Shown here one piece after another: positions 1-64,000 of a stretch of DNA of 64,000 bases. Position 1 is the stretch's first letter. Every line of letters starts with the position of its first letter. Where the stretch lies: positions 124,001 to 188,000 of the forward strand of contig JAUIBT010000001.1 in assembly GCA_030428255.1 (NCBI GenBank). The letters run 5' to 3'. This stretch comes from Alphaproteobacteria bacterium. GTDB lineage: Bacteria; Pseudomonadota; Alphaproteobacteria; UBA7985; JAUIBT01. Made by a program: the position numbers and the translations under genes. The notes below the pieces were generated by a model. It saw nothing but the letters and a program-made list of their open reading frames with translations, made no database searches and had not been told where the DNA came from.

Positions 1-1457
1 TCAGCACCAAAGCCGCCCAGTGCGACAACCGCCTCGTGATAGTGCGCCTCACTCAGCGCACAGCCGTGGCTGCGGTCGGCACCAAATTCGCGGATCTGGA
101 TTTGGTGTTCCGCGTTCCAGCGCAGATCGTTGCCGATGATGGCAACGAAGGGCAAGTTTTCACGCACGGCGGTTTCAAATTCGGCCAAGTGGAAGCCCGC
201 CGTGCCATCGCCCATCATCGCAATGACGGTGGCATGTGGGTCAGCCGCGCGCGCGGCCATGGCATAGGCAATACCGCCGCCAATCGCGCCCGAAACGCCG
301 TTGATAACCCGCCGCTTGGCAGACAACCCCGCCTGCGCCCATTGGCCGATCTCGCCGCCATCACAGATCAAAATCGGCCTCTCTAGTCCGTCGAGAACCT
401 CTTGCACCACGGCACAAAGGCCCGATGGATGGATTGGCCTGTTGGCGAGCTGAACGGCAGTGCGCCGTTGGATCGCCGCGCTTACCCGGCGCTGCCAGTC
501 GCTTTGGCTTTGCGCTGTGGATGCGCCGGCCAGCGCGTTGGCAACCCCGATAGGATCGGCGACCAAACTGAAGGTGAGGCGCTGCTTGCAATTGCGTTGG
601 CCCCGCTCCTGCTCCTTGGGGTCAGCGTTGACCAAGCTCCAGTCAGCCGCTGGCGCAACCGCGCCAAATTGCAGCGTAAAGTCCAAAGGCTTGCCCAACA
701 ACAAGACCCGATCGGCCTCCGCCAGCACAGCCGACACAGCGCCCAGCGAGGGATCTTTTGCTCCCCTCGGGCTTTCGCTTGCAAACACCGCTGCGCCGGT
801 GGCCTGTGCCAATCGCGCGGCAAGGCCAGGCTGGCGGGTGGCGTTCAGCGCTGGTCCGAGCACGACCACAGAGCGTTGCCCAGCAGCCAACCAAGCGCCC
901 AAGGCTTTGACATCGACCGGGCCAGGCGCGAGCGCTTCAGCCTGTGCCACAGCGTCAGTTGCCGCCGTCAAGACATCAGCGGGCAGCGAGACATGCACCG
1001 GCCCTGGCCTTCCTGAGGCTGCGAGCCTCATGGCCTGGTGGATCACGCCCGACAGCTCATCGGCTGAGGTCGCCCGCACCGACCACTTGGTCACCGACTG
1101 GGTGAGTGCCACCTGGTCCATTTCCTGAAATGCGCCCTGCCCGTCGCGCCCCACCGGGCTGTCCCCGCTCAGCAGCAGTATGGGCGAGTCTGAGGCTCGC
1201 GCGGTCAACAAAGGCCCGATGGCATTGCACAGCCCCGCCCCCGCCGTCACCAGTGCGACGCCAACCTGACCGGTTAGTTGCGCATAGGCTTCGGCCATAT
1301 AGACCGCCGCCGCCTCGTGCCGTGTATGATAGAGCCGGATGCCGACCTCTAAGCTGGCGTCAAACAGCGGCATGATCTGGTTGCCCGACAGGGCGAAGAT
1401 GTCGCGCACGCCCCGTTCAGCTAGGGCCTGCATCACGCGATCACAGCCTCGGTTCAT
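1..1457 (-). CDS. TPP-dependent enzyme (acetolactate synthase/decarboxylase superfamily), 3' end outside window
   Basis: Thiamine-diphosphate enzyme of the acetolactate synthase/benzoylformate decarboxylase superfamily, open to the window edge (485 codons visible, about 50-100 missing). The ATG overlaps the preceding stop by one base (TGATG), so it is the last visible gene of the eight-gene operon. Translating the minus strand shows the N-terminal pyrimidine-binding domain with the activating Glu in TRHEAAAVY (H47, E48), a central domain, and a C-terminal cofactor domain with GDG in MMGDGTAGFH followed about 25 residues later by GNDLRWN. The metal/TPP site therefore looks intact. The substrate cannot be told from sequence; these enzymes decarboxylate or ligate 2-oxoacids. 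Its neighbours (sulfite-oxidase fold, fumarase, complex II) do not match the usual ilvBN context, so branched-chain synthesis is unlikely. Confidence 0.85.
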   Translation of the reverse strand, partial: MNRGCDRVMQALAERGVRDIFALSGNQIMPLFDASLEVGIRLYHTRHEAAAVYMAEAYAQLTGQVGVALVTAGAGLCNAIGPLLTARASDSPILLLSGDSPVGRDGQGAFQEMDQVALTQSVTKWSVRATSADELSGVIHQAMRLAASGRPGPVHVSLPADVLTAATDAVAQAEALAPGPVDVKALGAWLAAGQRSVVVLGPALNATRQPGLAARLAQATGAAVFASESPRGAKDPSLGAVSAVLAEADRVLLLGKPLDFTLQFGAVAPAADWSLVNADPKEQERGQRNCKQRLTFSLVADPIGVANALAGASTAQSQSDWQRRVSAAIQRRTAVQLANRPIHPSGLCAVVQEVLDGLERPILICDGGEIGQWAQAGLSAKRRVINGVSGAIGGGIAYAMAARAADPHATVIAMMGDGTAGFHLAEFETAVRENLPFVAIIGNDLRWNAEHQIQIREFGADRSHGCALSEAHYHEAVVALGGFGA

Positions 1458-2560
1458 CAGGGTTTCTCCACGACATAGAGCCGAACACGATGAACGGCGT
1501 TATTGGCAAATCCGGCCAAGTCAAAGGGCGCTTCCAAGGGCTGAACCTGGCCGTTCGCGTCGGTTGCACGGCAGGCCAAATCATAGACGCCAGGCTTTGG
1601 GTGCCAGTCAAAACGCCAGCCCGTCCAGGCATAATGATCTTGGCGGCCGGTCAGCTCGGCTTGATGCCAGGCCTCGCCGGTCCACACCTCGACCGACTGG
1701 ATCGCTGCGCCGCCACCCGACCAAGCGCGCCCCTCAATCGTCACAGCGCCTTCTTGCATCCAACGCTGGCGCGTCACCCAATCGGGCACGCCAGGCGGCT
1801 TCATCAAGGACTTAACCCGCATGGTGGTAACTGGCCTGCCGGGGTCCTCAGCGTTGGCACGATAGCGATAAGTCTGGACCTGCTGGAAGCCTTGATAGCG
1901 CTGTGTCAGCGCCTCGATCCGGGTCAGCCATTTGACCGAGGCCATGCCGTACCAACCAGGCACAATGATGCGCAGCGGCGCGCCATGTTGCGGCAGTAAG
2001 GGCGCGTCATTCATGCCCCAGACCAGCATAACCTCAAGCTCGGCGATTTGGTCAGGCGTCAAGCTGCGGCCAAAGAAGTGCGGCTGACCTTTGTCGAAGC
2101 CAAAATCAGCCCCAATGAAAGCAAAGTCCTGCACGCCCGCTTGCGGCTTGGCGCGCTCTAGCAAGGGAGCCAGCAGGGTGCCCGTCCACTGGGAGGTGCC
2201 GACAGCCTCATACATCCAGGGCATGGAAAAACAGCGCGGCGTCACGCCTGCACGCCCGTTGCCAGCGCACTCCAGCGTCACAGGGCGGGTGATGAGGGGC
2301 AAGGCGCGCAACTCGGCCAAAGTCAGCGAAAAGGGCGCGTCAAAAGCCCCCCCAAACGACAGGACATGCACCGCTTCGTCGATCAGCGGCACGTCAAAGT
2401 GATTGAGCAAGTAGTGCGTGCCGGTCGGGGTAATGTCTTGGCCCAAGGTCTCCAGCAATGCGCCAGAATTGCGATTGGCCAGTGCTACTTCTTCAAACGA
2501 GAACGCCCCGTCCATGGCCTGGGGCCGTGCCGCACCGGGCTCAAAGGGATTGCTGGTCAT
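1457..2560 (-). CDS. Sulfite-oxidase-family molybdopterin oxidoreductase
   Basis: A 367-residue protein of the sulfite oxidase family. The N-terminal two thirds carry the molybdopterin-binding fold with the Mo-ligating cysteine in LECAGNGR (C98). The C-terminal ~110 residues (from about EGRAWSGGG) match the Mo-cofactor dimerisation domain. There is no signal peptide or Tat motif, so it is predicted cytoplasmic, unlike the periplasmic SorA-type sulfite dehydrogenases. No heme or cytochrome domain is attached, so electrons would pass to an unknown acceptor. The start overlaps the fumarase beta gene by four bases (ATGA) and the stop overlaps the TPP gene by one. The family assignment is firm. 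Sulfite as substrate is only a family-based guess. Confidence 0.85.
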   Translation of the reverse strand: MTSNPFEPGAARPQAMDGAFSFEEVALANRNSGALLETLGQDITPTGTHYLLNHFDVPLIDEAVHVLSFGGAFDAPFSLTLAELRALPLITRPVTLECAGNGRAGVTPRCFSMPWMYEAVGTSQWTGTLLAPLLERAKPQAGVQDFAFIGADFGFDKGQPHFFGRSLTPDQIAELEVMLVWGMNDAPLLPQHGAPLRIIVPGWYGMASVKWLTRIEALTQRYQGFQQVQTYRYRANAEDPGRPVTTMRVKSLMKPPGVPDWVTRQRWMQEGAVTIEGRAWSGGGAAIQSVEVWTGEAWHQAELTGRQDHYAWTGWRFDWHPKPGVYDLACRATDANGQVQPLEAPFDLAGFANNAVHRVRLYVVEKP

Positions 2561-3222
2561 ATCACCTCGTCAGCGCGATCATCGCTTTCGCCATAGCGTT
2601 TGAGCACCGCAGGCTTGGTGCCCTCATAGATACGCTCGATATTCTGCGCGATCTTAGCGTTTTCGCGCTCGAACAGGCAATTGCCTTGCAGGTCAGAGGC
2701 GACAATAAACGGGCCCATCTTGTTGCATTTGATGACCCACATGGCCTGCGCCAGCCCCAGGCGCTCGTTCCAATGCACGGCTTCAACCCGCTCGACGCCG
2801 CGCCCCAACAGCGCGCCGGTGCCATAGCCAACCGTCGAAAGGTAGATCGCGCCATTGGGCACGAAGTAGGACTTGTAGTCTTTGGACGACATACCACCCT
2901 TGCCAATGATCAACTTGGCGCCGGTCTTCTCCATCCACTCGGGCAGCCACTTGGCAAAGCGAAACGAGGCCGTGGCAGTCACCGCGCCCATGTCGAACGA
3001 GCCATCGGCGTTGATGCGCGCAGCGGGCGAGCAGTGGAAGTTAGCGGCGCTCTGGGACGGCAGCTCCATGGGAATGTTGGCCTTGTCCTCCAACGCGTAG
3101 ATATAAACGCCCTCGCGCGCGGTATACATCAGCCCGTCCAGATAGACGATATCGCCCAAACGCAGGGCGGCGATGGCCTCTGGCGTCGGCGTGGTCGAGA
3201 GCCGGATTTCGCGCGGTTTCAT
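2557..3222 (-). CDS. Class I fumarate hydratase / tartrate dehydratase, beta subunit
   Basis: The C-terminal (beta) half of an iron-sulfur-dependent class I fumarase as a separate subunit, of the fumarase/TtdB type. It contributes the swivelling domain that closes over the [4Fe-4S] cluster held by the alpha subunit. I start at MKPREIRL (221 residues) because an AAGGA Shine-Dalgarno lies 7-8 bases upstream; an in-frame start 14 codons earlier has no such support. Family features include IIGKGGM and the conserved GTGALLGRGVERVEAVHWNE-type C-terminal segment. It follows the alpha subunit by 51 bp and overlaps the molybdoenzyme gene by 4 bp. Fumarate, tartrate and mesaconate hydratases cannot be separated by eye. 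Confidence 0.88.
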   Translation of the reverse strand: MKPREIRLSTTPTPEAIAALRLGDIVYLDGLMYTAREGVYIYALEDKANIPMELPSQSAANFHCSPAARINADGSFDMGAVTATASFRFAKWLPEWMEKTGAKLIIGKGGMSSKDYKSYFVPNGAIYLSTVGYGTGALLGRGVERVEAVHWNERLGLAQAMWVIKCNKMGPFIVASDLQGNCLFERENAKIAQNIERIYEGTKPAVLKRYGESDDRADEVI

Positions 3223-3254
3223 CTGCTGTCCTTCTCGCTCATTTCTACGTCCAT

Positions 3255-3280
3255 TGGAGCTCACTCGTGGAGCTCACTCG
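3255..3280. repeat. 13-bp tandem duplication across the fumarase alpha stop codon
   Basis: Two exact adjacent copies of TGGAGCTCACTCG (3255-3267 and 3268-3280). On the coding (minus) strand each copy contains GAGTGA, so the alpha-subunit stop codon (3276-3274) is repeated 13 bases downstream. It is one of several similar duplications at gene ends in this window. Confidence 0.9.
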
Positions 3281-4230
3281 GCGGCTTCGCGCAGGGGGTG
3301 CCAATCGACTGTTTCGCGCCGCTGGTAGGGCGTGAACCAATCGGGGTCGGTGCGGTATTCAACGCGGCCGTCGGGCCAGATACGCGCAACAGCGCGCCGC
3401 GATGACAGGCAAAAGGCATGCACCGACATGGGCATGCCGCCAGTGTGGCAGTAGCCCACCTCTATGTTGCAGTCGATGACCATGTTCGATCCGACGAAGC
3501 CCATCGCGCCCATGCCGATCGAGTTGCCCAGCGCCGTGAGTTCGTCTTCGAGCGCGGCAATGCGCGGGTCAGAGTTCTTGCTGCCCACCGTGCGCAGTAC
3601 CGAGGCGCGCTTGCCCAAGGTCATGCAGATGTCTTTGGATCCGCCCAAGCCAATGCCGATAATCGCTGGCTGACAGGCCAGGCCCCGCTTACCGAAGGCC
3701 ATCAAGCTGTCGAGGTAAAAGCGCTTGATGCCCTGCATGCCGTCTGAGGGAAACAGCATGCGATAGTCGCTGCCGAACAGGCCGCCCTTGTGCACGCTGA
3801 TCAGGTCGATCCAGTCGCCCTCGGGTTCAAAGCCGTATTCGATTTCTGGTGCGCCAATTCCGACGTTGTTGTTGTGATCGGTGCGCCACAGAGGATGCAC
3901 GCGGTTGGGCCTCAGCGGCACGTCAAAGGTGGCCTGCGCTGTGGCCCGGCGCAAGGCGGCCTCCAACGCGACCATCCCGCCTTCAAGCTGCGCCTCGTTG
4001 CCCAGCTTAACGAACCAGCGCGGCACCCCGGTGTCGCCGCACATGGCGCTGCGGTCCTGCTTCGCGGCCTCGTAGTTATCCAGCATGGCCTGGAGCACGA
4101 AGGACGACAGGTCGCCCTCCTCGCTCTTGGCCGCCCGCTTGAGCCCCTCGTGGTAGTCCTGTGGGATCTCAATGGCCGCCTTTTCCATCAGGGTCTTGGC
4201 CGTATCAAAAACAAGATCGTTAGCGATCAT
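3274..4230 (-). CDS. Class I fumarate hydratase / tartrate dehydratase, alpha subunit
   Basis: The catalytic alpha half of a split class I hydratase that adds water across fumarate-type double bonds using an oxygen-sensitive [4Fe-4S] cluster. From the ATG at 4230 (318 residues), three cysteines sit where cluster ligands are expected: C64 in MCGDTGVP, C186 in ACQPAIIG and C261 in GYCHTGG. The conserved GIGLGGSKD loop is present. The ATG is preferred over a TTG four codons upstream because GGAG lies 5-8 bases before it. The gene is 40 bp downstream of the flavoprotein gene and in the same operon, so product of the complex-II-like enzyme could be hydrated directly. The split form is also used by L(+)-tartrate dehydratase and mesaconase. 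Confidence 0.9.
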   Translation of the reverse strand: MIANDLVFDTAKTLMEKAAIEIPQDYHEGLKRAAKSEEGDLSSFVLQAMLDNYEAAKQDRSAMCGDTGVPRWFVKLGNEAQLEGGMVALEAALRRATAQATFDVPLRPNRVHPLWRTDHNNNVGIGAPEIEYGFEPEGDWIDLISVHKGGLFGSDYRMLFPSDGMQGIKRFYLDSLMAFGKRGLACQPAIIGIGLGGSKDICMTLGKRASVLRTVGSKNSDPRIAALEDELTALGNSIGMGAMGFVGSNMVIDCNIEVGYCHTGGMPMSVHAFCLSSRRAVARIWPDGRVEYRTDPDWFTPYQRRETVDWHPLREAAE

Positions 4231-4270
4231 AGCTAGCTCCAATCCAGCTTAGCGGGCGCGTAAGCTTGGG

Positions 4271-6034
4271 TCACGACGCGGCCACCAGGCTTGCGGGCTC
4301 GCCTGCGGGGATCAGGGTCTCGCCAGGGCGAACGATGCTGAACTCAACCGGCTCGCGCCCCACCTCAACCGAGCCGCCAGCCTGCCGCGCTACGGTGAAA
4401 AAGCTGTCCTCAATCGCCCCAGGCTCGGGGAAGTCTTCGCGAAAGTGCGCGCCCCGTGAATTCTCGCGCGCCAAAGCGGCCTTGGCAATCACCTCGGAAA
4501 TATCGCAAAGCGAGCGCAGGTTCAGCCAGTCGTGCCAGGTCAGATTATAGGCCAGTTGATCCGGGGCAACGCCCACGTCCATCAGCGCGCTCGAGACCTG
4601 AGCGATGCGATCCAGGCCCATTGTCAGACTGGTCTTGGTGCGCGTGACGCCCACATTGTCCCACATGGCGTCCTGCAACTGTTTGCGCAAAGGCAGCACC
4701 AAGTCTGGGCTGCGGGTCAATGGATGGCAGGCGCGAACCAATTCGGCCTCCAGCACGCTCTCATCCGGGTCACGCAGAGCGCCCATTTTACGGATATCCT
4801 GGCCCATGACATCGCCAGCAATACCGCCATAAACGGTCGAGTTCGCCACGCCATTGCCGCCCAGACGGTTCGAGCCATGCGCGCCGCCCGCATCTTCGCC
4901 AGCGACATACAGGCCTTCCAAGGCAGTTCGCGTGTCCACATCCACCACCACGCCGCCCATGAAATAGTGCGCAGTCGGCACCACCTCAACCAGACCAGCG
5001 GCCAGGTCAAAGCCACTGTCCGCGCAGCGCTTGACCATGCCTTTGAATTTCTGGCGCACCAGCTCGGGGCCAAGGTGGCTCATGGAGATGAAGACGCCCT
5101 CTTGGTCGGGGTGGTTGTTCTTGCGCATCTCCGCATAGATACCGCGGCTCACCACATCGCGGGTCGCGCGCTCGCCCTTGGCGTCATAGTCGAACATGAA
5201 GCGCTGCCCAGCGTGGTTGAGCAACTGGCCACCAGCCCCGCGCAAGCCCTCCTCCAGCACCGTGCCGGTCATGCGGGTGTGGTCGCCCGCCAGCAAGCCC
5301 GTGGGGTGAAATTGCACCATCTCCATATCGCGCAACGGCAGGCCGACCCGCAGCGCCATGGCCAGGCCGTCCATGGTCTTATCGCCCGAAGGCGTGTGAT
5401 ACTTGTACATGCTTGGCCCGCCACCGGTGGCCATCAGCACGGTCTTGGCGCGCACGAAACGAAAGCGTCCGCTGCGCATGTCGATCATCAGCACTCCGGC
5501 CAGGGCAGAGCCGTCTTTGGTCGGGATAAGGCCCACCGCGCGGTGTTCTTGCAGCTTTTCAACCGGCCGCGCCAGCACCTGCTCCATCAGCCGGTTGATG
5601 ATCTCGATGCCCGTTAGGTCGCCCTTGTGGACGGTGCGATCAGCGGTCTGCCCGGCGAAGGCCTTTTGGTGCAGGCTGCCGTCGGGGTTGCGATCAAAGA
5701 AGCAGCCGACCTCGTTTTCCAGCTCGCGAATGCGCACCACAGCTTGCTCGCAGAGCCGCCAAGCCATGTCCTGGTTGGGCAGCCACTTGCCGCCCTCGAT
5801 GGTGTCCATGAAATGACGTTCAACGCTGTCGCCCTTGCCCAGCGCTACGTTATAGCCGCCTTGCACCATGCGTGTGCAGCCGCACTTGCCGATCAAGCCT
5901 TTAACCGCGATGGTGACCTTTGTACCCTCGGGCGCTGATTGCAGGGCGTGCAGCGCTGCGAACAGACCAGCCCCGCCAGTGCCGAGGATCAGAATGTCCG
6001 AATCGTGCCGCTCAATATCGCTAACGCGGATCAT
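4271..6034 (-). CDS. Succinate dehydrogenase/fumarate reductase-like flavoprotein subunit with Cys at the flavinylation position
   Basis: A 587-residue FAD subunit of a complex-II-type enzyme that interconverts a succinate-like acid and its enoic partner. The dinucleotide-binding segment is LGTGGAGLFAA (residues 18-28). Residues expected at the dicarboxylate site are present: H243 in QFHPTG, R292 in TRDVVSR, H356 in AHYFMGG and R390 in HGSNRLGGNG. The histidine that normally binds FAD covalently (SHT..QGG) is replaced: the aligned segment reads GKCGCTRMVQGG with Cys53 at that position. FAD is therefore probably non-covalent, which would shift the redox potential and may favour reduction or a different substrate. 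The stop of the membrane-anchor gene lies one base upstream. Family membership is certain; the physiological substrate is not. Confidence 0.9.
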   Translation of the reverse strand: MIRVSDIERHDSDILILGTGGAGLFAALHALQSAPEGTKVTIAVKGLIGKCGCTRMVQGGYNVALGKGDSVERHFMDTIEGGKWLPNQDMAWRLCEQAVVRIRELENEVGCFFDRNPDGSLHQKAFAGQTADRTVHKGDLTGIEIINRLMEQVLARPVEKLQEHRAVGLIPTKDGSALAGVLMIDMRSGRFRFVRAKTVLMATGGGPSMYKYHTPSGDKTMDGLAMALRVGLPLRDMEMVQFHPTGLLAGDHTRMTGTVLEEGLRGAGGQLLNHAGQRFMFDYDAKGERATRDVVSRGIYAEMRKNNHPDQEGVFISMSHLGPELVRQKFKGMVKRCADSGFDLAAGLVEVVPTAHYFMGGVVVDVDTRTALEGLYVAGEDAGGAHGSNRLGGNGVANSTVYGGIAGDVMGQDIRKMGALRDPDESVLEAELVRACHPLTRSPDLVLPLRKQLQDAMWDNVGVTRTKTSLTMGLDRIAQVSSALMDVGVAPDQLAYNLTWHDWLNLRSLCDISEVIAKAALARENSRGAHFREDFPEPGAIEDSFFTVARQAGGSVEVGREPVEFSIVRPGETLIPAGEPASLVAAS

Positions 6035-6035
6035 A

Positions 6036-6392
6036 TCAAATCGCCTGAACTAAGAAGCTGACAGAAACAAGAAACGAGCCCGCCACCGCAGCCGCAGCCA
6101 GAGTTTTCTGCCTGCTTGACCAAGGCAGCCACTCCAGCGCCATCAGCCGCAAGCCGCCAAACATGTGAAGCGCAAGCAAGAAGACCAAACCGAACTCAGC
6201 GAACTTGAACAAGGCCAAATCGGCGAGCGCCAAAAAGCCGTCGAGCTGGGCCGCTTGGTCCAGCGCCAGCGACAGCACCCAAAAGTGCAGCGGCAGGAAC
6301 AGCACCAACCCCAGGCCCGACAGGCGATGCAAGATGTAGGCCAGCCACAAAGGATGCGCGCGCGACATGGTGCGTTTTAGCGCCCTGCTCAT
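6036..6392 (-). CDS. Complex-II-type membrane anchor (SdhC/cytochrome b556-like)
   Basis: A 118-residue protein with three predicted transmembrane helices, about residues 21-41, 60-84 and 98-117. The segment HPLWLAYILHRLSGLGLVL resembles the HRxSG signature of SdhC, where Ser and Arg contribute to the quinone site. A second histidine in LLALHMFGGLRLM is at the position of a heme b ligand. It overlaps the upstream anchor gene by four bases and ends one base before the flavoprotein start, so the four subunits are translationally coupled. Both anchors have SdhC-like features, so naming them C and D would be arbitrary. Confidence 0.8.
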   Translation of the reverse strand: MSRALKRTMSRAHPLWLAYILHRLSGLGLVLFLPLHFWVLSLALDQAAQLDGFLALADLALFKFAEFGLVFLLALHMFGGLRLMALEWLPWSSRQKTLAAAAVAGSFLVSVSFLVQAI

Positions 6393-6742
6393 AGGCTGCC
6401 CCCCATCGTTACCGCCCAGATCGCACGCGCACCGAGCGCAAGCAGCATGAGCGCGATCACGACCGACAGCCCGTCGCGCGCCTTACCACGCAGCCCGGCC
6501 CACTCGCCCAAAATGGCCCGCAAGCCAAGCGCGGTATGAACAGAGACCGCCACGACGAACGTGCCATAAAAAGCGAACCAGGCCAGCGAGCCTTGGGTAC
6601 GCCCCAAGATCTCCGCTGCCGACAAGCCGCCACGAATGGCATAAATCATCACGCCCAGGTGGACGAGCACGAAGGGCACCATCAGCAGGGCGCTGAGTCG
6701 TTGCAGCATATAAAGCCGGAAGTCGAACCGATTGTCTGTCAT
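6389..6742 (-). CDS. Complex-II-type membrane anchor, second subunit
   Basis: A 117-residue integral membrane protein with three predicted helices (about 15-36, 51-75 and 91-113). LYMLQRLSALLMVPFVLVH and VHTALGLRAILGEW resemble the quinone/heme-binding helices of succinate dehydrogenase anchors, each with one histidine able to ligate heme. The ATG at 6742 overlaps the iron-sulfur gene stop (ATGA), which fixes the start; a longer in-frame extension would lie wholly inside sdhB. Together with the neighbouring anchor it would dock the enzyme in the inner membrane and pass electrons to or from quinone. Confidence 0.78.
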   Translation of the reverse strand: MTDNRFDFRLYMLQRLSALLMVPFVLVHLGVMIYAIRGGLSAAEILGRTQGSLAWFAFYGTFVVAVSVHTALGLRAILGEWAGLRGKARDGLSVVIALMLLALGARAIWAVTMGGSL

Positions 6743-7500
6743 CGCTTGCGCGCCCCAAAGAACCGCTTGGCACTGGCGCGCTTGAGGCCCGCGATGGCCG
6801 ATACGGGGTCCAGCGCATTGGGGCAATAGGCGGTGCACGACCCGATCGAATGGCAGCTATGGCAACCGCCCTTAGCAGTAACGGCATCCAAGACCGCCTC
6901 AGGGTCGGCCTCTTTGGCATCGTTGTACAGCGTCCAAGCCCGCTGCAGCGCGGCTGGCCCCAAATAGTCCGGATCGCCCGCCACCGTATCACAGGCCGCA
7001 TAGCAAACCGCGCAGTTGATGCATTCGATTGCCGCATCGGCGATCTGTCGTTCTGGGCTATCCGGGTCTATGGCTGCAATCGGATCGTCGCGGGTTTGGC
7101 TGGGGTGATGGCGCGCCTCGGCCGCGCCCCACTTGTCAAAGAAGGCGTCCATGTCGGTGACCAAGTCCTTGATCACCGGAAGATTGCGCAAAGGAGCCAG
7201 CTCCATAGCGCCGCCCTTGGCAACCTTGCTGACGTGGGTGCGGCAGGTCCAGCGCGGCACGCCGTTGACCATCATCGCACAGGAGCCGCACATGCCAACC
7301 CGGCAGGCAAAGCGATAGCTGACCGAAGGGTCGGCGTTTTGCTGAATCCAAGACACCACATCAAGCACGGTTTGCTTGTCATAGGCTGGAACGTCGAAAG
7401 TCTGACGGTAGGACGCACCGTCGGGGCCGCCACGCTCCAGGGTTACGCTCAGTTTTTCGCCGTCTGCTCTGGTTCGACTTGGCACCACTGGCTGTGACAC
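6739..7500 (-). CDS. sdhB: Succinate dehydrogenase/fumarate reductase iron-sulfur subunit
   Basis: A 253-residue electron-transfer subunit and first gene of the operon. It has an N-terminal plant-type ferredoxin domain with the [2Fe-2S] cysteines in CRVGMCGSC plus WTCR. The C-terminal domain carries CINCAVCYAAC and CHSCHSIGSC..YCP for the [4Fe-4S] and [3Fe-4S] clusters. The start is a GTG at 7500 with AGAGGTAGG about 10 bases upstream. It overlaps the next anchor gene by 4 bp. Gene order B-anchor-anchor-A differs from the common CDAB order, suggesting a paralogous or specialised complex rather than the housekeeping one. No other sdh genes are in this window. Confidence 0.88.
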   Translation of the reverse strand: MSQPVVPSRTRADGEKLSVTLERGGPDGASYRQTFDVPAYDKQTVLDVVSWIQQNADPSVSYRFACRVGMCGSCAMMVNGVPRWTCRTHVSKVAKGGAMELAPLRNLPVIKDLVTDMDAFFDKWGAAEARHHPSQTRDDPIAAIDPDSPERQIADAAIECINCAVCYAACDTVAGDPDYLGPAALQRAWTLYNDAKEADPEAVLDAVTAKGGCHSCHSIGSCTAYCPNALDPVSAIAGLKRASAKRFFGARKR

Positions 7501-7687
7501 GTCCGGGCCTACCTCTTATCACCAACTATCAAGGCCCACCCTAAGCGTCAGCGTCATTAACGAAAAGGGAATTTTGTTAAACGTTTCTGTAAGGTTTTGT
7601 TTCTATACAGGCCAACAGGACGGCCTTGTTTCGCCAAGACCAGCATCCACATCGTGGCCCGCACCCAAGGCGCGCGCCGCTGCGCAG

Positions 7688-8227
7688 CTAGTCCTGCCGC
7701 TCAGCCGCCCGCGGTTGCCAGCCTAAGATCAGCGCCTCTTGCACTTGGGTTTCAATCGCCCCTGGACGGTAGGCACGAACATGCGCGATCGCCTCTTGAC
7801 CGTCCAGCCCCAATTCGACCAGCAGAAGGGCTGCAATGGTGCCCGCTCGCCCCTGTCCAGCAAAGCAATGCAGCAACACCGTCTTGCCACTGGTGAGGCT
7901 ATAAACCAGCTCATCGAGCAAGCCGGGCAGCAAGGACAGCGCCTGCGCATCGGGCACACCAAAATTCGTGATGGGGAATTCTTGCCACAAGACCTCGTGC
8001 TCGGCCAGGCAGTCGGCGAGCCCGCCAGCGCCGAGCTGCATGCGGCTCTCAGGCTCGTTCAGCGAGACGACGCGAAACACGCCCTGCTCTGCGATGCTAC
8101 GACAGTCGCCAATCAAACCTGCTGGCCCCAAACCTGGGCAAATCGACAGACCCAAGCGGCCTCCCGTCCCTGCTGGCAGGGGAAGCCAAGAAATCGGAAA
8201 GGCGGAAGATGCAGCAACGAGGGTCAA
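7688..8227 (-). CDS. Dual-specificity/tyrosine phosphatase-family protein
   Basis: A 179-residue cysteine-based phosphatase. The P-loop HCFAGQGRAGT (residues 120-130) gives the Cx5R active site (C121, R127), and the general acid is probably D93 in GVPDA. These proteins dephosphorylate phosphotyrosine, other phosphoesters or small molecules; the substrate here is unknown. No ATG lies near the domain start, so I use a TTG at 8227 with AAGG about 10 bases upstream; the start is uncertain. It lies 76 bp downstream of cysS on the same strand and 187 bp upstream of the complex-II operon, with no sign of functional linkage to either. Confidence 0.72.
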   Translation of the reverse strand: MTLVAASSAFPISWLPLPAGTGGRLGLSICPGLGPAGLIGDCRSIAEQGVFRVVSLNEPESRMQLGAGGLADCLAEHEVLWQEFPITNFGVPDAQALSLLPGLLDELVYSLTSGKTVLLHCFAGQGRAGTIAALLLVELGLDGQEAIAHVRAYRPGAIETQVQEALILGWQPRAAERQD

Positions 8228-8303
8228 GACAGGGCACCTTTAATCATACGGTTAGGGGAGGCATCGCGCGGGCGATGGCCGCCGCGGCTATAACACGAAG
8301 GGC

Positions 8304-9674
8304 TTACAGCCGCCGCCACTCGGTCTTGCCACCTGGGCGGTCCAACAGCTCGATGCCATCAGCGATCAATGCGTCACGCAGCGCATCGGCCTTTGCGAAA
8401 TCTTTGGCCGCGCGCGCGTCGATCCGCGCCTGGATCATGGCCTCGATCTCTTCGGCCTTCAATTGACCCGCGCTTGTCCCTTGGAACCAGGCCTTAGGGT
8501 CTTGCTGCAACAGCCCCATCAGATCGCCAGCGCCCTTAAGCTTTGCCTGTAGCTCCGCTCTTTGCTCCGCCGTCTCGGCCTTATTGATCTCGGTGACAAG
8601 GGCGTGCAATTCGGCCAAAGCCAAGGGCGAATTGAGGTCGTCGCTCAGCGCCGCCAACACCTTGGGAGCCTCTGCGGGCGTACCCGAGAACCCCTCAAGC
8701 GCACGATACATGCGGTTGAGTTGCGTCTTGGCTTCGGCGATCTTGTCCTTGTTGAAGTCCATCGGACCGCGATAGTGCGCGGACAGCAACACCATGCGGA
8801 TTGCCTCGCCTGGAATGCCTTCGTCCAAAAGCTGGTGAACGGTATAAAAGTTGCCCAAAGACTTGGACATCTTATCGTCGTTGACCGTTACAAATCCGTT
8901 GTGCAGCCACGTGTGCGCCATCTCCTGCCCATTGGCGCAGCAGGATTGCGCAATCTCGTTTTCGTGGTGCGGGAAGATCAAGTCCAGACCGCCCGCGTGA
9001 ATGTCAAAGCTGACGCCCAGCGTCTCGCGCGCCATGGCCGAACACTCAATGTGCCAACCTGGACGCCCACGCCCCCAGGGGCTCGGCCAACCTGGCTGAT
9101 CGTCGCGCGACGGCTTCCACAAAACGAAGTCGCCCGGGTTGCGCTTGTAGGGTGCAACCTCGATCCGCGCGCCTGCGATCATATCCTCCATGTCGCGCTT
9201 GGACAGGCGGCCATAGTCGGCATAGCTGTCAATCGCGAACAGCACGTGCCCTTCGGCTTCGTAAGCGTGGCCCTTGGCGATCAGCTCCTCGATCATCGTC
9301 ACCATCTGCGGGATGTAGGCGGTACAGCGGGGTTCATCATCGGGTGGCAGCGCGTTCAAAGCCGCGATGTCGGCATGGAATATCTCGGTCGTGCGCTGCG
9401 TAAGCGCATCGATATCTTCGCCGCTTTCCATGGCGCGATCGATAATCTTGTCGTCAACATCGGTGATATTGCGCGTGTAGCGAACGGCGCTGGCACCATA
9501 GACCTGCCTCAGCACACGATAGAGTACATCGAAGACCACGATAGGCCGGGCATTGCCGATATGGGCAAAATCATAGACAGTTGGTCCACAGACGTAGAGG
9601 CGCACGTTGGAGGCGTCCAGCGGCTCAAAGGTTTCGTTCTTGCCGGTTAGTGTGTTTTGAAAGGTCAGGCTCAT
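8304..9674 (-). CDS. cysS: Cysteine--tRNA ligase
   Basis: Class I aminoacyl-tRNA synthetase charging tRNA-Cys, 456 residues. Visible are the HIGH-type motif in YDFAHIGNARP, the KMSKS loop in DDKMSKSLGN, and the zinc-binding region typical of CysS (C28 in YVCGPT, the ECSAMARETLG segment and HHENEIAQS). The start is the ATG at 9674, with AAGGA 9 bases upstream, giving the normal MSLTFQNTLTG N-terminus. An in-frame extension of 20 residues has no support. It follows gltX by 69 bp on the same strand, so the two synthetases may be co-transcribed. Confidence 0.95.
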   Translation of the reverse strand: MSLTFQNTLTGKNETFEPLDASNVRLYVCGPTVYDFAHIGNARPIVVFDVLYRVLRQVYGASAVRYTRNITDVDDKIIDRAMESGEDIDALTQRTTEIFHADIAALNALPPDDEPRCTAYIPQMVTMIEELIAKGHAYEAEGHVLFAIDSYADYGRLSKRDMEDMIAGARIEVAPYKRNPGDFVLWKPSRDDQPGWPSPWGRGRPGWHIECSAMARETLGVSFDIHAGGLDLIFPHHENEIAQSCCANGQEMAHTWLHNGFVTVNDDKMSKSLGNFYTVHQLLDEGIPGEAIRMVLLSAHYRGPMDFNKDKIAEAKTQLNRMYRALEGFSGTPAEAPKVLAALSDDLNSPLALAELHALVTEINKAETAEQRAELQAKLKGAGDLMGLLQQDPKAWFQGTSAGQLKAEEIEAMIQARIDARAAKDFAKADALRDALIADGIELLDRPGGKTEWRRL

Positions 9675-9743
9675 GCCAAGTATCCTTGAAGAACTGTGTC
9701 GTACCGTAGGTGGCCTTTGGTAAAAGCCAACCAAGCGCCCGCG

Positions 9744-11066
9744 CTAGGCAACCGCCAGGCGCTCTAAGACACGCTCGCGGTCGATCAAAGGCAGCAGGGT
9801 TGCCATCTCTGGTCCCTTGGCTTGCCCGGTGATGGCCAAACGCAGCGGCATAAACAACTGCTTGCCCTTGCGGCCCGTGGCCTGTTTGACCGCATCGGTC
9901 CAGTCTTTCCAGGTCTGCGCCCCCCAAGCCTCGGGCAGCAGCTTGGCGGCCTCGGCGATGAAGTCCGGCTCTTCGATCACGGGCTGTATGTCTCCCTTAA
10001 CCATAGCAAGAACCTCGGGAGCCTGGGCGTATTGTTCGACGTTTTCCTTTAAGACGTCCCAAAGTTCAGCGTCCCAGCCGGGCAATTTGTCGGCCATGTC
10101 GGCAAAGTCCAAAGCGTGAATGACCCGCGTGTTTAGCTGCATGACCTCGTCCATCGAAGCTTTGGGCGTCGCGCGACCATAGCGGCCAATGTCGTAATCC
10201 TCCGCCAAATCCGCCACGCTCGTCACCACTTTTGGCGCATCCGGTGTGCCCAAGGCAGCCAAATAGGCGACGATGGCCAGCGGCTCAATCCCATCGGCCT
10301 TAAACAGCTCGACCGACGCCGATCCCAGTCGCTTGGACAAGCCCTGCCCTTCGGCATCAGTGATCAGCGGCAGGTGGCCAAAGGTCGGGACCGCGCCACC
10401 CAGCGCCTGAAACAACTGCACCTGAACGGCGGTGTTGGCCACGTGATCTTCGCCGCGAATAATGTCGGTCACGTCAAGCTCGATATCATCGACCACAGAG
10501 GACAAGGTGTAGAGATAGCGGCCATCCTCACGGATCAGCACGGGATCAGACAAGTACTGGGCCTCAAAGTGCGACGCGCCGCGCACCAAATCCAGCCAAT
10601 CGATATCGCCGTCCACCAGTCTAAAGCGCCAGTGCGGCAAGCGCCCTTGCGCTTCAAATTCCGCCTTTTGCGCGTCAGTCAAGGCCAAGGCCGCGCGGTC
10701 ATAGATCGGCGGCTTGCCGCGCTGCAACTGCGACTTGCGCTTCAAGGCCAACTCGTCAGCGGTCTCGTAGCAAGGATAAAGGCGTCCATCCGCGATCAAC
10801 TTGTCGCGCGCCAGGTCATAGCGGTCGGTGCGATCCGATTGGCGGGCAAAGTCGTCCCAGTCCAGGCCCAGCCAGCGCAAATCGGCCTGGATGCCGTCGG
10901 CATAGGCTTGGGTCGAACGTTCGGTGTCGGTGTCGTCCATACGCAGCAAGAACACGCCGCCTTGGCTGCGCGCGTGCAACCAGTTGACAACCGCAGTACG
11001 AATGTTGCCCAGGTGCAGCTTGCCGGTGGGCGATGGAGCGAAACGAACGCGCAATGGACGGCTCAT
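9744..11066 (-). CDS. gltX: Glutamate--tRNA ligase
   Basis: Class I synthetase of 440 residues charging tRNA-Glu. The N-terminus reads MSRPLRVRFAPSPTGKLHLGN, containing the HIGH-equivalent HLGN. The catalytic KMSKS equivalent is GQGLSKRLGS. The ATG at 11066 is the natural start; the 56-residue upstream in-frame extension lacks family similarity. The protein is shorter than E. coli GltX (about 470), and alphaproteobacteria often carry two GltX paralogs. Whether this copy is discriminating or also forms Glu-tRNA-Gln cannot be judged here. Confidence 0.93.
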   Translation of the reverse strand: MSRPLRVRFAPSPTGKLHLGNIRTAVVNWLHARSQGGVFLLRMDDTDTERSTQAYADGIQADLRWLGLDWDDFARQSDRTDRYDLARDKLIADGRLYPCYETADELALKRKSQLQRGKPPIYDRAALALTDAQKAEFEAQGRLPHWRFRLVDGDIDWLDLVRGASHFEAQYLSDPVLIREDGRYLYTLSSVVDDIELDVTDIIRGEDHVANTAVQVQLFQALGGAVPTFGHLPLITDAEGQGLSKRLGSASVELFKADGIEPLAIVAYLAALGTPDAPKVVTSVADLAEDYDIGRYGRATPKASMDEVMQLNTRVIHALDFADMADKLPGWDAELWDVLKENVEQYAQAPEVLAMVKGDIQPVIEEPDFIAEAAKLLPEAWGAQTWKDWTDAVKQATGRKGKQLFMPLRLAITGQAKGPEMATLLPLIDRERVLERLAVA

Positions 11067-11279
11067 GATTGGGTTCCCAGGGGGCTTGGGCCTTGGATCA
11101 AGCAGCGGTGCGGCAAAGGCAGAGCGCGCAGTTTCAAGACCTGTGTTTATTGGCTTTGTCGCCTCCAACACGCTGGCAAGAGACGAAATTTGACTTGGGC
11201 TTCTAGCCCATAGAAGGGGCACAAGCAATGCCACAGCACGGTATAAGGTCGATTTTCAGAGCGCCGTAGTCCTGCGGGT

Positions 11280-11720
11280 TTAGCCGGGTTGCTGGCAGTC
11301 CCCACAAGAACATCGAAACTCAACAACCTGGTTCGGGGCTTGATGAAACCCTTGCGATCCGACCGTTGTCGCGGCGTCAAAACCCGCTTTGTGGTCACAG
11401 ACCTCAATGGTCTTCCCGCAAGTATCGCAAAACATGACCACATGGGTGTGCTCGTCGTGCGGATCGTTGCAGGCAATGTAGGCGTTGAGCCCTGCCACTT
11501 TATGAACCAGTCCTTGTTGCGCCCAAAACTCCAGAATTCGATACAGGGAAGTCACGGTCAGCTTGGGGTGAAGAGGCTTGACCTGCTCCAGCAAGTGATA
11601 GGCGCCGACCGCCTTCGCCTCGCTCACCAACACCTTGAGCACGTCCAGACGCTGCGGCGTTAGCCGGAGCTGGCGCTGTGAACAGAGATCGAGCAGATTT
11701 TGATCAAGACTTTGGCTCAT
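11280..11720 (-). CDS. zur: Fur-family regulator, probably Zur
   Basis: A 146-residue metal-responsive repressor. The winged helix-turn-helix lies in residues 1-80 (LTVTSLYRILEFW as recognition region). The dimerisation domain has a histidine-rich sensor HDEHTHVVMF and two cysteine pairs, C98/C101 (CDTC) and FRCSCGDC near the C-terminus, fitting a structural zinc site. A ZIP-family transporter gene lies 158 bp away and divergent. That context favours zinc over iron. The ATG at 11720 gives the usual N-terminus; its Shine-Dalgarno is weak. Zur rather than Fur or PerR is an inference from context. Confidence 0.8.
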   Translation of the reverse strand: MSQSLDQNLLDLCSQRQLRLTPQRLDVLKVLVSEAKAVGAYHLLEQVKPLHPKLTVTSLYRILEFWAQQGLVHKVAGLNAYIACNDPHDEHTHVVMFCDTCGKTIEVCDHKAGFDAATTVGSQGFHQAPNQVVEFRCSCGDCQQPG

Positions 11721-11861
11721 GCCAGCAATGTAACCAGTGCCTCCCTTCGCTTCAAGCCGCAAGCTGCCAGATAAGCGCGGAGCATCACACCTGCTTGATA
11801 TGCCGCAGGCGCATGGCGGTTCGGACGAGAATGATGCCAAAAGGGACTTGCTTGCATGAAA

Positions 11862-11874
11862 GATACATTATATC
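11862..11874. promoter_or_regulatory. Candidate Zur operator in front of the ZIP gene
   Basis: The 13-mer GATACATTATATC has matching GATA/TATC half sites around a five-base centre. It ends five bases before the transporter ATG, between the divergent zur and ZIP genes. Its AT-rich, palindromic character recalls Zur/Fur-type boxes, but I did not match it to a defined consensus. Binding here would block the transporter promoter or ribosome access. Confidence 0.35.
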
Positions 11875-11878
11875 AGAA

Positions 11879-12655
11879 ATGAAAATCTCTCTCTTGCTGG
11901 CCACAAATTTGTCTATGCTCCCTATGCTCCTTGGCTCCCCCGTCCTCATCGTCGCATTGCAGGTTGTATTTGCCGCTGGCATGGCTTGGCTCGCGCTGCG
12001 CTATTTCGCAGGCCTACGGAGCAAGCTTTGGTGGTTTTCTGCCTTTGGAACCGGCGCGCTGTTGGCAAACGTTCTGTTCCACTTGCTGCCTGAAGCCTGG
12101 GATTCTCTGACCCCAAGCGCGTTTTGGAGCTACTTCGGCTGCGGTATTGCCTTTGGTCTAGCGATACAGGTGGCCTTACGCACGCACAAGCAGATGTCGG
12201 CCATCGCCAGCCTGCAACTTGGCGACGCCGCCTGTAACTTTGTTGACGGTGTATTGATTGCCAGCGCGGCCTTGATCGACCCCTGGCTAGGCCTGTTCAC
12301 CGCGCTTGTAGTGACGCTGCATGAGCTGCCGAGCGAACTTGGAGAAATGGGCCTGTTGGTCGCCAATGGCCTGTCGAACAAACGCGCCTTGCTGGTCAAT
12401 CTGAGCCTGTCTGGCAGCGCCGCAATTCTGGGCGCGATTGTTACCAGCATGGCAGGCCAAGGCATTGGTTGGAGCGCGCCGCTGTTAACCGCTGCCGGGT
12501 CTGGCCTCTTGCTTCAGGTGCTTAGCATGCAGATCTTGCCGCGCTTGATCCAAGCACCCCAAGTTAGCCAGGTTGTCGGCCGCCTGGCGGCTATTGGCGG
12601 GTTCTTGACCCTAAGCCTGACCCTGGTCACAGTCACTGAGCACCTGACCCACTAA
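11879..12655 (+). CDS. ZIP-family divalent metal transporter
   Basis: A 258-residue polytopic membrane protein with about eight hydrophobic segments. The hallmark ZIP metal-site motifs are visible: CNFVDGVLIA (N120, D123) in TM4 and LHELPSELGEMG (H148, E149, E153) in TM5, which line the transport path for Zn2+ or a similar ion into the cytoplasm. I start at MKISLLLATN because upstream in-frame sequence has no hydrophobic or family character and a candidate operator lies there. Divergent from the zur-like gene and convergent with a PLP decarboxylase four bases away. Confidence 0.85.
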   Translation: MKISLLLATNLSMLPMLLGSPVLIVALQVVFAAGMAWLALRYFAGLRSKLWWFSAFGTGALLANVLFHLLPEAWDSLTPSAFWSYFGCGIAFGLAIQVALRTHKQMSAIASLQLGDAACNFVDGVLIASAALIDPWLGLFTALVVTLHELPSELGEMGLLVANGLSNKRALLVNLSLSGSAAILGAIVTSMAGQGIGWSAPLLTAAGSGLLLQVLSMQILPRLIQAPQVSQVVGRLAAIGGFLTLSLTLVTVTEHLTH

Positions 12656-12659
12656 AGCA

Positions 12660-14093
12660 CTAAGCCACTGGCACAGCGCGCGCGCAGTCAAGAATGGCTT
12701 GGTAGGCCAGGTCTTTGTCCTGCTCTTCCATCTCAAATTGCCCAGCCTGAAAACGGATGACGCTTTGTCCGTCCAGCTTGCTCTGGGTCAGGTAAATGCG
12801 ACCATCGTCGTTGATGGCCTCGACCAGCGCCAGGTTGAGCGCGTCCAGGTCAGTGCCTGCTTGCACCGCTGCTTGAGGGCGATAGCGAAAGCTGAACAAG
12901 GATAGGATGGGCTCTGAGGTGATCTCAAAATCCGGCTCAGCGCGCAGGCGTTCGGCCAGATCGCACGACCAAGCCACGTGGTTGCGGATGCGTCGGCGCA
13001 AATCTTCCAGGCCGTGCGCACGCAGCAAAAACCACAGCTTGAGCGCTCGGAAACGACGCCCCAACGGGACCGACCATTCTGAATAGTTGACGATACCCGA
13101 TTTACCGCGCGTCTTGAGGTATTCGGGTTGAATGCCTAGCGTTTCCACCAGCAGCTCTGGCGAGCGCACGAATTGCACCGAGCAGTCAAACTGGGCGCCC
13201 AACCATTTGTGCGGATTAAAGACCAGCGAATCGACGCCCTCGACGCCCAGCCACAAATCGCGAAACTCGGGGCAAATCATGGCGCTGCCCGCCCAGGCTG
13301 CGTCCAAGTGGGTCAAGAGCCCTTCGCGCTTTGCGACCGCAACGATGGCGCCAACATCGTCGCTTGCGCCGATTGAGGTCGCCCCGGTGCAGATAATCAC
13401 GCCCGCAGGCTTGTGGCCAGCGGCACGGTCGGCCGCAATGGCAGCGCTCAGCGCCTCCGGGTCCATGCTGCGCAAAGGCCCCTTGGACGGCAACTTCACC
13501 AAATTGTCTTGCCCCAGCCCAGCAACCCACATGGCTTTGTCCACCGACGAATGAACCTCTTGCGAGCAATAGACTCGCAACTGAGGACCTGCCGCCAGGC
13601 CGGTTTGGTTGGACCGCATATCCAGCGCTTTGTTGCGCATCATCAGCACCGCAGACAAGGTCGCCGAGGAGGCCGAATCTTGGATGACGCCGCTAAACTG
13701 CTCGCCCAGGCCCAGCGCTTGGCGCAGCCAAACCATCATCGCGGTTTCAAGCTCTGTCGCAGCGGGCGAGGTCTGCCACAGCATGCACTGGGCGGCCAGA
13801 GCCGAGGCCATCTGCTCGGCCAGGATTGAGACCGGCGCGGCGTTGGCAGGAAAATAGGCAAAAAAACGCGGGTGCTGCCAATGGGTCATATTGGGCACGA
13901 TGATGCGCTCGAAGTCGTCCATGATGGCCTGCATCGATTCTGGAGACTCCGGCGCTGTTGCCGGGATTTGCGCCTGCACACTGCCAGGCTCGACGCGTGG
14001 GCGCACGGGCCGCTCGCGCAGCCCTTTATGATAACGGGTGCTCCAATCGACGGCCCGTTTTGCCCAAGTGCCAAATGTATCCCAGGTCAACAT
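12660..14093 (-). CDS. Group II PLP-dependent (aromatic-L-amino-acid-type) decarboxylase
   Basis: A 477-residue PLP decarboxylase removing the alpha-carboxyl of an aromatic or related L-amino acid. The cofactor lysine is in FNPHKWLGAQ, and the PLP-pyridine Asp is in HLDAAWAGSA. The N-terminal HPRFFAYFPANA segment and the C-terminal small domain match the aromatic/histidine/glutamate decarboxylase family at full length. GAGGGG lies 8-13 bases upstream of the ATG. Transcribed toward the ZIP gene; its start is 141 bp from tsaE on the opposite strand. Substrate (Tyr, Phe, Trp, DOPA or other) is not deducible. Confidence 0.88.
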   Translation of the reverse strand: MLTWDTFGTWAKRAVDWSTRYHKGLRERPVRPRVEPGSVQAQIPATAPESPESMQAIMDDFERIIVPNMTHWQHPRFFAYFPANAAPVSILAEQMASALAAQCMLWQTSPAATELETAMMVWLRQALGLGEQFSGVIQDSASSATLSAVLMMRNKALDMRSNQTGLAAGPQLRVYCSQEVHSSVDKAMWVAGLGQDNLVKLPSKGPLRSMDPEALSAAIAADRAAGHKPAGVIICTGATSIGASDDVGAIVAVAKREGLLTHLDAAWAGSAMICPEFRDLWLGVEGVDSLVFNPHKWLGAQFDCSVQFVRSPELLVETLGIQPEYLKTRGKSGIVNYSEWSVPLGRRFRALKLWFLLRAHGLEDLRRRIRNHVAWSCDLAERLRAEPDFEITSEPILSLFSFRYRPQAAVQAGTDLDALNLALVEAINDDGRIYLTQSKLDGQSVIRFQAGQFEMEEQDKDLAYQAILDCARAVPVA

Positions 14094-14234
14094 GGCCGCC
14101 CCTCTTGTATCTCTAAATCCTGTACCGTGACCCTAGTCCTGGCAGACACGCAACTCAAGGGCGCAAGGTCTAGATTTTGGAGCCACGAAGCACTAGGTGT
14201 TGGGCAAGTGCACACCTTAACGATAGGTCCAGCA

Positions 14235-14702
14235 GTGCCCGCCTTGTTCCAAACCCTCGCTGTTGCTAGTCTTGACGAGCTCGCAGCTTTCGCGCGGCGG
14301 CTCGCGCCAGTTTTGGACGCGGGCGATACCGTGCTTTTTGACGGAAACCTGGGCGCAGGCAAAACAACGCTCATCAAGGACTTGTGCCAAGCCCTGGGCT
14401 GCCGCGACGCTGTGACCAGCCCGACCTACACCATCGCCCAGCTCTATCATGCTCCGCTTGGTCCCATCCTTCACCTCGATGCCTATCGCCTGAACAGCAG
14501 CGGCGAGCTTTGGGATCTGGGGTATGACGAAGAAATGGAAACCGGCCTAACACTGATCGAGTGGGGTCAGAAGGTCGCCGACGACTTCCCCGATGCTCTG
14601 AGGGTCGAGCTGCAAATTGAGGGTGACACGCAACGCCAATTGATCCTCAGCAGCGAAAGCCCGCAGTGGCACCAGCGCCTGCAAACCTTGGAGGCTTCAT
14701 GA
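14235..14702 (+). CDS. tsaE: tRNA threonylcarbamoyladenosine biosynthesis ATPase TsaE
   Basis: ATPase of the t6A37 machinery (TsaB-TsaD-TsaE complex), about 155 residues as usual for the family. The Walker A motif is GNLGAGKTT at residues 37-45, followed by the family segment TSPTYTIAQLY and the DLGYDEE/LIEWGQK motifs. There is no ATG near the domain start; I choose a GTG at 14235 with AGGTCC just upstream, so the exact start is tentative. It overlaps tsaB by four bases (ATGA) and leads a four-gene t6A operon. Confidence 0.9.
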   Translation: MPALFQTLAVASLDELAAFARRLAPVLDAGDTVLFDGNLGAGKTTLIKDLCQALGCRDAVTSPTYTIAQLYHAPLGPILHLDAYRLNSSGELWDLGYDEEMETGLTLIEWGQKVADDFPDALRVELQIEGDTQRQLILSSESPQWHQRLQTLEAS

Positions 14703-15373
14703 AACTGGTGCTTCAGACCTCCAGCGGATTTGCCCAGCTTGCGCTGTTTGACGGAGTTGCACTTTGCGCCTGCTTGCCAGACAGCACCTCAGGAAGCGGC
14801 CACACCGGGCCACGCGTGCAAGACCGCGATCTTGCCAGCTTGACGCGCGAGCTGTTGGATCAGGCGGGCATTGGGATCGAGCAGGTCTCCAGCCTGGCCG
14901 TAGACATAGGACCAGGCCGCTTGGCCGCGACGCGAATGGCGGTGGCCTTTGTCAATGCGCTCGGCTTTGCGCGCCGCTTGCCAATACAAGCCCTGCCCGC
15001 CTTTAGCTTGTTGAGCGCAGAGGCCGCAACTCGAGGCCACAAGCGTGCTCTGGTGTTCCGAAAGGCGTCAGGTCGGCGTTACTATTGGGGCGTGATGGAA
15101 GCTGAAACCCTGCACCAACAGGGCCTGGTCAGCGCAAAGGACTTGCCGCAGCTAACCGCCCGGCGGGCTCGGCTGGACGGCGCGCTGGTGAGCGACCAGC
15201 CGCTAGACCCGACGCTTGCACAAGCCTTGGGCGCGCGAACCAGCCTCCTAATAACCCACGCCAGCCCTGCAACCCTTGCCCCTTTGCTCGCGACCTGGCC
15301 CCTGTGGAAAGCCGGAGCAACCCCCTACCCCGTGCCGCTAACCGAAACCGCCTTCAACGCCCAGCTAGAATAA
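14699..15373 (+). CDS. tsaB: tRNA threonylcarbamoyladenosine biosynthesis protein TsaB
   Basis: A 224-residue ASKHA-fold pseudo-enzyme that scaffolds TsaD in t6A synthesis. It begins MKLVLQTSSGFAQLALF (the TsaB LxIDTS-like N-terminus) and contains VDIGPGRLAATRMAVAF, the TsaB version of the GPGSFTGLR motif. The C-terminal half is divergent, which is normal for TsaB. Translationally coupled to tsaE upstream; tsaC starts six bases after its stop. Confidence 0.88.
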   Translation: MKLVLQTSSGFAQLALFDGVALCACLPDSTSGSGHTGPRVQDRDLASLTRELLDQAGIGIEQVSSLAVDIGPGRLAATRMAVAFVNALGFARRLPIQALPAFSLLSAEAATRGHKRALVFRKASGRRYYWGVMEAETLHQQGLVSAKDLPQLTARRARLDGALVSDQPLDPTLAQALGARTSLLITHASPATLAPLLATWPLWKAGATPYPVPLTETAFNAQLE

Positions 15374-15379
15374 GCCCAA

Positions 15380-15982
15380 ATGACTGCTACAGCCTATCAT
15401 GAGATTGCTCAGCAAATTACCTCCGGCGCGGTTGCCCTGGTGCCGACCGATACGGTCTATGGCTTGGCCGTCTCCCCAGCACACCCGCAGAGCATCCAAA
15501 AGCTCTATCGACTAAAAAAGCGCGCCATGGCCAAGAACCTGCCGATCATGGTTGCCGATGAGGCGAGCTTGGAGGAGCTGGGCGCCGACCTCAATCCTGC
15601 CGCCAAGCGTATGCTGGACTCGCGTTGGATGCCGGGGCCCGTCAGCCTTGTGCTGTCTTTGAAACCAAAAAAGGCGCCGGACTGGCTGCGCTATCGTGAT
15701 GAGATCGCAGTGCGCATTCCCAATCACACCTTTATGCTCAAGCTGTTGCGTCTGACCGGACCTTTGCTCGTGACCTCAGCCAATCGCAGTGGTCAGGCCA
15801 CCCCCGCCGAGGCCAGTGATGCCGCTCAGCAATTGGCCGGGCAGCCCGATCTGATCGTTGATTTGGGGCCGCGCCAGCTCGTCCCCTCGACCTTGGTGAA
15901 CTGCCGAACCATGCCGCCCAAAATTGAGCGCATCGGCGTTGTGAGCGCTGAAGATATCGAGAAACATCTGTATGGCCGCTGA
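15380..15982 (+). CDS. tsaC: L-threonylcarbamoyladenylate synthase (TsaC/YrdC family)
   Basis: A 200-residue YrdC-domain enzyme that makes threonylcarbamoyl-AMP from threonine, bicarbonate and ATP, the first step of t6A. Family motifs are VPTDTVYGLAVS, KRAMAKNLPIMV, WMPGPVSLVL and VTSANRSGQATP. It is the short TsaC form without the Sua5 C-terminal domain. Its 3' end overlaps tsaD by 11 bases, coupling synthesis of intermediate and transferase. Confidence 0.93.
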   Translation: MTATAYHEIAQQITSGAVALVPTDTVYGLAVSPAHPQSIQKLYRLKKRAMAKNLPIMVADEASLEELGADLNPAAKRMLDSRWMPGPVSLVLSLKPKKAPDWLRYRDEIAVRIPNHTFMLKLLRLTGPLLVTSANRSGQATPAEASDAAQQLAGQPDLIVDLGPRQLVPSTLVNCRTMPPKIERIGVVSAEDIEKHLYGR

Positions 15983-17009
15983 TCGCTACATCCTGGGGAT
16001 CGAGACCTCGTGCGACGATACCTCAATCGCTTTGGTGAGCGAAGACGGACAGGTTCGCGAGATCGAAACCACCTCCCAGTTCGAGATCCACGCGGGCTAT
16101 GGGGGCATCTATCCCGAGCTGGCCTCGCGCGCGCACGTCGCCGCCATACTGCCGGCCTTGGACGCTGTCCTTCAGCGCTCTGCCATCGGGCTTGAGCAGA
16201 TCGAGGCCGTCGCTGTCACGTGCGGGCCAGGGCTCATCGGCGCGCTGCTGGTTGGCGTGAACACAGCGACAGCCCTGGGGCTGGCTTGGAACAAGCCGGT
16301 CATTGGCGTCAACCATTTGCAAGGTCATCTCCGCAGCGCCGAGCTTGACGGCCACAAGGTCGACTATCCGGCCGTGGTGCTGTTGGTCTCTGGCGGCCAC
16401 AGCCTGCTTGCCCACATGCAGAGCCCGACATCTATGCGCCTGCTGGGCCAGACCCGCGACGACTCGGTGGGCGAGGCCTTTGATAAGGTAGCGCGCATGT
16501 TGGACCTTGGCTTTCCGGGTGGTCCAATCATTGATCAGTTCGCAGCGCAAGGCCAAGACACCATGGCATTCCCGCGCCCCATGCTGCATGCGGGCTACGA
16601 ATTTTCGTTTTCCGGCCTCAAGTCGGCGGTGCGGCGCGCGATTGAGCTGGACCCGAACCTGTCACGCCCGGATGCTTGCGCCTCTTTTGCCGCCGCCTGT
16701 TTTGACGTGCTGATCAAGAAGTGCGAGCGCGCCTTGAAGGAGACCGAGGCCACCAGCTTGGTCGTTGTCGGCGGCGTGGCTGCTAGCCGTCCGCTGCGTG
16801 CCCGCATGCAGGCACTGACCGAGCGGTTTGGGGTAAAGCTGAACCTGCCGCCCGCTCAGTGGGCCCCAGACAACGGCGCCATGATCGCGCTTGCGGGCTG
16901 GGACCGATTGCGCGCCTTGCAAGCTGCCCAGCCGAACACAAAAAATGGGAGCCTGCCGCTGCAAGCTCCCATTGTTGCCGATCCTGGTTTGGCCCTGGAG
17001 GAGATTTAG
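15972..17009 (+). CDS. tsaD: tRNA N6-adenosine threonylcarbamoyltransferase TsaD
   Basis: A 345-residue Kae1/Gcp-family enzyme transferring the threonylcarbamoyl group to A37 of ANN-decoding tRNAs. It begins with LGIETSCDDTSIA and has the metal-binding HxxxH in NHLQGHL (H115, H119), plus VLLVSGGHS, FDKVARMLDL and VVVGGVAASRPLR. The last ~25 codons contain, on the opposite strand, a terminator hairpin for ald. It closes the tsaE-B-C-D cluster. Confidence 0.96.
   Translation: MAADRYILGIETSCDDTSIALVSEDGQVREIETTSQFEIHAGYGGIYPELASRAHVAAILPALDAVLQRSAIGLEQIEAVAVTCGPGLIGALLVGVNTATALGLAWNKPVIGVNHLQGHLRSAELDGHKVDYPAVVLLVSGGHSLLAHMQSPTSMRLLGQTRDDSVGEAFDKVARMLDLGFPGGPIIDQFAAQGQDTMAFPRPMLHAGYEFSFSGLKSAVRRAIELDPNLSRPDACASFAAACFDVLIKKCERALKETEATSLVVVGGVAASRPLRARMQALTERFGVKLNLPPAQWAPDNGAMIALAGWDRLRALQAAQPNTKNGSLPLQAPIVADPGLALEEI
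16940..16973 (-). terminator. Intrinsic terminator of ald, inside the tsaD 3' coding region
   Basis: Read on the minus strand: AATGGGAGC, a 12-base loop, GCTCCCATT, then four further T (a run of six T with the two ending the stem). The nine-base stem is perfect (16944-16952 with 16965-16973). It lies about 93 bases past the ald stop, which is the right direction and distance. On the plus strand it lacks a T tail, so it should not stop tsaD transcription. Confidence 0.75.
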
Positions 17010-17017
17010 GCCAGATC

Positions 17018-17070
17018 GGATTAGACCCAGTAGGATTAAACCCAGTAGGATTAGACCCAGTAGGATTAGG
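17018..17070. repeat. 15-bp tandem repeat, about 3.5 copies, between tsaD and ald
   Basis: Units of GGATTAGACCCAGTA at 17018-17032, 17033-17047 (one substitution) and 17048-17062, plus a half unit to 17070. It fills the 56-bp convergent gap and runs into the ald stop. On the ald strand every unit carries TAA in the ald frame, so the stop codon is repeated. Confidence 0.92.
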
Positions 17071-18181
17071 CGAGCGCGGTCGCAATCGGCGTGTAGTCCA
17101 AGTTCTGCGCTTGTGCGACGGGCAGATTGGTGATCTTGCCCTGCCAAACGTTGAGGCCTTGAGCCAAGTGTGCATCGTCCAACATGGCCTGCTTCCAGCC
17201 CTTGTCCGCCAACGCCAAACCTTGACGCAGCGTCGCGTTGTTCAAGGCATAGGTTGAGGTGCGGGCGACGCCGCCTGGCATGTTGGCCACGCAGTAGTGA
17301 ACAATGCCATCGACTTCATAGGTCGGCTCGGCGTGGGTGGTGGCCTTCGAAGTCTCAAAACAACCGCCCTGGTCAATGGCCACGTCCACCAGCACCGCAC
17401 CCGGCAGCATGGTTGACAGCATTTCGCGGCTCACCAACTTGGGAGCAGCCGCACCAGGGATCAAGACAGCGCCGATGACCAAGTCCGCCTGAGCAACTTG
17501 CTCAGCAATGGTCGCGCGGTTTGAGTACAACAGGTTACAACGGTCGCCATAGCTGCGGTCCAAGCGCTCCAGAGTGTTAGCGCTGGTGTCCAAAACAGAC
17601 ACGTTGGCACGCGAGCCCAGAGCGATTTGCAGAGCGTTCTCACCCACGACACCGCCGCCGATGATAACGATTTTCGCAGGCGCAACGCCAGGGACGCCGC
17701 CCAACAGAACGCCGCGACCGCCGTGGCTTTTCTCAAGCGCAGAGGCACCGGCTTGGATCGACATACGGCCAGCAACCTGGCTCATGGGCTTCAGCAGAGG
17801 CAAACCGCCGGTGGGGTCGGTCACGGTTTCGTAGGCCACGCAGGTCGCACCGCTGGCGATCAGGTCTTCGGTCTGAGCAACATCGGGAGCCAGGTGCAAG
17901 TAGGTGTAAAGCAAGTGGCGGTCGGTCAGCATGGCGCGCTCAGCGGCCTGGGGCTCTTTGACCTTGATGATCATCTCGGCAGTGGCGAAGACCTCGGCGG
18001 GTGTGCCCAGGATCTCAGCCCCCACGGCTTCATAGGCGGCATCATCAGCGCCAATGCCAATGCCAGCGTTGGTTTCAACCACGACGCGGTGGCCATGAGC
18101 GATATATTCGGCAGCAGCCTCGGGGGTCAATCCGACCCGATATTCGTGGTTCTTCACTTCCTTAGGAACACCAACGATCAT
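17066..18181 (-). CDS. ald: Alanine dehydrogenase
   Basis: NAD-dependent enzyme (371 residues) converting L-alanine reversibly to pyruvate and ammonia in the cytoplasm. Full length, with the N-terminal MIVGVPKEVKNHEYRVGLTP, catalytic Lys in IIKVKEP and His in YLHLAPD, the NAD-binding VIIGGGVVGENA, and the C-terminal VANMPGGVARTST. AAAGGA precedes the ATG by seven bases. A divergent Lrp-type regulator begins 141 bp away, the common arrangement for alanine-induced ald. Since taurine:pyruvate aminotransferase (56.5 kb) yields alanine, Ald is the natural recycler of pyruvate, though it is unlinked here. Confidence 0.95.
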   Translation of the reverse strand: MIVGVPKEVKNHEYRVGLTPEAAAEYIAHGHRVVVETNAGIGIGADDAAYEAVGAEILGTPAEVFATAEMIIKVKEPQAAERAMLTDRHLLYTYLHLAPDVAQTEDLIASGATCVAYETVTDPTGGLPLLKPMSQVAGRMSIQAGASALEKSHGGRGVLLGGVPGVAPAKIVIIGGGVVGENALQIALGSRANVSVLDTSANTLERLDRSYGDRCNLLYSNRATIAEQVAQADLVIGAVLIPGAAAPKLVSREMLSTMLPGAVLVDVAIDQGGCFETSKATTHAEPTYEVDGIVHYCVANMPGGVARTSTYALNNATLRQGLALADKGWKQAMLDDAHLAQGLNVWQGKITNLPVAQAQNLDYTPIATALA

Positions 18182-18248
18182 AGCAAATCCTTTCGCGGTT
18201 CAAGCGGTTAAGTTGCCAGGACCCTAGCCCAATATTTTTGACGAAGGG

Positions 18249-18316
18249 TTCGAATTTGATCGACATGGCGGGCATAAACCTGAATACTGTTCGAGTAATT
18301 GCCACCTTTTTCGAAT
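18249..18316. promoter_or_regulatory. Three TTCGA(A/G)T elements between ald and its Lrp-type regulator
   Basis: TTCGAAT at 18249-18255, TTCGAGT at 18290-18296 and TTCGAAT at 18310-18316. They start 41 and 20 bases apart, close to whole turns of the helix, so all would face the same side. This phased layout fits cooperative binding by an octameric Lrp protein. The last copy is only seven bases before the regulator ATG, consistent with autoregulation. Confidence 0.4.
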
Positions 18317-18322
18317 CATCTT

Positions 18323-18781
18323 ATGCACAGCATTGACAAGCTTGATCGCGCCATTCTCAAAGCCCTGCAAGCGGACAGCCGCGTGTCCATGGCCGAATTG
18401 GGCCAGCGGATCAGCTTGTCGGCCTCGGCCTGCCACAGGCGAATAAAGATCATGGAAGAAGCTGGCATTATCCGCGGCTACGGCGCGCGCTTGGATGCCG
18501 ACGCCATGGGCCAAGCCATGGCCTTTGTCTTGGAGGTCTCACTGAACTCGCAAAGCAATGAAGCCATGCGCGCCTTCGAGGCCAAGCTGGAGTTTATCCC
18601 CGAAGTGTTGGAGGCCGACCTCATGACCGGCCCTTCAGACTATGTCCTGCGGATTGCTGCCAAAGACACAGCCGCCTTTGAGCAGGTGCATGCGCGGGTG
18701 CGTGCAGCCCCCCACGTTCAACGCATTGAGACCAAGATGGTGCTGCGCCACGTCAAGCCCTGGTCGGGTATTCGGGTTTAG
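18323..18781 (+). CDS. Lrp/AsnC-family regulator (likely controls ald)
   Basis: A 152-residue leucine-responsive-type regulator. The N-terminal HTH (residues 4-60) includes DKLDRAILKALQADSR and ISLSASACHRRI. The C-terminal RAM ligand domain spans about 68-145. There is no Shine-Dalgarno before the ATG; a TTCGAAT element sits almost directly upstream, so the mRNA may be leaderless or nearly so. Divergent from ald, it probably activates ald in response to alanine, as known for several AldR/Lrp proteins. Confidence 0.88.
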   Translation: MHSIDKLDRAILKALQADSRVSMAELGQRISLSASACHRRIKIMEEAGIIRGYGARLDADAMGQAMAFVLEVSLNSQSNEAMRAFEAKLEFIPEVLEADLMTGPSDYVLRIAAKDTAAFEQVHARVRAAPHVQRIETKMVLRHVKPWSGIRV

Positions 18782-18815
18782 CGATAGCGAAAAGAGGCCG
18801 AAGCGCACGGCCGTG

Positions 18816-19520
18816 TTAGAGATCCAATCCCTCGCCGGGTTTTAAGGCCTGTGCGCGCTCCCCCTGGTCGCCCAGCGCCTTGACAAAGGTCTGCGCGTCC
18901 GGATCCAGCAGCCCAAACGTGCCATAGTGACAGGGCAAGATCGTCTTAAAATCAAAGTAACGTCGGCACGCCAGAGCGGCCACCTCGCCGCCCATCGTAA
19001 AGCGATCACCGATGGGAACCAACCCCACCTCGGGCGCGTGGATATCATGGATCAGCGCCATATCTCCGAAGATATCGGTATCGCCCATGTGGTAGACCGT
19101 TGGCCCCTTGTTCGGCTTAAAAATCAGCCCGTTACAGTTGCCCAGCGATTGGGAATTGCCTGCGTCGTCCAGAAATGCTGAGGAGTGATCGGCGCGCACA
19201 AAGGTCATGGCAAAATCCGCTTGGCGCAGGGTGCCGCCCGTGTTGCCCGGATCGAGCTTGGCGACGCCCTGAGCGTTCAGCCAGCTCGCCAGATCCGCAT
19301 TGGCAAGCACGGGGATGTCACGAGCCTTGGCGATCTCTATGGTATCGCCAATGTGGTCGGCGTGCCCGTGGGTCAAAGCAATGTGGGTGACACCATCAAT
19401 CGCAGCGTCGAAATCTTGACCCTCGAACCGGGGATTGCCCTTCAGGAAAGGGTCGATCAAGACGCGCGAGTGCTGAAAATCCAGTCGGAACGCCGAATGT
19501 CCAAACCAAGTCAACTTCAT
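18816..19520 (-). CDS. UPF0173-family metal-dependent hydrolase
   Basis: A 234-residue metallo-beta-lactamase-fold protein. The metal-binding motif is [11 protein letters not shown], with further ligands in [13 protein letters not shown] and CHYGTF. The N-terminus [11 protein letters not shown] is typical of UPF0173. The ATG is preceded by AAGGAGG at 10 bases. Members are conserved but without a settled substrate. It is monocistronic and convergent with the Lrp-type gene. Confidence 0.9.
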
Positions 19521-19699
19521 ACTGTTGGGCCTCCTTGTTAGTGTGACGCTGCCCGCAAGTTAACCGCCGGGCAGATGAAATGGCAAGCCGAGCGTCGTTG
19601 CCTGCAAATGACGGCATGCGCCATGGCCTGGCGCTTGACTCCTCCAGCATTCCGCCGCAGCCTATCACCTCTCTTGGGTGCCGGGGCTGGATTGAGGAC

Positions 19700-21010
19700 A
19701 TGCTAACTGACTTGATTGCAGAGACGCTGCATGATCGGCGCGACGCATTGATCGCGCTGACCCAAGCCCTGATTCGCATCCCGACCCTCAATCCGCCCGG
19801 CGACTGCTATTACGACATCTGCAAGGTCTTGGCGGATCGTTTGAAGCCTCAAGGCTTCGATTGTAAGTTTGTTCGTGCAGAGGGCGCGCTCGCCGACAGC
19901 GCGGAGCACCCGCGTTGGAACCTGGTCGCGCGGTATCAGGGCGAAGAGCCCGGGGACTGCCTGCATTTCAACTCCCACCACGATGTTGTCGAGACCGGCC
20001 ACGGCTGGACCAAAGATCCTTTCGGCGGTGAGCTGGAAGATGGGCGCATCTATGGGCGCGGCGCTTGCGACATGAAGGGCGGGCTGGCGGCCTCGATTAT
20101 CGCCTGCGAAGCGCTGATCGCGGCCTGCAAAACGGCTGGAATTCCTCTGCGCGGTTCACTGGAGATCTCAGCCACCGCCGACGAGGAATCTGGCGGCTAT
20201 GGCGGTGTCGCCTACCTGGCCGAACAGGGCTTTTTCTCGCCCGATCGCGTGCAGCACGTCATCATCCCCGAGCCTTTGAACAAAGATCGAATCTGCCTGG
20301 GCCATCGCGGCGTCTGGTGGGCAGAAATCGAGACCAAGGGGCGAATCGCCCACGGCTCCATGCCCTTTTTGGGCACCTGCGCGGTTCGCCATATGGGAGC
20401 CGTGCTGGCCGAGATTGAAACCCAGCTCTTGCCGCTGCTGGCCTCCAAGACCACAGCTATGCCGGTTGTGCCGGAAGGCGCCAAGCAATCAACGCTCAAC
20501 ATCAATTCGATCCACGGCGGCGAGGCGGAACCCGAGCCTGGCTATGATGGCTTCCCCTCGCCCTGCGTACCCGACCGCTGTCGCATCATTATCGACCGGC
20601 GCTTTTTGATTGAGGAAAGCTTGGACGAGGTCAAAGCCGAGATTTCTGCGCTGATGGAGCGCGTTCGCGCTCAGCGACCAGATTTTGAATACGAAATCCG
20701 ACCCCTGCATGAGGTCCAACCCAGTATGACCGAAGAAGACGCGCCTGTTGTCACCGCCGTTGCTGACGCCATCGCGCAGGTCATGGGCCAGCAGGCCGAG
20801 TTCGTGGTCTCACCCGGCACCTATGATCAAAAACACATCGACCGTATTGGCAAGCTGAAGAATTGCATCGCCTACGGTCCCGGCATCTTGGAGCTTGCGC
20901 ACCAACCCGATGAATGGGTGGGCGTCGAGGACATGATGCAGTCCGCACACGTCATGGCCCTGGCGGCCGTGCAGCTCTTGGGCCTGCCCACAGAGCCCAA
21001 CCCGTCTTAG
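19700..21010 (+). CDS. M20-family deacylase (acetylornithine deacetylase/succinyl-DAP desuccinylase-like)
   Basis: A 436-residue zinc amidohydrolase. Its metal ligands lie in FNSHHDVVETG, RGACDMKGG and ATADEESGG; the dimerisation domain follows (about 190-320), and the last ligand is in QKHIDR. I take the ATG at 19700, which has GAGGAC directly upstream, over an earlier in-frame ATG. Its stop is 17 bases before a dipeptide-type binding-protein gene, so it is the first gene of an uptake operon. It most likely hydrolyses an imported N-acyl amino acid or peptide, rather than serving arginine synthesis. Confidence 0.85.
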   Translation: MLTDLIAETLHDRRDALIALTQALIRIPTLNPPGDCYYDICKVLADRLKPQGFDCKFVRAEGALADSAEHPRWNLVARYQGEEPGDCLHFNSHHDVVETGHGWTKDPFGGELEDGRIYGRGACDMKGGLAASIIACEALIAACKTAGIPLRGSLEISATADEESGGYGGVAYLAEQGFFSPDRVQHVIIPEPLNKDRICLGHRGVWWAEIETKGRIAHGSMPFLGTCAVRHMGAVLAEIETQLLPLLASKTTAMPVVPEGAKQSTLNINSIHGGEAEPEPGYDGFPSPCVPDRCRIIIDRRFLIEESLDEVKAEISALMERVRAQRPDFEYEIRPLHEVQPSMTEEDAPVVTAVADAIAQVMGQQAEFVVSPGTYDQKHIDRIGKLKNCIAYGPGILELAHQPDEWVGVEDMMQSAHVMALAAVQLLGLPTEPNPS

Positions 21011-21027
21011 CAGGAGGAGGCTATTCC

Positions 21028-22518
21028 ATGAGACGCAGCTTTACATCACACTTCATGGCAGGTGCCGTGGCGATTGGCCTTTCGGCAGTTGCCTTTGGCG
21101 GTGCCTGGGCGCAAACCAGCGTGACCATTGGCATGCAGCTGGAACCACCACACCTTGACCCCACAGGTGGCGCAGCAGCGGCCATTGACGAGGTGGTCTA
21201 CGCCAACGTCTTTGAGGGCCTGACACGCTTTCGTTCGGACGGCAGCGTTGCGCCAGCCCTGGCCAAAAGCTGGGACATTTCCGACGACGGCAAGACCTAC
21301 ACCTTCCACCTGAACTCTGGCGTCAGCTTCCACGACGGCAGCAGCCTGACCGCCGACGACGTGAAGTTCAGCTTGGATCGCGCGCGCGCCGAGGACTCCA
21401 CCAATGCGCAGAAGGCCTTGTTCGCGGGCATCGAGAGCGTCGAAGCGGTGGACGATACAACCGTCAAGGTCATGCTGGCCAATCCTGATGGTGCGTTCGT
21501 TACCAAGATGGCTTGGGGCGACGCGGTGATCCTGGCACCAGAAAGCGCCGCTGACGTGGGTGCCAATCCGGTTGGCACCGGCCCCTTCAAATTTGATCGC
21601 TGGGTGCGTGGCGACCGTGTTGAATTGGTCCGCAATCCTGACTACTGGGGCGATGCCGTGGCGCTTGAACAGGCGACTTTCAAATTTATCTCCGACCCCA
21701 ACGCCGCCTTTGCGGCTGTGATGTCGGGCGACATCGACGCCTTCCCGGGCTACCCAGCGCCCGAGACCCTGGCCGCCTTCGAAGCCGATCCGCGCTTTAA
21801 CGTTGTGGTTGGCTCGACCGAAGGCGAGACCATCTTGTCCACCAACAACAAGGCCGAGGCCCTGTCAGACGTGCGGGTTCGCGAGGCCATCGCCCACGCC
21901 ATCAACCGCCAAGAGATCATTGACGGTGCCATGTTTGGGTTCGGCACGCCGATTGGCACCCACTTTGCACCGCACAACCCGGACTACCTGGACCTGACCG
22001 GCCAGTCGAACTATGACCCGGCGCGCTCGAAAGAGCTGTTGAAGGCCGCAGGCTATGAGAACGGCCTTAAGCTGACCTTGAAGCTGCCGCCTCCGTCTTA
22101 TGCGCGCCGTGGCGGTGAGATCATCGCAGCTCAGTTGCGCGAAGTCGGCATCGAGACCGAAATCTCAAACCTGGAGTGGGCGCAGTGGCTGGAGCAGGTC
22201 TTCCGTGGCAAAGATTATGATCTGACCATCGTCTCCCACACTGAGCCGATGGACATCAACATCTATGCCCGCCCTGGCTACTACTTCCAGTACGACAACC
22301 CTGCCTTCCAGGACCTGATGAAAACCCTGGATGTCGAAGCGGACCCGGCCAAGCGTTCTGCCCTCTATAAGCAGGCGCAACAGATGATCGCTGACGACTA
22401 CGTCAACGGCTATCTGTTCCAGTTGGCTCGCACCGGTGTGGTCAATGCCAAGCTGAAAGGCTTGTGGCAGAACGCACCGACCCAGGCCAACGACCTGACC
22501 GCCGTTCACTGGGACTAA
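21028..22518 (+). CDS. ABC transporter periplasmic substrate-binding protein (peptide/opine type)
   Basis: A 496-residue family 5 (DppA/OppA-type) solute-binding lipoprotein-less protein. It has a Sec signal peptide ending AWA at residue 28, then the family segment LEPPHLDPTGGAAAAIDEVV, GLTRFRSDGSVAPALAKSW and the later VREAIAHAINRQEII. GGAGGAGG lies about 8 bases before the ATG at 21028. It would deliver peptides or related amides to the permease encoded next. The binding specificity is unknown. Confidence 0.92.
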   Translation: MRRSFTSHFMAGAVAIGLSAVAFGGAWAQTSVTIGMQLEPPHLDPTGGAAAAIDEVVYANVFEGLTRFRSDGSVAPALAKSWDISDDGKTYTFHLNSGVSFHDGSSLTADDVKFSLDRARAEDSTNAQKALFAGIESVEAVDDTTVKVMLANPDGAFVTKMAWGDAVILAPESAADVGANPVGTGPFKFDRWVRGDRVELVRNPDYWGDAVALEQATFKFISDPNAAFAAVMSGDIDAFPGYPAPETLAAFEADPRFNVVVGSTEGETILSTNNKAEALSDVRVREAIAHAINRQEIIDGAMFGFGTPIGTHFAPHNPDYLDLTGQSNYDPARSKELLKAAGYENGLKLTLKLPPPSYARRGGEIIAAQLREVGIETEISNLEWAQWLEQVFRGKDYDLTIVSHTEPMDINIYARPGYYFQYDNPAFQDLMKTLDVEADPAKRSALYKQAQQMIADDYVNGYLFQLARTGVVNAKLKGLWQNAPTQANDLTAVHWD

Positions 22519-22590
22519 GCAAGCATAGAAGCGACTGGGCGCCAGCAAGCGCCCGGTCGCCATTCTCTTTCGGAACTGAATTCGCCCCCT

Positions 22591-23535
22591 ATGCTGGCTT
22601 TCCTGACCGCCCGCCTTTTGACCATGATCGCCAGCTTGCTCGTCGCTAGCCTGGCGATTTTTGTCATGCTGGATCTGGTACCAGGCGACCCGGCGAGCCT
22701 CATGCTGGGCCTTAACGCGACGCCCGAGGCGCTCAACGCCTTGCGCCAGGAGCTGGGCCTGGACGGCCCTTGGCCTCAGCGATATCTGGAATGGATCGCC
22801 GGTTTGCTGCGCGGTGATTTCGGCGTCTCGTATACCTACCGCGTGCCTGTCACCGGCCTGATCGTTGAGCGCCTGGCCATCTCCCTACCCTTGGCGATCT
22901 ATGCTTTAGGGCTGACGATCGTGCTTGCCTTTCCGGTTGGCTTGATCGCAGCCGCCAGCCGCAAGACCTGGGGCGATGTCACCATCATGGGCCTAACCCA
23001 GCTCGGCATTGCGGTGCCGAACTTCTGGTTCGCCATCCAATTGCAAGTGCTGTTCGCCTTGGTGCTGCGCTGGCTGCCGGCGGGCAGCTTTCCGGGCTGG
23101 GAGGCCGGGCTGCTGCCTGCGCTCGGCGCGCTGACCCTACCCGCCTTTGCGTTGGCCTTGCCGCAAGCCTCAATTCTTGCGCGGGTCATGCGCTCGTCCG
23201 TGCTGGAGACCATGCACCAAGACTACATGCGCTCCGCCAGAGCCAAAGGGCTCAGCCGTGCTGGAACTCTGGTCAAACACGGCCTGCGCAATGCCATGAT
23301 CCCCGTACTGACCATCATCGGCCTGCAGTTCGCTTTTCTGCTGGCGGGCGCGATCATCATTGAAAACGTCTTCTATTTGTCCGGCCTGGGCAACCTGGTC
23401 TTCAAAGCCATCTCTCAGCGTGACCTGATCGTGGTGCGCGCTTGCGTCATGGTGCTGGTCTTCGCCGTGATCGCGGTTAACACAGTGGTGGACCTGGCCT
23501 ATGGGCTGGTCGATCCTCGCTTGAGGAGGCGCTGA
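22591..23535 (+). CDS. ABC transporter permease, DppB type
   Basis: A 314-residue inner-membrane permease with about six helices. The N-terminal LDLVPGDPASLMLG and the first periplasmic loop are DppB/OppB-like. The EAA loop contacting the ATPase is DYMRSARAKGLSRAGTLVKH. It follows the binding-protein gene by 72 bp and precedes the second permease by two bases. Confidence 0.92.
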   Translation: MLAFLTARLLTMIASLLVASLAIFVMLDLVPGDPASLMLGLNATPEALNALRQELGLDGPWPQRYLEWIAGLLRGDFGVSYTYRVPVTGLIVERLAISLPLAIYALGLTIVLAFPVGLIAAASRKTWGDVTIMGLTQLGIAVPNFWFAIQLQVLFALVLRWLPAGSFPGWEAGLLPALGALTLPAFALALPQASILARVMRSSVLETMHQDYMRSARAKGLSRAGTLVKHGLRNAMIPVLTIIGLQFAFLLAGAIIIENVFYLSGLGNLVFKAISQRDLIVVRACVMVLVFAVIAVNTVVDLAYGLVDPRLRRR

Positions 23536-23537
23536 TT

Positions 23538-24371
23538 ATGCCCCCATCTCGCCGCACGCTGCCGACCGCCTTTGTGTTGGGCGCTGTGATCACCGCGATC
23601 TTTTTGGCCCTGGCCCTGGCCTCGTTTTTCTGGACCCCCTACGACGTGACCAAGCTGGCGGTCATGCAACGCATGAAACTGCCGACCAACCTGCATTGGC
23701 TAGGCACCGACAACATGGGCCGCGATATGCTGTCGATGATCATGGTCGGCACCCGTACTTCGATTGCCGTTGCCTTGGTCGCTGTGGGCGTGGGCGTTGG
23801 CCTAGGCCTGCCGTTGGGGCTGCTCGCTGCCAGCCGCCACGGCTCGCTGCTGGACGAGGCTGTGATGCGCAGCAATGATTTGGTCTTCGCCTTTCCCTCG
23901 CTGGTCATCGCCATATTGATCACCGCCGCCTTTGGCCCCAGCGCCTTTAACGCCATCTTGGCGATTGGCATTTTCAACATTCCGGTCTTCGCTCGCTTGT
24001 CGCGCGGTGCAGCGCTCAGTTTGTGGCAGTTGGACTATGTGCGCTTTGCCCAGACCGCGGGCAAGAGCGCGCTGCGCATCTCGGTGGAACACATATTACC
24101 GAACATTCTCAATGTCTTGATCGTGCAAATGACCATCCAGTTCTCGCTGGGCATTTTGGCTGAATCGGGCCTGTCGTATATCGGTCTGGGCGTGCAACCG
24201 CCGACGCCCAGCCTGGGGCGCATGCTGGCCGATAACCGCACCCTTACAGCGCTTGCTCCCCACCTGACGCTCATCCCAGGCATGGCCATTGTGCTGATCG
24301 TCTTGGGCCTGAACCTGCTGGGCGACGGGCTGCGTGACCTCACCGACCCCAAACTACGGGGCCGCACGTGA
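23538..24371 (+). CDS. ABC transporter permease, DppC type
   Basis: A 277-residue partner permease with about six helices. The family segments HWLGTDNMGRDMLSMIMVG and the EAA loop DYVRFAQTAGKSALRISVEH are clear. It overlaps the ATPase gene by four bases (GTGA), so stoichiometric synthesis with the ATPase is likely. Confidence 0.92.
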   Translation: MPPSRRTLPTAFVLGAVITAIFLALALASFFWTPYDVTKLAVMQRMKLPTNLHWLGTDNMGRDMLSMIMVGTRTSIAVALVAVGVGVGLGLPLGLLAASRHGSLLDEAVMRSNDLVFAFPSLVIAILITAAFGPSAFNAILAIGIFNIPVFARLSRGAALSLWQLDYVRFAQTAGKSALRISVEHILPNILNVLIVQMTIQFSLGILAESGLSYIGLGVQPPTPSLGRMLADNRTLTALAPHLTLIPGMAIVLIVLGLNLLGDGLRDLTDPKLRGRT

Positions 24372-25963
24372 CCCAGGCTTTACTGGATATCCAAGACCTG
24401 AGCCTCAACATTGGGCAAACGCCCATCTTGCAGCAGGTGAGCTGCCGCCTCGCTCCAGGTGAAATCTTTGGTCTGGTCGGCGAAAGCGGCTCGGGCAAGT
24501 CCATGACCGCGCTGGCCACCATGGGCCTTTTGCCCGGCTCCGCGCAAGCCAGCGGACGCATTGCGCTGGAGGGTCAAGATCTGCTGCCCCTGCCCGAGCA
24601 GGCTATGCGCCGTTTGCGCGGCAAAGACCTGGGCATGATCTTTCAGGAGCCCATGACCGCCCTGAACCCGGTTCAGACCATCGGCGCGCAAGTGGCTGAA
24701 ACCTTGCTGGTGCATGGCATCGGCTCCAAACGCGAGGCGCTGGAGCGCGCCGCCGACCGCCTGAACCGCGTCGGTCTGCCGAGCGATCGCAACGGCCTAG
24801 CACGCTACCCGCACGAGCTGTCCGGGGGGCAAAGGCAACGCGTTTGCATCGCTATGGCCATCGCGCTGAGGCCAAAGTTGTTGATCGCCGACGAGCCGAC
24901 AACCGCGCTGGATGTCTCGACCCAAGCGCAAATCTTGGAGCTGCTGCAAGGCTTGGTCGCCGACGAGGGCATGGCGTTGATGCTCATCACGCACGATCTG
25001 GCAGTGGTGGCCCAGACCGCCCAGCGCGTCGCAGTCATGCAGCACGGGCGCATCGTCGAGCAAGGCAGCACGCAAGCGGTATTCTGCGGCCAGACTCACG
25101 CCTACACGCGGCGGCTGTTTGCGGCCTCGACCCACCAGCCCGCGCGCTTGGTTAGCGCTCAGAGCCAGCCGGTCTTGCAGGTCGAGGCTCTGTCGCACAG
25201 CTATCGCGGAGCCCGGCCACATCTGTTCGCAGCCGCCGCCCGCCACCAGGCCGTCAAGAAAGTCAGCTTTGAGCTGCGCCAGGGCGAGAGCCTAGGGCTG
25301 GTCGGGGAAAGCGGCTGCGGTAAGTCTACGCTTAGCCGTCTGATTTTGGGGCTAGAGACGCGGCAGGCAGGGCACTATCACCTGCTGGACCATCACCTTG
25401 AGCCTGGCAAGCCCCTGCAACGGTCCCAGCGCCGCGCATTGCAAGTGGTGTTTCAAGACCCGGCGGGCTCGTTCAACCCGCGCCACCGCGTTGAGCAGAT
25501 CGTCGCCGAGCCTTTTCACCTGCTCGACCAACGCCCGGACGACTGGCGTGCGCAGGTCGAGGCCGCTTTGGTCGCGGTGGGCCTATCCCCTGAGGACAGG
25601 CTGAAGTTTCCCCACGAGTTTTCAGGTGGCCAGCGCCAGCGCATCGCCATTGCCCGCGCGCTGATCATCCGCCCGCGTATCATCGTGCTGGACGAGGCCG
25701 TGTCGGCGCTGGATGTTTCGATCCGCGCCACGATTTTGGATCTTTTGGCCGATCTGCAACGCGACTATGGGCTGGCCTACCTGTTCATTTCGCACGATTT
25801 GAGCGTTGTCGAGGCCATCACCGATCGCGTACTGGTAATGCGTGCGGGCGAAATCGTCGAACACGGCGCGACAGCAGAGGTGATGCGCAACCCACAGCAC
25901 CCCTATACCAAGGCGCTGCTGGCTGCTGTACCGCGCATTCCCGACCGGCTGCGGCCTAGCTAA
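24368..25963 (+). CDS. ABC transporter ATPase with two fused nucleotide-binding domains (DppD-DppF type)
   Basis: A single 531-residue chain with two ATPase domains. Domain 1 (about 1-265) has Walker A GESGSGKS (38-45) and signature LSGGQRQRV. Domain 2 (about 270-531) has GESGCGKST and signature FSGGQRQRI; both have Walker B aspartates (LIADEPTTALD, IVLDEAVSALD). Each domain ends with the oligopeptide-transporter tail carrying QTHAYTRRLFA or PQHPYTKALLA. It replaces the separate DppD and DppF proteins. GTG start overlapping dppC-type gene. Confidence 0.92.
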   Translation: MTQALLDIQDLSLNIGQTPILQQVSCRLAPGEIFGLVGESGSGKSMTALATMGLLPGSAQASGRIALEGQDLLPLPEQAMRRLRGKDLGMIFQEPMTALNPVQTIGAQVAETLLVHGIGSKREALERAADRLNRVGLPSDRNGLARYPHELSGGQRQRVCIAMAIALRPKLLIADEPTTALDVSTQAQILELLQGLVADEGMALMLITHDLAVVAQTAQRVAVMQHGRIVEQGSTQAVFCGQTHAYTRRLFAASTHQPARLVSAQSQPVLQVEALSHSYRGARPHLFAAAARHQAVKKVSFELRQGESLGLVGESGCGKSTLSRLILGLETRQAGHYHLLDHHLEPGKPLQRSQRRALQVVFQDPAGSFNPRHRVEQIVAEPFHLLDQRPDDWRAQVEAALVAVGLSPEDRLKFPHEFSGGQRQRIAIARALIIRPRIIVLDEAVSALDVSIRATILDLLADLQRDYGLAYLFISHDLSVVEAITDRVLVMRAGEIVEHGATAEVMRNPQHPYTKALLAAVPRIPDRLRPS

Positions 25964-25992
25964 GCCCTATCATGGCGACGCACGAAGCCGCC

Positions 25993-26409
25993 TTACCAGT
26001 GGCCGACGTTCTCCATAGAGGCCCAAGGCTCTTGCGGTGGCAGGGACTCGCCCTTTTGCAACAGCTCAATGGATTGGTTGTCAGGCGTGCGCACAAAGGC
26101 CATGTGGCCGTCGCGCGGCGGGCGATTGATGGTCACACCGTTGGCCTGCAGGTGGGCGCAGAGCGCATAAATATCGTCCACCTCATAGGCCAAGTGCCCG
26201 AAGTGGCGCGCTTCGCCCAGCGCTTCGGGCTCCAGGTTATAGGTCAACTCAACCGGCGTGTCTTCTCCGCCCGGAGGGGCAACGAACACCAAGATGAACC
26301 CGTGCTCGGAACGATCATAGCGCCGCACCTCTTTGAACCCTAGCAATTCGAAAAAGGCGACTGAGGCGTCCAGGTCGGTCACGCGCAGCATGGTGTGAAG
26401 GTACTTCAA
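25993..26409 (-). CDS. Glyoxalase I-like VOC-fold protein
   Basis: A 138-residue vicinal-oxygen-chelate protein similar to lactoylglutathione lyase. The metal-ligand positions are H6 in LHTMLRV, E54 in PVELTYN, H69 in FGHLAYEV and a Glu near QSIELLQ. This set matches GloA (His/Glu/His/Glu), which isomerises the hemithioacetal of methylglyoxal and glutathione. The start is a TTG with AGGAG seven bases upstream, better supported than the ATG six codons later. It lies 96 bp downstream of ocd on the same strand. Confidence 0.82.
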   Translation of the reverse strand: MKYLHTMLRVTDLDASVAFFELLGFKEVRRYDRSEHGFILVFVAPPGGEDTPVELTYNLEPEALGEARHFGHLAYEVDDIYALCAHLQANGVTINRPPRDGHMAFVRTPDNQSIELLQKGESLPPQEPWASMENVGHW

Positions 26410-26505
26410 GGCAAAGCTCCTGCTTCAAGTATCGGAAGGAAGCGCCAAGCTAGCCCAGCGCTTCGGATCCCGATAGCCCTTATTCCCCTTCGTGGGAGGC
26501 CAAGG

Positions 26506-27570
26506 CTAGGCTGCCGAACGTTCGCGCGCCATGCGCTCGACTTCGCGCATGACCATGCCATACAGATCGCGAGGCTCGTCCGGGTCTGCGATCATGTCCA
26601 AATCAGTAAAGCGACCGCTGAGCTGCAAGGCGTCGCGCAACCAGCGCAAGGCCGAAAAGTCCTCAATCGCAAAGCCGACGCCATCGAACAGCGTCAGGGC
26701 GTCCTGGCTCTCGCGGCCCGCTACGGCGCCGGTCAAGACCTGCCACAGCTCCTTGACGGGATAGTCTGCGTCGAGCTGTTGGATCTCGCCTTCGATGCGG
26801 GTCTGCTCGGGATACTCGACGAAAATATCGCTGCGCAGCAAGACATCGCGGTGCAATTCGGTCTTGCCGGGGCAATCGCCGCCGATGGCGTTGATGTGCT
26901 GACCGCTGCCGACCATGTTGTCCGACAAGATGGTGGCGTACTGTTTGTCAGCGGTGCAGGTGGTGATGACCTGAGCCCCTTCCACGGCCGCTTGAGCGCT
27001 GTCGCAAATCACGATTTCCAGGCCAGAATTGGCCAAGTTCCTCGCACACTTCTCACTGGCGCTGCGATCAACATCGAACAAACGCACCTTGGTGATGCCG
27101 CACATGGCTTTCAGGGCCAGCGCCTGAAATTCAGACTGCGCGCCGTTGCCGATCAGGGCCAACGTCGTTGAGCCTTGGGGAGCCAGCGCCCGCGTAGCGA
27201 CCGCTGAAGTCGCTGCCGTGCGCAGGGCCGTCAGCAAGGTCATCTCTGTCATTAGGACCGGATAGCCAGTATCAACCGAGGCCAAGAGGCCGAAGGCCGT
27301 CACCGTCTGCAAGCCGTCGCGGGTGTTCTTGGGATGGCCGTTGACGTACTTAAAGCTGTAGTCCACGCCGTCTGAGGTCGGCATCAGCTCGATCACGCCC
27401 TCATGCGAGTGAGAGGCGACGCGCGGGATTTTGTCGAAGCGTTCCCACTTGGCGAAGTCTTCTTCGATATAGGCAGCGATCTGCTCAATGCAGGTCTCTA
27501 CCCCCAGATCGAGGACAAGGCGCATCATGTTCTCGACGCTGACAAAAGGAACGGTGTTGAGTGATTTCAT
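26506..27570 (-). CDS. ocd: Ornithine cyclodeaminase
   Basis: A 354-residue enzyme of the ornithine cyclodeaminase/mu-crystallin family converting L-ornithine to L-proline and ammonia with tightly bound NAD. Visible are the substrate-site region DGVDYSFKYVNGHP, the LTALRTAATSAVAT segment, and the nucleotide motif ALIGNGAQSEFQ. It is at the long end for the family and matches ornithine-specific members. GGAG lies 7-10 bases upstream of the ATG. Arginase is 33 bp upstream on the same strand: arginine to ornithine to proline. Confidence 0.92.
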   Translation of the reverse strand: MKSLNTVPFVSVENMMRLVLDLGVETCIEQIAAYIEEDFAKWERFDKIPRVASHSHEGVIELMPTSDGVDYSFKYVNGHPKNTRDGLQTVTAFGLLASVDTGYPVLMTEMTLLTALRTAATSAVATRALAPQGSTTLALIGNGAQSEFQALALKAMCGITKVRLFDVDRSASEKCARNLANSGLEIVICDSAQAAVEGAQVITTCTADKQYATILSDNMVGSGQHINAIGGDCPGKTELHRDVLLRSDIFVEYPEQTRIEGEIQQLDADYPVKELWQVLTGAVAGRESQDALTLFDGVGFAIEDFSALRWLRDALQLSGRFTDLDMIADPDEPRDLYGMVMREVERMARERSAA

Positions 27571-27603
27571 TGGGTTGCTCCGTCGAAGAAAGCGAAAGAA
27601 TGA

Positions 27604-28530
27604 CTAGGCGGCAACGGTAATACGGCGGCCAAACAGGCTGGCGGTCAGATCAACCAACAGCTTGGCAGAGGTGCCCGCATGATCCAGGAAAGGGTTGAGC
27701 TCGACCAAATCCAAAGACCGCATCAAGCCGGATTCGAAGATCAGCTCCATGATCAGGTGGGCTTCGCGCTCGCTTGCACCGCCTGGAACAGGCGTGCCGA
27801 CGCCGGGCGCAATGCCGGGATCAAGGAAATCGAGATCCAAACTCACGTGCAACCAGCCGTTGGCATCTGACACGCGCTCCAAGAAGGTGCGAAACGGACG
27901 GACAATGCCATGCTCATCGATCGAGCGCATGTCGTGAATCCACATGTCGGTTTTGGCCAGCGCGCACCGTTCATCGCGATCGACCGAGCGCAGGCCCAAA
28001 ATGCCGACCTGCCCCTGTGGCACAGGTTGGGCAAGCGGCGGGAAGTAGCCCTCAAAGCCAGGCTTGCCGGTCAGATAGGCCAAGGGTGTGCCGTGCAGGT
28101 TGCCGCTCTCGGTGGTGTCCAGTGTGTGGTAGTCCGAGTGCGCGTCTAGCCACAATACGAACAAAGGACGCTCGGCTTTGAGCGCTGCGGCCTGCATGCC
28201 CGCAACACTGCCAGCCGACAGCGCGTGGTCGCCGCCCATAAAGACCGGTACGCCGCCTTGATTAGCCAGCGCTTCGGCCTTGGCTGCGATTGCGGCAGTC
28301 CAAGCGGCCACTTCTGGCAGGGAATAGAGCGCGGCATTTGGGTGCGCGGCCACGCTTGGGTTCTTTGGCGCCTCAACGTCGCCTGCGTCCTGGCAGGTCA
28401 GGCCCAGGTCCTCCAGCGCGGTTTGCAATCCTGCCGTGCGCAGCGCTTCAGGGCCCATAATCGTTCCGCGACGGCGCGCGCCTTGGTGCAGGGCAAGCCC
28501 TAGCAGATGGCAGTCAACAGCAGAGTTCAC
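27604..28530 (-). CDS. Arginase
   Basis: A 308-residue manganese ureohydrolase splitting arginine to ornithine and urea. Mn ligands are visible in GGDHALSAG, WLDAHSDYHT and SLDLDFLDPG. The substrate-binding segment SGNLHGTPLAYL is arginase-like. I start at a GTG (28530) with AGGAG seven bases upstream, because the 39-residue in-frame extension would run through the regulator's operator region. First gene of the arginase-ocd operon, facing an Lrp-type regulator. Agmatinase is less likely given ocd next door. Confidence 0.9.
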   Translation of the reverse strand: MNSAVDCHLLGLALHQGARRRGTIMGPEALRTAGLQTALEDLGLTCQDAGDVEAPKNPSVAAHPNAALYSLPEVAAWTAAIAAKAEALANQGGVPVFMGGDHALSAGSVAGMQAAALKAERPLFVLWLDAHSDYHTLDTTESGNLHGTPLAYLTGKPGFEGYFPPLAQPVPQGQVGILGLRSVDRDERCALAKTDMWIHDMRSIDEHGIVRPFRTFLERVSDANGWLHVSLDLDFLDPGIAPGVGTPVPGGASEREAHLIMELIFESGLMRSLDLVELNPFLDHAGTSAKLLVDLTASLFGRRITVAA

Positions 28531-28605
28531 AAAGGCTCCTATGAGCAAGCGGTGATGGTTGGCGCCAAAATGTCGAATTATTTGGAAAGCGAACAGCCTA
28601 CATGT

Positions 28606-28620
28606 TATGCAATTTGCATA
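28606..28620. promoter_or_regulatory. Perfect 15-bp palindrome between arginase and Lrp-type genes
   Basis: TATGCAA T TTGCATA, a perfect 7-1-7 inverted repeat. It lies 22 bases before the regulator ATG and 76 bases before the arginase GTG. Length, AT-rich centre and divergent location fit a binding site of the adjacent Lrp/AsnC-type protein that would control both genes. Confidence 0.6.
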
Positions 28621-28641
28621 GAAGTTTTTACGAATTGACAA

Positions 28642-29076
28642 ATGCAATCGCCCACTTTGGACAAACTAGATCTGGAACTCATCGAACTGTTGCGTCGCGA
28701 TGGTCGCGCTTCGCTGGCGACCTTGGCCGGACAACTTAAGGTCACCCGCGCGACAGTACGCGCACGCATGGAGCGCTTGCAAGCCAACGGCAAGATCCTC
28801 AGCTTTACAGTCAAGCTCGATAGCGACTTGGGTCGCCCCCAAGTCTCAGGCATCACCTTGGTGAAGATTCTGGGTCATAAGACCGGTCGCATCGTTCAAC
28901 AATTGCGTTTGATTGAGGAGGTGCAAGACATCTATTCGACTAATGGCAAGTGGGACTTGCTAGTCGAGATTGCGGCCCCCAACCTTGAGCGGTTTGACCG
29001 GGCGCTGGACGCCATGCGCGCGATTGACGGCATTGCCGAGTCCGAAACGAACTTACGCCTCGCCGCCAAGCGTTGA
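28642..29076 (+). CDS. Lrp/AsnC-family regulator (likely arginine catabolism)
   Basis: A 144-residue regulator with an N-terminal HTH (LDLELIELLRRDGRASLATL, then LKVTRATVRARMERL) and a C-terminal RAM domain. It is divergent from arginase-ocd with a perfect palindrome between them. By analogy with ArgR/PutR-type Lrp proteins of alphaproteobacteria, it probably activates arginase and ocd when arginine or ornithine is present. The start is supported by the canonical TLDKLDLELIELL spacing; Shine-Dalgarno is weak. Confidence 0.88.
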   Translation: MQSPTLDKLDLELIELLRRDGRASLATLAGQLKVTRATVRARMERLQANGKILSFTVKLDSDLGRPQVSGITLVKILGHKTGRIVQQLRLIEEVQDIYSTNGKWDLLVEIAAPNLERFDRALDAMRAIDGIAESETNLRLAAKR

Positions 29077-29155
29077 AGGCTGCGTGACCGGGGAAAAAAG
29101 CTATACAAAGGCCTTGCATCGCGCGTCGCCATGTATTAGCAAGCTGTCACACATC

Positions 29156-29173
29156 GTGTTAGCACGCTAACAC
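29156..29173. promoter_or_regulatory. Perfect palindrome, candidate operator of the TrpR-like/his operon
   Basis: GTGTTAGC AC GCTAACAC, a perfect 8-2-8 inverted repeat 29 bases before the TrpR-like start. The size and the TAG..CTA half-sites resemble the layout of TrpR operators. There is no T run after it, so it is not a terminator. It is placed to repress the regulator and the his genes together. Confidence 0.6.
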
Positions 29174-29202
29174 ACCAACATTCAGCACAATCCGAGCCCC
29201 GC

Positions 29203-29538
29203 ATGCCAAATCGGCCCCAACCCCAGACCGCCAGCTACGGTGATCTACGCTTGCACGACCTCAGCCAGGCCCTTGCCGAGTGCCGGGGCGCAGACGAGAT
29301 TCAGCGGTTCTTGATCGACCTCTGTTCGCCCGCCGAGCTGCGCGCGCTGGCCGAGCGCTGGCATGTGGCACGGCTTTTGGATGAAGGCCGCCTCTCGTAT
29401 CGGCAAATCAGCGACATGACCGGGGTCTCCACCACGACCATCGGTCGCGTCGCGCGCTTCTTGACCAACGAACCGCATCAAGGCTACCGCCTGGTGCTCG
29501 ATCGCTTGGGTCACACCACCACAGATCAGCGCAGCTAA
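29203..29538 (+). CDS. TrpR-like (YerC/YecD-type) DNA-binding protein heading the his operon
   Basis: A 111-residue protein of the TrpR/YerC superfamily. Helices in residues 17-60 include FLIDLCSPAELRALAERWHV, and the HTH is SYRQISDMTGVSTTTIGRV (about 65-83). It starts 36 bp before hisG on the same strand and has a perfect palindrome directly upstream. YerC-type proteins are known near histidine genes in Firmicutes; here the context strongly suggests a histidine-responsive repressor, by analogy to TrpR and tryptophan. The co-repressor is an inference. Confidence 0.85.
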   Translation: MPNRPQPQTASYGDLRLHDLSQALAECRGADEIQRFLIDLCSPAELRALAERWHVARLLDEGRLSYRQISDMTGVSTTTIGRVARFLTNEPHQGYRLVLDRLGHTTTDQRS

Positions 29539-29573
29539 GCGCCCTTTCCAAAAAGCCCCCACAGGACCCCACC

Positions 29574-30461
29574 ATGGACACCCAACGCCTTAGGATTGCC
29601 ATCCAAAAATCGGGCCGCATGGCCGAAGGCTCGAACGAGCTGCTGCAGGCCGCTGGCTTGCGCCTGCCCTCGCGCTCTAAGACCACGCTGTTTCAGCGCG
29701 CCCGAAACCTGCCCATCGATCTGCTGTTGGTGCGCGACGACGACATCCCGCACTTCGTTGCGACGGGCGTTGCGGACATCGGCATCGTGGGCGAAAACGT
29801 CTACGCCGAATGGCAGCTCGACGCCCCCGAAGCGCCGGTATCTTTGGTGCGTCGCTTGGGCTTTTCCTTCTGCCGCCTTTGCCTGGCCACACCGAAGGAC
29901 GGTCCCCTACGCTCGCCCAAAGATCTGGAGGGAAAGAGCCTCGCCACCTCCTACCCCTTGATTTTGCAACGCTATTTCGACGAGCAAGGCATCAACGCCA
30001 GCATCATGCAGATGTCGGGTTCGGTTGAGGTTGCGCCCAAACTGGGCATTGCCGACGGCATTTTCGACATCGTGTCCTCAGGCGCGACTTTGGAGGCCAA
30101 CGGCCTGGGGACCATCGCCGACGTTTTCCACTCAGAGGCCTTGATAATCCAAACCGAAAAAGCCCTGAGCGAAGATAAAGCCAGCATCCTGGCGCGCCTG
30201 CTGACGCGCATCGAGTGTGTCCAAGCCTCGCGGCAAATCAAGTACCTCATGCTGAACGCGCCCCAGTCCAAACTGGCCGCCATCACCAACCTGTTGCCGG
30301 GTGCGGATGCACCAACCGTGCTGCCGCTGCAAGGCAAGGGCGACATGGTGGCGATCCACGCCGTTGTTCAGGATGCCGACCTGTGGGAAACGCTGGAGAA
30401 GCTTAAAGCCGAGGGCGCAAGCTCGATCCTGGTAACACCAATTGAAAAGATGATGGCCTGA
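29574..30461 (+). CDS. hisG: ATP phosphoribosyltransferase, long form
   Basis: The first enzyme of histidine synthesis, joining ATP and PRPP; usually feedback-inhibited by histidine. 295 residues, which is the long form with a C-terminal regulatory ACT-like domain (about 225-295, ending VTPIEKMMA), so no HisZ partner is needed. Catalytic-domain markers are LRIAIQKSGRMAEGS, GVADIGIVGENVY and DIVSSGATLEANGL. An AGGA precedes the ATG. The stop overlaps the hisCB start by one base (TGATG). Confidence 0.95.
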   Translation: MDTQRLRIAIQKSGRMAEGSNELLQAAGLRLPSRSKTTLFQRARNLPIDLLLVRDDDIPHFVATGVADIGIVGENVYAEWQLDAPEAPVSLVRRLGFSFCRLCLATPKDGPLRSPKDLEGKSLATSYPLILQRYFDEQGINASIMQMSGSVEVAPKLGIADGIFDIVSSGATLEANGLGTIADVFHSEALIIQTEKALSEDKASILARLLTRIECVQASRQIKYLMLNAPQSKLAAITNLLPGADAPTVLPLQGKGDMVAIHAVVQDADLWETLEKLKAEGASSILVTPIEKMMA

Positions 30462-32098
30462 TGTCTTTTGATGCACGATCTTTGGCGCGCCCTTGGTTGT
30501 TGGACGCCGCAGCCTACGTCGGTGAGCGCGAGCTGTACGGCCAGGACGGCCTGACTTTGCTGGATATGAACGAGAACCCTAACGGCGGCAATGGCGGCCT
30601 GAACCGCTATCCCGGGCCCGAGGTGCGCGCGCTCTATGCCCGCATGGCCCGGCTCTATGACCGGCCCGAGGACAATCTAATGATCTCGCCAGGCTCGGAT
30701 GAAGCCATCGGCATGCTGATTCGTGCCTTTTGTGCGCCCGGTGAGCACAGCATCGTCATCAATCCGCCCACCTTCGGCATGTATGCGCTCAGCGCCAAGG
30801 TGAATGGCGTCGCCAGCGTCGCGGTGCCCATGTTGGAGCGCGGTCGCATTGACTGGGACGCCCTGAACGCGGCGGCAGATGGTAACGCCAACGCTCGGCT
30901 GATCTTCTTGTGCACGCCGCAAAATCCCTGTGGCACCGCCGTCCCGCGTGACCAGATCATCGCTTTTGCCCGCCGCCAAGCCGGCCGCATTGTCGTGGTG
31001 GATGAAGCCTACCAAGAATTCGCGAATCAAGAGAGCCTGATCGCGGAGACCGGGCTGCCCAACCTGGTTGTGCTGCGCACGCTGTCAAAGGCTTATGCCC
31101 TAGCGGGCGCACGCATCGGCTGCCTAATCTCCTCGGCCGAAATCGTCAAGATCGTCAAGGCATTGCAAGGCCCCTACGCCCTGCCCACGCCCTCGGTCAA
31201 GGCCGCGCTGGAGGCTCTGAGCCCTGCGGGCATGGCCCAGTCTGCGCGTCAAATCGCCGAACTCAAGGCCGAACGGGACCGATTGTCCGCTGCTCTGAGC
31301 CAACACGATGACGTACTAGAAGTGTTCGACAGCCAGGCCAACTTCTTGTTCATCATCATGGACAAGGCCGAGGTCTGGCATCAAGAGCTGCTGAAGACCT
31401 ACGGCATTTTGCTGCGCAATCAAACCAAGGCGTTGGCGGGCGGACTGCGCATCTCGGTCGGCACGCCTGAGGAAAACGACGGCCTACTGCAAGCCCTGGG
31501 CTTGGCACCTGCGCCCAAACCCGACCGCAAGGCCGAGCTGAAACGCGAGACCAAAGAGACCAGCATTTACTGCGCGGTTAATCTGGACAAGCCCGGCCCC
31601 TCGCGCTGCGAGACCGGCGTCGGCTTCTTTGATCACATGCTGGACCAGCTCACCAAGCACTCCGGCATCGCCATGATCATCAAGACAGAAGGCGACACCC
31701 ACATCGACACCCACCACACGGTCGAAGATACCATGATCGCGCTGGGACAGGTTCTGGATCAAGCCGTGGGCGACAAGCGTGGTATCCTGCGCTATGGCCA
31801 CTTCGATTTGGTGATGGACGAGGCCCGCGCAACGGCAGCCATCGACCTGTCAGGCCGCGCCCACGCCAGTTTCGAGGGCAGCTTTAAGGCTGATGCCCTG
31901 GGCGGGCTGCAAACCGAAATGGTGGCGCACTGCATCCAATCTCTGGCTGAAAAGCTGCGCGCAACCATTCATGTCACGGTGACCGGCGACAACGACCACC
32001 ACAAGTGCGAAGCCGTGTTCAAGGCTCTGGCCAGAGCACTGAAAATGGCGGTCAGGGTCGAAGGCGACGCGCTGCCCAGCACGAAAGGACTTTTGTGA
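30461..32098 (+). CDS. hisCB: HisC-HisB fusion: histidinol-phosphate aminotransferase / imidazoleglycerol-phosphate dehydratase
   Basis: A 545-residue bifunctional protein. Residues 1-348 form a fold-type I aminotransferase: N155 in NPCG, D181 and Y184 in VVDEAYQ, PLP-lysine K210 in TLSKAYALAG. A short linker (349-361) leads to a complete IGP dehydratase (362-545) with metal motifs HHTVED (418-423) and DNDHHKCEA (510-518). The two domains catalyse consecutive steps, dehydratase then transaminase. There is no intervening stop, start or frameshift. This differs from the enteric HisB, whose dehydratase is fused to histidinol phosphatase. hisH begins on its stop (TGATG). Confidence 0.93.
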   Translation: MSFDARSLARPWLLDAAAYVGERELYGQDGLTLLDMNENPNGGNGGLNRYPGPEVRALYARMARLYDRPEDNLMISPGSDEAIGMLIRAFCAPGEHSIVINPPTFGMYALSAKVNGVASVAVPMLERGRIDWDALNAAADGNANARLIFLCTPQNPCGTAVPRDQIIAFARRQAGRIVVVDEAYQEFANQESLIAETGLPNLVVLRTLSKAYALAGARIGCLISSAEIVKIVKALQGPYALPTPSVKAALEALSPAGMAQSARQIAELKAERDRLSAALSQHDDVLEVFDSQANFLFIIMDKAEVWHQELLKTYGILLRNQTKALAGGLRISVGTPEENDGLLQALGLAPAPKPDRKAELKRETKETSIYCAVNLDKPGPSRCETGVGFFDHMLDQLTKHSGIAMIIKTEGDTHIDTHHTVEDTMIALGQVLDQAVGDKRGILRYGHFDLVMDEARATAAIDLSGRAHASFEGSFKADALGGLQTEMVAHCIQSLAEKLRATIHVTVTGDNDHHKCEAVFKALARALKMAVRVEGDALPSTKGLL

Positions 32099-32691
32099 TG
32101 CAACGTGTTGCGCTCATCAACTCCGGCTGCGCCAACATCGCCTCGGTCCGCTATGCCCTGCTGCGTCAAGGCGTCGAGGTGGATGTTACAGCCGACCCCG
32201 AACGCATCATCAACGCCGATAAGGTGATCTTTCCAGGCGTTGGCAGCTTTGACTACGCCCTGGAGGCGGTGAAGAAGAGCGGTGTCGTTGAGGCCATGCG
32301 CGACTTAACCCAACCCACGCTCGGCATTTGCCTGGGCATGCAGATGTTGGCCGAAGCCTCGGCAGAGGGCCAGAAGCCGGGCCTGGGTTTGCTGGCCGGC
32401 AAGGCGCAGCGCTTTGAGGACGAGCCAGGTCGCAGCGTACCGCACATGGGCTGGAACCAGCTCACCCCGGTCGGCGATGACCCGCTGATGGCTGGCATCG
32501 AGCCAGGCTCCTACGTCTACTTCGTGCATTCCTACTACCTGCCGCCTTCGCCCTACACCGTGGCGACCTGCGACTATGGCCAGCCCTTTACGGCCAGCCT
32601 GCACCAGGACAATTTCTGGGGCTGCCAGTTCCACCCCGAACTGTCGTCCGATGTGGGTGCCAAGATCTTGGCTAACTTCCTGGCCCTGTAG
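32098..32691 (+). CDS. hisH: Imidazole glycerol phosphate synthase, glutaminase subunit
   Basis: A 197-residue class I glutamine amidotransferase supplying ammonia to HisF. The oxyanion strand is PGVGSF, the nucleophile lies in GICLGMQML, and the His-Glu of the triad is in FHPELSSDVG. The ATG overlaps the hisCB stop by one base. The stop codon sits inside a 13-bp tandem duplication. Confidence 0.95.
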   Translation: MQRVALINSGCANIASVRYALLRQGVEVDVTADPERIINADKVIFPGVGSFDYALEAVKKSGVVEAMRDLTQPTLGICLGMQMLAEASAEGQKPGLGLLAGKAQRFEDEPGRSVPHMGWNQLTPVGDDPLMAGIEPGSYVYFVHSYYLPPSPYTVATCDYGQPFTASLHQDNFWGCQFHPELSSDVGAKILANFLAL

Positions 32692-32711
32692 TCTGGCCCT
32701 GTAGTCTGGCC
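32680..32711. repeat. 13-bp tandem duplication across the hisH stop codon
   Basis: CTGGCCCTGTAGT occurs at 32680-32692 and again at 32693-32705, followed by a third partial copy (CTGGCC). The hisH TAG is in the first copy and is repeated 13 bases later. It occupies part of the 74-bp gap before hisA. Confidence 0.92.
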
Positions 32712-32765
32712 ATCTAAGCTGATACAAAGTCTGACCCAATTCGACCTTTAAGCGACTGAAGCAAC

Positions 32766-33497
32766 ATGATTTTATACCCCGCAATGGACCTGATCGACGG
32801 CAAATGCGTGCGCCTGTCCAAAGGCAAGTTCGACGCCAAAACCGAATACAACGACGACCCCCGCGCTCAGGCCAAATCCTTCGCAGACCAAGGCGCGACC
32901 TGGTTGCACGTCGTGGACCTGGACGGCACCAAGGCGGGCGCACCCCTGCAAGCGGCCTTCATCCAGGCCAGCGTCGAGGGGCTGGGCTTGAAGGTCCAGA
33001 CCGGTGGCGGCATTCGCTCTCTTGACTCGGCGCGGCAGGTGCTGGACGCAGGCATCGACCGCGTGGTGATCGGCTCCTTGTCGGTCGCCCAGCCCGAAGC
33101 CATGGGCAGGCTGGTCCAAGACTACGGCAGCGAGCGCGTTGTGGCCGCCCTTGATCTGGTGATGCAAGACGGCGCGCCCTTCATCGCGACCCACGGCTGG
33201 CAGTCGGTGTCCGATAAGCCGCTGGCTTGGGCCTGTCAGACCATGATCGATCAGGGCGTGAGCCATATTTTGATGACGGATATCTCCAAGGATGGCCTGT
33301 TGCAGGGCCCCAACGTGGCGCTCTATCAGCAAGCTGCTCAGGACTTCCCACAGCTCAAGATCCAAGCCTCGGGCGGCGTGTCCAGCTTGGACGACCTGCG
33401 CCAGCTCACCAGCAGCGGCGCGGACGGCGTGATCGTCGGCAAGGCCATTTATGAAAAGCGCTTTACAGTCGCTGAAGCCCTGGAGGTCTTATGCTGA
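32766..33497 (+). CDS. hisA: ProFAR isomerase
   Basis: A 243-residue (beta/alpha)8 barrel isomerising ProFAR to PRFAR. The catalytic Asp pair is in the first strand ([14 protein letters not shown]) and in [10 protein letters not shown]. Phosphate loops TGGGIRS and SGGVSS are present. Its 3' end overlaps hisF by seven bases. Confidence 0.95.
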
Positions 33498-34258
33498 GCC
33501 GTCGCATTATTCCCTGTTTGGACGTGGCCGACGGCAAGGTCGTCAAGGGCGTGCAGTTTAAGAACCACGAGATCGTGGGTGAGATTGTTGACCTGTCCCA
33601 GCGCTATGTCGATGAAGGGGCGGATGAGCTGGTCTTCTATCACATAACTGCTTCAGCCGATGGTCAAACCGTCAATCTGGATTGGGTGGACGCCGTGGCC
33701 CAGCGCCTGGACATCCCCTTTTGCGTCGCTGGCGGCATTCGCAGCGTGGCCGACGCAGCCGCGCGCCTGGAAGCTGGCGCCGACAAGATATCCATCAACT
33801 CGCCCGCGCTGGAGCGCCCAGATTTCATTGACGAGATGGTGGCGGCTTTTGGCAGCCAATGCGTGGTGATCGGCATCGACAGCTTGGAGGTCGATGGCCA
33901 GTATCAGGTCAAGCAATACACCGGCCGCCCGGATAAGATGCAAGACTCGCGCCGCGATACCTTGACTTGGGCCAAAGAGGCTGTCGAGCGCGGAGCGGGT
34001 GAAATCGTGCTGAACTGCATGAACCAAGATGGCGTGCGTCAGGGTTACGACATCCGCCAGTTGGCCGCAGTGCGCGCCGCGGTTTCAGTGCCTTTGATCG
34101 CCAGCGGCGGTGCGGGCAAGCAAGAGCATTTCAAAGAGGTGTTCGAGCAAGCAGATGTTGACGGCGCGCTGGCGGCCTCCGTCTTCCACAAGCGGATTAT
34201 CCCCATCCCCGAACTTAAGGCCTGGCTGAGCAGCCAAGGCCAACCCATGCGGCTCTAG
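33491..34258 (+). CDS. hisF: Imidazole glycerol phosphate synthase, cyclase subunit
   Basis: A 255-residue barrel paralogous to HisA that uses ammonia from HisH to form IGP and AICAR. Catalytic Asp residues lie in [14 protein letters not shown] and LNCMNQDG; phosphate sites are CVAGGIRS and ASGGAG. It ends the visible his operon. hisD, hisI/E and histidinol phosphatase are absent and must be elsewhere. Confidence 0.95.
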
Positions 34259-34288
34259 GCACGCAAGGCTGAGCCTGCCCTCAACTCC

Positions 34289-35509
34289 TTAGCGCACTGA
34301 GCGCGGCAGAAGGTAGGCGTCCTTGGGCACGGGGTCCAGGTTGCTCCAGCGGTGCTGGGCCACGGCCTCGTCGATCATGTGATTGAGAAGATCCGGGAAG
34401 GTAAAGGGCGTGGCCGCGCGCTCCCACAAAAAGAAGGCAAACGAGCCCGGTATGGGATTGATTTCGTTAAAGAACAGCTCTCCGCTGGTCTGGTCGAACA
34501 GGTAGTCTAAACGCGGCACGCCCACGTTGCCGAATAGGGTGTAGACCGTCTTGGCGTGGTCGCGGATTTTGGCCTCAAGGTCTGCGGGCAGATCGGGGTT
34601 GATGTCGCGCGTCATCGACAACATACCGCCCGAACCAGTATCGCCTGGGGTCTTGACACCGCCGCCCTTTTTGCCACCGCCACCGCCAGCCAGATACTTT
34701 TCTTTGAAGTCCAGCAGCTCGCCAGATTGCTTGGGCCGCTCAATCGCTGAGGTCAGGATTTCGCCGTCCCTATTTAGAACCGACACGTTGAACTCGGCCA
34801 GATTCTGAACGGCAGGCTCGACCATCACCTGGGGGTCTTGGGCAAAGATGCTGGGCAGAACTTCCAGCAATTCCTGGTGGTCTTTGACCAACGCAACGCC
34901 AATCGATGAGCCCAATGAGCACGGCTTGACGATAGCCGGGAAGAAATTGTCAGACACCTGCGCCTTGATGCTGTCCAGCGGCAGGATGCGGCCGCGCTGG
35001 GGCTTGGTCAGCACCACATGCGGCAGCACGGGCACGCCCGCGCGCTCGGCCAGGTCTTTGGTCAGGTCTTTGCGCATGGCCAGCGCCGATCCGGTCGCGC
35101 GCAGTCCGGTATAGGGCACGCCCGCCATATCCATGCGCGACTGCACGCGGCCATCTTCGCCTTCAAGGCCATGGAAGGCCAGCACTGCGGCTTTGACCAG
35201 GATCGGGTCGCGCTGGTTCAAGCCATCGGCGTCGCGCAACAGCGCTGGGCCGTAGTTCGGCAAATTGTAGAAGTGGCAAGACTGAGCGCCCACCATCGCC
35301 AGGGGATGGGGGCGATAGGAGCCGCGCAACCCTAGGCCTGGTCCGGTAAAGAACCGCCGATCCCAAGCCAAATAGGCCGGTACGGGCTCATAGCGATCCC
35401 GGTCTATTGCGTCCATGACTTGCAGACCAGTGACCACTGATACGTCGTGTTCGGGCGATGGACCGCCAAAGCAGACGGCAATCTTCTTTTTGGGCTGAGT
35501 TTGGCTCAT
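34289..35509 (-). CDS. ddl: D-alanine--D-alanine ligase with a glycine-lysine-rich insertion
   Basis: A 406-residue ATP-grasp ligase making D-Ala-D-Ala for peptidoglycan. Visible are AVCFGGPSPEHDVSV, the ATP site PAIVKPCSLGSSIGV, the Tyr-bearing omega loop DFKEKYL and the metal ligands in FFNEINPIPG. Directly after the omega loop (about 274-296) comes an unusual GGGGGKKGGG-containing stretch. Ddl proteins are normally 300-370 residues. The EKY loop favours D-Ala rather than D-lactate as acceptor. The upstream region carries a 14-bp tandem repeat. It is convergent with hisF. Confidence 0.9.
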   Translation of the reverse strand: MSQTQPKKKIAVCFGGPSPEHDVSVVTGLQVMDAIDRDRYEPVPAYLAWDRRFFTGPGLGLRGSYRPHPLAMVGAQSCHFYNLPNYGPALLRDADGLNQRDPILVKAAVLAFHGLEGEDGRVQSRMDMAGVPYTGLRATGSALAMRKDLTKDLAERAGVPVLPHVVLTKPQRGRILPLDSIKAQVSDNFFPAIVKPCSLGSSIGVALVKDHQELLEVLPSIFAQDPQVMVEPAVQNLAEFNVSVLNRDGEILTSAIERPKQSGELLDFKEKYLAGGGGGKKGGGVKTPGDTGSGGMLSMTRDINPDLPADLEAKIRDHAKTVYTLFGNVGVPRLDYLFDQTSGELFFNEINPIPGSFAFFLWERAATPFTFPDLLNHMIDEAVAQHRWSNLDPVPKDAYLLPRSVR

Positions 35510-35520
35510 GCGGGCGCTCT

Positions 35521-35567
35521 GGCGGGTGAATTGGGGCGGGTGGATTGGGGCGGGTGAATTGGGGCGG
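35521..35567. repeat. 14-bp tandem repeat upstream of ddl
   Basis: Three adjacent copies of GGCGGGTGAATTGG (35521-35534, 35535-35548 with one change, 35549-35562) plus GGCGG. It begins 12 bases upstream of the ddl ATG, so it lies in the leader or promoter and could influence ribosome access. Confidence 0.92.
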
Positions 35568-35632
35568 ACCAAAGAGGTCGGGGTGTTGCTGGCGGTGTTA
35601 GCATGGCAGGCCAGAGCCTCCAAGACCTAAGC

Positions 35633-35654
35633 GACACGGTAAAGACACGGTATA
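35633..35654. repeat. 11-bp direct duplication
   Basis: GACACGGTAAA followed directly by GACACGGTATA, in the same ~300-bp non-coding stretch between ddl and the kinase gene. Confidence 0.75.
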
Positions 35655-35717
35655 CAGACAGCAGGCTCAGCTCGCTCATTCGCAGGCCATGCCTCTGTGA
35701 TCGCCATGCCGTCTGAT

Positions 35718-35762
35718 AAGTCGTTTCAATACAAGTCGTTTCAATACAAGGCGTTTCAATAC
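35718..35762. repeat. 15-bp tandem repeat, three copies
   Basis: AAGTCGTTTCAATAC at 35718-35732 and 35733-35747, then a copy with one change at 35748-35762. With the two repeats above it makes up much of the 300-bp gap between ddl and the sensor kinase; no gene or terminator was seen in the remainder. Confidence 0.92.
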
Positions 35763-35809
35763 AGGCCGAACCTAAGCATCACACGGCATGCAGCGATGCG
35801 GCTTTGGCA

Positions 35810-37240
35810 TCAATAGCTCCAGTCGCGCGGTAGCCGCAGTCGAAAACAGGTCCCGCTACTGTCCGTTTTGTCAAGGCTCACCTCCCCGCCCAGCAACTCA
35901 CTGAGATCGCGCACGATGGCGAGCCCCAGCCCGGTGCCGCCAGCTTTGCCGACCGAGATGAAAGGCTCGAACAGGTGATCTTGGACCCGTTGCGGTAAGC
36001 CCGGTCCATCATCGCAGAGCTGCAAGTTCAGGCTTTCTTCGCCGACTTCGACCCGCAAAGTGAGCTGGCGCGCGCCGGCTTGGGCCGCGTTGTGCCCTAG
36101 GTTGGACAGAATGCGGAACAAAGACAAGCGGTCAGACACCAAGCTGGCGTCTTGCGGACCCTCATAGCAAAAGGCTAGTCCCACACCTGCGGGCGCCGAC
36201 GGGTCAACGCCCAGGGCATTACCGACCTCCAAAGCCAGTCCAGCCAACCGCACGGGCTCGGGCTGGAGGCTCAGCGCAGCGTCGCGGGTGAAATCCAGCG
36301 TATCGGTACAGACCGAGGTGGCCTTTTCGATCGAAGCAACCAGACGCGGTGCAATCTTGGCCACCATGGGATCGCTGGAGCTGGCCAGGCTGTCCCCCAT
36401 CAGCAGCGCGGTTGACAGCACATTCTTCAGGTCGTGATTGATCTTGGTTACAGCAGTGCCCAAAGTCGCCAAGCGGCTCTTTTGGCGAAAAGCGCTCTGC
36501 ACCGTGTCACGCATCAGATCAAAGCTCTCCTGAACCACTCCGATCTCGTCGCGCCTTTGCTGTGACAAGACCTGCGAAAAGCGTTCTGGGGCTTTTGCAA
36601 AGCGCTGCATTTGCTCGGCGAGCTGGCGGATGGGGCGAACAATCAGAGTGTAGAGCGCGGCATAGACCAGCAAGCCAGTAAACAAAGAGATGAGCAAAGA
36701 CAGGCCCAAAATGTTGCTGGCATACTGGCGCAGGTGGCGCACCAGACCGCGCCCCGACTTGCGAATCGTGACCTGGACCTGTGTGTCCTGTGGAGCGGGC
36801 GCGACGACCGCGATCTCGCTGCGCAACCCTTGCCCCCAGAGCGTCAACAGTGCCGAAGGGATGTCGTGGAACCATGCACCGTCGGCCGGATGGAGAATGC
36901 GCGGCTCTTCGTCATTGAGCCCCGCCGCCAGGTCGCGCCTTTGCAAGACCATGGTCATGATACCCGGAAAATCCGCCGAGATTGACTGTGCCGCCAGGCC
37001 GCTCAGCAGCTTGTCACGCAAGATCATGTTGGGCGCTTCCATGGGTGTTTCCGTCAAGGCCAGCATGATCAGGTGCGCCTTATCGACATCACGCATCAGA
37101 TACCGCCGCTGCTCAACGGCGATGGCCTGGACCAACAACAGCGTCTCAATCGCCATGACCGAAACAAGCGTAACGGTCAAAAGCTTGGCACCCAAAGATC
37201 GTGCGTGCGGGATCAGCAGGGAAATGAAAGAGGAAGCCAC
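35810..37240 (-). CDS. Membrane sensor histidine kinase with HAMP domain (orphan)
   Basis: About 476 residues. An N-terminal membrane helix is followed by a ~130-residue periplasmic sensor, a second helix (SNILGLSLLISLFTGLLVYA), a HAMP linker and a dimerisation helix with the phospho-accepting His in KINHDLKNVLSTA. The C-terminal ATPase domain has N-box NLGHNAAQAG and G boxes DDGPGLP and GGTGLGLAI. I choose the GTG at 37240 with GAAGG upstream; a TTG 21 codons earlier is possible. No response regulator lies nearby. It follows the flavin reductase gene by about 70 bp on the same strand. Confidence 0.88.
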   Translation of the reverse strand: MASSFISLLIPHARSLGAKLLTVTLVSVMAIETLLLVQAIAVEQRRYLMRDVDKAHLIMLALTETPMEAPNMILRDKLLSGLAAQSISADFPGIMTMVLQRRDLAAGLNDEEPRILHPADGAWFHDIPSALLTLWGQGLRSEIAVVAPAPQDTQVQVTIRKSGRGLVRHLRQYASNILGLSLLISLFTGLLVYAALYTLIVRPIRQLAEQMQRFAKAPERFSQVLSQQRRDEIGVVQESFDLMRDTVQSAFRQKSRLATLGTAVTKINHDLKNVLSTALLMGDSLASSSDPMVAKIAPRLVASIEKATSVCTDTLDFTRDAALSLQPEPVRLAGLALEVGNALGVDPSAPAGVGLAFCYEGPQDASLVSDRLSLFRILSNLGHNAAQAGARQLTLRVEVGEESLNLQLCDDGPGLPQRVQDHLFEPFISVGKAGGTGLGLAIVRDLSELLGGEVSLDKTDSSGTCFRLRLPRDWSY

Positions 37241-37312
37241 ACTTAGGCCTTCGCTGGCTGATGAAAAGGACTCGATCCTGCCAGGCCTGCGAGCATGCGG
37301 CAAGCCTGGTGA

Positions 37313-38737
37313 CTAGAAGCGCAGCAAGAAGCGAACCAAGCGCTGTGTCCCTTTGGAAAACAGGCGCGGCGTGAAGTAGGCGCCCGCCACCCGCTTGTTG
37401 ATCTCTGAGAAGGTTGGATAAGGCGCGATGTGGCCCGCCATGGTCGAAAGCTTCATTTTGGTGGCAATCGCCAGCGCCCACGGTTGCAACAACTCGCCTG
37501 CCCCACGACCGACAATCGTGGCTCCAACGACCTGCCCTTTGCGAGAGACCAGCACCTTGATAAAGCCTTGGGTGGCGCGCTCGGCGACTGCGCGATCCAT
37601 CTCAGAGAACGACCAGCGCAACACCTGAACCTCTAGGCCCTGCTCCTTGGCCATGGCTTCAGTCAAGCCAACCTGGCCCAATTCTGGCGCGGTGTAGCTG
37701 ACCCAGGGCAAGGCCTTATAGTCCAGCTTGGCTGGCTGCCTAAACAGGACTTGGCGCACAAAGATCGACGCGTGGTAGCCCGCGACATGGGTGAATTGCG
37801 GGCCGCCTGCCACATCCCCCAAGGCGAACACCCGCTTGTTAGACGAGCGCAAGTTTGTGCCGACCTTGATGCCGCGTCGATCATAGTCGATACCGGCCTG
37901 CTCCAGCCCCAGCCCTGCCACGTTGGGCACGCGCCCAGTGGCCACCAGCAAGTGGCTGCCTTGAATATGCTTGGTTTGTCCGTCCTGCTCGACGGTCACC
38001 GCCAGGCCACCATCTGCAAGTGCCTCGACGGCGCTGGCTTTGGCTTCCTCGTACAGCGCCACGCCGTCGTCCTGCAGAGCCGTGCGCACCACTTCAACCG
38101 CCTCAGGATCGTCTTTGGGCATGATCGAGAACATTTCGATCAAAGTGACCTTGATGCCCAGCATGGCGTGGGCTTGGGCCATCTCGCAGCCAATCGGTCC
38201 ACCGCCCAGTACGATCAGGTGCTCAGGCTTTTGCTCAATGCCAAAGATGGTCTCGTTGGTCAGGTAGGGCACGCTCTCGATGCCAGGGATCGGCGGAACG
38301 AACGCGCTGGAACCGGTGGCGACCACAAACCGTTTGGCCTTGATCGTCGTTGCACCGGCTTGAACGCTGTCATGCGCGATGAAGCGGCCCGCGTCTTGGA
38401 TGACCTCGACGCCCAGCCCCTCGAAACGCTCCACGCTGTCGTGGGGCGCGATGGTTGCAATGACATCGCGGACATGGGCTTGCACGCCAGCGTAGTCCAC
38501 CTGAGGCTCTGGCAAGCCAACACCAAACCAGGAGGCCTTGCGCGCGGCCTTGGCGGCCTTGCCCGCCGCCAACAGCGCCTTGGAGGGCACACAGCCGTAG
38601 TTTAGGCAGTCGCCACCCATCTTGGCGCGCTCCAACAGCACCACTTTGGCCCCCAATTGTGCGGCACCGGCCGCAACCGACAGGCCAGCAGAGCCACCAC
38701 CAATGATGCAAATATCCGCAATGACGGGTTTGCTCAT
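37313..38737 (-). CDS. Flavin disulfide reductase (mercuric reductase/dihydrolipoamide dehydrogenase-like)
   Basis: A 474-residue FAD/NAD(P) oxidoreductase with FAD motif CIIGGGSAGLSVAAG, redox-active disulfide CLNYGCVPSK, NAD(P)-binding VLGGGPIGCEMAQAH and the second FAD motif FALGDVAGG. The C-terminal interface reads HIAPYPTFSEINKR rather than the HAHPTLSE of lipoamide dehydrogenase, so it is closer to MerA-like proteins, but lacks an N-terminal metal-binding domain. It overlaps the TVP38-type gene by four bases; such pairs are widespread. The true substrate is unknown. Confidence 0.85.
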   Translation of the reverse strand: MSKPVIADICIIGGGSAGLSVAAGAAQLGAKVVLLERAKMGGDCLNYGCVPSKALLAAGKAAKAARKASWFGVGLPEPQVDYAGVQAHVRDVIATIAPHDSVERFEGLGVEVIQDAGRFIAHDSVQAGATTIKAKRFVVATGSSAFVPPIPGIESVPYLTNETIFGIEQKPEHLIVLGGGPIGCEMAQAHAMLGIKVTLIEMFSIMPKDDPEAVEVVRTALQDDGVALYEEAKASAVEALADGGLAVTVEQDGQTKHIQGSHLLVATGRVPNVAGLGLEQAGIDYDRRGIKVGTNLRSSNKRVFALGDVAGGPQFTHVAGYHASIFVRQVLFRQPAKLDYKALPWVSYTAPELGQVGLTEAMAKEQGLEVQVLRWSFSEMDRAVAERATQGFIKVLVSRKGQVVGATIVGRGAGELLQPWALAIATKMKLSTMAGHIAPYPTFSEINKRVAGAYFTPRLFSKGTQRLVRFLLRF

Positions 38738-39471
38738 GATTGTAATTCCTTCACGTGATCGCCCGCCATGCGCTTAGCAACGATGGTGCCAAGCGACAAG
38801 GCCGTCAGCGCCAACATTGCGATCCACAGTCGCGGGTCGAGCAACAGGCTATCGAGCGGCGGCAAGGTATTGTTGAGCAAGAAGGAGTCGCGGATTTCAC
38901 CGCCGACCAAGAAGGTCTTGAGCAAGGTTGCCGGAATGATGCCGATCCCCGTCGCCAAAAGGTAGTTTGACAGACGAACATTCAAGATGCCGGAGACCGC
39001 GTTGACCGCAAAAAACGGTACAACGATCAGCAGGCGCAACATGAGCAGGTAGGAGAATTCGTTTTCGTGGAACCCCTTTTCCAACTTGGCCACCCAACCG
39101 CCAGAGCGCGCATGCAGCAGATCGCCGAGCGCAAAGCGTGCCACCAGATAGACCGCAGTTGCGCCGCCCATGGCACCCAAGAAAGACCAAAAGAAGCCCC
39201 ACCAAGCGCCGAACAGCAGCCCCGCGAGCAAGGTTAAACCAGAGGCCACGGGCAATGACAAAGCAACCATCGCCGCATAGAGGATCGCGAAGACCAGGCC
39301 GGTCAGCAAGGGCCTCGCCTCGATCCACACGAAGACTTTGTCTTTGTTCGCAACGAGCCCTTCAGGGGAGACATAACTGGAAAGATCGAAGGTGAGGCTC
39401 AAGGCAACAGCCAAGATTATGACGGCAACAGGTGCCAAGCGTAACGCCCAAGATTTTTGAGTACGGGACAC
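38734..39471 (-). CDS. TVP38/TMEM64-family (DedA-related) membrane protein
   Basis: About 245 residues with five or six hydrophobic segments and the SNARE-associated/VTT core: ALSLPVASGLTLLAGLLFGA, then FFWSFLGAMGGATAVYLVAR and FFAVNAVSGI. I start at a GTG (39471) because AAGGA lies nine bases upstream; a 43-residue in-frame extension is not family-like. First gene of a three-gene operon with the flavin reductase and the kinase. VTT proteins are linked to lipid scrambling or ion-coupled transport; the role here is unknown. Confidence 0.85.
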   Translation of the reverse strand: MSRTQKSWALRLAPVAVIILAVALSLTFDLSSYVSPEGLVANKDKVFVWIEARPLLTGLVFAILYAAMVALSLPVASGLTLLAGLLFGAWWGFFWSFLGAMGGATAVYLVARFALGDLLHARSGGWVAKLEKGFHENEFSYLLMLRLLIVVPFFAVNAVSGILNVRLSNYLLATGIGIIPATLLKTFLVGGEIRDSFLLNNTLPPLDSLLLDPRLWIAMLALTALSLGTIVAKRMAGDHVKELQS

Positions 39472-39771
39472 GCGCAATTCCTTTCTATACCGTCCGAATG
39501 CTGCGGGTCGCTCCCACGGCAGTCCAGCGGTGTCGGAGTATGCAATCCAAGGCGTTTCGCCCAAAGCACGGCGATGTTTGGATTGCGCTATGTCATTCAT
39601 CTACGCCGAACATCGACCACAGAAAACAAACTTCCTGTGACACCTGCGTGAAGGGCTTGGTAACATTTGTTTACAAGGCGCGAGGAGCCGCCAGGGAGCG
39701 CGGTGTGCCGAGAATTCAAAGCATCTGTTCCCACCACTTCTATTCAAGTGCGGATTCAACCGCTAGGCAGA

Positions 39772-39800
39772 TTGACAGGCCCGCCAGCATTGCCTATACG
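39772..39800 (+). promoter_or_regulatory. Sigma-70-type promoter of rpmH
   Basis: TTGACA at 39772-39777, a 17-base spacer, then TATACG at 39795-39800. The -35 is consensus and the -10 matches four of six. A transcript from about 39807 would have a ~110-nt leader before rpmH. Confidence 0.65.
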
Positions 39801-39881
39801 GTGCGCCCTAATTCAAAGAATGTCAGACAGGCCTGCCTCGCTCGCAGTTCAGCTCGCAAGAGCCACTGCAAGGCAACTCAT

Positions 39882-39909
39882 CGCCTCGTCAGGGACGCCT
39901 CGTCAGGAG
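39882..39909. repeat. 14-bp tandem duplication containing the rpmH Shine-Dalgarno
   Basis: CGCCTCGTCAGGGA (39882-39895) followed by CGCCTCGTCAGGAG (39896-39909). The second copy supplies AGGAG eight bases before the rpmH ATG; the first has AGGGA at the same place, so the ribosome-binding segment is doubled. Confidence 0.9.
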
Positions 39910-39916
39910 ATACGCA

Positions 39917-40051
39917 ATGAAACGCACTTATCAGCCTTCGCGCCTCGTTCGCAAGCGCCGCCACGGTTTTCGCTCACGCATGGCCACTAAGAACGGCCGC
40001 CGTGTACTGGCAAACCGCCGCTCAAAGGGCCGCGCGAAACTGAGCGCCTAA
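39917..40051 (+). CDS. rpmH: Ribosomal protein bL34
   Basis: A 44-residue, extremely basic ribosomal protein starting [18 protein letters not shown] and ending [10 protein letters not shown], a full-length bL34. It precedes rnpA as in most bacteria. An attenuator-like hairpin lies 100 bases past the stop. Confidence 0.98.
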
Positions 40052-40150
40052 TCCAAAGCGCGCGCTGGCTTCGGGCAGCGCAGACGGTTTTGGAGTCGGT
40101 CGATCCGGTACAAAAATCGCAAGTTCGCGACAGATCGCGTTGACAGAGAC

Positions 40151-40177
40151 CCGCTGTACCCCAGGTGCAGCGGTTTT
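40151..40177 (+). terminator. Hairpin with T run between rpmH and rnpA
   Basis: CCGCTGTACC, loop CCA, GGTGCAGCGG, then TTTTCGTGTTT. The ten-pair stem has one G-T pair. It would stop or thin out transcription after rpmH, giving more L34 than RNase P protein. Confidence 0.75.
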
Positions 40178-40255
40178 CGTGTTTGGGCTGTAAGAGGTAA
40201 GCACCCGATAGTCCGCAGTTGGTGACCAGAGCACAGCGAAAAGGGACGCCTAACC

Positions 40256-40639
40256 ATGCCCCAAATTCCGCGCTTGAAAAAGCGTCGCCAGTTTTTGGCG
40301 GCCGCTGCCAGCAAGCAAAAGCATGTTGCAAAAGGCATGATCGTACAGGCGCGCCGCCGTCAAGCGGACGAGCCATCAGCGCCCGCTTTGGCTGGGCGAA
40401 TCGCGCTTGGCTTCACCGCGAGCAAGAAGGTCGGCAATGCAGTCGCGCGCAACCGAGCCAAGCGCCGCCTGCGCGCGGTTGCACACGAGGTCTTGGCAGG
40501 CATGCCCCAAAGCGCAGTTGATCTTGTTCTTATTGCCCGCCAGGAGACCTTGGTTCGCGACTACGCCAAGCTGAAACAGGATTTTGAGCGCGCTGCCAAA
40601 CGCTTGCTCGGCCCGGAAACCACCCCGCCTGCCAATTAG
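40256..40639 (+). CDS. rnpA: Ribonuclease P protein component
   Basis: A 127-residue basic protein assisting the RNase P RNA in tRNA 5' maturation. It starts with PRLKKRRQF and carries the RNA-binding signature ARNRAKRRLRAVA, plus GFTASKKVGNAV. AAGGGA lies about 9 bases upstream of the ATG. It follows rpmH after a 204-bp gap containing a terminator hairpin. Confidence 0.96.
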   Translation: MPQIPRLKKRRQFLAAAASKQKHVAKGMIVQARRRQADEPSAPALAGRIALGFTASKKVGNAVARNRAKRRLRAVAHEVLAGMPQSAVDLVLIARQETLVRDYAKLKQDFERAAKRLLGPETTPPAN

Positions 40640-40781
40640 CCGCGCAAGCAAGGCCGCTTGACGCAAACAAAGCGCGACGCCTGGCGCCTTGCAGCGCCAG
40701 CCTTAAGAGCTTATCTAGCGCCACAAGGCTAGAAAACGCCTGCTCCAGCAGCTTGTCTTGTACTTCAAAGGAAAACCCGCC

Positions 40782-41048
40782 ATGTCGCGGCTGTTGTCGC
40801 CCCTTGCAAAAGCGCTCCGCGCTGGGCTCAACGCCTTGCTAATCCTGCTGGTTCGGCTATACCGCTGGTTCATTTCTCCTTTGATCCCTCCGCGCTGTCG
40901 TTATCAGCCGACCTGTTCGGCTTACGCCATCCAGGCACTTCAGTCGCACGGACCGATCAAGGGCTCCTGGCTTACGCTGCGCCGTATTGCCCGGTGTCAT
41001 CCCTTCGGTGGCTCAGGTTATGACCCTGTGCCTCCTAAACACGAGTAG
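40782..41048 (+). CDS. yidD: Membrane protein insertion efficiency factor YidD
   Basis: An 88-residue member of the YidD family, which assists YidC-dependent insertion. Family motifs are [20 protein letters not shown] and the end [13 protein letters not shown]. The ATG at 40782 has AAAGGA nine bases upstream, so I reject an in-frame start eight codons earlier. It precedes yidC by 11 bp. Confidence 0.95.
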
Positions 41049-41059
41049 CTTTGCGTACT

Positions 41060-43156
41060 ATGCTAAACCAAAACCGCAATTCGGACGAACAGCGTAATCT
41101 GTTCTTGGCGCTGGCCCTGACGGCCGTAGTCTTTTTCGTCTGGCAAATCTATTTTGGCCCCAAGCCCGAGCCGACGCTGGACCCTGAGACCGGTGAGGTC
41201 ACTCAGCAGGCCCCCGCCACTGGCCAGACCACAGCTCAAGGCGACGCCTTTGACCAATCGGCCCTTGCCACGGATAACGCAACGCGCGTCGATGTCGGCG
41301 GCATTATTGCCTATGGCGACGATGGCCAAGGTCGCGCGCTGGCTTTGGATGCAAGCCCGCGTGTTGTGATTGACGACCCCTTGGTCGAAGGTTCGATCAA
41401 CCTGGTTGGCGGCTTAATCGACGATGTAACTTTCACCCAGTTCCACGAGACCATCGACAAAACCAGCCCCAACGTTGAGCTGCTGCAGCCTGCGAACCTG
41501 GACAATGCCTATTACGTGGAAATGGGATGGCTGCGCCGCGCTGGTACGGCTGAGACCCCGACCACCAGCCACCTTTGGACGGCAAGCGGCAACACACTGG
41601 CACGCGGCGAGCCCGTTACGCTGAGCCTAACCCTGGATGGCTTGACCTATCAGCGCCGGTTCGACCTGATGGACGACTATCTGATCCAAGTCACCGACAG
41701 CGTGTCTAACGCCAGCAATGCCAGTCTGACGCTGCGCCCCTTTGTGCGCAACAAGCGCGTCGGCCTGGTCCAAACCAGCGGCAACTGGCTGGTTCATGAA
41801 GGCGCGATTGGCTTCGCCAAAGATCGCTTGCACGAGTATGAATATAAGAACCTGTCCGGCGCAGAAGGCCTAACCGAGAGCCTGGATTCTAACGGCGGCT
41901 GGATTGGCTTTACCGACAAGTATTGGCTGTCGTCGGTTATGCCGCTCGATCAAGCCGCGCCTGTTTCGGTGGTCACGCAAGGGCGCGTGGTCAACGGCGT
42001 CCAGGAGTACTCTGCGGGCTATTCCTTCGGTGACTTCGTGCTGGACCCAGGGCAAAGCGCCCAGGTCACCTCGTTGGTCTTCTCAGGCCCCAAGCAAGTT
42101 GGTCGCCTTGACGACTACTCTGAGCGGTTTGGCCTCAAGCAGTTCGATAAAGCCATCGACTACGGCTGGTTCTACTACCTGACCAAGCCCTTTGCCAAAG
42201 CGCTGATCATCCTAGAAAACCTAACAGGAAACTTTGGTGTTGCACTGATCCTGCTGACCATCACGGTCAAGATCCTCTTCTTCCCGCTTGCCTGGCGCTC
42301 CTATATCTCCATGGCCGCCATGCGCCGCCTGGCTCCGCGCATTGCAGAAATTCGCGAAAAATACCCCGAGGACCGCGCCAAGGTCAGCCAAGAAACTATG
42401 GAGCTTTACAAGAAAGAAGGCGCGAACCCTGTTTCTGGCTGTCTGCCCATGCTGTTGCAGATCCCTGTCTTCTTTGCGCTCTATAAGACCCTGTTTGTTA
42501 CCATCGAGATGCGCCACGCCCCCTTCTTTGGCTGGCTACGCGACCTGAGCGCGCCGGACCCCACCACGGTCTTTAACCTGTTTGGCCTGCTGCCCTACAG
42601 CGTACCGGATTTGGGCCTGCTCAACATCCTGTCGATTGGCCTGTTGCCCTTGATCATGGGCGTGACCATGTGGGCGCAGCAAAAGCTGAACCCGCCACCG
42701 GCAGACCCCCAACAGGCGATGATCTTCAACTTCCTGCCGATCATCTTTACCTTCATGTTGGCCAGCTTTCCTGCGGGCTTGGTGCTGTACTGGACGGCCA
42801 ACAACATTCTGACTTTTGGTCAACAGTGGACCATCATGCGCTACGCCGACGCCCACAAGCGCGCTGAGCGCGAGGCGCGCAAAAAGACCAAGGGCGGCGG
42901 CAAGTCAAAGGCCGGCAAGTCCGACGAGCAAGCCGAAGGCGAAAGCGCCGCAGACGCTGCTGCGGTGGTCGTGGCTGAAACGCCCGTCGCTGACCTGGAG
43001 GCGAGCGAGACGAACGCGGCTGCTGAGGTGGCAAACGTTGAGGCAGATACTGGCGACGCCCAGGGCTCCTCAGCACGCGATGCTGCTGAAAAGCTCAGTT
43101 CGGCCGCCAGCAGCAAACGCCGTCGCTCAAGCAAGGGCAAGGGGCGCAAGCGCTGA
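41060..43156 (+). CDS. yidC: Membrane protein insertase YidC with long charged C-terminal tail
   Basis: About 698 residues, considerably longer than typical YidC (540-600). Domains: N-terminal helix, large periplasmic P1 domain (about 40-350), then five core helices including YPEDRAKVSQETMELYKKEG and NPVSGCLPMLLQIPVFFALY. After the last helix comes a ~90-residue Ala/Glu/Lys-rich tail ending in SKRRRSSKGKGRKR. Basic tails on alphaproteobacterial YidC contact the ribosome during co-translational insertion. The ATG at 41060 is preferred to a TTG three codons earlier. The stop overlaps engB by one base. Confidence 0.95.
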   Translation: MLNQNRNSDEQRNLFLALALTAVVFFVWQIYFGPKPEPTLDPETGEVTQQAPATGQTTAQGDAFDQSALATDNATRVDVGGIIAYGDDGQGRALALDASPRVVIDDPLVEGSINLVGGLIDDVTFTQFHETIDKTSPNVELLQPANLDNAYYVEMGWLRRAGTAETPTTSHLWTASGNTLARGEPVTLSLTLDGLTYQRRFDLMDDYLIQVTDSVSNASNASLTLRPFVRNKRVGLVQTSGNWLVHEGAIGFAKDRLHEYEYKNLSGAEGLTESLDSNGGWIGFTDKYWLSSVMPLDQAAPVSVVTQGRVVNGVQEYSAGYSFGDFVLDPGQSAQVTSLVFSGPKQVGRLDDYSERFGLKQFDKAIDYGWFYYLTKPFAKALIILENLTGNFGVALILLTITVKILFFPLAWRSYISMAAMRRLAPRIAEIREKYPEDRAKVSQETMELYKKEGANPVSGCLPMLLQIPVFFALYKTLFVTIEMRHAPFFGWLRDLSAPDPTTVFNLFGLLPYSVPDLGLLNILSIGLLPLIMGVTMWAQQKLNPPPADPQQAMIFNFLPIIFTFMLASFPAGLVLYWTANNILTFGQQWTIMRYADAHKRAEREARKKTKGGGKSKAGKSDEQAEGESAADAAAVVVAETPVADLEASETNAAAEVANVEADTGDAQGSSARDAAEKLSSAASSKRRRSSKGKGRKR

Positions 43157-43848
43157 TGCCTGACCGCCCCACGCCATCACCGGCGGGAGTTGAAGCCAGC
43201 GTCGAGACGCCCCGCTTCCAACCGCCGGAGATCGACTTGCCGGACGGAGAAGCCCTGTTCCGCCGTCCCTGCACCTTCGTAAAGGGTGTGGTGGCGCTGA
43301 ATGGGCTGCCCGAACCGACCCAGCCCGAGGTGGCCTTTGCCGGACGCTCGAACGTCGGCAAATCCAGCTTGATCAACGCGCTGGTCGGGCGGCGGGATTT
43401 GGCGCGCTCCTCGAACACGCCTGGACGAACGCAAGAACTGAACTTCTTTGATCTGGGCGAGGCGATTTGGCTGGTCGATCTGCCCGGCTACGGCTATGCC
43501 AAAGCGCCCAAGGCCAAGGTTGACGCCTGGAACAAGCTGTTGCAGCGCTATCTGTCGGGCCGCCCCAACTTGCAACGAACCTTTATTTTGGTCGATAGCC
43601 GTCACGGCCTAAAAGACCTGGATCGCGAGATGATGGACCGCCTCGACAAAGCGGCCCAGTCGTTTCAGGTAGTCCTGACAAAAATCGACAAAATCAAAGC
43701 AAGCGAACTCGACGATCTGGTGCAGCGCTGTTATGCCGAGGTTAACAAGCACGTCGCGGCCTTCCCGGAAATCTTGCTCACCAGCTCCGAAAAACGCATT
43801 GGCATTGATCGATTGCGCGCGCATATTTCCGCGCTCAGTGAAGCCTAG
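43156..43848 (+). CDS. engB: Ribosome biogenesis GTPase EngB (YihA/YsxC)
   Basis: A 230-residue GTPase for large-subunit assembly. G-motifs are visible: G1 AGRSNVGKSS, G3 LVDLPGYGYA, G4 VLTKIDKI. An N-terminal ~45-residue extension precedes the family start. It overlaps yidC by one base, and argB follows after 59 bp. Confidence 0.95.
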   Translation: MPDRPTPSPAGVEASVETPRFQPPEIDLPDGEALFRRPCTFVKGVVALNGLPEPTQPEVAFAGRSNVGKSSLINALVGRRDLARSSNTPGRTQELNFFDLGEAIWLVDLPGYGYAKAPKAKVDAWNKLLQRYLSGRPNLQRTFILVDSRHGLKDLDREMMDRLDKAAQSFQVVLTKIDKIKASELDDLVQRCYAEVNKHVAAFPEILLTSSEKRIGIDRLRAHISALSEA

Positions 43849-43907
43849 CGCACCCCCGCGCCGCTGCGACCTGCTCGAAGAGACGCCCAACACGAAGGAC
43901 GACGCTC

Positions 43908-44783
43908 ATGCCGCAAAGCGAATACGATGAACTCATGGCCCGCTATCGTGCTGAGGCCAAGGTCTTAAGAGGCGCCCTACCCGACCTTCGCCGCTATTAT
44001 GGCCGCAGCATTGTCATCAAGTTCGGCGGCCACGCCATGACCGACCCCAAGCTGTTCGAGGCCTTTGCAAAGGACATGGTGCTGTTGCGCCAGGTCGGCA
44101 TTCAGCCCATCGTCGTGCATGGTGGCGGACCGCAAATCAACCACATGCTGAACGCCTTGCAGCACGAGGCCAGCTTCATTGATGGCTTGCGGGTCACAGA
44201 CGCGACAACCATGGGCGTGGTTGAAATGGTGCTGAGCGGTCAGGTCAACAAGTCCATCGCGCTGGCCATTAATCGTGCGGGGGGGCGCGCCGTGGGTATC
44301 TCGGGCAAGGACGGGGATTTGGTGCGCGCGGTCAAGGTCCAAGGCACGCAAGACCTGGGATTTGTTGGCGAGCCCGAGTTGGTTAATCCAGCGGTGCTGT
44401 CATCGTTTGAGGCCAGCGGCATTATTCCAGTTATTGCGCCGATTGCCGCCGACGCAGATGGCCAAACCCACAACATCAACGGCGACACCATGGCCGGAGC
44501 CATCGCTTCAGCAGTCGGTGCAGCGCGCCTGTTATTGCTGACCGATGTCATCGGCGTATTGGACAAGCAAGGGCACCTGATGACCGAGATCAAATTGGAT
44601 CAGGTCGAGACCTTGCGTCAAGACGGCACCATCAAGGGCGGCATGATCCCCAAGCTCGAAACCTGCGCCAAGGCCGTTTCCAGCGGCGTCGGTGCGGCGG
44701 TAATCTTGGATGGACGTATCGAAGGTGCGGTGATTGTCGAGCTGTTGTCAAAATCCGGTGCCGGCACCCTGGTCCGCGCCTAA
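43908..44783 (+). CDS. argB: Acetylglutamate kinase
   Basis: A 291-residue amino-acid kinase phosphorylating N-acetylglutamate in arginine synthesis. Motifs are VIKFGGHAM, VVHGGGPQIN, NINGDTMAG and IKGGMIPKLETC. The extra N-terminal helix (MPQSEYDELMARYRAEAKVL) is typical of hexameric, arginine-inhibited enzymes. GAAGGA precedes the ATG. Confidence 0.96.
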   Translation: MPQSEYDELMARYRAEAKVLRGALPDLRRYYGRSIVIKFGGHAMTDPKLFEAFAKDMVLLRQVGIQPIVVHGGGPQINHMLNALQHEASFIDGLRVTDATTMGVVEMVLSGQVNKSIALAINRAGGRAVGISGKDGDLVRAVKVQGTQDLGFVGEPELVNPAVLSSFEASGIIPVIAPIAADADGQTHNINGDTMAGAIASAVGAARLLLLTDVIGVLDKQGHLMTEIKLDQVETLRQDGTIKGGMIPKLETCAKAVSSGVGAAVILDGRIEGAVIVELLSKSGAGTLVRA

Positions 44784-44811
44784 TAGCGATGCCGTCGCTG
44801 GGACTCGCCTG

Positions 44812-45609
44812 TTAGCTTTGATCGAGAGCGGCAAGCTGCTTGCGATCCTTTAGATAGGGCAAGCGATGGCGGGCCTGTTGTACCCGATCCAACTCTAAGC
44901 AGGCCTGCAAAATCTGCGGCGCGCCCTGCGCACGAGCCAATTCGCTGCCATCGGGCGCGATGATGCAACTTGCGCCCAGGTACGACAGATCTGCTTCTTG
45001 ACCCGCATGGTTGGCGTAACACAGAAAAACGCCGCTCTCAAAAGCGCGGGTTGGCATGACGGACCGCGCGACCACGCCCCACTGATCGGTCAGCGCCGTG
45101 GGGACCAAAACCAGGTCGGCCCCCCTGCCCGCCACATGGCGAAAGGTCTCTGGGAATTCGGCATCATAGCAAATCAGCGTCGCGATGCAAAAGCCCTTCA
45201 GGCGGAAGAGCTGACAGCCTTGGCCCTGTGAAAAATGATCGGCCTCGAAACCCGGCGGCAGCAAGAGTTTGCGGTGATGGCCCAACAGGCTGCCGTCCTG
45301 ACCAAAGCAAGCCGCGGCGTTAAAGATCTGATCACCGTCTTGCTCAGCATAACCATAGTGAATCCCCACAGCGAAGCGCTGAGCCAGGTCAGCGATTTGC
45401 TGCGCCCTGGATCCGCCGCAAGGCTCAGCCCACTGGGCAACCTGATCGCCGATCTTATAGCCTGTTAAGAACAACTCAGGCAGTACCAGCAGGTCGGCGC
45501 TCCAAGGTGCGCCTGCCTCCAAGCTCGCTTCAAGCCAGGCCAACCGTTCTTGTGTGCCGACGAGTTCGCCCGGACTCTGCGCCACAGCAAGGGTGAGTGT
45601 CGCGCCCAT
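44812..45609 (-). CDS. Carbon-nitrogen hydrolase (nitrilase superfamily)
   Basis: A 265-residue amidase-type enzyme with the complete Glu-Lys-Cys triad: E45 in LPELFLTG, K114 in HHRKLLLP and C147 in LICYDAEFPE. It hydrolyses a non-peptide C-N bond, such as an amide, carbamoyl or ureido group. Its ATG is three bases after the stop of the M24-family gene, so the two are co-transcribed and probably act on the same compound. It is convergent with argB. Confidence 0.88.
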   Translation of the reverse strand: MGATLTLAVAQSPGELVGTQERLAWLEASLEAGAPWSADLLVLPELFLTGYKIGDQVAQWAEPCGGSRAQQIADLAQRFAVGIHYGYAEQDGDQIFNAAACFGQDGSLLGHHRKLLLPPGFEADHFSQGQGCQLFRLKGFCIATLICYDAEFPETFRHVAGRGADLVLVPTALTDQWGVVARSVMPTRAFESGVFLCYANHAGQEADLSYLGASCIIAPDGSELARAQGAPQILQACLELDRVQQARHRLPYLKDRKQLAALDQS

Positions 45610-45612
45610 GAC

Positions 45613-46770
45613 CTAGCCTTTGCTGAGCAAGATCTGACGCGGATAGTCGGTTAGGTATTCGCAGCCGCTCTCGGTCACGACGATTGAATCGCCAATCCGT
45701 CCCGCGGTCGCGCCGTCCAACGAAATGCCCCCATCAACCGCAAACGTCATGCCCGGTTGCAACACGGTTTTATCGCCCGCCTTCAGCTCCGGGGCCTCCA
45801 GGTAGGAGACGCCGATCGAGCGACCCGTGCGATAGCCGGTCTCAAAGCCGCGCTCTTGATAGACCGCACCCGCAGCCGCAGCCACGTCCTCAGCCAAAAC
45901 GCCCGGTCGAATGGCAGCGATGGCGGCTTGCTGGGCGGCAATGGCGGCTTCTTGCACCCGCTGAGCCTCGTGGGTGACATCGCTGATGTGGAACAAGCGA
46001 TCAAAGCCCAGCTTGTACTGTTTGAATTGCGCCATGTTGCAAAAGCAGAAATAGACCGGATCAAAGCGCTGATAACGGCGAACGCTGGCTCTACGATGAA
46101 CCATCGAGGTCTGCGCACCGCTCTGCAGGATTTGCAGGTTGTGGATCATGGGCGAGACAAAGGCCTCCCAACCGCTGTCGGTCAGGAAGCTGGCCGCTTT
46201 GCGCGAACCTGCTTGGATCACCGCTAGCGCGGATTCGTACTCAGGGGCACCTTCGGCCAAGGAGTCATGCGCGGCTGCCATCATGGCCCCAGCGATTTGC
46301 CCGGCTTGCTTCATGATCTCAATTTCCAGCGGCGACTTGATCACGCGTTGCGCGCCTAGAACCGGCGAGATGTCCTGGAAACGGGCGTTTGGAAAGGCTT
46401 CGTCTAGGTAATTGCGTACCAGGGCTGGAATGTGATTGCGCTCGATCCAGATATCGGCTGCCTTGTTTCCCAGTGCAGCGCCCAAGGCGGCCTGCCAGGA
46501 GCGTGGCCCCACGTCTTCCCAGACCTGGATCTGATCGACCCAGGTCATGGCGCCAACCATTTCTGATTCCATCAAAGGCGTGATGATGGTCGGGGCGGAC
46601 TCAGCCTCGACCACCAACATAGTCGGGCGGCCGAATTCGATCCCCAGATAACCCCAAAAGCCCGCCAGGTAGGCAATCGAGGCTTCGTCGGTGAAGATAG
46701 CACGGGCAATGCCGCGCTGCTGCATACTGTCTTGCAAGCGCTGAGTTCTGGCTTTGGCTTCCTCCAACAT
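45613..46770 (-). CDS. M24 (pita-bread fold) protein lacking the metal ligands, creatinase-like
   Basis: 385 residues: N-terminal creatinase/prolidase domain (about 1-150) and C-terminal pita-bread domain (about 150-380). The five metal ligands of aminopeptidase P-type enzymes look replaced: the Asp positions read C242 and L/G in KLGFDRLF, the His becomes R317 in TGRSIGV, and the two Glu become D346 (AVDGG) and G360 (RIGDSIVVTE). Creatinase is a metal-free member of this fold. A hydrolase for a guanidino, ureido or cyclic amide compound is therefore plausible. AGGGAG precedes the ATG. Paired with the amidase gene. Confidence 0.82.
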   Translation of the reverse strand: MLEEAKARTQRLQDSMQQRGIARAIFTDEASIAYLAGFWGYLGIEFGRPTMLVVEAESAPTIITPLMESEMVGAMTWVDQIQVWEDVGPRSWQAALGAALGNKAADIWIERNHIPALVRNYLDEAFPNARFQDISPVLGAQRVIKSPLEIEIMKQAGQIAGAMMAAAHDSLAEGAPEYESALAVIQAGSRKAASFLTDSGWEAFVSPMIHNLQILQSGAQTSMVHRRASVRRYQRFDPVYFCFCNMAQFKQYKLGFDRLFHISDVTHEAQRVQEAAIAAQQAAIAAIRPGVLAEDVAAAAGAVYQERGFETGYRTGRSIGVSYLEAPELKAGDKTVLQPGMTFAVDGGISLDGATAGRIGDSIVVTESGCEYLTDYPRQILLSKG

Positions 46771-46898
46771 GACCGCATCTCCCTGTCTGCCGTTTCGTTT
46801 CGCCTTGCACTAAGGCACAGCCGCAATCCCACGGCTTTCAGAAACGCGACATAAGCCGGCCCACCTTGGCAGAGGCACAGTTGCCCGCTAGCGAAGGC

Positions 46899-47645
46899 CT
46901 AGATGCAGCGCCCGCCGTCAACCTCCAGGGCGACGCCCGTGATCAGGCTGGCCTCGTCGGAGCAAAGATAAACCGCAGCCATGGCGATGTCTTCAGGCGT
47001 CGAAAGGCGGCCCAGCGGGATTGACTTGCGGAAGGCCTCACGCTTTTCGGGCGTGTCTTCGCCCATAAAAGTCGCCAACAAGGGCGTGTCTCCGGCAACC
47101 GGGCACAGAGCGTTGACGCGAATCTTGCGGTCGGCCAGCTCTATCGCCATGGCCTTGGTCGCTGTGATGACGGCGCCCTTAGAAGCGTTGTACCAACACA
47201 GGCCTGGACGGGGGCGAATGCCTGCGGTTGAGGCAATGTTCAAGATCACGCCAGCGCCATGCTGCTCAAACACCGGCACACAGATTTGGGTCATATGAAA
47301 GATGCCTTTGACATTGACACCAAAGGTCTTGTCGAAGTCCTCTTCGCCCACGTCGGTCATGGGCTGGTTGAGGTGGGAATATCCGGCATTGTTGACCACG
47401 ATATCCAAGCGGCCATGATCAGCCAGAGCGGTCTTGACCAAGTTGGAAATATCCATGCGCGCGGTCACATCGGTACGCACGAAGTTTGCCTTGCTGCCAA
47501 GCTCGCTGGCCAAGGCCTTGCCAGCCTCCTCGTTCAGGTCAGCGATATAGACAGCTGCGCCTTGCTCGACAAAGTGCCGGGCCATACCAGCGCCAAAGCC
47601 CGATGCCGCGCCGGTGATGATCGCTACCTTTTCATCAAGACGCAT
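46899..47645 (-). CDS. Short-chain dehydrogenase/reductase
   Basis: A 248-residue classical SDR with NAD(P) motif TGAASGFGAG (11-20), NNAG (85-88), and catalytic S139, Y152 and K156 in WYNASKG. An acidic residue after strand beta-2 (ADLNEE) suggests NAD rather than NADP. C-terminal ITGVALEVDGG is typical. It lies 128 bp upstream of the M24/amidase pair on the same strand and could belong to that pathway. Substrate unknown. Confidence 0.9.
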   Translation of the reverse strand: MRLDEKVAIITGAASGFGAGMARHFVEQGAAVYIADLNEEAGKALASELGSKANFVRTDVTARMDISNLVKTALADHGRLDIVVNNAGYSHLNQPMTDVGEEDFDKTFGVNVKGIFHMTQICVPVFEQHGAGVILNIASTAGIRPRPGLCWYNASKGAVITATKAMAIELADRKIRVNALCPVAGDTPLLATFMGEDTPEKREAFRKSIPLGRLSTPEDIAMAAVYLCSDEASLITGVALEVDGGRCI

Positions 47646-47724
47646 ACATCAAAGCTCCGCTGGCTTGCAGGGCGATGAGGGCAACAAGAGCCGAGAGGGC
47701 CAGGTAAGACAGGCGTAGGGACAT
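47635..47724 (-). CDS. Possible 29-residue membrane peptide overlapping the SDR start
   Basis: An ATG-initiated frame of 29 codons translating to a single hydrophobic segment (MSLRLSYLALSALVALIALQ, then ASGALMYAS). Its stop overlaps the first 11 bases of the SDR gene, which would allow translational coupling. The Shine-Dalgarno is poor (GAGCAAA only). It may equally be leader sequence without product. The rest of the 410-bp gap up to purS shows nothing I can name. Confidence 0.3.
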   Translation of the reverse strand: MSLRLSYLALSALVALIALQASGALMYAS

Positions 47725-48056
47725 GGGTTTGCTCAGTATTTGCAGAAATGACAGCACTAGACTGGCGGCAAACTTGAGCCGGATTCCAGAACAACATGCC
47801 CCGCTTCCACCTGAGGGCTACAGACTTCACGCCCAAATTGTGCCTACTTTGGCAAAACTTGGATTTCGCCTCCCGTGTGCAACGACCTAGGCGAGCAGCT
47901 CGGCAAGTCGCCTCACCCCTAAGCCGCGACGCCTAGCCAGATGGCTCCGGAAGGGACACTTTGCCCCTGTTTCTGGGCGGGATATCCCGACGCTTAGCCT
48001 TGTCGCCAAGCCCCAGACTGCGTATTGCTGTGCGCCTAGCATACAAGGAGCAAAGC

Positions 48057-48302
48057 ATGCAGGTTCGCGTTACCGTTCGCTTGAAACCCGGCGTCCTCGA
48101 CCCCCAAGGCAAAGCCGTTGAGACCGCTCTGCACACTCTGGGCATGGCTGATCTCAGCGATGTCCGCCAGGGCAAGATCTTCGAATTTGAAGTCGCCACC
48201 GCAAGCGCCGATGAGGCGCGCCGCCAAGCCGAGCAAGCCGCGCAGGCTCTGTTGGCCAATTTGGTGATCGAGGACTTCCATGTAGAGGTTCTGGGCTCGT
48301 GA
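48057..48302 (+). CDS. purS: Phosphoribosylformylglycinamidine synthase subunit PurS
   Basis: An 81-residue small subunit bridging PurQ and PurL in the fourth step of purine synthesis. It begins [20 protein letters not shown], the family start. AAGGAG lies six bases before the ATG. It overlaps purQ by four bases. Confidence 0.95.
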
Positions 48303-48988
48303 AGGCAGGCGTTATCGTTTTCCCTGGCTCCAACTGTGACCGCGACGTTGCGGTCGTCTTGGAGGCCGTGACCGGCAGCGCGCCTGCGATGGTGTGGCAT
48401 GGCGACCATGACCTGCCAGAACTCGACCTGATCGTTCTCCCCGGTGGCTTTTCTTACGGCGATTATCTGCGCTGTGGTGCCATGTCGGCCAAGAGCCCGA
48501 TTATGCGCGAAGTCGTCAAAGCGGCCGAGGCTGGCACCGCCGTTCTGGGGATTTGCAATGGCTTCCAGGTCTTGACCGAGGCGGGGCTTTTGCCCGGCGC
48601 TTTGATGCGCAACCGCGACCTGAACTTTATCTGCAAGGATGTCTGGCTGCGGGTTGAGGACTGCGCCTCGCGCTTCACCTTGGGCTATGAGGACGAACAG
48701 CGCATCTTGGTCCCAATCGCCCACCACGACGGCAATTACTACGCCGACGACGCAACGCTGGAGCGGCTGGAAGGCGAAGGCCAAGTGCTGTTCCGCTATG
48801 TCGATGAGCAGGGCGAGGCCAGCAAGGCGGCCAACCCCAACGGCTCGCGCAACAATATCGCCGGTATCCTCAACGCTGACGGCAACGTGCTGGGTATGAT
48901 GCCCCACCCCGAGCGTATGGCTGAAGCCGCCCTTGGTGGCACCGATGGGCGCGTCTTGTTTGAAAGCCTGCTGGACACTCTGAGCTGA
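48299..48988 (+). CDS. purQ: Phosphoribosylformylglycinamidine synthase, glutaminase subunit
   Basis: A 229-residue class I glutaminase. Motifs are [24 protein letters not shown], the nucleophile in GICNGFQVL and the His/Glu in MMPHPERM. The GTG start overlaps the purS stop. It feeds ammonia to PurL, whose gene follows after 79 bp. Confidence 0.95.
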
Positions 48989-49067
48989 GCCCACAAAGCT
49001 GAACCCAGACCGTTCGCCCTTACTGGAGTGCCCCTTACGGCCTCCCCCGTGATTTGGAACCTGACCC

Positions 49068-51245
49068 ATGTCCCTATACCATCCCGAGACCTCTGCTGAG
49101 ATCGTCGCCGAACATGGCCTCGCGCCCGACGAATACGAAAAAGCCGTCGCGATCATGGGCCGCGCGCCCAACCTTTTGGAGCTGGGTATCTTCTCGGTCA
49201 TGTGGTCCGAGCATTGCTCTTACAAATCGTCTAAGCTGTGGCTCAAGACGCTGCCTACCGAAGGCCCGCAGGTCATCCAAGGCCCCGGCGAGAACGCAGG
49301 CGTTGTTGATATCGGCGACGGCCAGGCCGCAATCTTTAAGATCGAGAGCCACAACCACCCCTCTTTCATTGAGCCCTACCAAGGGGCAGCGACAGGCGTT
49401 GGCGGCATACTGCGCGATGTCTTCACCATGGGCGCGCGCCCTGTGGCCAACCTCAACGCGCTGCGTTTTGGCGCGCCGGACCACCCGCGCACCAAGCACC
49501 TAGTTAAAGGCGTGGTCGCAGGGATCGGCGGCTATGGCAACTGCGTGGGCGTGCCGACCGTTGGCGGTGAGATCAACTTCCACCCCGCCTATAACGGCAA
49601 TTGCCTGGTCAACGCCATGACCGTCGGCCTGGCCGATACCGACAAGATTTTCTACTCCGCTGCCTCTCAGATCGGCGTGCCGGTGGTCTATGTCGGCTCA
49701 AAGACCGGGCGCGATGGTATCCATGGCGCGACCATGGCTTCGACCGAGTTCGACGAGGACAGCGAAGAAAAGCGCCCCACCGTGCAGGTCGGCGATCCCT
49801 TCACCGAAAAGCTGCTGATCGAGGCTTGCCTGGAGCTGATGGCAACCGACGCTATCCTGGCCATTCAGGATATGGGCGCGGCAGGCCTAACCAGCTCTTC
49901 GTTCGAGATGGCCTCTAAGGGCGGCACCGGCGTCGTGCTGGAGCTGGACAAGGTGCCCATGCGCGAAGCAGGCATGACGCCCTACGAGCTCATGCTATCT
50001 GAGAGCCAAGAGCGCATGCTGATGACGCTCAAACCTGGCCGCGAACCCGAGGCACAGGCCATCATGGAAAAGTGGGGCCTGGATTTTGCCGTCGTCGGCA
50101 CCATCACCGACACCGGCCGCATGCAGCTCAAGTGGGACGGCGAGACCGTTGGTGATCTGCCGATTGATCCGCTTGCCCTGGCCTCGCCCGAGTATGACCG
50201 CCCGCACGTCGCTACCCCGGCCCAGCCTGCGGTGACCCTGCCGGAAAGCCAAGACCTGCTGAGTGATTTGGCGACCCTGATTGCCAGCCCCGATCTTTGC
50301 TCGCGCCGTTGGGTCTGGGAGCAGTACGATCATATGGTGATGGGCGATACGATCCAACGCCCGGGCGGTGATGCTGCCGTCGTGCGCGTCCACGGCAGCC
50401 AAAAAGGCCTGGCCATGAGCGTAGATTGCAGCCCGCGTTATTGCCTGGCCGATCCGCAGTCCGGCGGCGCGCAAGCCGTTGCCGAAGGCTTCCGCAACTT
50501 ATCGGCAGTCGGTGCAAAGCCGCTGGCGGTGACAAACAACCTCAACTTCGGCAATCCGCAAAAGCCTGAGATCATGGGCCAACTGGTTGGCGCGGTTCAG
50601 GGCATGGGCGAGGCCTGCAAGGCGCTGGATATGCCCGTCGTTTCGGGCAACGTCAGCCTTTACAACGAGACCGAAGGCCAGGCCATCTTGCCAACCCCGG
50701 TGATTGGCAGCTTGGGCCTGATGGCCGACATCGACCGTATGGCCACCGTTGCGCTGAAGCGCGACGGGGACACGCTGGTTGTGATTGGGCAATCACAGGG
50801 CCACTTGGGGCAATCGCTCTATGCTCGCGAGTGTCACGGCCTGGAAGCCGGACCGGCCCCTGCCATCGACTTGCAGCGCGAGCGCGCCACAGGCGACTTT
50901 GTGCGCGGCTTGATCGAAGAGGGCCTGGTCGACACCTGTCACGACGTGTCAGATGGTGGCTTGCTGGTTGCAGTGGCTGAGATGGCCATCGCAGGTGACA
51001 AGGGCGTCGCCATCGTCAGCGCAGAGACCTCGACCGCCTTCTGGTACGGCGAAGAGCAAGCACGCTATGTGGTGGCGCTGCCCGACGCGGCGGTGGTTCA
51101 AGAGCGCGCCAAGGCGGCGGGCATCCCGGTCCACATCCTGGCGCGCGTCGAAGGCGACGCCATCACCTTGCCATCTGGCCAGATAGTCGCGACACGCGAT
51201 CTGCGCTCGAAATTTGAAGGCGGCTTGCCCACATTGCTGGCTTAG
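49068..51245 (+). CDS. purL: Phosphoribosylformylglycinamidine synthase subunit PurL (small form)
   Basis: The 725-residue ATP-dependent synthetase subunit (PurL of the PurSQL type). Markers are [38 protein letters not shown] and [11 protein letters not shown]. The protein is full-length. A PCuAC gene follows 25 bp later but is functionally unrelated. Confidence 0.97.
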
Positions 51246-51270
51246 GTCTTAAAACAGAAAGCAGGCAACT

Positions 51271-51837
51271 ATGACCACCAAATTTTTGGCCGCGACCGCC
51301 GGCCTTGCCTTGTTTGTGTCGGCAAGTCAGGCCGTGGCTGGCGACGTGCTTGCCATGCATCCATTCGCCCGCGCGACAGCACCCAAGGCACCAAACGGAG
51401 CGGCCTTCATGGTGCTGATGAACCAGGGGGCGCAGGACCAAGCGCTGATCGGGGCCAGCTCGAGCGTAGCTGAGCGCGTGGAGCTGCATGCGCACCAGAA
51501 CGATAATGGCGTGATGAAGATGCGCGAAGTCGAGCAGGTCCCCTTACCCGCTGGTGAAGAAGTCATATTGCAGCCTGGCGCGTACCACATCATGCTGTTC
51601 GGCCTGCAAGCCCCCCTGAAGCAGGGCGAGAGCCTGACGGTTACGCTGGAGTTCGCGAACGGCAGCGACCTGTCTGTGCTGGTCCCAATCAAGTCCGCCG
51701 GTGCGATGATGGACATGGATCATGAAGCCGCGGGGCATGAGGACACGCACTTGCCCATGGGTTCGTCGACAAAGGGCCACGACTCCAAATTCAAGAGCGT
51801 TGAAAACCCTTCTGGATCAGGCAGCAAGAGCAACTAA
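51271..51837 (+). CDS. Periplasmic PCuAC-type copper chaperone
   Basis: A 188-residue exported protein: signal peptide to about residue 23 (AVA/GD), then a DUF461/PCuAC domain with the Cu(I) motif H..M...HxM, seen as VELHAHQNDNGVMKM and AYHIMLFGL. A C-terminal His/Met-rich tail (MMDMDHEAAGHEDTH) adds possible copper ligands. Family members carry copper to the CuA site of cytochrome oxidase. It is 25 bp after purL and could be read through from it. Confidence 0.9.
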   Translation: MTTKFLAATAGLALFVSASQAVAGDVLAMHPFARATAPKAPNGAAFMVLMNQGAQDQALIGASSSVAERVELHAHQNDNGVMKMREVEQVPLPAGEEVILQPGAYHIMLFGLQAPLKQGESLTVTLEFANGSDLSVLVPIKSAGAMMDMDHEAAGHEDTHLPMGSSTKGHDSKFKSVENPSGSGSKSN

Positions 51838-51974
51838 GCAGCGCGGTTTGACCGCACTGTTAAGAAAATTTGAAAACGCTTTCATTACGGCTTACAGACT
51901 CGTCGCAATTGACAAGTTTGCAGGCCGTTTTTTGTAAGATTTTATCCTTTTTCCCGTCACACTCCCCTAGGCAG

Positions 51975-52007
51975 GGCGGAGTAGCGCGTGTTAGCTTGGT
52001 CTCCGCC
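51975..52007 (+). promoter_or_regulatory. Hairpin in the tauA leader
   Basis: GGCGGAG (51975-51981) pairs with CTCCGCC (52001-52007) around a 19-base loop, 57 bases before the tauA ATG. There is no T run. It lies in the 226-bp AT-richer region between the copper chaperone and tauA, which must hold the tau promoter; I could not assign -35/-10 boxes or a TauR site. Confidence 0.35.
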
Positions 52008-52063
52008 TAGTCGAAACATATAAAATACCTAGGCCATTTGGTACTAAACGGAGACATAACAGC

Positions 52064-53029
52064 ATGAAACTCAAGAGCCTTCTTACAGCAGCAGCCAGCG
52101 CAGCCGTCCTTGTGACTTCGGCCGCCAGCTACGCCGCTGATCAGGTCAACGTCGCCTTCTTCTTGGAGTGGGCTACCCCAAACCAAATCGCGAAAGTTGA
52201 CAAGGTCTATGACGAGGCCATGGGCGTCGACGTAAACTGGACCAACTTTTCAACCGGCGTTGCCATGACGGAAGCCATGTTGGCTGGTGACATCGACATT
52301 TCCTACTCTCAGGGTCTGGCCCCCTTCGTGACGGCGATCCAGCAGGGCGCGCCCTTGAAGATGATCGGCATCGCGGTCGTCTATGAGGCCAACGATTGCT
52401 TCGTGGCCAACGACTTGGGCATTGATTCCTCTAACGCTTCAGAGCTTGAAGGCAAGACCGTCGCAGTGCCGCTGAACACCATGGCTGACTTCGCCTTCCG
52501 TAAGCAAATGGATGCGCTGGGCGTAGACATCAGCACCATGACCATCGTTGACCAAGCTCCGGCTGACGGCGCGGTATCGTTGGCTGACGGTTCGGTCGCC
52601 ATGGCTTGTATCTTCGGCGGTGCGTCTGCTAAGGCGGCTGGCGAGGTCGGCAGCCCGATCATGAGTACCCAACAGAAGAAGGACGCCGGCATCGGCTCAT
52701 TCGACGTTGTGTCTGTGACTGAGAAGTTCGCAACTGAGAACCCTGAGCTAGTTCGCGCCTTCATGGAAGTCACCGCTGAAGCCAACGCGGCTTGGACTGC
52801 CAGTGCGGATCAAATTGCCAAGGTCGCAGCGGACGCTGGTCTGGATGTCCCAACGACGACCAATCAGATGGCCGGATTTGTTTTCCCAACTCCTGCTGAG
52901 CAGACTGCAAACTACTTCGGCGCCGACGGCATCGCAGCAGCAGCAGCAGCCTCTTTGGGTCTGGTTTTCTCAGACACCTCTGACGGTTCAGCCATCGCAA
53001 AGACCATCGACGGCTCCTTCCTGGAGTAA
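52064..53029 (+). CDS. tauA: Taurine ABC transporter substrate-binding protein
   Basis: A 321-residue periplasmic binding protein of the TauA/SsuA/NitT class. The Sec signal peptide cleaves after about residue 24 (SYA). Family segments are VNVAFFLEWATPNQIAK, FSTGVAMTEAMLAGDIDISY and LEGKTVAVPLNTMADFAFRK. It is assigned to taurine because tauB, tauC, tpa and xsc follow on the same strand. A perfect 10-bp hairpin directly follows the stop. Confidence 0.9.
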   Translation: MKLKSLLTAAASAAVLVTSAASYAADQVNVAFFLEWATPNQIAKVDKVYDEAMGVDVNWTNFSTGVAMTEAMLAGDIDISYSQGLAPFVTAIQQGAPLKMIGIAVVYEANDCFVANDLGIDSSNASELEGKTVAVPLNTMADFAFRKQMDALGVDISTMTIVDQAPADGAVSLADGSVAMACIFGGASAKAAGEVGSPIMSTQQKKDAGIGSFDVVSVTEKFATENPELVRAFMEVTAEANAAWTASADQIAKVAADAGLDVPTTTNQMAGFVFPTPAEQTANYFGADGIAAAAAASLGLVFSDTSDGSAIAKTIDGSFLE

Positions 53030-53044
53030 GTCGTGTACTGCGCC

Positions 53045-53070
53045 AGCAGGTCGATTTTGGTCGACCTGCT
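53045..53070 (+). terminator. Perfect 10-bp hairpin after tauA
   Basis: AGCAGGTCGA, loop TTTTGG, TCGACCTGCT, starting 16 bases past the tauA stop. The stem is perfect but no T run follows, so it may act as a 3' stabiliser or partial stop that keeps binding-protein mRNA in excess over tauBC. Confidence 0.6.
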
Positions 53071-53111
53071 AGGCCTCTACAAGCGGTGAGCCGAGGCCCA
53101 TGTGGTCAACC

Positions 53112-53231
53112 GGTGCTCAACGGGTGTTCAACGGGGACCTCAGCTTGGTCGCTGTTCTGTGATCGAGTTGGTTTTGGCAAGGTTCTGGTATTGTAAGGCT
53201 CTGGTCTTGTAAGGCTTTGTTTTGGTAAGAC
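53112..53231. repeat. Short tandem repeats in the tauA-tauB gap
   Basis: GGTGCTCAACG/GGTGTTCAACG (53112-53133), then three degenerate 16-bp units (TCTGGTATTGTAAGGC at 53184-53199, one change in the next, weaker third to 53231). They fill part of the 475-bp non-coding gap; the rest (to 53504) shows no gene that I can support. Confidence 0.75.
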
Positions 53232-53504
53232 CCATTTGCCGAAGCCTGAACGGCCATCAAATCAGCGCCGCGGCTGCCTTGATCGCTTAGGCGTCCGATG
53301 TTTGAGCGAGCTTGCGGCCCAGTCCAGCGCCCGCCTGTCCTCGCCAGCGACGGTCTTCTCCAGCGCCCGCCCTCGCCAGCCCCGCCGACCTAGCGCCTGC
53401 ACGCCTTTGGGCAGACGCAAATCAGAGCGATTGCCTTGCCAGCCGCGCGCCGTAGCTGCCATGGTACTTTCCCCCGCACCCCTGCCCATTTTTCGAGAGT
53501 TGTC

Positions 53505-54302
53505 ATGGCCGATCTTATCGCGACGGACCTCTGCATGACCTTCACCAACCCGCAAACCGGCGGCAAAGTTGAAGCGCTTAAAGACGTCAATTTTCACCTA
53601 AAAGAGGGCGAGATACTCTCCGTCCTTGGCCCGTCGGGTTGCGGCAAGACGACCCTGCTCAATATCGTTGCGGGCTTCATCAATCCTTCCAGCGGCACCG
53701 TTGCCCTGGACGATCACATCATCCACGGCCCGGGTGCAGATCGCGGCATGGTCTTCCAGCAGGGCGCCTTGTTTGAATGGCTGCCGGTTGAAAAGAACGT
53801 CGATTTCGGCCTGCGCATGAAGAAGACCGATAAGACGGAAGCCGCCGCCAAGGTCGAGCACTGGCTGGATACCGTTGGTCTGCAAGGCTTTGGCAAGACC
53901 CCGACCTATCAGCTTTCAGGCGGTATGCAACAGCGCGTGGCCCTGGCCCGCTGCCTGGTCAACGATCCTGAAGTCATCTTAATGGACGAGCCGCTGGGCG
54001 CTCTGGACGCCCTAACACGCGAAAAGATGCAATCATTGGTGCTGGAGCTGTGGAAAGAGACCGGCAAGACCATCATGATCATCACCCACTCCGTAGAAGA
54101 GGCCCTGTTGCTGGGCGAACGCCTGTTCGTTATGGCACCGCGCCCTGGCCGCCTGCACAAGGAATACCGCCTGCCCTTCGCCGAGCGTGGCTTGAAGGAA
54201 TCGCTGCGTGAGATCAAGAAAGACCCAGAATTCTCCAGGGTCCGCGAGGAAATCCTGACCATGATCTGGGATATGGAAGAGGAGATCATGGGTCGTGTTT
54301 GA
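53505..54302 (+). CDS. tauB: Taurine ABC transporter ATPase
   Basis: A 265-residue ATPase with Walker A GPSGCGKTT, Q-loop MVFQQGALFEW, signature LSGGMQQRVALA, Walker B VILMDEPLGALD and H-loop ITHSVEEA, typical of the TauB/SsuB/NrtD group. I choose the ATG at 53505 (GAGAG upstream); a longer in-frame start has no family similarity. Its 3' end overlaps tauC by eight bases. Confidence 0.92.
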   Translation: MADLIATDLCMTFTNPQTGGKVEALKDVNFHLKEGEILSVLGPSGCGKTTLLNIVAGFINPSSGTVALDDHIIHGPGADRGMVFQQGALFEWLPVEKNVDFGLRMKKTDKTEAAAKVEHWLDTVGLQGFGKTPTYQLSGGMQQRVALARCLVNDPEVILMDEPLGALDALTREKMQSLVLELWKETGKTIMIITHSVEEALLLGERLFVMAPRPGRLHKEYRLPFAERGLKESLREIKKDPEFSRVREEILTMIWDMEEEIMGRV

Positions 54303-56211
54303 GTGGTTGTCTGACAATCGCGGCTTGATCGCCGCTTTCCTGGTTTTGCTGGCCTTGGTCAGCTTCGTTTCTTCCATCGTCATTGGTCGCAAGCAATCAG
54401 CGATCCGCGAAAAGGATGAAGTCTTCGGCGATCCCGAGCGCAACAAGCGCGGCTGGTATTGGGCCGTGTGTGGCGTTTCGGCACTGTTTTTGGTGTGGTT
54501 CTATTATTCCTGGGGCACGGCGCGCGCATTCTTCCCGCAAGCTGCCAACGAGCTGTGTCAAGTCGCCAAGCTGGATGAGGCCCTGTCGCCCATCAACGCG
54601 TCCCTGCCAGCCACGTCGCGCTATTACAAATCGACCACTCTGGTTGCGCGTAACAGCGAGCAACTCGACGCACTTCAGATCCCGACAGGCAGCTTTAGCG
54701 CCAGCGAGCAACCGACCGCAGAGGCGCTGTTCGACAAAGTGCATCGTCTGCTGGCCCTCCAGTCCGATCCGCAAAAGCTGGGCCCCGAAGCCCGCGCGGA
54801 CCTGACGGCTGTAGCGGACGGATTGTCAGCCTTGGCCCAAGATCTGCGCAACCGCGATATGTCGGGCCTCTCGCCGTCCGCTGAAGCACTGGCTCAGCCA
54901 TCGTGGGGCACAACGCACATCGAAATCCCCTTGTTGCCCGAAACCGCGCGCGGCGTCTTGTTCGACGAAATCTCCGCAAAAGCCACGGAACTGGCCAAGT
55001 CCTTCAGCAAGATTCGCAACCATCCGCCAGAGGCTGAGCTGCTGATCGCCGAGATCCGCGCCGATATCGATGGCCTGAAGGCAAGTGCCGCTCCCAGCGC
55101 GGAGCAAGCTGAGCCCCGCGCCGACTTCCTCAAGTCGTTTGAGCGTATCTTCAAGCGCTTGGACGATGGCACCATCTTCCCTGCCGCAGCACTGAACGGC
55201 GTTGAGCAAAGCATTGCCGACCTAGAGCAAGCCAGCAGCAAGGCCCAAGGTGGGCTGACCTGGCTCAAGGCAACAGTCTTCCCCGGCGGGTCTATCGTTA
55301 AGTCGCGCACCTTGTGTACCGAGCAAGGAACCGGGCGTTGGTTGCCTAAGCCGACCGATGTGGTAGCGCAGCTAGCACAGCTCGCCAATCCCAATTTGGA
55401 CGCTGGCGGCGGCTTCAAGGGCACCACCCTGCTGTGGTGGAAATGGCTGCCGATTGCCGATGTCGTGGCCTTCTTCGTGCCCGATTGGATCGCCGATATC
55501 ATGCCTGGCGAATACGCGCGAAACAATGAGAGCGGCCAGGTCATTCCCAACTTCAAGGACCACGTTCTAGCGCTCGCACAAGGCGACATTTATTTGGGCT
55601 CGATTCCCATGCTGGATGGCCACATATGGGACTCCTTGTTCCGAGTCCTAGTGGCCTTGGTTCTGGGCGTCGTCCTGGGCGTGCCCTTGGGCATCATGAT
55701 GGGCGTATCGCGCTTCTTCAAATCCTTCTTCGACCCTTTGATCGAGCTCTACCGACCGGTACCGCCTTTGGCCTGGGCACCGCTGATCTTGACGATCTTC
55801 GGTATTCAAGACGACGGTAAGATCTTTTTGCTGTTCATGGTGGCCTTCGCAATCATGGTCATTTCAGCCCGTACAGGCGCGTCCGGCACCCAGTTGTCCA
55901 AGATCCGCGCGTCGCACTCCTTGGGAGCATCCGTCGGCCAGATCTTACGCCATGTGATCCTGCCCAACGCCATGCCCGAAATCTTGACGGGAATCCGCAT
56001 CGCCATTGGCGTCTGCTGGGGCACCTTGGTCGCAGCCGAGATGTTGGCCGGCACCACCGGTGTTGGCTTCATCGAGAACGTGGCCCGCACCGTCTCGGAC
56101 TACGAGCTGATCTGGGTCACCATCTTGATCATGGGCGTTTTGGGCCTGGTGTTTGACATGTGCATGCGCTGGGTCATCCACAAAACCATCCCTTGGCGCG
56201 GCAAAGGCTAA
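54295..56211 (+). CDS. tauC: Taurine ABC transporter permease with large N-terminal extension
   Basis: A 638-residue permease, more than twice the usual ~260-280. The last ~200 residues (432-638) are a standard TauC/SsuC core: GHIWDSLFRVLVALVLGVVL, RPVPPLAWAPLI and the EAA loop SHSLGASVGQILRHVILPNA. Before it lie two extra helices (about 10-30 and 54-73) and a ~350-residue presumably periplasmic region (75-430), helix-rich, with no motif I recognise and Cys88/Cys341 as a possible disulfide. The GTG start overlaps tauB. The frame is continuous, so it is not an assembly fusion of two genes. Confidence 0.88.
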   Translation: MFEWLSDNRGLIAAFLVLLALVSFVSSIVIGRKQSAIREKDEVFGDPERNKRGWYWAVCGVSALFLVWFYYSWGTARAFFPQAANELCQVAKLDEALSPINASLPATSRYYKSTTLVARNSEQLDALQIPTGSFSASEQPTAEALFDKVHRLLALQSDPQKLGPEARADLTAVADGLSALAQDLRNRDMSGLSPSAEALAQPSWGTTHIEIPLLPETARGVLFDEISAKATELAKSFSKIRNHPPEAELLIAEIRADIDGLKASAAPSAEQAEPRADFLKSFERIFKRLDDGTIFPAAALNGVEQSIADLEQASSKAQGGLTWLKATVFPGGSIVKSRTLCTEQGTGRWLPKPTDVVAQLAQLANPNLDAGGGFKGTTLLWWKWLPIADVVAFFVPDWIADIMPGEYARNNESGQVIPNFKDHVLALAQGDIYLGSIPMLDGHIWDSLFRVLVALVLGVVLGVPLGIMMGVSRFFKSFFDPLIELYRPVPPLAWAPLILTIFGIQDDGKIFLLFMVAFAIMVISARTGASGTQLSKIRASHSLGASVGQILRHVILPNAMPEILTGIRIAIGVCWGTLVAAEMLAGTTGVGFIENVARTVSDYELIWVTILIMGVLGLVFDMCMRWVIHKTIPWRGKG

Positions 56212-56356
56212 GCCAGCGGCGCGATCTGGCGCACCACAGCGGGCGGGCCGATGGGCCGCTGTCTGTGGGGTCGGTCGCCTTTGGCTCCGTCGGTCTATCG
56301 GGGTTTTCCTGGACCGGCGCGCCCGTCTCAAGGCTAGCCTAAAACCGCAGCCAAGC

Positions 56357-56395
56357 CCCCCGGTGTGTGTCGGTCTTGCAACAGACGACCGGGGG
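56357..56395 (+). other. Two-part hairpin between tauC and tpa
   Basis: CCCCCGGT (56357-56364) pairs with ACCGGGGG (56388-56395), with an inner GTCT/AGAC stem. No T run follows. It lies in the 265-bp tauC-tpa gap and may be an mRNA processing or attenuation element. No other feature was seen in this gap. Confidence 0.45.
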
Positions 56396-56476
56396 TAAGG
56401 TCGATAAGACGCAAGCATAATTCCCTAAGTTCGCCAAACGAGGCTCCACTCGCTTGGCACAAGACTGGAGGCTGAC

Positions 56477-57859
56477 ATGGAGTCACACTCTGATAACTTT
56501 TACCGCGATGTGGTCGAGGCCGACCGCGCTCGGGTTTGGCATCATCTGACCCAACACAAAAAGTTCGAAACCGCTGATCCCCTGGTGATCGTCAAGGGCG
56601 AAGGCATGCACGTTTGGAACGCTGCGGGCCGCAAGCACCTGGACGCGACCTCCGGCGGCGTCTGGACCGTGAACGTCGGCTATGGCCGCGCTGAAATTGC
56701 TGACGCCGTGCGCGATCAGTTGGTCGCCCTGCCCTACTACGCGGGCGGTGCTGGCACCATTCCCGGTGCAAAGTTTGCTGAAAAACTGGTCAGCAAAATG
56801 CCCGGCATGAGCCGCGTTTATTATTCGAACTCGGGCTCAGAAGCCAACGAGAAGACCTACAAAATTGTGCGCCAAATCTCGCACAACAAGTACGGCGGCA
56901 AGAAGAACAAGATTCTGTACCGCGAGCGCGACTACCACGGCACCACCATCACGGCCCTGTCGTCTGGCGGGCAGAACGAGCGCAAGGACCAGTACGGCCC
57001 CTTTACCCCAGGCTTTGTTGAAGTGCCGCACTGCCTGGAGTACCGCAATCAATACGGCAACGAGCAAGACTACGGCGTTGCTGCTGCCAATGCGATTGAA
57101 GAGGTCATTCTGCGCGAGGGTGCCGACACCGTTGGCGCGCTGATCCTGGAGCCCATTACTGCCGGTGGTGGCGTGATCGTGCCACCGCAAGGCTATTGGG
57201 AGCGTGTGCAGGAAATCTGTAAAAAGTACCAGATCCTGTTAATCATCGACGAGGTGGTTTGCGGTGTTGGCCGGACCGGCACTTGGTTTGGCTATCAGCA
57301 CTACGGCATCCAGCCGGACATGGTGACCATGGCCAAAGGCGTTGCTTCGGGCTATGCGGCGATCTCCTGCACCGTCACCACTGAAGAGGTCTTCAACCTG
57401 TTCAAGGACGATGCTGACGATCCCATGTCCTTCTTCCGCGATATCTCGACCTTCGGTGGCTGTACCGCTGGCCCGGCTGCCGCGCTGAAGACCATGGAGA
57501 TTATCGAGCAGGAAAACCTGCTGGACAATGTCACAACTATGGGCGGCTATTTCTTAGAGGGCCTAGAGCGCCTGGCCGCCAAGCACAAAGTCATTGGCGA
57601 CGTGCGCGGCAAGGGCTTGTTCTGCGGCGCAGAGCTGGTCGCTGACCGCGACAGCAAACAGCCACTGGACGAAAAGCTTGTCCAGGCGGTTGTGGCTGAC
57701 TGTGTTCAGAACTCCGCGGTCTTGATCGGCGCGACGAACCGCTCTTTGACCGGCTTCAACAACACTCTGTGCTTCAGTCCAGCCTTTATCGCTGGCACCA
57801 GCGAGCTTGACGAGGTTCTCACCGCGGTCGATGGCGCACTAACCCGCCTCACCGCCTAA
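56477..57859 (+). CDS. tpa: Taurine--pyruvate aminotransferase
   Basis: A 460-residue class III PLP aminotransferase moving the amino group of taurine to pyruvate, giving sulfoacetaldehyde and alanine. PLP-lysine K287 lies in MVTMAKGVASGY, D258 in LLIIDEVVCG, and the phosphate loop in SNSGSEANEK. The assignment to taurine rests on position between tauC and xsc and on the Tpa-like N-terminus and length. GGAGG precedes the ATG. Confidence 0.93.
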   Translation: MESHSDNFYRDVVEADRARVWHHLTQHKKFETADPLVIVKGEGMHVWNAAGRKHLDATSGGVWTVNVGYGRAEIADAVRDQLVALPYYAGGAGTIPGAKFAEKLVSKMPGMSRVYYSNSGSEANEKTYKIVRQISHNKYGGKKNKILYRERDYHGTTITALSSGGQNERKDQYGPFTPGFVEVPHCLEYRNQYGNEQDYGVAAANAIEEVILREGADTVGALILEPITAGGGVIVPPQGYWERVQEICKKYQILLIIDEVVCGVGRTGTWFGYQHYGIQPDMVTMAKGVASGYAAISCTVTTEEVFNLFKDDADDPMSFFRDISTFGGCTAGPAAALKTMEIIEQENLLDNVTTMGGYFLEGLERLAAKHKVIGDVRGKGLFCGAELVADRDSKQPLDEKLVQAVVADCVQNSAVLIGATNRSLTGFNNTLCFSPAFIAGTSELDEVLTAVDGALTRLTA

Positions 57860-57974
57860 CACCTGCCCGTGGGGGGCTTGGTCCGACCGCCAACACCCAC
57901 AAGCGACACTAAAGTGAATGAGCGGCTCAGCGCCCCCCAAGCTGGGCCGTTCCCACGTTACGAAGGAAACACCC

Positions 57975-59762
57975 ATGAAGATGACCACCGAAGAGGCCTT
58001 TGTTAAGGTCTTACAAATGCACGGTATCCGCCACGCCTTCGGCATCATTGGCTCGGCCATGATGCCCATTTCTGACCTGTTCCCCAAGGCCGGCATTACC
58101 TTTTGGGACTGCGCGCACGAGTGCAACGGCGGCATGATGGCCGACGGCTACAGCCGCGCGACTGGCAAGATGTCGATGGCCATCGCTCAGAACGGTCCCG
58201 GCATTACCAACTTCGTAACGCCGATCAAAACTGCCTACTGGAACCACACACCGCTGCTGCTGGTCACGCCTCAAGCGGCCAACAAAACCATCGGCCAGGG
58301 CGGCTTCCAAGAGATCGAGCAGATGGCTCTGTTCAAGGACATGGTTTGCTATCAGGAGGAAGTCCGCGACCCGACCCGCGTCGGTGAAGTCTTGAACCGT
58401 GTGATCGAAAAAGCCTGGCGCGGTTGTGCCCCGGCGCAGATCAACATTCCACGCGATATGTGGACCCAGGTGATCGACGTTGACCTCCCCCAAATCGTGC
58501 GTCTTGAGCGCCCGTCTGGCGGCCAGCGCGCCATCACCGAAGCGGCCAAGCTGCTGTCTGACGCTAAGTTTCCCGTTATCTTGAACGGTGCTGGCGTGGT
58601 AATCGGTGGGGCCATCGACGCCTCACGCCAACTGGCCGAGCGTTTGTCTGCGCCGGTCTGCTCGGGCTATCAGCACAACGACGCCTTCCCAGGCTCGCAC
58701 CCCCTGGGCATGGGGCCCTTGGGCTATAACGGCAGCCGCGCGGCGATGGAGATGATCTCAAAGGCCGACGTGGTGCTGGCACTTGGCACCCGCCTCAACC
58801 CCTTCTCGACCCTGCCCGGCTATGGCATCGACTATTGGCCCAAAGACGCCAAGATCATCCAGGTTGACATCAACTCGGACCGCATCGGCTTGACCAAAAA
58901 GGTCTCCGTCGGCATTCAGGGCGACGCCAAGCAGGTCGCAGAACAAATCCTAGCGCAACTGAGCGCCACCGCTGGCGATGCAGGCCGCAAGGAGCGCGAA
59001 GCTGCTGTTGCGCAGGCCAAGTCGGCCTGGCTGCAGGCCTTGTCTTCCATGGACCACGAGGACGACGACCCCGGCACAAACTGGAACGAGCGTGCGCGCA
59101 ACGACAAGCCCAAGCACATGTCCCCGCGCATGGCCTGGCGCGCCATACAGGCAGCTCTGCCCAAAGAGGCCATCATCTCCTCTGACATCGGCAACAACTG
59201 CGCAATCGGCAACGCCTACCCCAGCTTTGAAGAAGGCCGCAAATACCTGGCTCCGGGCCTGTTCGGCCCCTGCGGCTATGGCCTACCTGCCATCATCGGC
59301 GCCAAGATCGGCCGCCCCGATGTGCCGGTCGTAGGCTTCGCGGGCGATGGTGCTTTCGGTATCTCGATGAACGAGATGACCGCTGTCGGTCGCGACGAGT
59401 GGCCTGCCATCACCCAGGTCATCTTCCGCAACTATCAGTGGGGGGCGGAAAAGCGCAACTCGACCCTGTGGTTTAACGACAACTTCGTTGGCACCGAGCT
59501 GGATCAAAACGTCTCTTACGCCAAGATCGCCGAAGGCTGTGGCGTCAAGGGCGTGCAGGCCTTCAGCATGGATGAGCTGACTGCTGCGTTGCGCACGGCC
59601 ATCGACGAGCAGATGAACCAGGGCGTAACCACCTTCATCGAAGTGTTGCTGAACCAGGAGCTGGGCGAGCCGTTCCGCCGCGACGCCATGAAGAAGCCGG
59701 TTGAAGTCGCAGGTATCAGCGCCGACGATATGCAAGATCAGGTCAATGCTTTTGTAAGCTAG
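57975..59762 (+). CDS. xsc: Sulfoacetaldehyde acetyltransferase
   Basis: A 595-residue TPP enzyme splitting sulfoacetaldehyde with phosphate into acetyl phosphate and sulfite. The TPP-activating Glu is E49 in CAHECNGGMMADGY, and the TPP/Mg motif is FAGDGAFGIS followed by FRNYQWGAEKRN. These segments are diagnostic for Xsc among TPP enzymes. AAGGAA lies eight bases before the ATG. A strong terminator follows; no pta, ackA or sulfite exporter gene is attached. Confidence 0.95.
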   Translation: MKMTTEEAFVKVLQMHGIRHAFGIIGSAMMPISDLFPKAGITFWDCAHECNGGMMADGYSRATGKMSMAIAQNGPGITNFVTPIKTAYWNHTPLLLVTPQAANKTIGQGGFQEIEQMALFKDMVCYQEEVRDPTRVGEVLNRVIEKAWRGCAPAQINIPRDMWTQVIDVDLPQIVRLERPSGGQRAITEAAKLLSDAKFPVILNGAGVVIGGAIDASRQLAERLSAPVCSGYQHNDAFPGSHPLGMGPLGYNGSRAAMEMISKADVVLALGTRLNPFSTLPGYGIDYWPKDAKIIQVDINSDRIGLTKKVSVGIQGDAKQVAEQILAQLSATAGDAGRKEREAAVAQAKSAWLQALSSMDHEDDDPGTNWNERARNDKPKHMSPRMAWRAIQAALPKEAIISSDIGNNCAIGNAYPSFEEGRKYLAPGLFGPCGYGLPAIIGAKIGRPDVPVVGFAGDGAFGISMNEMTAVGRDEWPAITQVIFRNYQWGAEKRNSTLWFNDNFVGTELDQNVSYAKIAEGCGVKGVQAFSMDELTAALRTAIDEQMNQGVTTFIEVLLNQELGEPFRRDAMKKPVEVAGISADDMQDQVNAFVS

Positions 59763-59811
59763 GAAGCTCTGACCGCGCGCATACCGAAAGCCTTTACCTC
59801 AAGCGAGCACA

Positions 59812-59847
59812 AGCCCCCGCCCGGTCTATCCGGCGGGGGCTTTTTTT
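59812..59847 (+). terminator. Intrinsic terminator of the tau-xsc operon
   Basis: AGCCCCCGCC, ten-base loop, GGCGGGGGCT, then six further T (seven in the run). Ten perfect G+C-rich pairs and a long T run, 50 bases after the xsc stop. Confidence 0.95.
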
Positions 59848-59970
59848 GGAGTAGGATTTGTGTGTTCGCTACTCGGCAAGGCGCAACCCCACTCTTTCAA
59901 AATCGCACCGCACCCCCTACATCAGCAAGGTGCCCACATCTGGGCCATTCAAACACACTGGAGCCCTGCC

Positions 59971-60609
59971 ATGAGCCTTCGTATCGGCGATACCGCGCCA
60001 AACTTCACCATCCCCACTACCGCCGGTGAGATTAGCTTTCACGATTGGGCCGGCGACCGCTGGGTCTTCTTCTTCTCACACCCGGCAGATTTCACCCCGG
60101 TTTGCACGACCGAAATGGGCCGCACTTCGCAATTGGCTGACGAATTTGCCAAGCGAAACACAGCCCCGCTGGGTCTTTCTACCGACACGGTAGAGGCGCA
60201 CAACACTTGGATCGCAGACGTTAACGACACGCAGAACACCGTGTTGCAATTTCCCATCGTCGCGGACAAAGACCTGACCGTGGCGACCGCCTATGACATG
60301 ATCCACCCGAACGCATCGGAAACGGCGACCGTGCGCAGCGTCTTCATTATCGACCCCAACAAGAAGATTCGCCTGACCTTGACTTATCCCATGAGTGTCG
60401 GGCGCAATTTCGATGAGATCTTGCGGGTTATCGACGCCTTGCAACTGGGCGACGCCAAGCGCATCGCGACCCCAGCCGACTGGCGCCCCGGTCAAGACGT
60501 GATCATTCCACCATCAATTTCTAACGAGGAAGCCAAAGACCTGTTCCCGCAAGGTTGGAATGAAATCCGCCCCTACTTGCGCGTAACCAAAGTGGATCAG
60601 TCCGCTTAG
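59971..60609 (+). CDS. 1-Cys (Prx6-type) peroxiredoxin
   Basis: A 212-residue thiol peroxidase reducing H2O2 and organic peroxides. The peroxidatic Cys45 is in FTPVCTTEMG. The C-terminal arm (PADWRPGQDVIIPPSIS) is typical of Prx6. No second resolving Cys is present. The ATG at 59971 has GGAG upstream; the earlier in-frame start lies next to the xsc terminator and is rejected. Confidence 0.93.
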   Translation: MSLRIGDTAPNFTIPTTAGEISFHDWAGDRWVFFFSHPADFTPVCTTEMGRTSQLADEFAKRNTAPLGLSTDTVEAHNTWIADVNDTQNTVLQFPIVADKDLTVATAYDMIHPNASETATVRSVFIIDPNKKIRLTLTYPMSVGRNFDEILRVIDALQLGDAKRIATPADWRPGQDVIIPPSISNEEAKDLFPQGWNEIRPYLRVTKVDQSA

Positions 60610-60790
60610 TTTGACCGCATCAGCCTGTTCTGTACTTTGGAGCATGTTTCGTTGAATTGCATTCACTCAACACGCTCTAACTATATGATTTTAGCGCAAA
60701 TGCACATTTCCGATCTCTGGCACAATCGAGGGCGATTGCTCGGGCTTTGCTCTAGCTTCAAGGGGCAGAACAGGCTTGGTCTGAATCGCG

Positions 60791-61564
60791 CTAATCGCGA
60801 TATCCCCAGTGAGCGCCCAAAATGGCTCCGCTTAAGCGATCTTGCAGCAAGAAGGCGCGCCCTTGCGCCTTGAAATCCTGCTCGTGCCAAGACAAGAGCA
60901 GTTCGCGCGTCTCAGCAGGCAGGGCCCGGCGGTCGGCGTGGGTCACTGAATTGGCATAGAGACGCTCGACAACCTTGCTGCCACGCTTCGACAAGCTAGC
61001 ACGCACCAGCTTGCTAAAATGCAGCTCCAACAGATCCAGCCGCCCAGCGAACTCATCAGAGAACTCAGGCTCCAAGCGTAGCCGCAGATGGCCATCCGGC
61101 GCCGCTTCAAAGGCGATGTTCTCTGCGCTGCGCCGCGCCTGGGCTAGAGTCGCCATAACTGCGTCTTTGTCGCTGCCCACGACGGTATGCAGGCCGTCGA
61201 TGACAATCTGGGGCGTGTAGACATAAGCCGATTGATGCAATTCGCGGTACCAGCGCTGTCGATTGGTCCAATCGCGGTGCGACAGCGGGTCCTTTAGCGG
61301 CCCCATATTGAGATAGTCGATGTGGAAGGACAGCACCAAAATGTCCTCACGCTCATGCAGCTCAACCGCTAGGCGGTCGGCGCTGGGGCAATTGCTGCAA
61401 ATCAACGAGGTAAAGAGTTCTAGTACCACCGGCGCATGCCTGTGCTTGTGGTCGGCAGCCTCGTCCTGAGACCAGGCTTGTGGCACGAGCAACACACCAG
61501 CAAGCGCAAGAGCGCCAAGGCCAGTTCGGCACAGGTGATAAAGGGTCCGCAAACTGCTAATCAT
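60791..61564 (-). CDS. Exported DUF1223 thioredoxin-fold protein
   Basis: A 257-residue protein with a signal peptide to about residue 32 (AWS), then a thioredoxin-like domain with CSNC (56-59) followed by PSADRL. This matches DUF1223, common in alphaproteobacteria and of unknown function. Its periplasmic redox-active CxxC suggests a thiol-disulfide role. The final codons CGCGATTAG are followed by CGCGATTCA, a weak nine-base echo of the stop. Confidence 0.85.
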   Translation of the reverse strand: MISSLRTLYHLCRTGLGALALAGVLLVPQAWSQDEAADHKHRHAPVVLELFTSLICSNCPSADRLAVELHEREDILVLSFHIDYLNMGPLKDPLSHRDWTNRQRWYRELHQSAYVYTPQIVIDGLHTVVGSDKDAVMATLAQARRSAENIAFEAAPDGHLRLRLEPEFSDEFAGRLDLLELHFSKLVRASLSKRGSKVVERLYANSVTHADRRALPAETRELLLSWHEQDFKAQGRAFLLQDRLSGAILGAHWGYRD

Positions 61565-61600
61565 GATAACTACATAGGCCGTTTCGAGCGCACTGGCCAG

Positions 61601-61933
61601 TCACGACATGGTTACGATTGCATGATGCAGCCAGAAGACCGCAAGGCCAGCCAGAACGGGGCTCACCAGGTCTTTACGCCAAGCCGCCACCACCGCAGCC
61701 CCCAGTCCTGCGAGCATCCAAGCATTATTCAAAGGATTGAGGTCCAGGCTGCGCTCTGGAGCCAGCAACGCCGGGGCAGTTATGGCAACCAGCACGCAAA
61801 TCGGCACGAACGGCAAAGCTTGGCGCACAAACAGTGGCACTTGCAGGCGCGAAAAGATCAGCATGGCAGGTCCGCGCATGGCGTAGGTCACAAAGCTGCA
61901 ACCGATGATCAAGGCAAGCGTTTGAGCTGTCAC
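61601..61933 (-). CDS. azlD: AzlD-family branched-chain amino acid exporter subunit
   Basis: A 110-residue protein with four hydrophobic helices and the family segment FVTYAMRGPAML. With AzlC it forms an exporter for branched-chain or similar amino acids. It overlaps azlC by four bases. Confidence 0.85.
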   Translation of the reverse strand: MTAQTLALIIGCSFVTYAMRGPAMLIFSRLQVPLFVRQALPFVPICVLVAITAPALLAPERSLDLNPLNNAWMLAGLGAAVVAAWRKDLVSPVLAGLAVFWLHHAIVTMS

Positions 61934-62712
61934 AGCGCCTCGTCTCCCGCGCTGGCGGCTGGCGGCTCGCTTCGTCGATCCATAAGGCGCTGACTGGCAT
62001 AGCCCGCAACGATACCGGCCAGAATCGCGGTGACTAGCCCCAGTTGGTTCGGCCAGTCACGCAGCCAGACCGCCAAAACCAGGCTAACGCCCGCCGCCAC
62101 CCATCGTGGCGCTGCGACCAGCAAGGGCACGAAGATCGCGATGTAGGCCGAATAGATCGCCACACTGAAACCAAAGCGGCTGAGGTCCGGGCCACTGGCC
62201 CCCAAAACCAAGCCAACCGCGGTGGACAGATTCCACGCAAAGTACATGCCAAGGCTAGCGCCGGCGAAGTAAGCCAAAGGTAAGGGATCATGGGGACGCG
62301 CATCCAGGCGCCGCGCGGTCACCGCATAGGACTCGTCGGTCAGAAAATAGCCCACGATCAGACGCCCCCAGCTTGGCCAATGTGCGCAGCGGGTCGCCAG
62401 ATCCAAGGCATAGAGCAGATGGCGGGCATTCAGCAAGGCCGTCACCCCGAAGATCACCAACAAGCCCGCGCCCTTGCCAAAAAGATCGGCTGCCGCAAAC
62501 TGGGCTGATCCCGCAAAAATCAGGCTTGAGAAGGCTTGCCCTCCCCAAAGGCCCAGCCCCACGTCATAAGCTAAGATGCCAAACAGCAGTCCGAAGGGCG
62601 CGCCTGACAGGAATAAAGGCGCAGCGTCGCGCAGGCCAAGCGCAAAAGCACGGCGATGGTTGGGGGACTTCGCTTGGCTGGCGAGCCCATGCTGAGCAAC
62701 TGGGGATGTCAT
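61930..62712 (-). CDS. azlC: AzlC-family branched-chain amino acid exporter subunit
   Basis: About 260 residues with roughly eight helices. Family motifs are SGAPFGLLFGILAYDVGLG, FAGSAQFAA, LNARHLLYALDL and YFLTDESYAV. I take the ATG at 62712 (GGGAG upstream); an ATG seven codons earlier is possible. The large partner of AzlD. Confidence 0.88.
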   Translation of the reverse strand: MTSPVAQHGLASQAKSPNHRRAFALGLRDAAPLFLSGAPFGLLFGILAYDVGLGLWGGQAFSSLIFAGSAQFAAADLFGKGAGLLVIFGVTALLNARHLLYALDLATRCAHWPSWGRLIVGYFLTDESYAVTARRLDARPHDPLPLAYFAGASLGMYFAWNLSTAVGLVLGASGPDLSRFGFSVAIYSAYIAIFVPLLVAAPRWVAAGVSLVLAVWLRDWPNQLGLVTAILAGIVAGYASQRLMDRRSEPPAASAGDEAL

Positions 62713-62791
62713 GCGCGCTTGCTCCCAAGACATAAGCGAAGCCTGGCAGCGGCCTGGCCAACTGCGGCAAGGTTGAGGCTCTCGTGCGAGC

Positions 62792-63145
62792 CTAGTTCTT
62801 TACCTTGATATCCAAAGCACGCAAGACATCTGAGAGATTTTCTGACCGCTTGAGGGGTTTCATGCCCTCGTGCACAACGAATTCCCGCCCCTTGCCGCTG
62901 GGTCCCAAGCGCTTGGCCACCGTGAACATGGGCTGCTCGTGCGCATTCTTGAAAATCGAGAAGACTGCAACCCCGGGCGCAAAGTCGATGGCATAGTCGC
63001 GCCACTGCCCGGCCGCCACATAGTGCGAATAGAGTTGCATGATCGACGATAGCTCGTCGCGCTGAAAATACAGGGGCTTGCGGGCGCGGTTGCCTTTGGC
63101 GCGTTGCGCGCGAAAATCAGCAATGGATATGGGCTGTTCACTCAT
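62792..63145 (-). CDS. DUF2794 protein
   Basis: A 117-residue soluble protein matching DUF2794, an alphaproteobacterial family of unknown function: LYSHYVAAGQWRDYAIDF and VAVFSIFKNAHEQPMFTVAK. It lies 79 bp upstream of azlC on the same strand and is divergent from the YfgM-like gene. Confidence 0.82.
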   Translation of the reverse strand: MSEQPISIADFRAQRAKGNRARKPLYFQRDELSSIMQLYSHYVAAGQWRDYAIDFAPGVAVFSIFKNAHEQPMFTVAKRLGPSGKGREFVVHEGMKPLKRSENLSDVLRALDIKVKN

Positions 63146-63361
63146 GCGATTTGCTCCCGCCCATCTGGCAAAAAGCTGAGCTTAAACAATCTGTTTGCTC
63201 CGTCATGGCAGTGATTTGGCGCGCACTCATAGTTCAAGTATGGGACGAAGACCCACAAGGCTCAAGCAGAACTGCTAAGGGCGCGGAATTTTTCTAGCCC
63301 TCAGCGCGCCAACGCGTTATCACCAAGCCACGATTAAACCCCTCATCTGCTGGAGCCCAAA

Positions 63362-64000
63362 GTGCGCAAGCAAGACCAAGATCAGGACAACACAAGCGAT
63401 CTGCTATTCGCCGAACTCAGCGAAGAGATGCGCCAGGATCAGGTGATCCAATTCCTGAAAAAATATCAGTACTACATCATGGCTGGCATACTGGCTTTTG
63501 TCGCCGCATTCGGCGGGCTGTTGGCCTATGACGCCTACCAAACCAGCCAGCGCAAAGCTTTGGCCACCGACATCGCGCAGGCGCAAGCCCTGCTGAACGA
63601 CGGCGACGAGCAAGCGGCGCTTGGCCTTCTGGGGGAACTGTCACAGCGCAAGGACTTCTATGGCTACCAAGCGGGCATGTTGATCGCCAAGCGATCCCTG
63701 GCCCAGGGTGCTTTTGATCAAGCCGCGACGGAATTCTCCGCGCTTGCAAAGAACACCGGGCTGACGGCCCCCTACAAAGAACTGGCCGAGGTCTATGCTT
63801 TGCTGGCCGCCAGCAACCAAGGCCTGGACGCTGAGCAGAGCCAGCGCTTGCAGGCACTGGCAAGTGGCGAAGGCGCTTACGCTGCCATGGCCAAAGAGCT
63901 GCAAGTCGCTTTGATGGTTCAACAAGGTCAGGTTGCAGAAGCCCTTAGCGCTATCGACCTCATGTTGGAAGACGAAGCCAGCTCAGCCTCGCTCAAGTTC
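63362..64000 (+). CDS. YfgM/TPR_21-type membrane-anchored tetratricopeptide protein (cut by window end)
   Basis: 213 codons are visible from a GTG with TGGAG nine bases upstream. A short cytoplasmic N-terminus, one helix (YYIMAGILAFVAAFGGLLAY, about 41-60), then an exported TPR-like region (QAQALLNDGDEQAALGLL and following). This matches YfgM-like proteins, which assist SecYEG-exported proteins and are often followed by bamB and der; those would lie beyond the window. Confidence 0.8.
   Translation, partial: MRKQDQDQDNTSDLLFAELSEEMRQDQVIQFLKKYQYYIMAGILAFVAAFGGLLAYDAYQTSQRKALATDIAQAQALLNDGDEQAALGLLGELSQRKDFYGYQAGMLIAKRSLAQGAFDQAATEFSALAKNTGLTAPYKELAEVYALLAASNQGLDAEQSQRLQALASGEGAYAAMAKELQVALMVQQGQVAEALSAIDLMLEDEASSASLKF

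Follow-up and report, generated by a model that had tools for sequence, protein, structure and literature searches.

HisR was defined by Ashniev et al. (2022), who reported it in 11 genomes of the Rhodobacterales and Caulobacterales (PMC9413887). As described there, hisR of Proteobacteria is the first gene of the his operon, with its site immediately upstream and a Proteobacterial motif of TGTAnTArnnnnyTnTTACA, while DNA binding of a HisR-family protein from R. gnavus to its operator is stimulated by histidine in vitro (PMC9413887). Literature searches on HisR, on YerC and on TrpR-like regulators of his genes turned up this paper and no other.

Here, we analysed a 64-kb stretch of alphaproteobacterial DNA (the window, at its full length), in which the genes hisR-hisG-hisCB-hisH-hisA-hisF very probably constitute a self-regulated his operon under HisR, a TrpR-family histidine repressor. 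The layout and motif published for Proteobacteria agree with this operon (PMC9413887). An earlier, sequence-only reading had called his regulation poorly known in alphaproteobacteria; since HisR with the same layout has already been predicted in Rhodobacterales and Caulobacterales according to the published account (PMC9413887), the control proposed here is of no uncharted kind. The regulatory principle being published, our analysis extends a little-studied histidine repressor to a further alphaproteobacterial lineage and provides a class-wide operator footprint that is directly testable.

A YerC/TrpR-family gene heads the his operon

The genes of the predicted operon are as follows.

29203–29538, + strand: hisR, YerC/TrpR-family repressor of 111 aa with an ATG start (TIGR02531, Pfam Trp_repressor, structural relatives)
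29574–30461, + strand: hisG of the long form, carrying the C-terminal domain TIGR03455 (profile matches, ORF list)
30461–32098, + strand: hisC-hisB (IGP dehydratase) fusion of 545 aa, also found in L008 and L009
32089–32691, + strand: hisH (profile match; the ORF list puts the start further upstream)
32766–33497, + strand: hisA (profile match, ORF list)
33491–34258, + strand: hisF (profile match, ORF list)

The product of the ORF at 29203–29538 matches the YerC/YecD model TIGR02531 with 57.4 bits (cut-off 42.2) and Pfam Trp_repressor with 74 bits, and its closest solved structures are the TrpR-like proteins 3g1c, 3frw and 3kor. TrpR proper was ruled out as an identity for this protein, the TrpR equivalog model TIGR01321 returning only 25 bits against a cut-off of 67.25. 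hisR is the one Trp_repressor-family gene found in the whole genome. As the sequence-only reading had it, the gene directly precedes hisG, from which it is separated by a gap of 35 bp, and the order hisR-hisG is kept in the two further genomes available for the genus (L008 and L009; L004 is the same genome as L009, and L009 was used for comparison).

hisC and hisB form a single continuous ORF in 3/3 genomes of the genus (window, 30461–32098; L008, 5272–6909; L009, 5256–6905). A literature search on hisCB with histidine found no publication, and the accessible part of a 2007 review on fusions among his genes (PMC1963479) makes no reference to hisC. Directly ahead of the his operon lies an Lrp/AsnC-type regulator gene (28642–29076), oriented divergently to genes for arginase and ornithine cyclodeaminase (region 26506–29076); its position ahead of hisR is conserved in L008 and L009.

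Two predicted operators precede hisR

Two putative HisR sites were located between the Lrp/AsnC-type gene and hisR.

29155–29174, no strand assigned: main predicted HisR operator O1, containing the perfect 8-2-8 palindrome 29156–29173 (26.2 bits)
29132–29151, no strand assigned: second predicted HisR operator O2, an imperfect palindrome of 20 bp that starts 23 bp ahead of O1 (18.7 bits)

The O1 palindrome, GTGTTAGC-AC-GCTAACAC, ends 29 bp ahead of the hisR ATG, as had been noticed from the sequence, where O2 had been overlooked. Nothing else in the 3.5-Mb genome matches this palindrome at fewer than 3 mismatches. For scoring the window we used a matrix of 17 sites from outside its genus (consensus TGTATTAgCacGcTAATACA; L018 and L019 excluded), which we consider the fairer test for this locus because the groups of loci described below were split by hand post hoc and the operator of the window itself had served as the seed for searching group A. 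With this matrix the next-best place in the 64-kb window after O1 and O2 reaches 5.6 bits, and 0/147,860 background 20-mers reach 8 bits. O2 recurs, identically spaced, in L008 (17.0 bits) and L009 (20.6 bits), and a three-way alignment of the diverged intergenic region within the genus leaves O1, O2 and a CTTGC box as the main conserved stretches. Extra partial sites offset by 8 or 16 bp occur in some other genera, part of them because the motif is self-similar.

The absence of a his leader peptide or attenuator noted from the sequence alone was borne out: no Rfam family reached its gathering score in the window, and therefore neither a T-box nor a his leader is indicated, while no series of His codons is present in any of the upstream short ORFs checked. 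On these grounds, control of the his genes by an attenuator or a T-box was rejected. A scan for sigma-70-like promoters passed no candidate. Perfect 8-2-8 palindromes are not unique to this site, the 64-kb window holding two of them (the other at 50780), and O1 could in principle be an inverted repeat that arose by chance, or an RNA hairpin; we regard this as highly improbable, given that the same motif stands in the same place across genera, that no Rfam match was obtained and that no forward-strand terminator was found near the palindrome.

Under the repressor reading, HisR would bind histidine when it is plentiful, an effector suggested by the family, and the loaded protein would dock on both 20-bp operators just upstream of hisR, presumably as a dimer and with cooperation between the two sites. 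Docked HisR would then keep hisR and the his genes from being transcribed; these are probably read as a single transcript from a promoter that the operators may overlap; repression is assumed here rather than activation. When histidine is scarce, HisR would release the operators.

The predicted operator is conserved ahead of hisR across the class

A scan of named genomes yielded 78 loci carrying a relative, and in 75 of them hisG follows immediately, in the same orientation; in L010 and L017 other genes follow instead, and L051 ends with its contig. Together with four others these make 82 loci, which were split by hand after inspection into group A (n=22, mixed genera) and group B (n=60, mostly Brevundimonas, close kin and non-independent).

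For every group-A locus (22/22), the top site by leave-one-out scoring within about 300 bp upstream outscored each control stretch from that locus and 200/200 shuffles, the weakest sites being those of L018 (7.6 bits) and L019 (13.7 bits). A variant site close to TGTTACAGCATAGTGGAACG scored at least 24.5 bits in 59/60 group-B loci, the best of 1291 control stretches reaching −1.4 bits; the remaining locus, L049, returned 1.1 bits. The footprinting that the sequence-only reading had proposed therefore recovers a site in all group-A and nearly all Brevundimonas-type loci, and the 20-bp palindrome upstream of hisR is conserved ahead of its orthologues. L049 and three loci of the class survey described below (L129, L130 and L140) have no good site in the stretch searched, which we count against the operon-repressor reading.

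These data bear on whether HisR represses its own gene only, with the his genes transcribed constitutively or, for the most part, from a different promoter. The sites do sit before hisR, and hisR of L010 and L017 retains its site without an adjoining hisG. The gap of just 35 bp and the linkage to hisG in 75/78 loci argue against this arrangement, as does the persistence of sites in L117 and L119, in which hisR and hisG diverge, with a 24–25 bit site before hisR on the side facing hisG. We consider autoregulation alone very unlikely. The finding that L010 and L017 carry hisR and a good operator with no his gene adjoining is nevertheless counted against control of the his genes by HisR, and among the loci inspected after a pattern search of these two genomes none was a his target.

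Some related regulators are linked to other genes

In a class survey, a YerC-type protein above cut-off was detected in 30 of 385 genomes, some of these loci duplicating genomes represented elsewhere in our set (e.g. L123 = L009, L122 = L005). hisG is downstream in eight loci and divergent in two (L117 and L119), an ABC substrate-binding-like gene follows the hisR homologue in 12 (checked with Pfam in L005 only, the others assigned by eye) and eight have other or unclassified neighbours. The ABC-linked loci are L115, L118, L122, L124, L125, L126, L130, L131, L134, L136, L137 and L139; the operon in L005 encodes a PF04392 binding protein and a PF02653 permease. Within 260 bp upstream, a site of at least 10 bits is present in 25/30 survey loci, including 11/12 of those linked to ABC genes. 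L120 and L127 carry the Brevundimonas operator variant, L129, L130 and L140 have no site within this distance, and L121, L130 and L132 have an equal or better site elsewhere in the locus.

We built a HisR tree of 54 rows (19 group-A loci, 9/60 group-B loci and 26/30 class-survey loci, the survey repeats L120, L123, L127 and L135 being left out). The ABC-linked loci form one group, and the window groups with mostly hisG-linked relatives, nearest to L010 and L011, in a topology with many poorly supported forks.

Because 12/30 survey members head an ABC-transporter-like operon, family membership alone leaves the target unfixed, which also counts against the histidine-repressor reading; the ABC-linked members may sense histidine or tryptophan. 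HisR of the window might likewise control the his operon while sensing another ligand, e.g. tryptophan as TrpR does, in a form of cross-pathway control. Its operator is closer to the TrpR motif than to the Firmicutes HisR motif as published (PMC9413887), but the TrpR model score lies far under its cut-off, hisG follows directly in nearly all named loci and the R. gnavus relative responds to histidine (PMC9413887), and we judge a different ligand unlikely.

HisR control appears to cover part of the pathway

With the 17-site matrix, the best place at the hisD locus (L094) scores 0.0 bits and that at the hisIE locus (L104) −2.1 bits, and no HisR site was found within flanks of about 1.5 kb at either, so that the palindrome sought ahead of hisD and hisI in this genome did not materialize. 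The genome holds three HisD-family genes, of which the histidine-synthesis one was picked by score and by its conserved position in the murA cluster; the other two loci (L098 and L100) have no site above 3.1 bits. Since hisD and hisIE are located elsewhere, without sites in the stretches scanned, control looks partial, and judging from these scans only hisR itself and hisG-hisCB-hisH-hisA-hisF appear to be under HisR control. The earlier proposal that a TrpR-type repressor governs histidine synthesis is accordingly backed by footprinting and gene linkage for the operon, and finds no such backing at hisD and hisIE in the stretches scanned.

A genome-wide HisR regulon was rejected, as allowing up to 3 mismatches gave no clear surplus of matches over a backward control (8 in the genome itself versus 21 in the control; 4 versus 3 per strand, with O1 and O2 included). 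A 2-mismatch match in Planktomarina, inside an ORF read by eye as aldehyde dehydrogenase, was dropped as chance.

The operon may have displaced native his genes

No hisR relative was found in eight genomes that belong to the same order but not to the genus. Six of the eight return a HisG match, with 31–38 % identity and ending near residue 202–219 of 295; the open frames measure 226–249 aa in five of these six and 691 aa in G005, and we take the same-order HisG, from its sequence, as the short form. The order murA-DUF2948-hisG-hisD occurs in 4/6 of these genomes, and UPF0262 follows hisG in the other two. In the window's genus (L094 and L095) the cluster reads murA-DUF2948-hisD-UPF0262, with hisG absent, and the sole HisG in each of the three genus genomes is the copy in the hisR operon. 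A short hisG between DUF2948 and hisD is kept in relatives from the order (L159–L165) and missing in L094 and L095.

Identity to the same-order proteins is 59–62 % for HisD and 58–65 % for MurA, and 40–43 % for HisF, 36–41 % for HisA and 38–43 % for HisH. The lack of hisR in these same-order genomes, their short HisG, the low HisF, HisA and HisH identities and the loss of hisG beside hisD together suggest that the hisR-led operon probably displaced native his genes. We lean, by a small measure, towards a portable his operon with its own repressor having displaced both the native short hisG beside hisD and native hisH-hisA-hisF, native hisD being left outside the repressor's control. The low HisF, HisA and HisH identities may instead reflect faster change or old paralogy. 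A search of phage records gave two weak protein matches only.

If displacement did occur, one pathway would combine an unregulated native portion with a foreign one that regulates itself, and the incoming operon would also have brought a second operator and the hisC-hisB fusion. The locus would then be a case of a regulator and its target operon apparently moving together and displacing native genes, with hisD left behind.

Comparison with known systems

The Firmicutes YerC/HisR proteins (R. gnavus and B. subtilis; Eubacterium eligens structure 3g1c) belong to the same protein family as HisR of the window, but their published consensus, cacTTTAnnnnnnTAAAgtg, is unlike its site (PMC9413887). 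E. coli TrpR shares the Pfam family, and its published motif has a similar operator length and the same outer GT..AC ends (PMC9413887); in contrast, the gene described here heads his genes rather than trp genes, and its product scores 25 bits with TIGR01321 where 67.25 are needed.

The closest system is the Proteobacterial HisR, relative to which, as far as the published description extends, the window differs in several respects (PMC9413887). Its lineage may belong to neither of the two orders of Alphaproteobacteria reported in that paper, its operon is without hisD and hisIE and has hisC fused to hisB, and two predicted operators, 23 bp apart, precede hisR.

What the first reader, a model, noticed from the sequence alone, without database searches (positions are those of the whole stretch)
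30461..32098. HisC-HisB gene fusion catalysing two consecutive histidine steps
One continuous 545-codon frame joins a complete aminotransferase and a complete IGP dehydratase through a ~13-residue linker; all catalytic residues are present. The dehydratase product (imidazole-acetol phosphate) is the direct aminotransferase substrate, so channelling is possible. The well-known HisB fusion is to the phosphatase instead. IGP dehydratase forms 24-mers, so the fusion would create a very large HisC-decorated assembly.
Basis: partly seen in the sequence, partly recalled or inferred. Interest (0 to 1): 0.6.

Follow-up and report, generated by a model that had tools for sequence, protein, structure and literature searches.

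The report
Recurrent HisC–HisB histidine enzyme fusion
One gene makes a two-headed enzyme for two consecutive steps of histidine synthesis; the same join arose at least three separate times in bacteria, each time among relatives that carry a different, textbook partner (a phosphatase) on the second enzyme, and in some lineages the first half is now decaying.

Summary
ORF 30461-32098 is one intact 545-aa frame holding a full histidinol-phosphate aminotransferase (HisC) and a full IGP dehydratase (IGPD), 8-15 residues apart. It is no assembly error: two congeners share it at 83% identity under purifying selection. It holds the genome's only IGPD and only strong HisC, in a hisR-hisG-hisCB-hisH-hisA-hisF operon.

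The architecture is uncommon but recurrent: 10 of 208 IGPD-bearing genomes sampled from the window's class (probably Alphaproteobacteria) and 5 of 71 from a Bacteroidales order. AU tests reject a single origin; at least three are needed. The fusions belong to E. coli-type his operons, whose unfused members keep hisC beside hisNB, so the likely route is loss of the HisN phosphatase domain and joining of HisC to IGPD. In four fusions the HisC half has lost its PLP lysine, and each of those genomes has a separate HisC; among eight genomes with an intact fused HisC none has a second one above 270 bits.

Channelling and a HisC-decorated 24-mer are possible but untested; the decayed cases show the fusion can persist without channelling. 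No paper found describes a hisC fusion. New variant of a known kind.

The parts
30461..32098 (+). hisCB fusion gene, 545 aa plus TGA stop
   Evidence: single open frame; conserved in two congeners
30461..31498 (+). HisC half, aa 1-346; PLP lysine K210
   Evidence: TIGR01141 277.9 bits, aa 16-346; residues
31499..31531 (+). linker, aa 347-357
   Evidence: between HisC and HisB model ends; alignment of fusions; no ATG or GTG start in the junction, one TTG at 31502
31532..32095 (+). IGPD half, aa 358-545, with both HHxxE metal motifs
   Evidence: PF00475 187 bits; ligands
29574..30461 (+). hisG, long form; its stop overlaps the hisCB start by 1 nt
   Evidence: TIGR00070 179 bits and TIGR03455 99.5 bits; overlap
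32098..32691 (+). hisH; ATG overlaps the hisCB stop by 1 nt
   Evidence: TIGR01855 213 bits; junction DNA
32766..33497 (+). hisA
   Evidence: TIGR00007 237 bits, over cut-off
33491..34258 (+). hisF
   Evidence: TIGR00735 334.5 bits, over cut-off
29203..29538 (+). hisR-like (YerC/TrpR family) regulator, first gene of the operon
   Evidence: PF01371 74 bits; TIGR02531 57.4 bits over 42.2
29132..29151 (+). candidate HisR operator TGTATTAGCAAGCTGTCACA
   Evidence: 1 mismatch to the published proteobacterial HisR motif; DNA binding not tested

Best explanation
hisCB encodes a genuine bifunctional enzyme. The IGPD half makes imidazole-acetol phosphate (step 6) and the HisC half transaminates it to histidinol phosphate (step 7). 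It arose inside an E. coli-type his operon in which hisC directly preceded or overlapped hisNB: the HisN phosphatase domain was lost and HisC was joined in frame to IGPD, with step 8 then served by an unlinked phosphatase. Shown by sequence: the fusion, completeness of both halves, selection, single copy, kinship with NB-type operons, and recurrence with at least three origins. Inferred: both activities, the deletion route, the replacement phosphatase, and assembly as an IGPD 24-mer with HisC dimers on its outer face (24 chains could give 12 dimers, about 1.4 MDa). The main effect is most likely co-production and tethering of two consecutive enzymes at a fixed 1:1 ratio; direct channelling is optional and unproven.
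For: Both domains complete with catalytic residues and modelled at mean pLDDT 94.2. Only IGPD and only HisC over cut-off in the genome, the next aminotransferase at 107 bits. Purifying selection on both halves. Fusions lie in E. coli-type operons and group with NB-type IGPDs and operons. Unfused relatives keep hisC beside hisNB, in L042 with a 4-nt overlap. Same architecture with intact residues in other genera and in Bacteroidales. Where the HisC half is dead a separate HisC exists. The N-terminal sheet of IGPD is on the outside of the 24-mer (PMC10978614).
Against: No activity, expression or native-mass data. The HisC score is only 1.4 bits over its cut-off. The phosphatase candidate at C26 scores 246 bits, below its 275 cut-off. 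No HisN remnant was found that would prove the deletion route. The number of origins inside the window's class is unresolved.
Confidence: 0.8

Rival explanations
1. Neutral by-product: loss of a redundant HisN domain between overlapping hisC and hisNB genes welded the two remaining enzymes together. Both halves still work, but tethering gives no gain; the fusion is merely tolerated and can decay.
For: Adjacent or overlapping hisC-hisNB in unfused relatives; linkers of 12-47 residues with no common sequence; four fusions with a degenerate HisC half and a separate HisC; sporadic distribution.
Against: At least three origins and retention in three congeners do not demand but are compatible with selection; no test here separates the two.
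Confidence: 0.45
2. Channelling machine: the fusion is selected because IGPD hands imidazole-acetol phosphate directly to tethered HisC on a large 24-mer assembly.
For: Consecutive steps (established pathway knowledge); repeated origin; outward N-terminus of IGPD.
Against: Dead HisC halves persist in four fusions; linker length and sequence vary; no kinetic or structural data.
Confidence: 0.2
3. The HisC half is already non-functional or has another role, and histidinol-phosphate transamination is done by a generic aminotransferase.
For: HisC domain just over the TIGR01141 cut-off; seven other aminotransferase matches in the genome; decay documented in relatives.
Against: All tested catalytic residues present in the window and both congeners; purifying selection, dN/dS 0.07-0.13; no other match above 107 bits.
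Confidence: 0.08
4. Assembly or sequencing artefact joining two genes.
For: None found.
Against: The same open frame occurs in two further assemblies of the genus at 83% identity and in other genera and a second phylum.
Confidence: 0.01

Closest known systems
E. coli-type bifunctional HisNB (histidinol-phosphatase/IGPD, NF003937)
   Same: IGPD at the C-terminus with an enzyme of the same pathway fused at its N-terminus, in a his operon of the same gene order; the IGPD half is nearest to this type
   Different: Partner is HisC (step 7) instead of the HisN phosphatase (step 8); the score is 263.8 bits against a cut-off of 443 and no HisN domain is present
HisC-IGPD fusions of Asticcacaulis biprosthecium and same-class genomes G214, G299, G220, G139, G096, G074, G274, G094
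   Same: Same architecture and operon type; IGPD halves cluster
   Different: Most keep hisIE, and some hisD, in the operon; four (A. biprosthecium, G074, G274, G094) have a degenerate HisC half
HisC-IGPD fusions of Bacteroidales (L030/G478, G495, G625, G626, G487)
   Same: Same domain order with intact PLP lysine
   Different: Separate origins; linkers of 17-47 residues; hisD upstream in the operon
Other histidine-pathway fusions: HisIE, HisHF/HIS7, HIS4, the seven-domain Acanthamoeba protein
   Same: Histidine enzymes joined in one chain (PMC1963479, PMC6029752)
   Different: None includes HisC; hisC is not named among the fused genes in PMC1963479
CobBC (NF053748), a fused protein with a HisC-like domain
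   Same: A HisC-family aminotransferase domain in a bifunctional protein
   Different: Cobalamin pathway; HisC-like domain at the C-terminus; no IGPD; listed far below its cut-off

Membership tests
Histidinol-phosphate aminotransferase (HisC, TIGR01141) | Score over the curated cut-off of the equivalog model | tested here: met
   277.9 bits against 276.55, a narrow pass
Histidinol-phosphate aminotransferase (HisC, TIGR01141) | PLP lysine and cofactor/substrate-binding residues | tested here: met
   K210, N155, D181, Y184, S209, R218, R330, Y19, Y50, R319
Histidinol-phosphate aminotransferase (HisC, TIGR01141) | Transaminase activity on imidazole-acetol phosphate; homodimer | not testable with these tools
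   needs assay
Imidazoleglycerol-phosphate dehydratase (IGPD, PF00475) | Complete domain over the gathering score | tested here: met
   187 bits against 27, profile 1-144
Imidazoleglycerol-phosphate dehydratase (IGPD, PF00475) | Mn-binding His/Glu ligands (two HHxxE motifs and further His) | tested here: met
   H392, H418, H419, E422, H490, H513, H514, E517
Imidazoleglycerol-phosphate dehydratase (IGPD, PF00475) | 24-mer of 432 symmetry | not testable with these tools
   known for the family (PMC10978614); not shown for the fusion
Bifunctional HisNB (NF003937) | N-terminal HAD phosphatase domain and score over cut-off | tested here: not met
   263.8 bits against 443; match starts at profile position 165
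E. [quoted passage not shown]
   G-CB-H-A-F present in order; hisD (C23) and hisIE (C44) lie elsewhere and HisN is absent
E. [quoted passage not shown]
   IGPD and concatenated operon trees
HisR regulon | hisR-like gene with a HisR-type palindrome upstream of the his operon | tested here: met
   TIGR02531 57.4 bits over 42.2; box 29132-29151 with 1 mismatch; DNA binding not tested

The most novel reading that the evidence does not exclude
HisC-IGPD is a recurrent, convergent alternative to HisNB, selected because it joins consecutive steps 6 and 7 on a 24-mer core carrying 12 HisC dimers with substrate handover; in some lineages the HisC half then became a non-catalytic part of IGPD, giving a natural series from enzyme to pseudo-enzyme domain.
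Probability: 0.2. Interest if true: 0.7.

Novelty: new variant of a known kind. Interest (0 to 1): 0.5.

Why it matters
Histidine biosynthesis is the classic model for gene fusion and operon evolution, and HisC is absent from the fusions listed in the papers read here. A fusion of consecutive steps that arose repeatedly, with unfused sister operons and decayed members in hand, makes it directly testable whether such fusions are selected for channelling or are by-products of deletion between adjacent genes. It also matters for annotation: none of the NCBIfam matches listed for this protein is a model of the HisC+IGPD architecture (best 25 shown).

Tried and rejected
Assembly artefact: rejected by congeners. 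Other long IGPD frames in the class sample (G223, G234, G292, G231, G068): fetched; no HisC match in the frame, so stop-free extension and not fusion. Tandem loci reported as one continuous match (L032-L036, L038): separate hisC and hisB ORFs. Single origin of all fusions: not rejected on IGPD alone (p = 0.18), rejected with operon data (p = 1.3e-5) and with HisC+IGPD (p about 1e-92). Fusion on plasmids: the 15 best records are two-piece hisC plus hisNB matches; the other 659 were not listed. Literature searches found no hisC-hisB fusion.

Full report
What is there. The frame at 30461-32098 (+) is 545 codons plus stop without interruption. aa 16-346 match HisC (TIGR01141, 277.9 bits, just over the cut-off) and aa 385-527 match the whole IGPD model (PF00475, 187 bits); HisB models begin at aa 354-358. 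The tested catalytic and metal-binding residues of both enzymes are present. An AlphaFold2 model has mean pLDDT 94.2. By sequence the best solved relatives are HisC of E. coli and Klebsiella and separate IGPD entries; no listed chain covers both halves. By fold the 50 best matches are HisC-type aminotransferases.

Surroundings. The operon is hisR-like (29203), long-form hisG (29574), hisCB (30461), hisH (ATG 32098), hisA (32766), hisF (33491). hisG/hisCB and hisCB/hisH each overlap by 1 nt. A HisR-type palindrome with one mismatch to the published proteobacterial motif lies 51 nt before the hisR-like gene. hisD (C23), hisIE (C44) and a TIGR02067-like phosphatase (C26, 246 bits, below the 275 cut-off) are elsewhere. 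The genome has one IGPD and one HisC match over cut-off, the next at 107 bits. So, as far as sequence tells, the fusion supplies both steps.

Not an artefact. Two congeners (G001, G002) carry the fusion at 83% identity; dN/dS is 0.07-0.13 for HisC and 0.03-0.04 for IGPD (synonymous sites are near saturation, so the values are rough). Of the eight held genomes of the same order outside the genus, seven have an ordinary short IGPD frame and one has no match.

How common. In a class-wide sample 208 of 289 genomes have IGPD. IGPD frames over 450 aa were traced and fetched. Ten of the 208 have a HisC-derived N-terminal half in frame: G000, G002, G214, G299, G220, G139, G096 (cut by the contig end), and G074, G274, G094 with degenerate halves; for G094 the half is so eroded that its HisC origin rests on the alignment and position alone. 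Asticcacaulis biprosthecium (L031) and G001 bring the set to twelve. In a Bacteroidales order, 5 of 71 IGPD-bearing genomes have the fusion: G478 (the MAG of L030), G495, G625, G626, G487. In the phylum sample the list was cut at the lower scores, and two long frames (G346 457 aa, G459 500 aa) were not examined. That the window's class is Alphaproteobacteria is an inference from kinship with A. biprosthecium; the tools hide names.

Origin. In the IGPD tree the twelve class fusions form a 100/95 group (with one HisNB row, L042, inside) within the radiation of HisNB-type IGPDs of Gammaproteobacteria and Bacteroidota, away from ordinary same-class HisB. Operon trees place the class fusions with gammaproteobacterial NB operons and L030 within Bacteroidota. 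A single origin for all fusions is rejected (p = 1.3e-5; p about 1e-92), although IGPD alone cannot reject it (p = 0.18). The five Bacteroidales fusions are not one clade (p = 2e-10 on the operon; p = 0.0046 on HisC+IGPD); on HisC+IGPD, G495/G626 and L030/G487 pair up. I therefore claim at least three origins; the operon tree would allow five. The AU tests that reject used quick LG+G4 trees, and the groups were chosen by architecture. Whether the class fusions had one origin is not settled, since the operon tree splits them with weak support. Unfused relatives keep hisC next to hisNB, in L042 with a 4-nt ATGA overlap, so loss of the HisN domain with in-frame joining is the simplest route. No HisN match was found in the fused frames searched.

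Decay. In A. biprosthecium, G074, G274 and G094 the HisC half has lost the PLP lysine (F, L, L, deleted) and other residues, while all IGPD metal ligands remain. Each of these genomes has a separate HisC, of 321, 296, 302 and 272 bits (the last is just under the cut-off). Of the eight genomes with an intact fused HisC (window, G001, G002, G214, G299, G220, G139, G478) none has a second HisC above 270 bits; G214 has one at 242, the rest at most 117. G220 and G139 have the PLP-contacting Asn replaced (A, S), so 'intact' there means lysine and most residues kept. G074/G274 and the three congeners are close relatives, so the independent contrasts are fewer. The pattern fits a fused HisC that is essential only where it is the sole HisC.

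Mechanism. Shown: architecture, conservation, single copy, kinship, recurrence, and decay with compensation. Inferred: both activities, and outward placement of HisC on an IGPD 24-mer (the N-terminal sheet of IGPD is external, PMC10978614), where 24 chains could form 12 HisC dimers of about 1.4 MDa in all. Channelling remains a hypothesis; linkers of 12-47 residues and dead halves speak against a strict requirement.

Literature. PMC1963479 names hisD, B, N, I, E, F and H as genes that fused and does not mention hisC. PMC8305728 reports hisNB in all Bacteroidetes it studied and no hisC fusion in the passages read. PMC6029752 reports a seven-domain protein without HisC or IGPD. Searches found no description of HisC-HisB, but only open-licence full text was searched, and protein databases probably list the architecture automatically.

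Noticed in passing
L031 5974-7446 (+); L138 within 4030-5706 (+); L140 within 4885-7626 (-); L141 4918-6414 (-): Fused HisC halves that have lost the PLP lysine next to an intact IGPD: a natural series of pseudo-enzyme decay, each with a separate HisC elsewhere in the genome.
   Followed up: partly
window 29132-29538: HisR-like (YerC/TrpR family) gene with a HisR-type palindrome 51 nt upstream heads the his operon; a YerC-like gene also sits beside most of the class fusions and L042.
   Followed up: partly
L179 769-2274 (-): In the Bacteroidales genome G626 one 502-aa frame matches HisA (11-245) and then HisF (245-493): a possible HisA-HisF fusion in the same operon as a HisC-IGPD fusion.
   Followed up: no
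L139 5450-7201 (-) and G139:C2:897999-898430: G139 has both a HisC-IGPD fusion and a separate short IGPD frame of 186 aa.
   Followed up: no
L042 713-5466 (+): Gammaproteobacterial MAG with YerC-hisG-hisD-hisC-hisNB, hisC and hisNB overlapping by ATGA; its IGPD nests among the class fusions, a likely picture of the pre-fusion state.
   Followed up: partly
L137 3443-7969: The operon of G220 runs hisG-hisCB-hisA-hisF-hisI with no hisH or hisD match in the fetched stretch.
   Followed up: no
window 32680-32765: The hisH-hisA gap, otherwise an exception in a tightly packed operon, holds short tandem copies of TCTGGCCCTGTAG.
   Followed up: no
window 26506-29076: By eye only, no family search: an ornithine-cyclodeaminase-like and an arginase-like gene on the minus strand, next to an Lrp/AsnC-like regulator on the plus strand (28642).
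   Followed up: no
window 34289-35623 (-): By eye only: a D-Ala-D-Ala-ligase-like protein with a glycine-rich insertion (GGGGGKKGGGVKTPGDTGSGG).
   Followed up: no
G000:C23:86275-87492, C6:54494-55708, C56:94125-95342: Three histidinol-dehydrogenase-family genes in the genome (583, 452 and 441 bits); the roles of the second and third are unknown.
   Followed up: no
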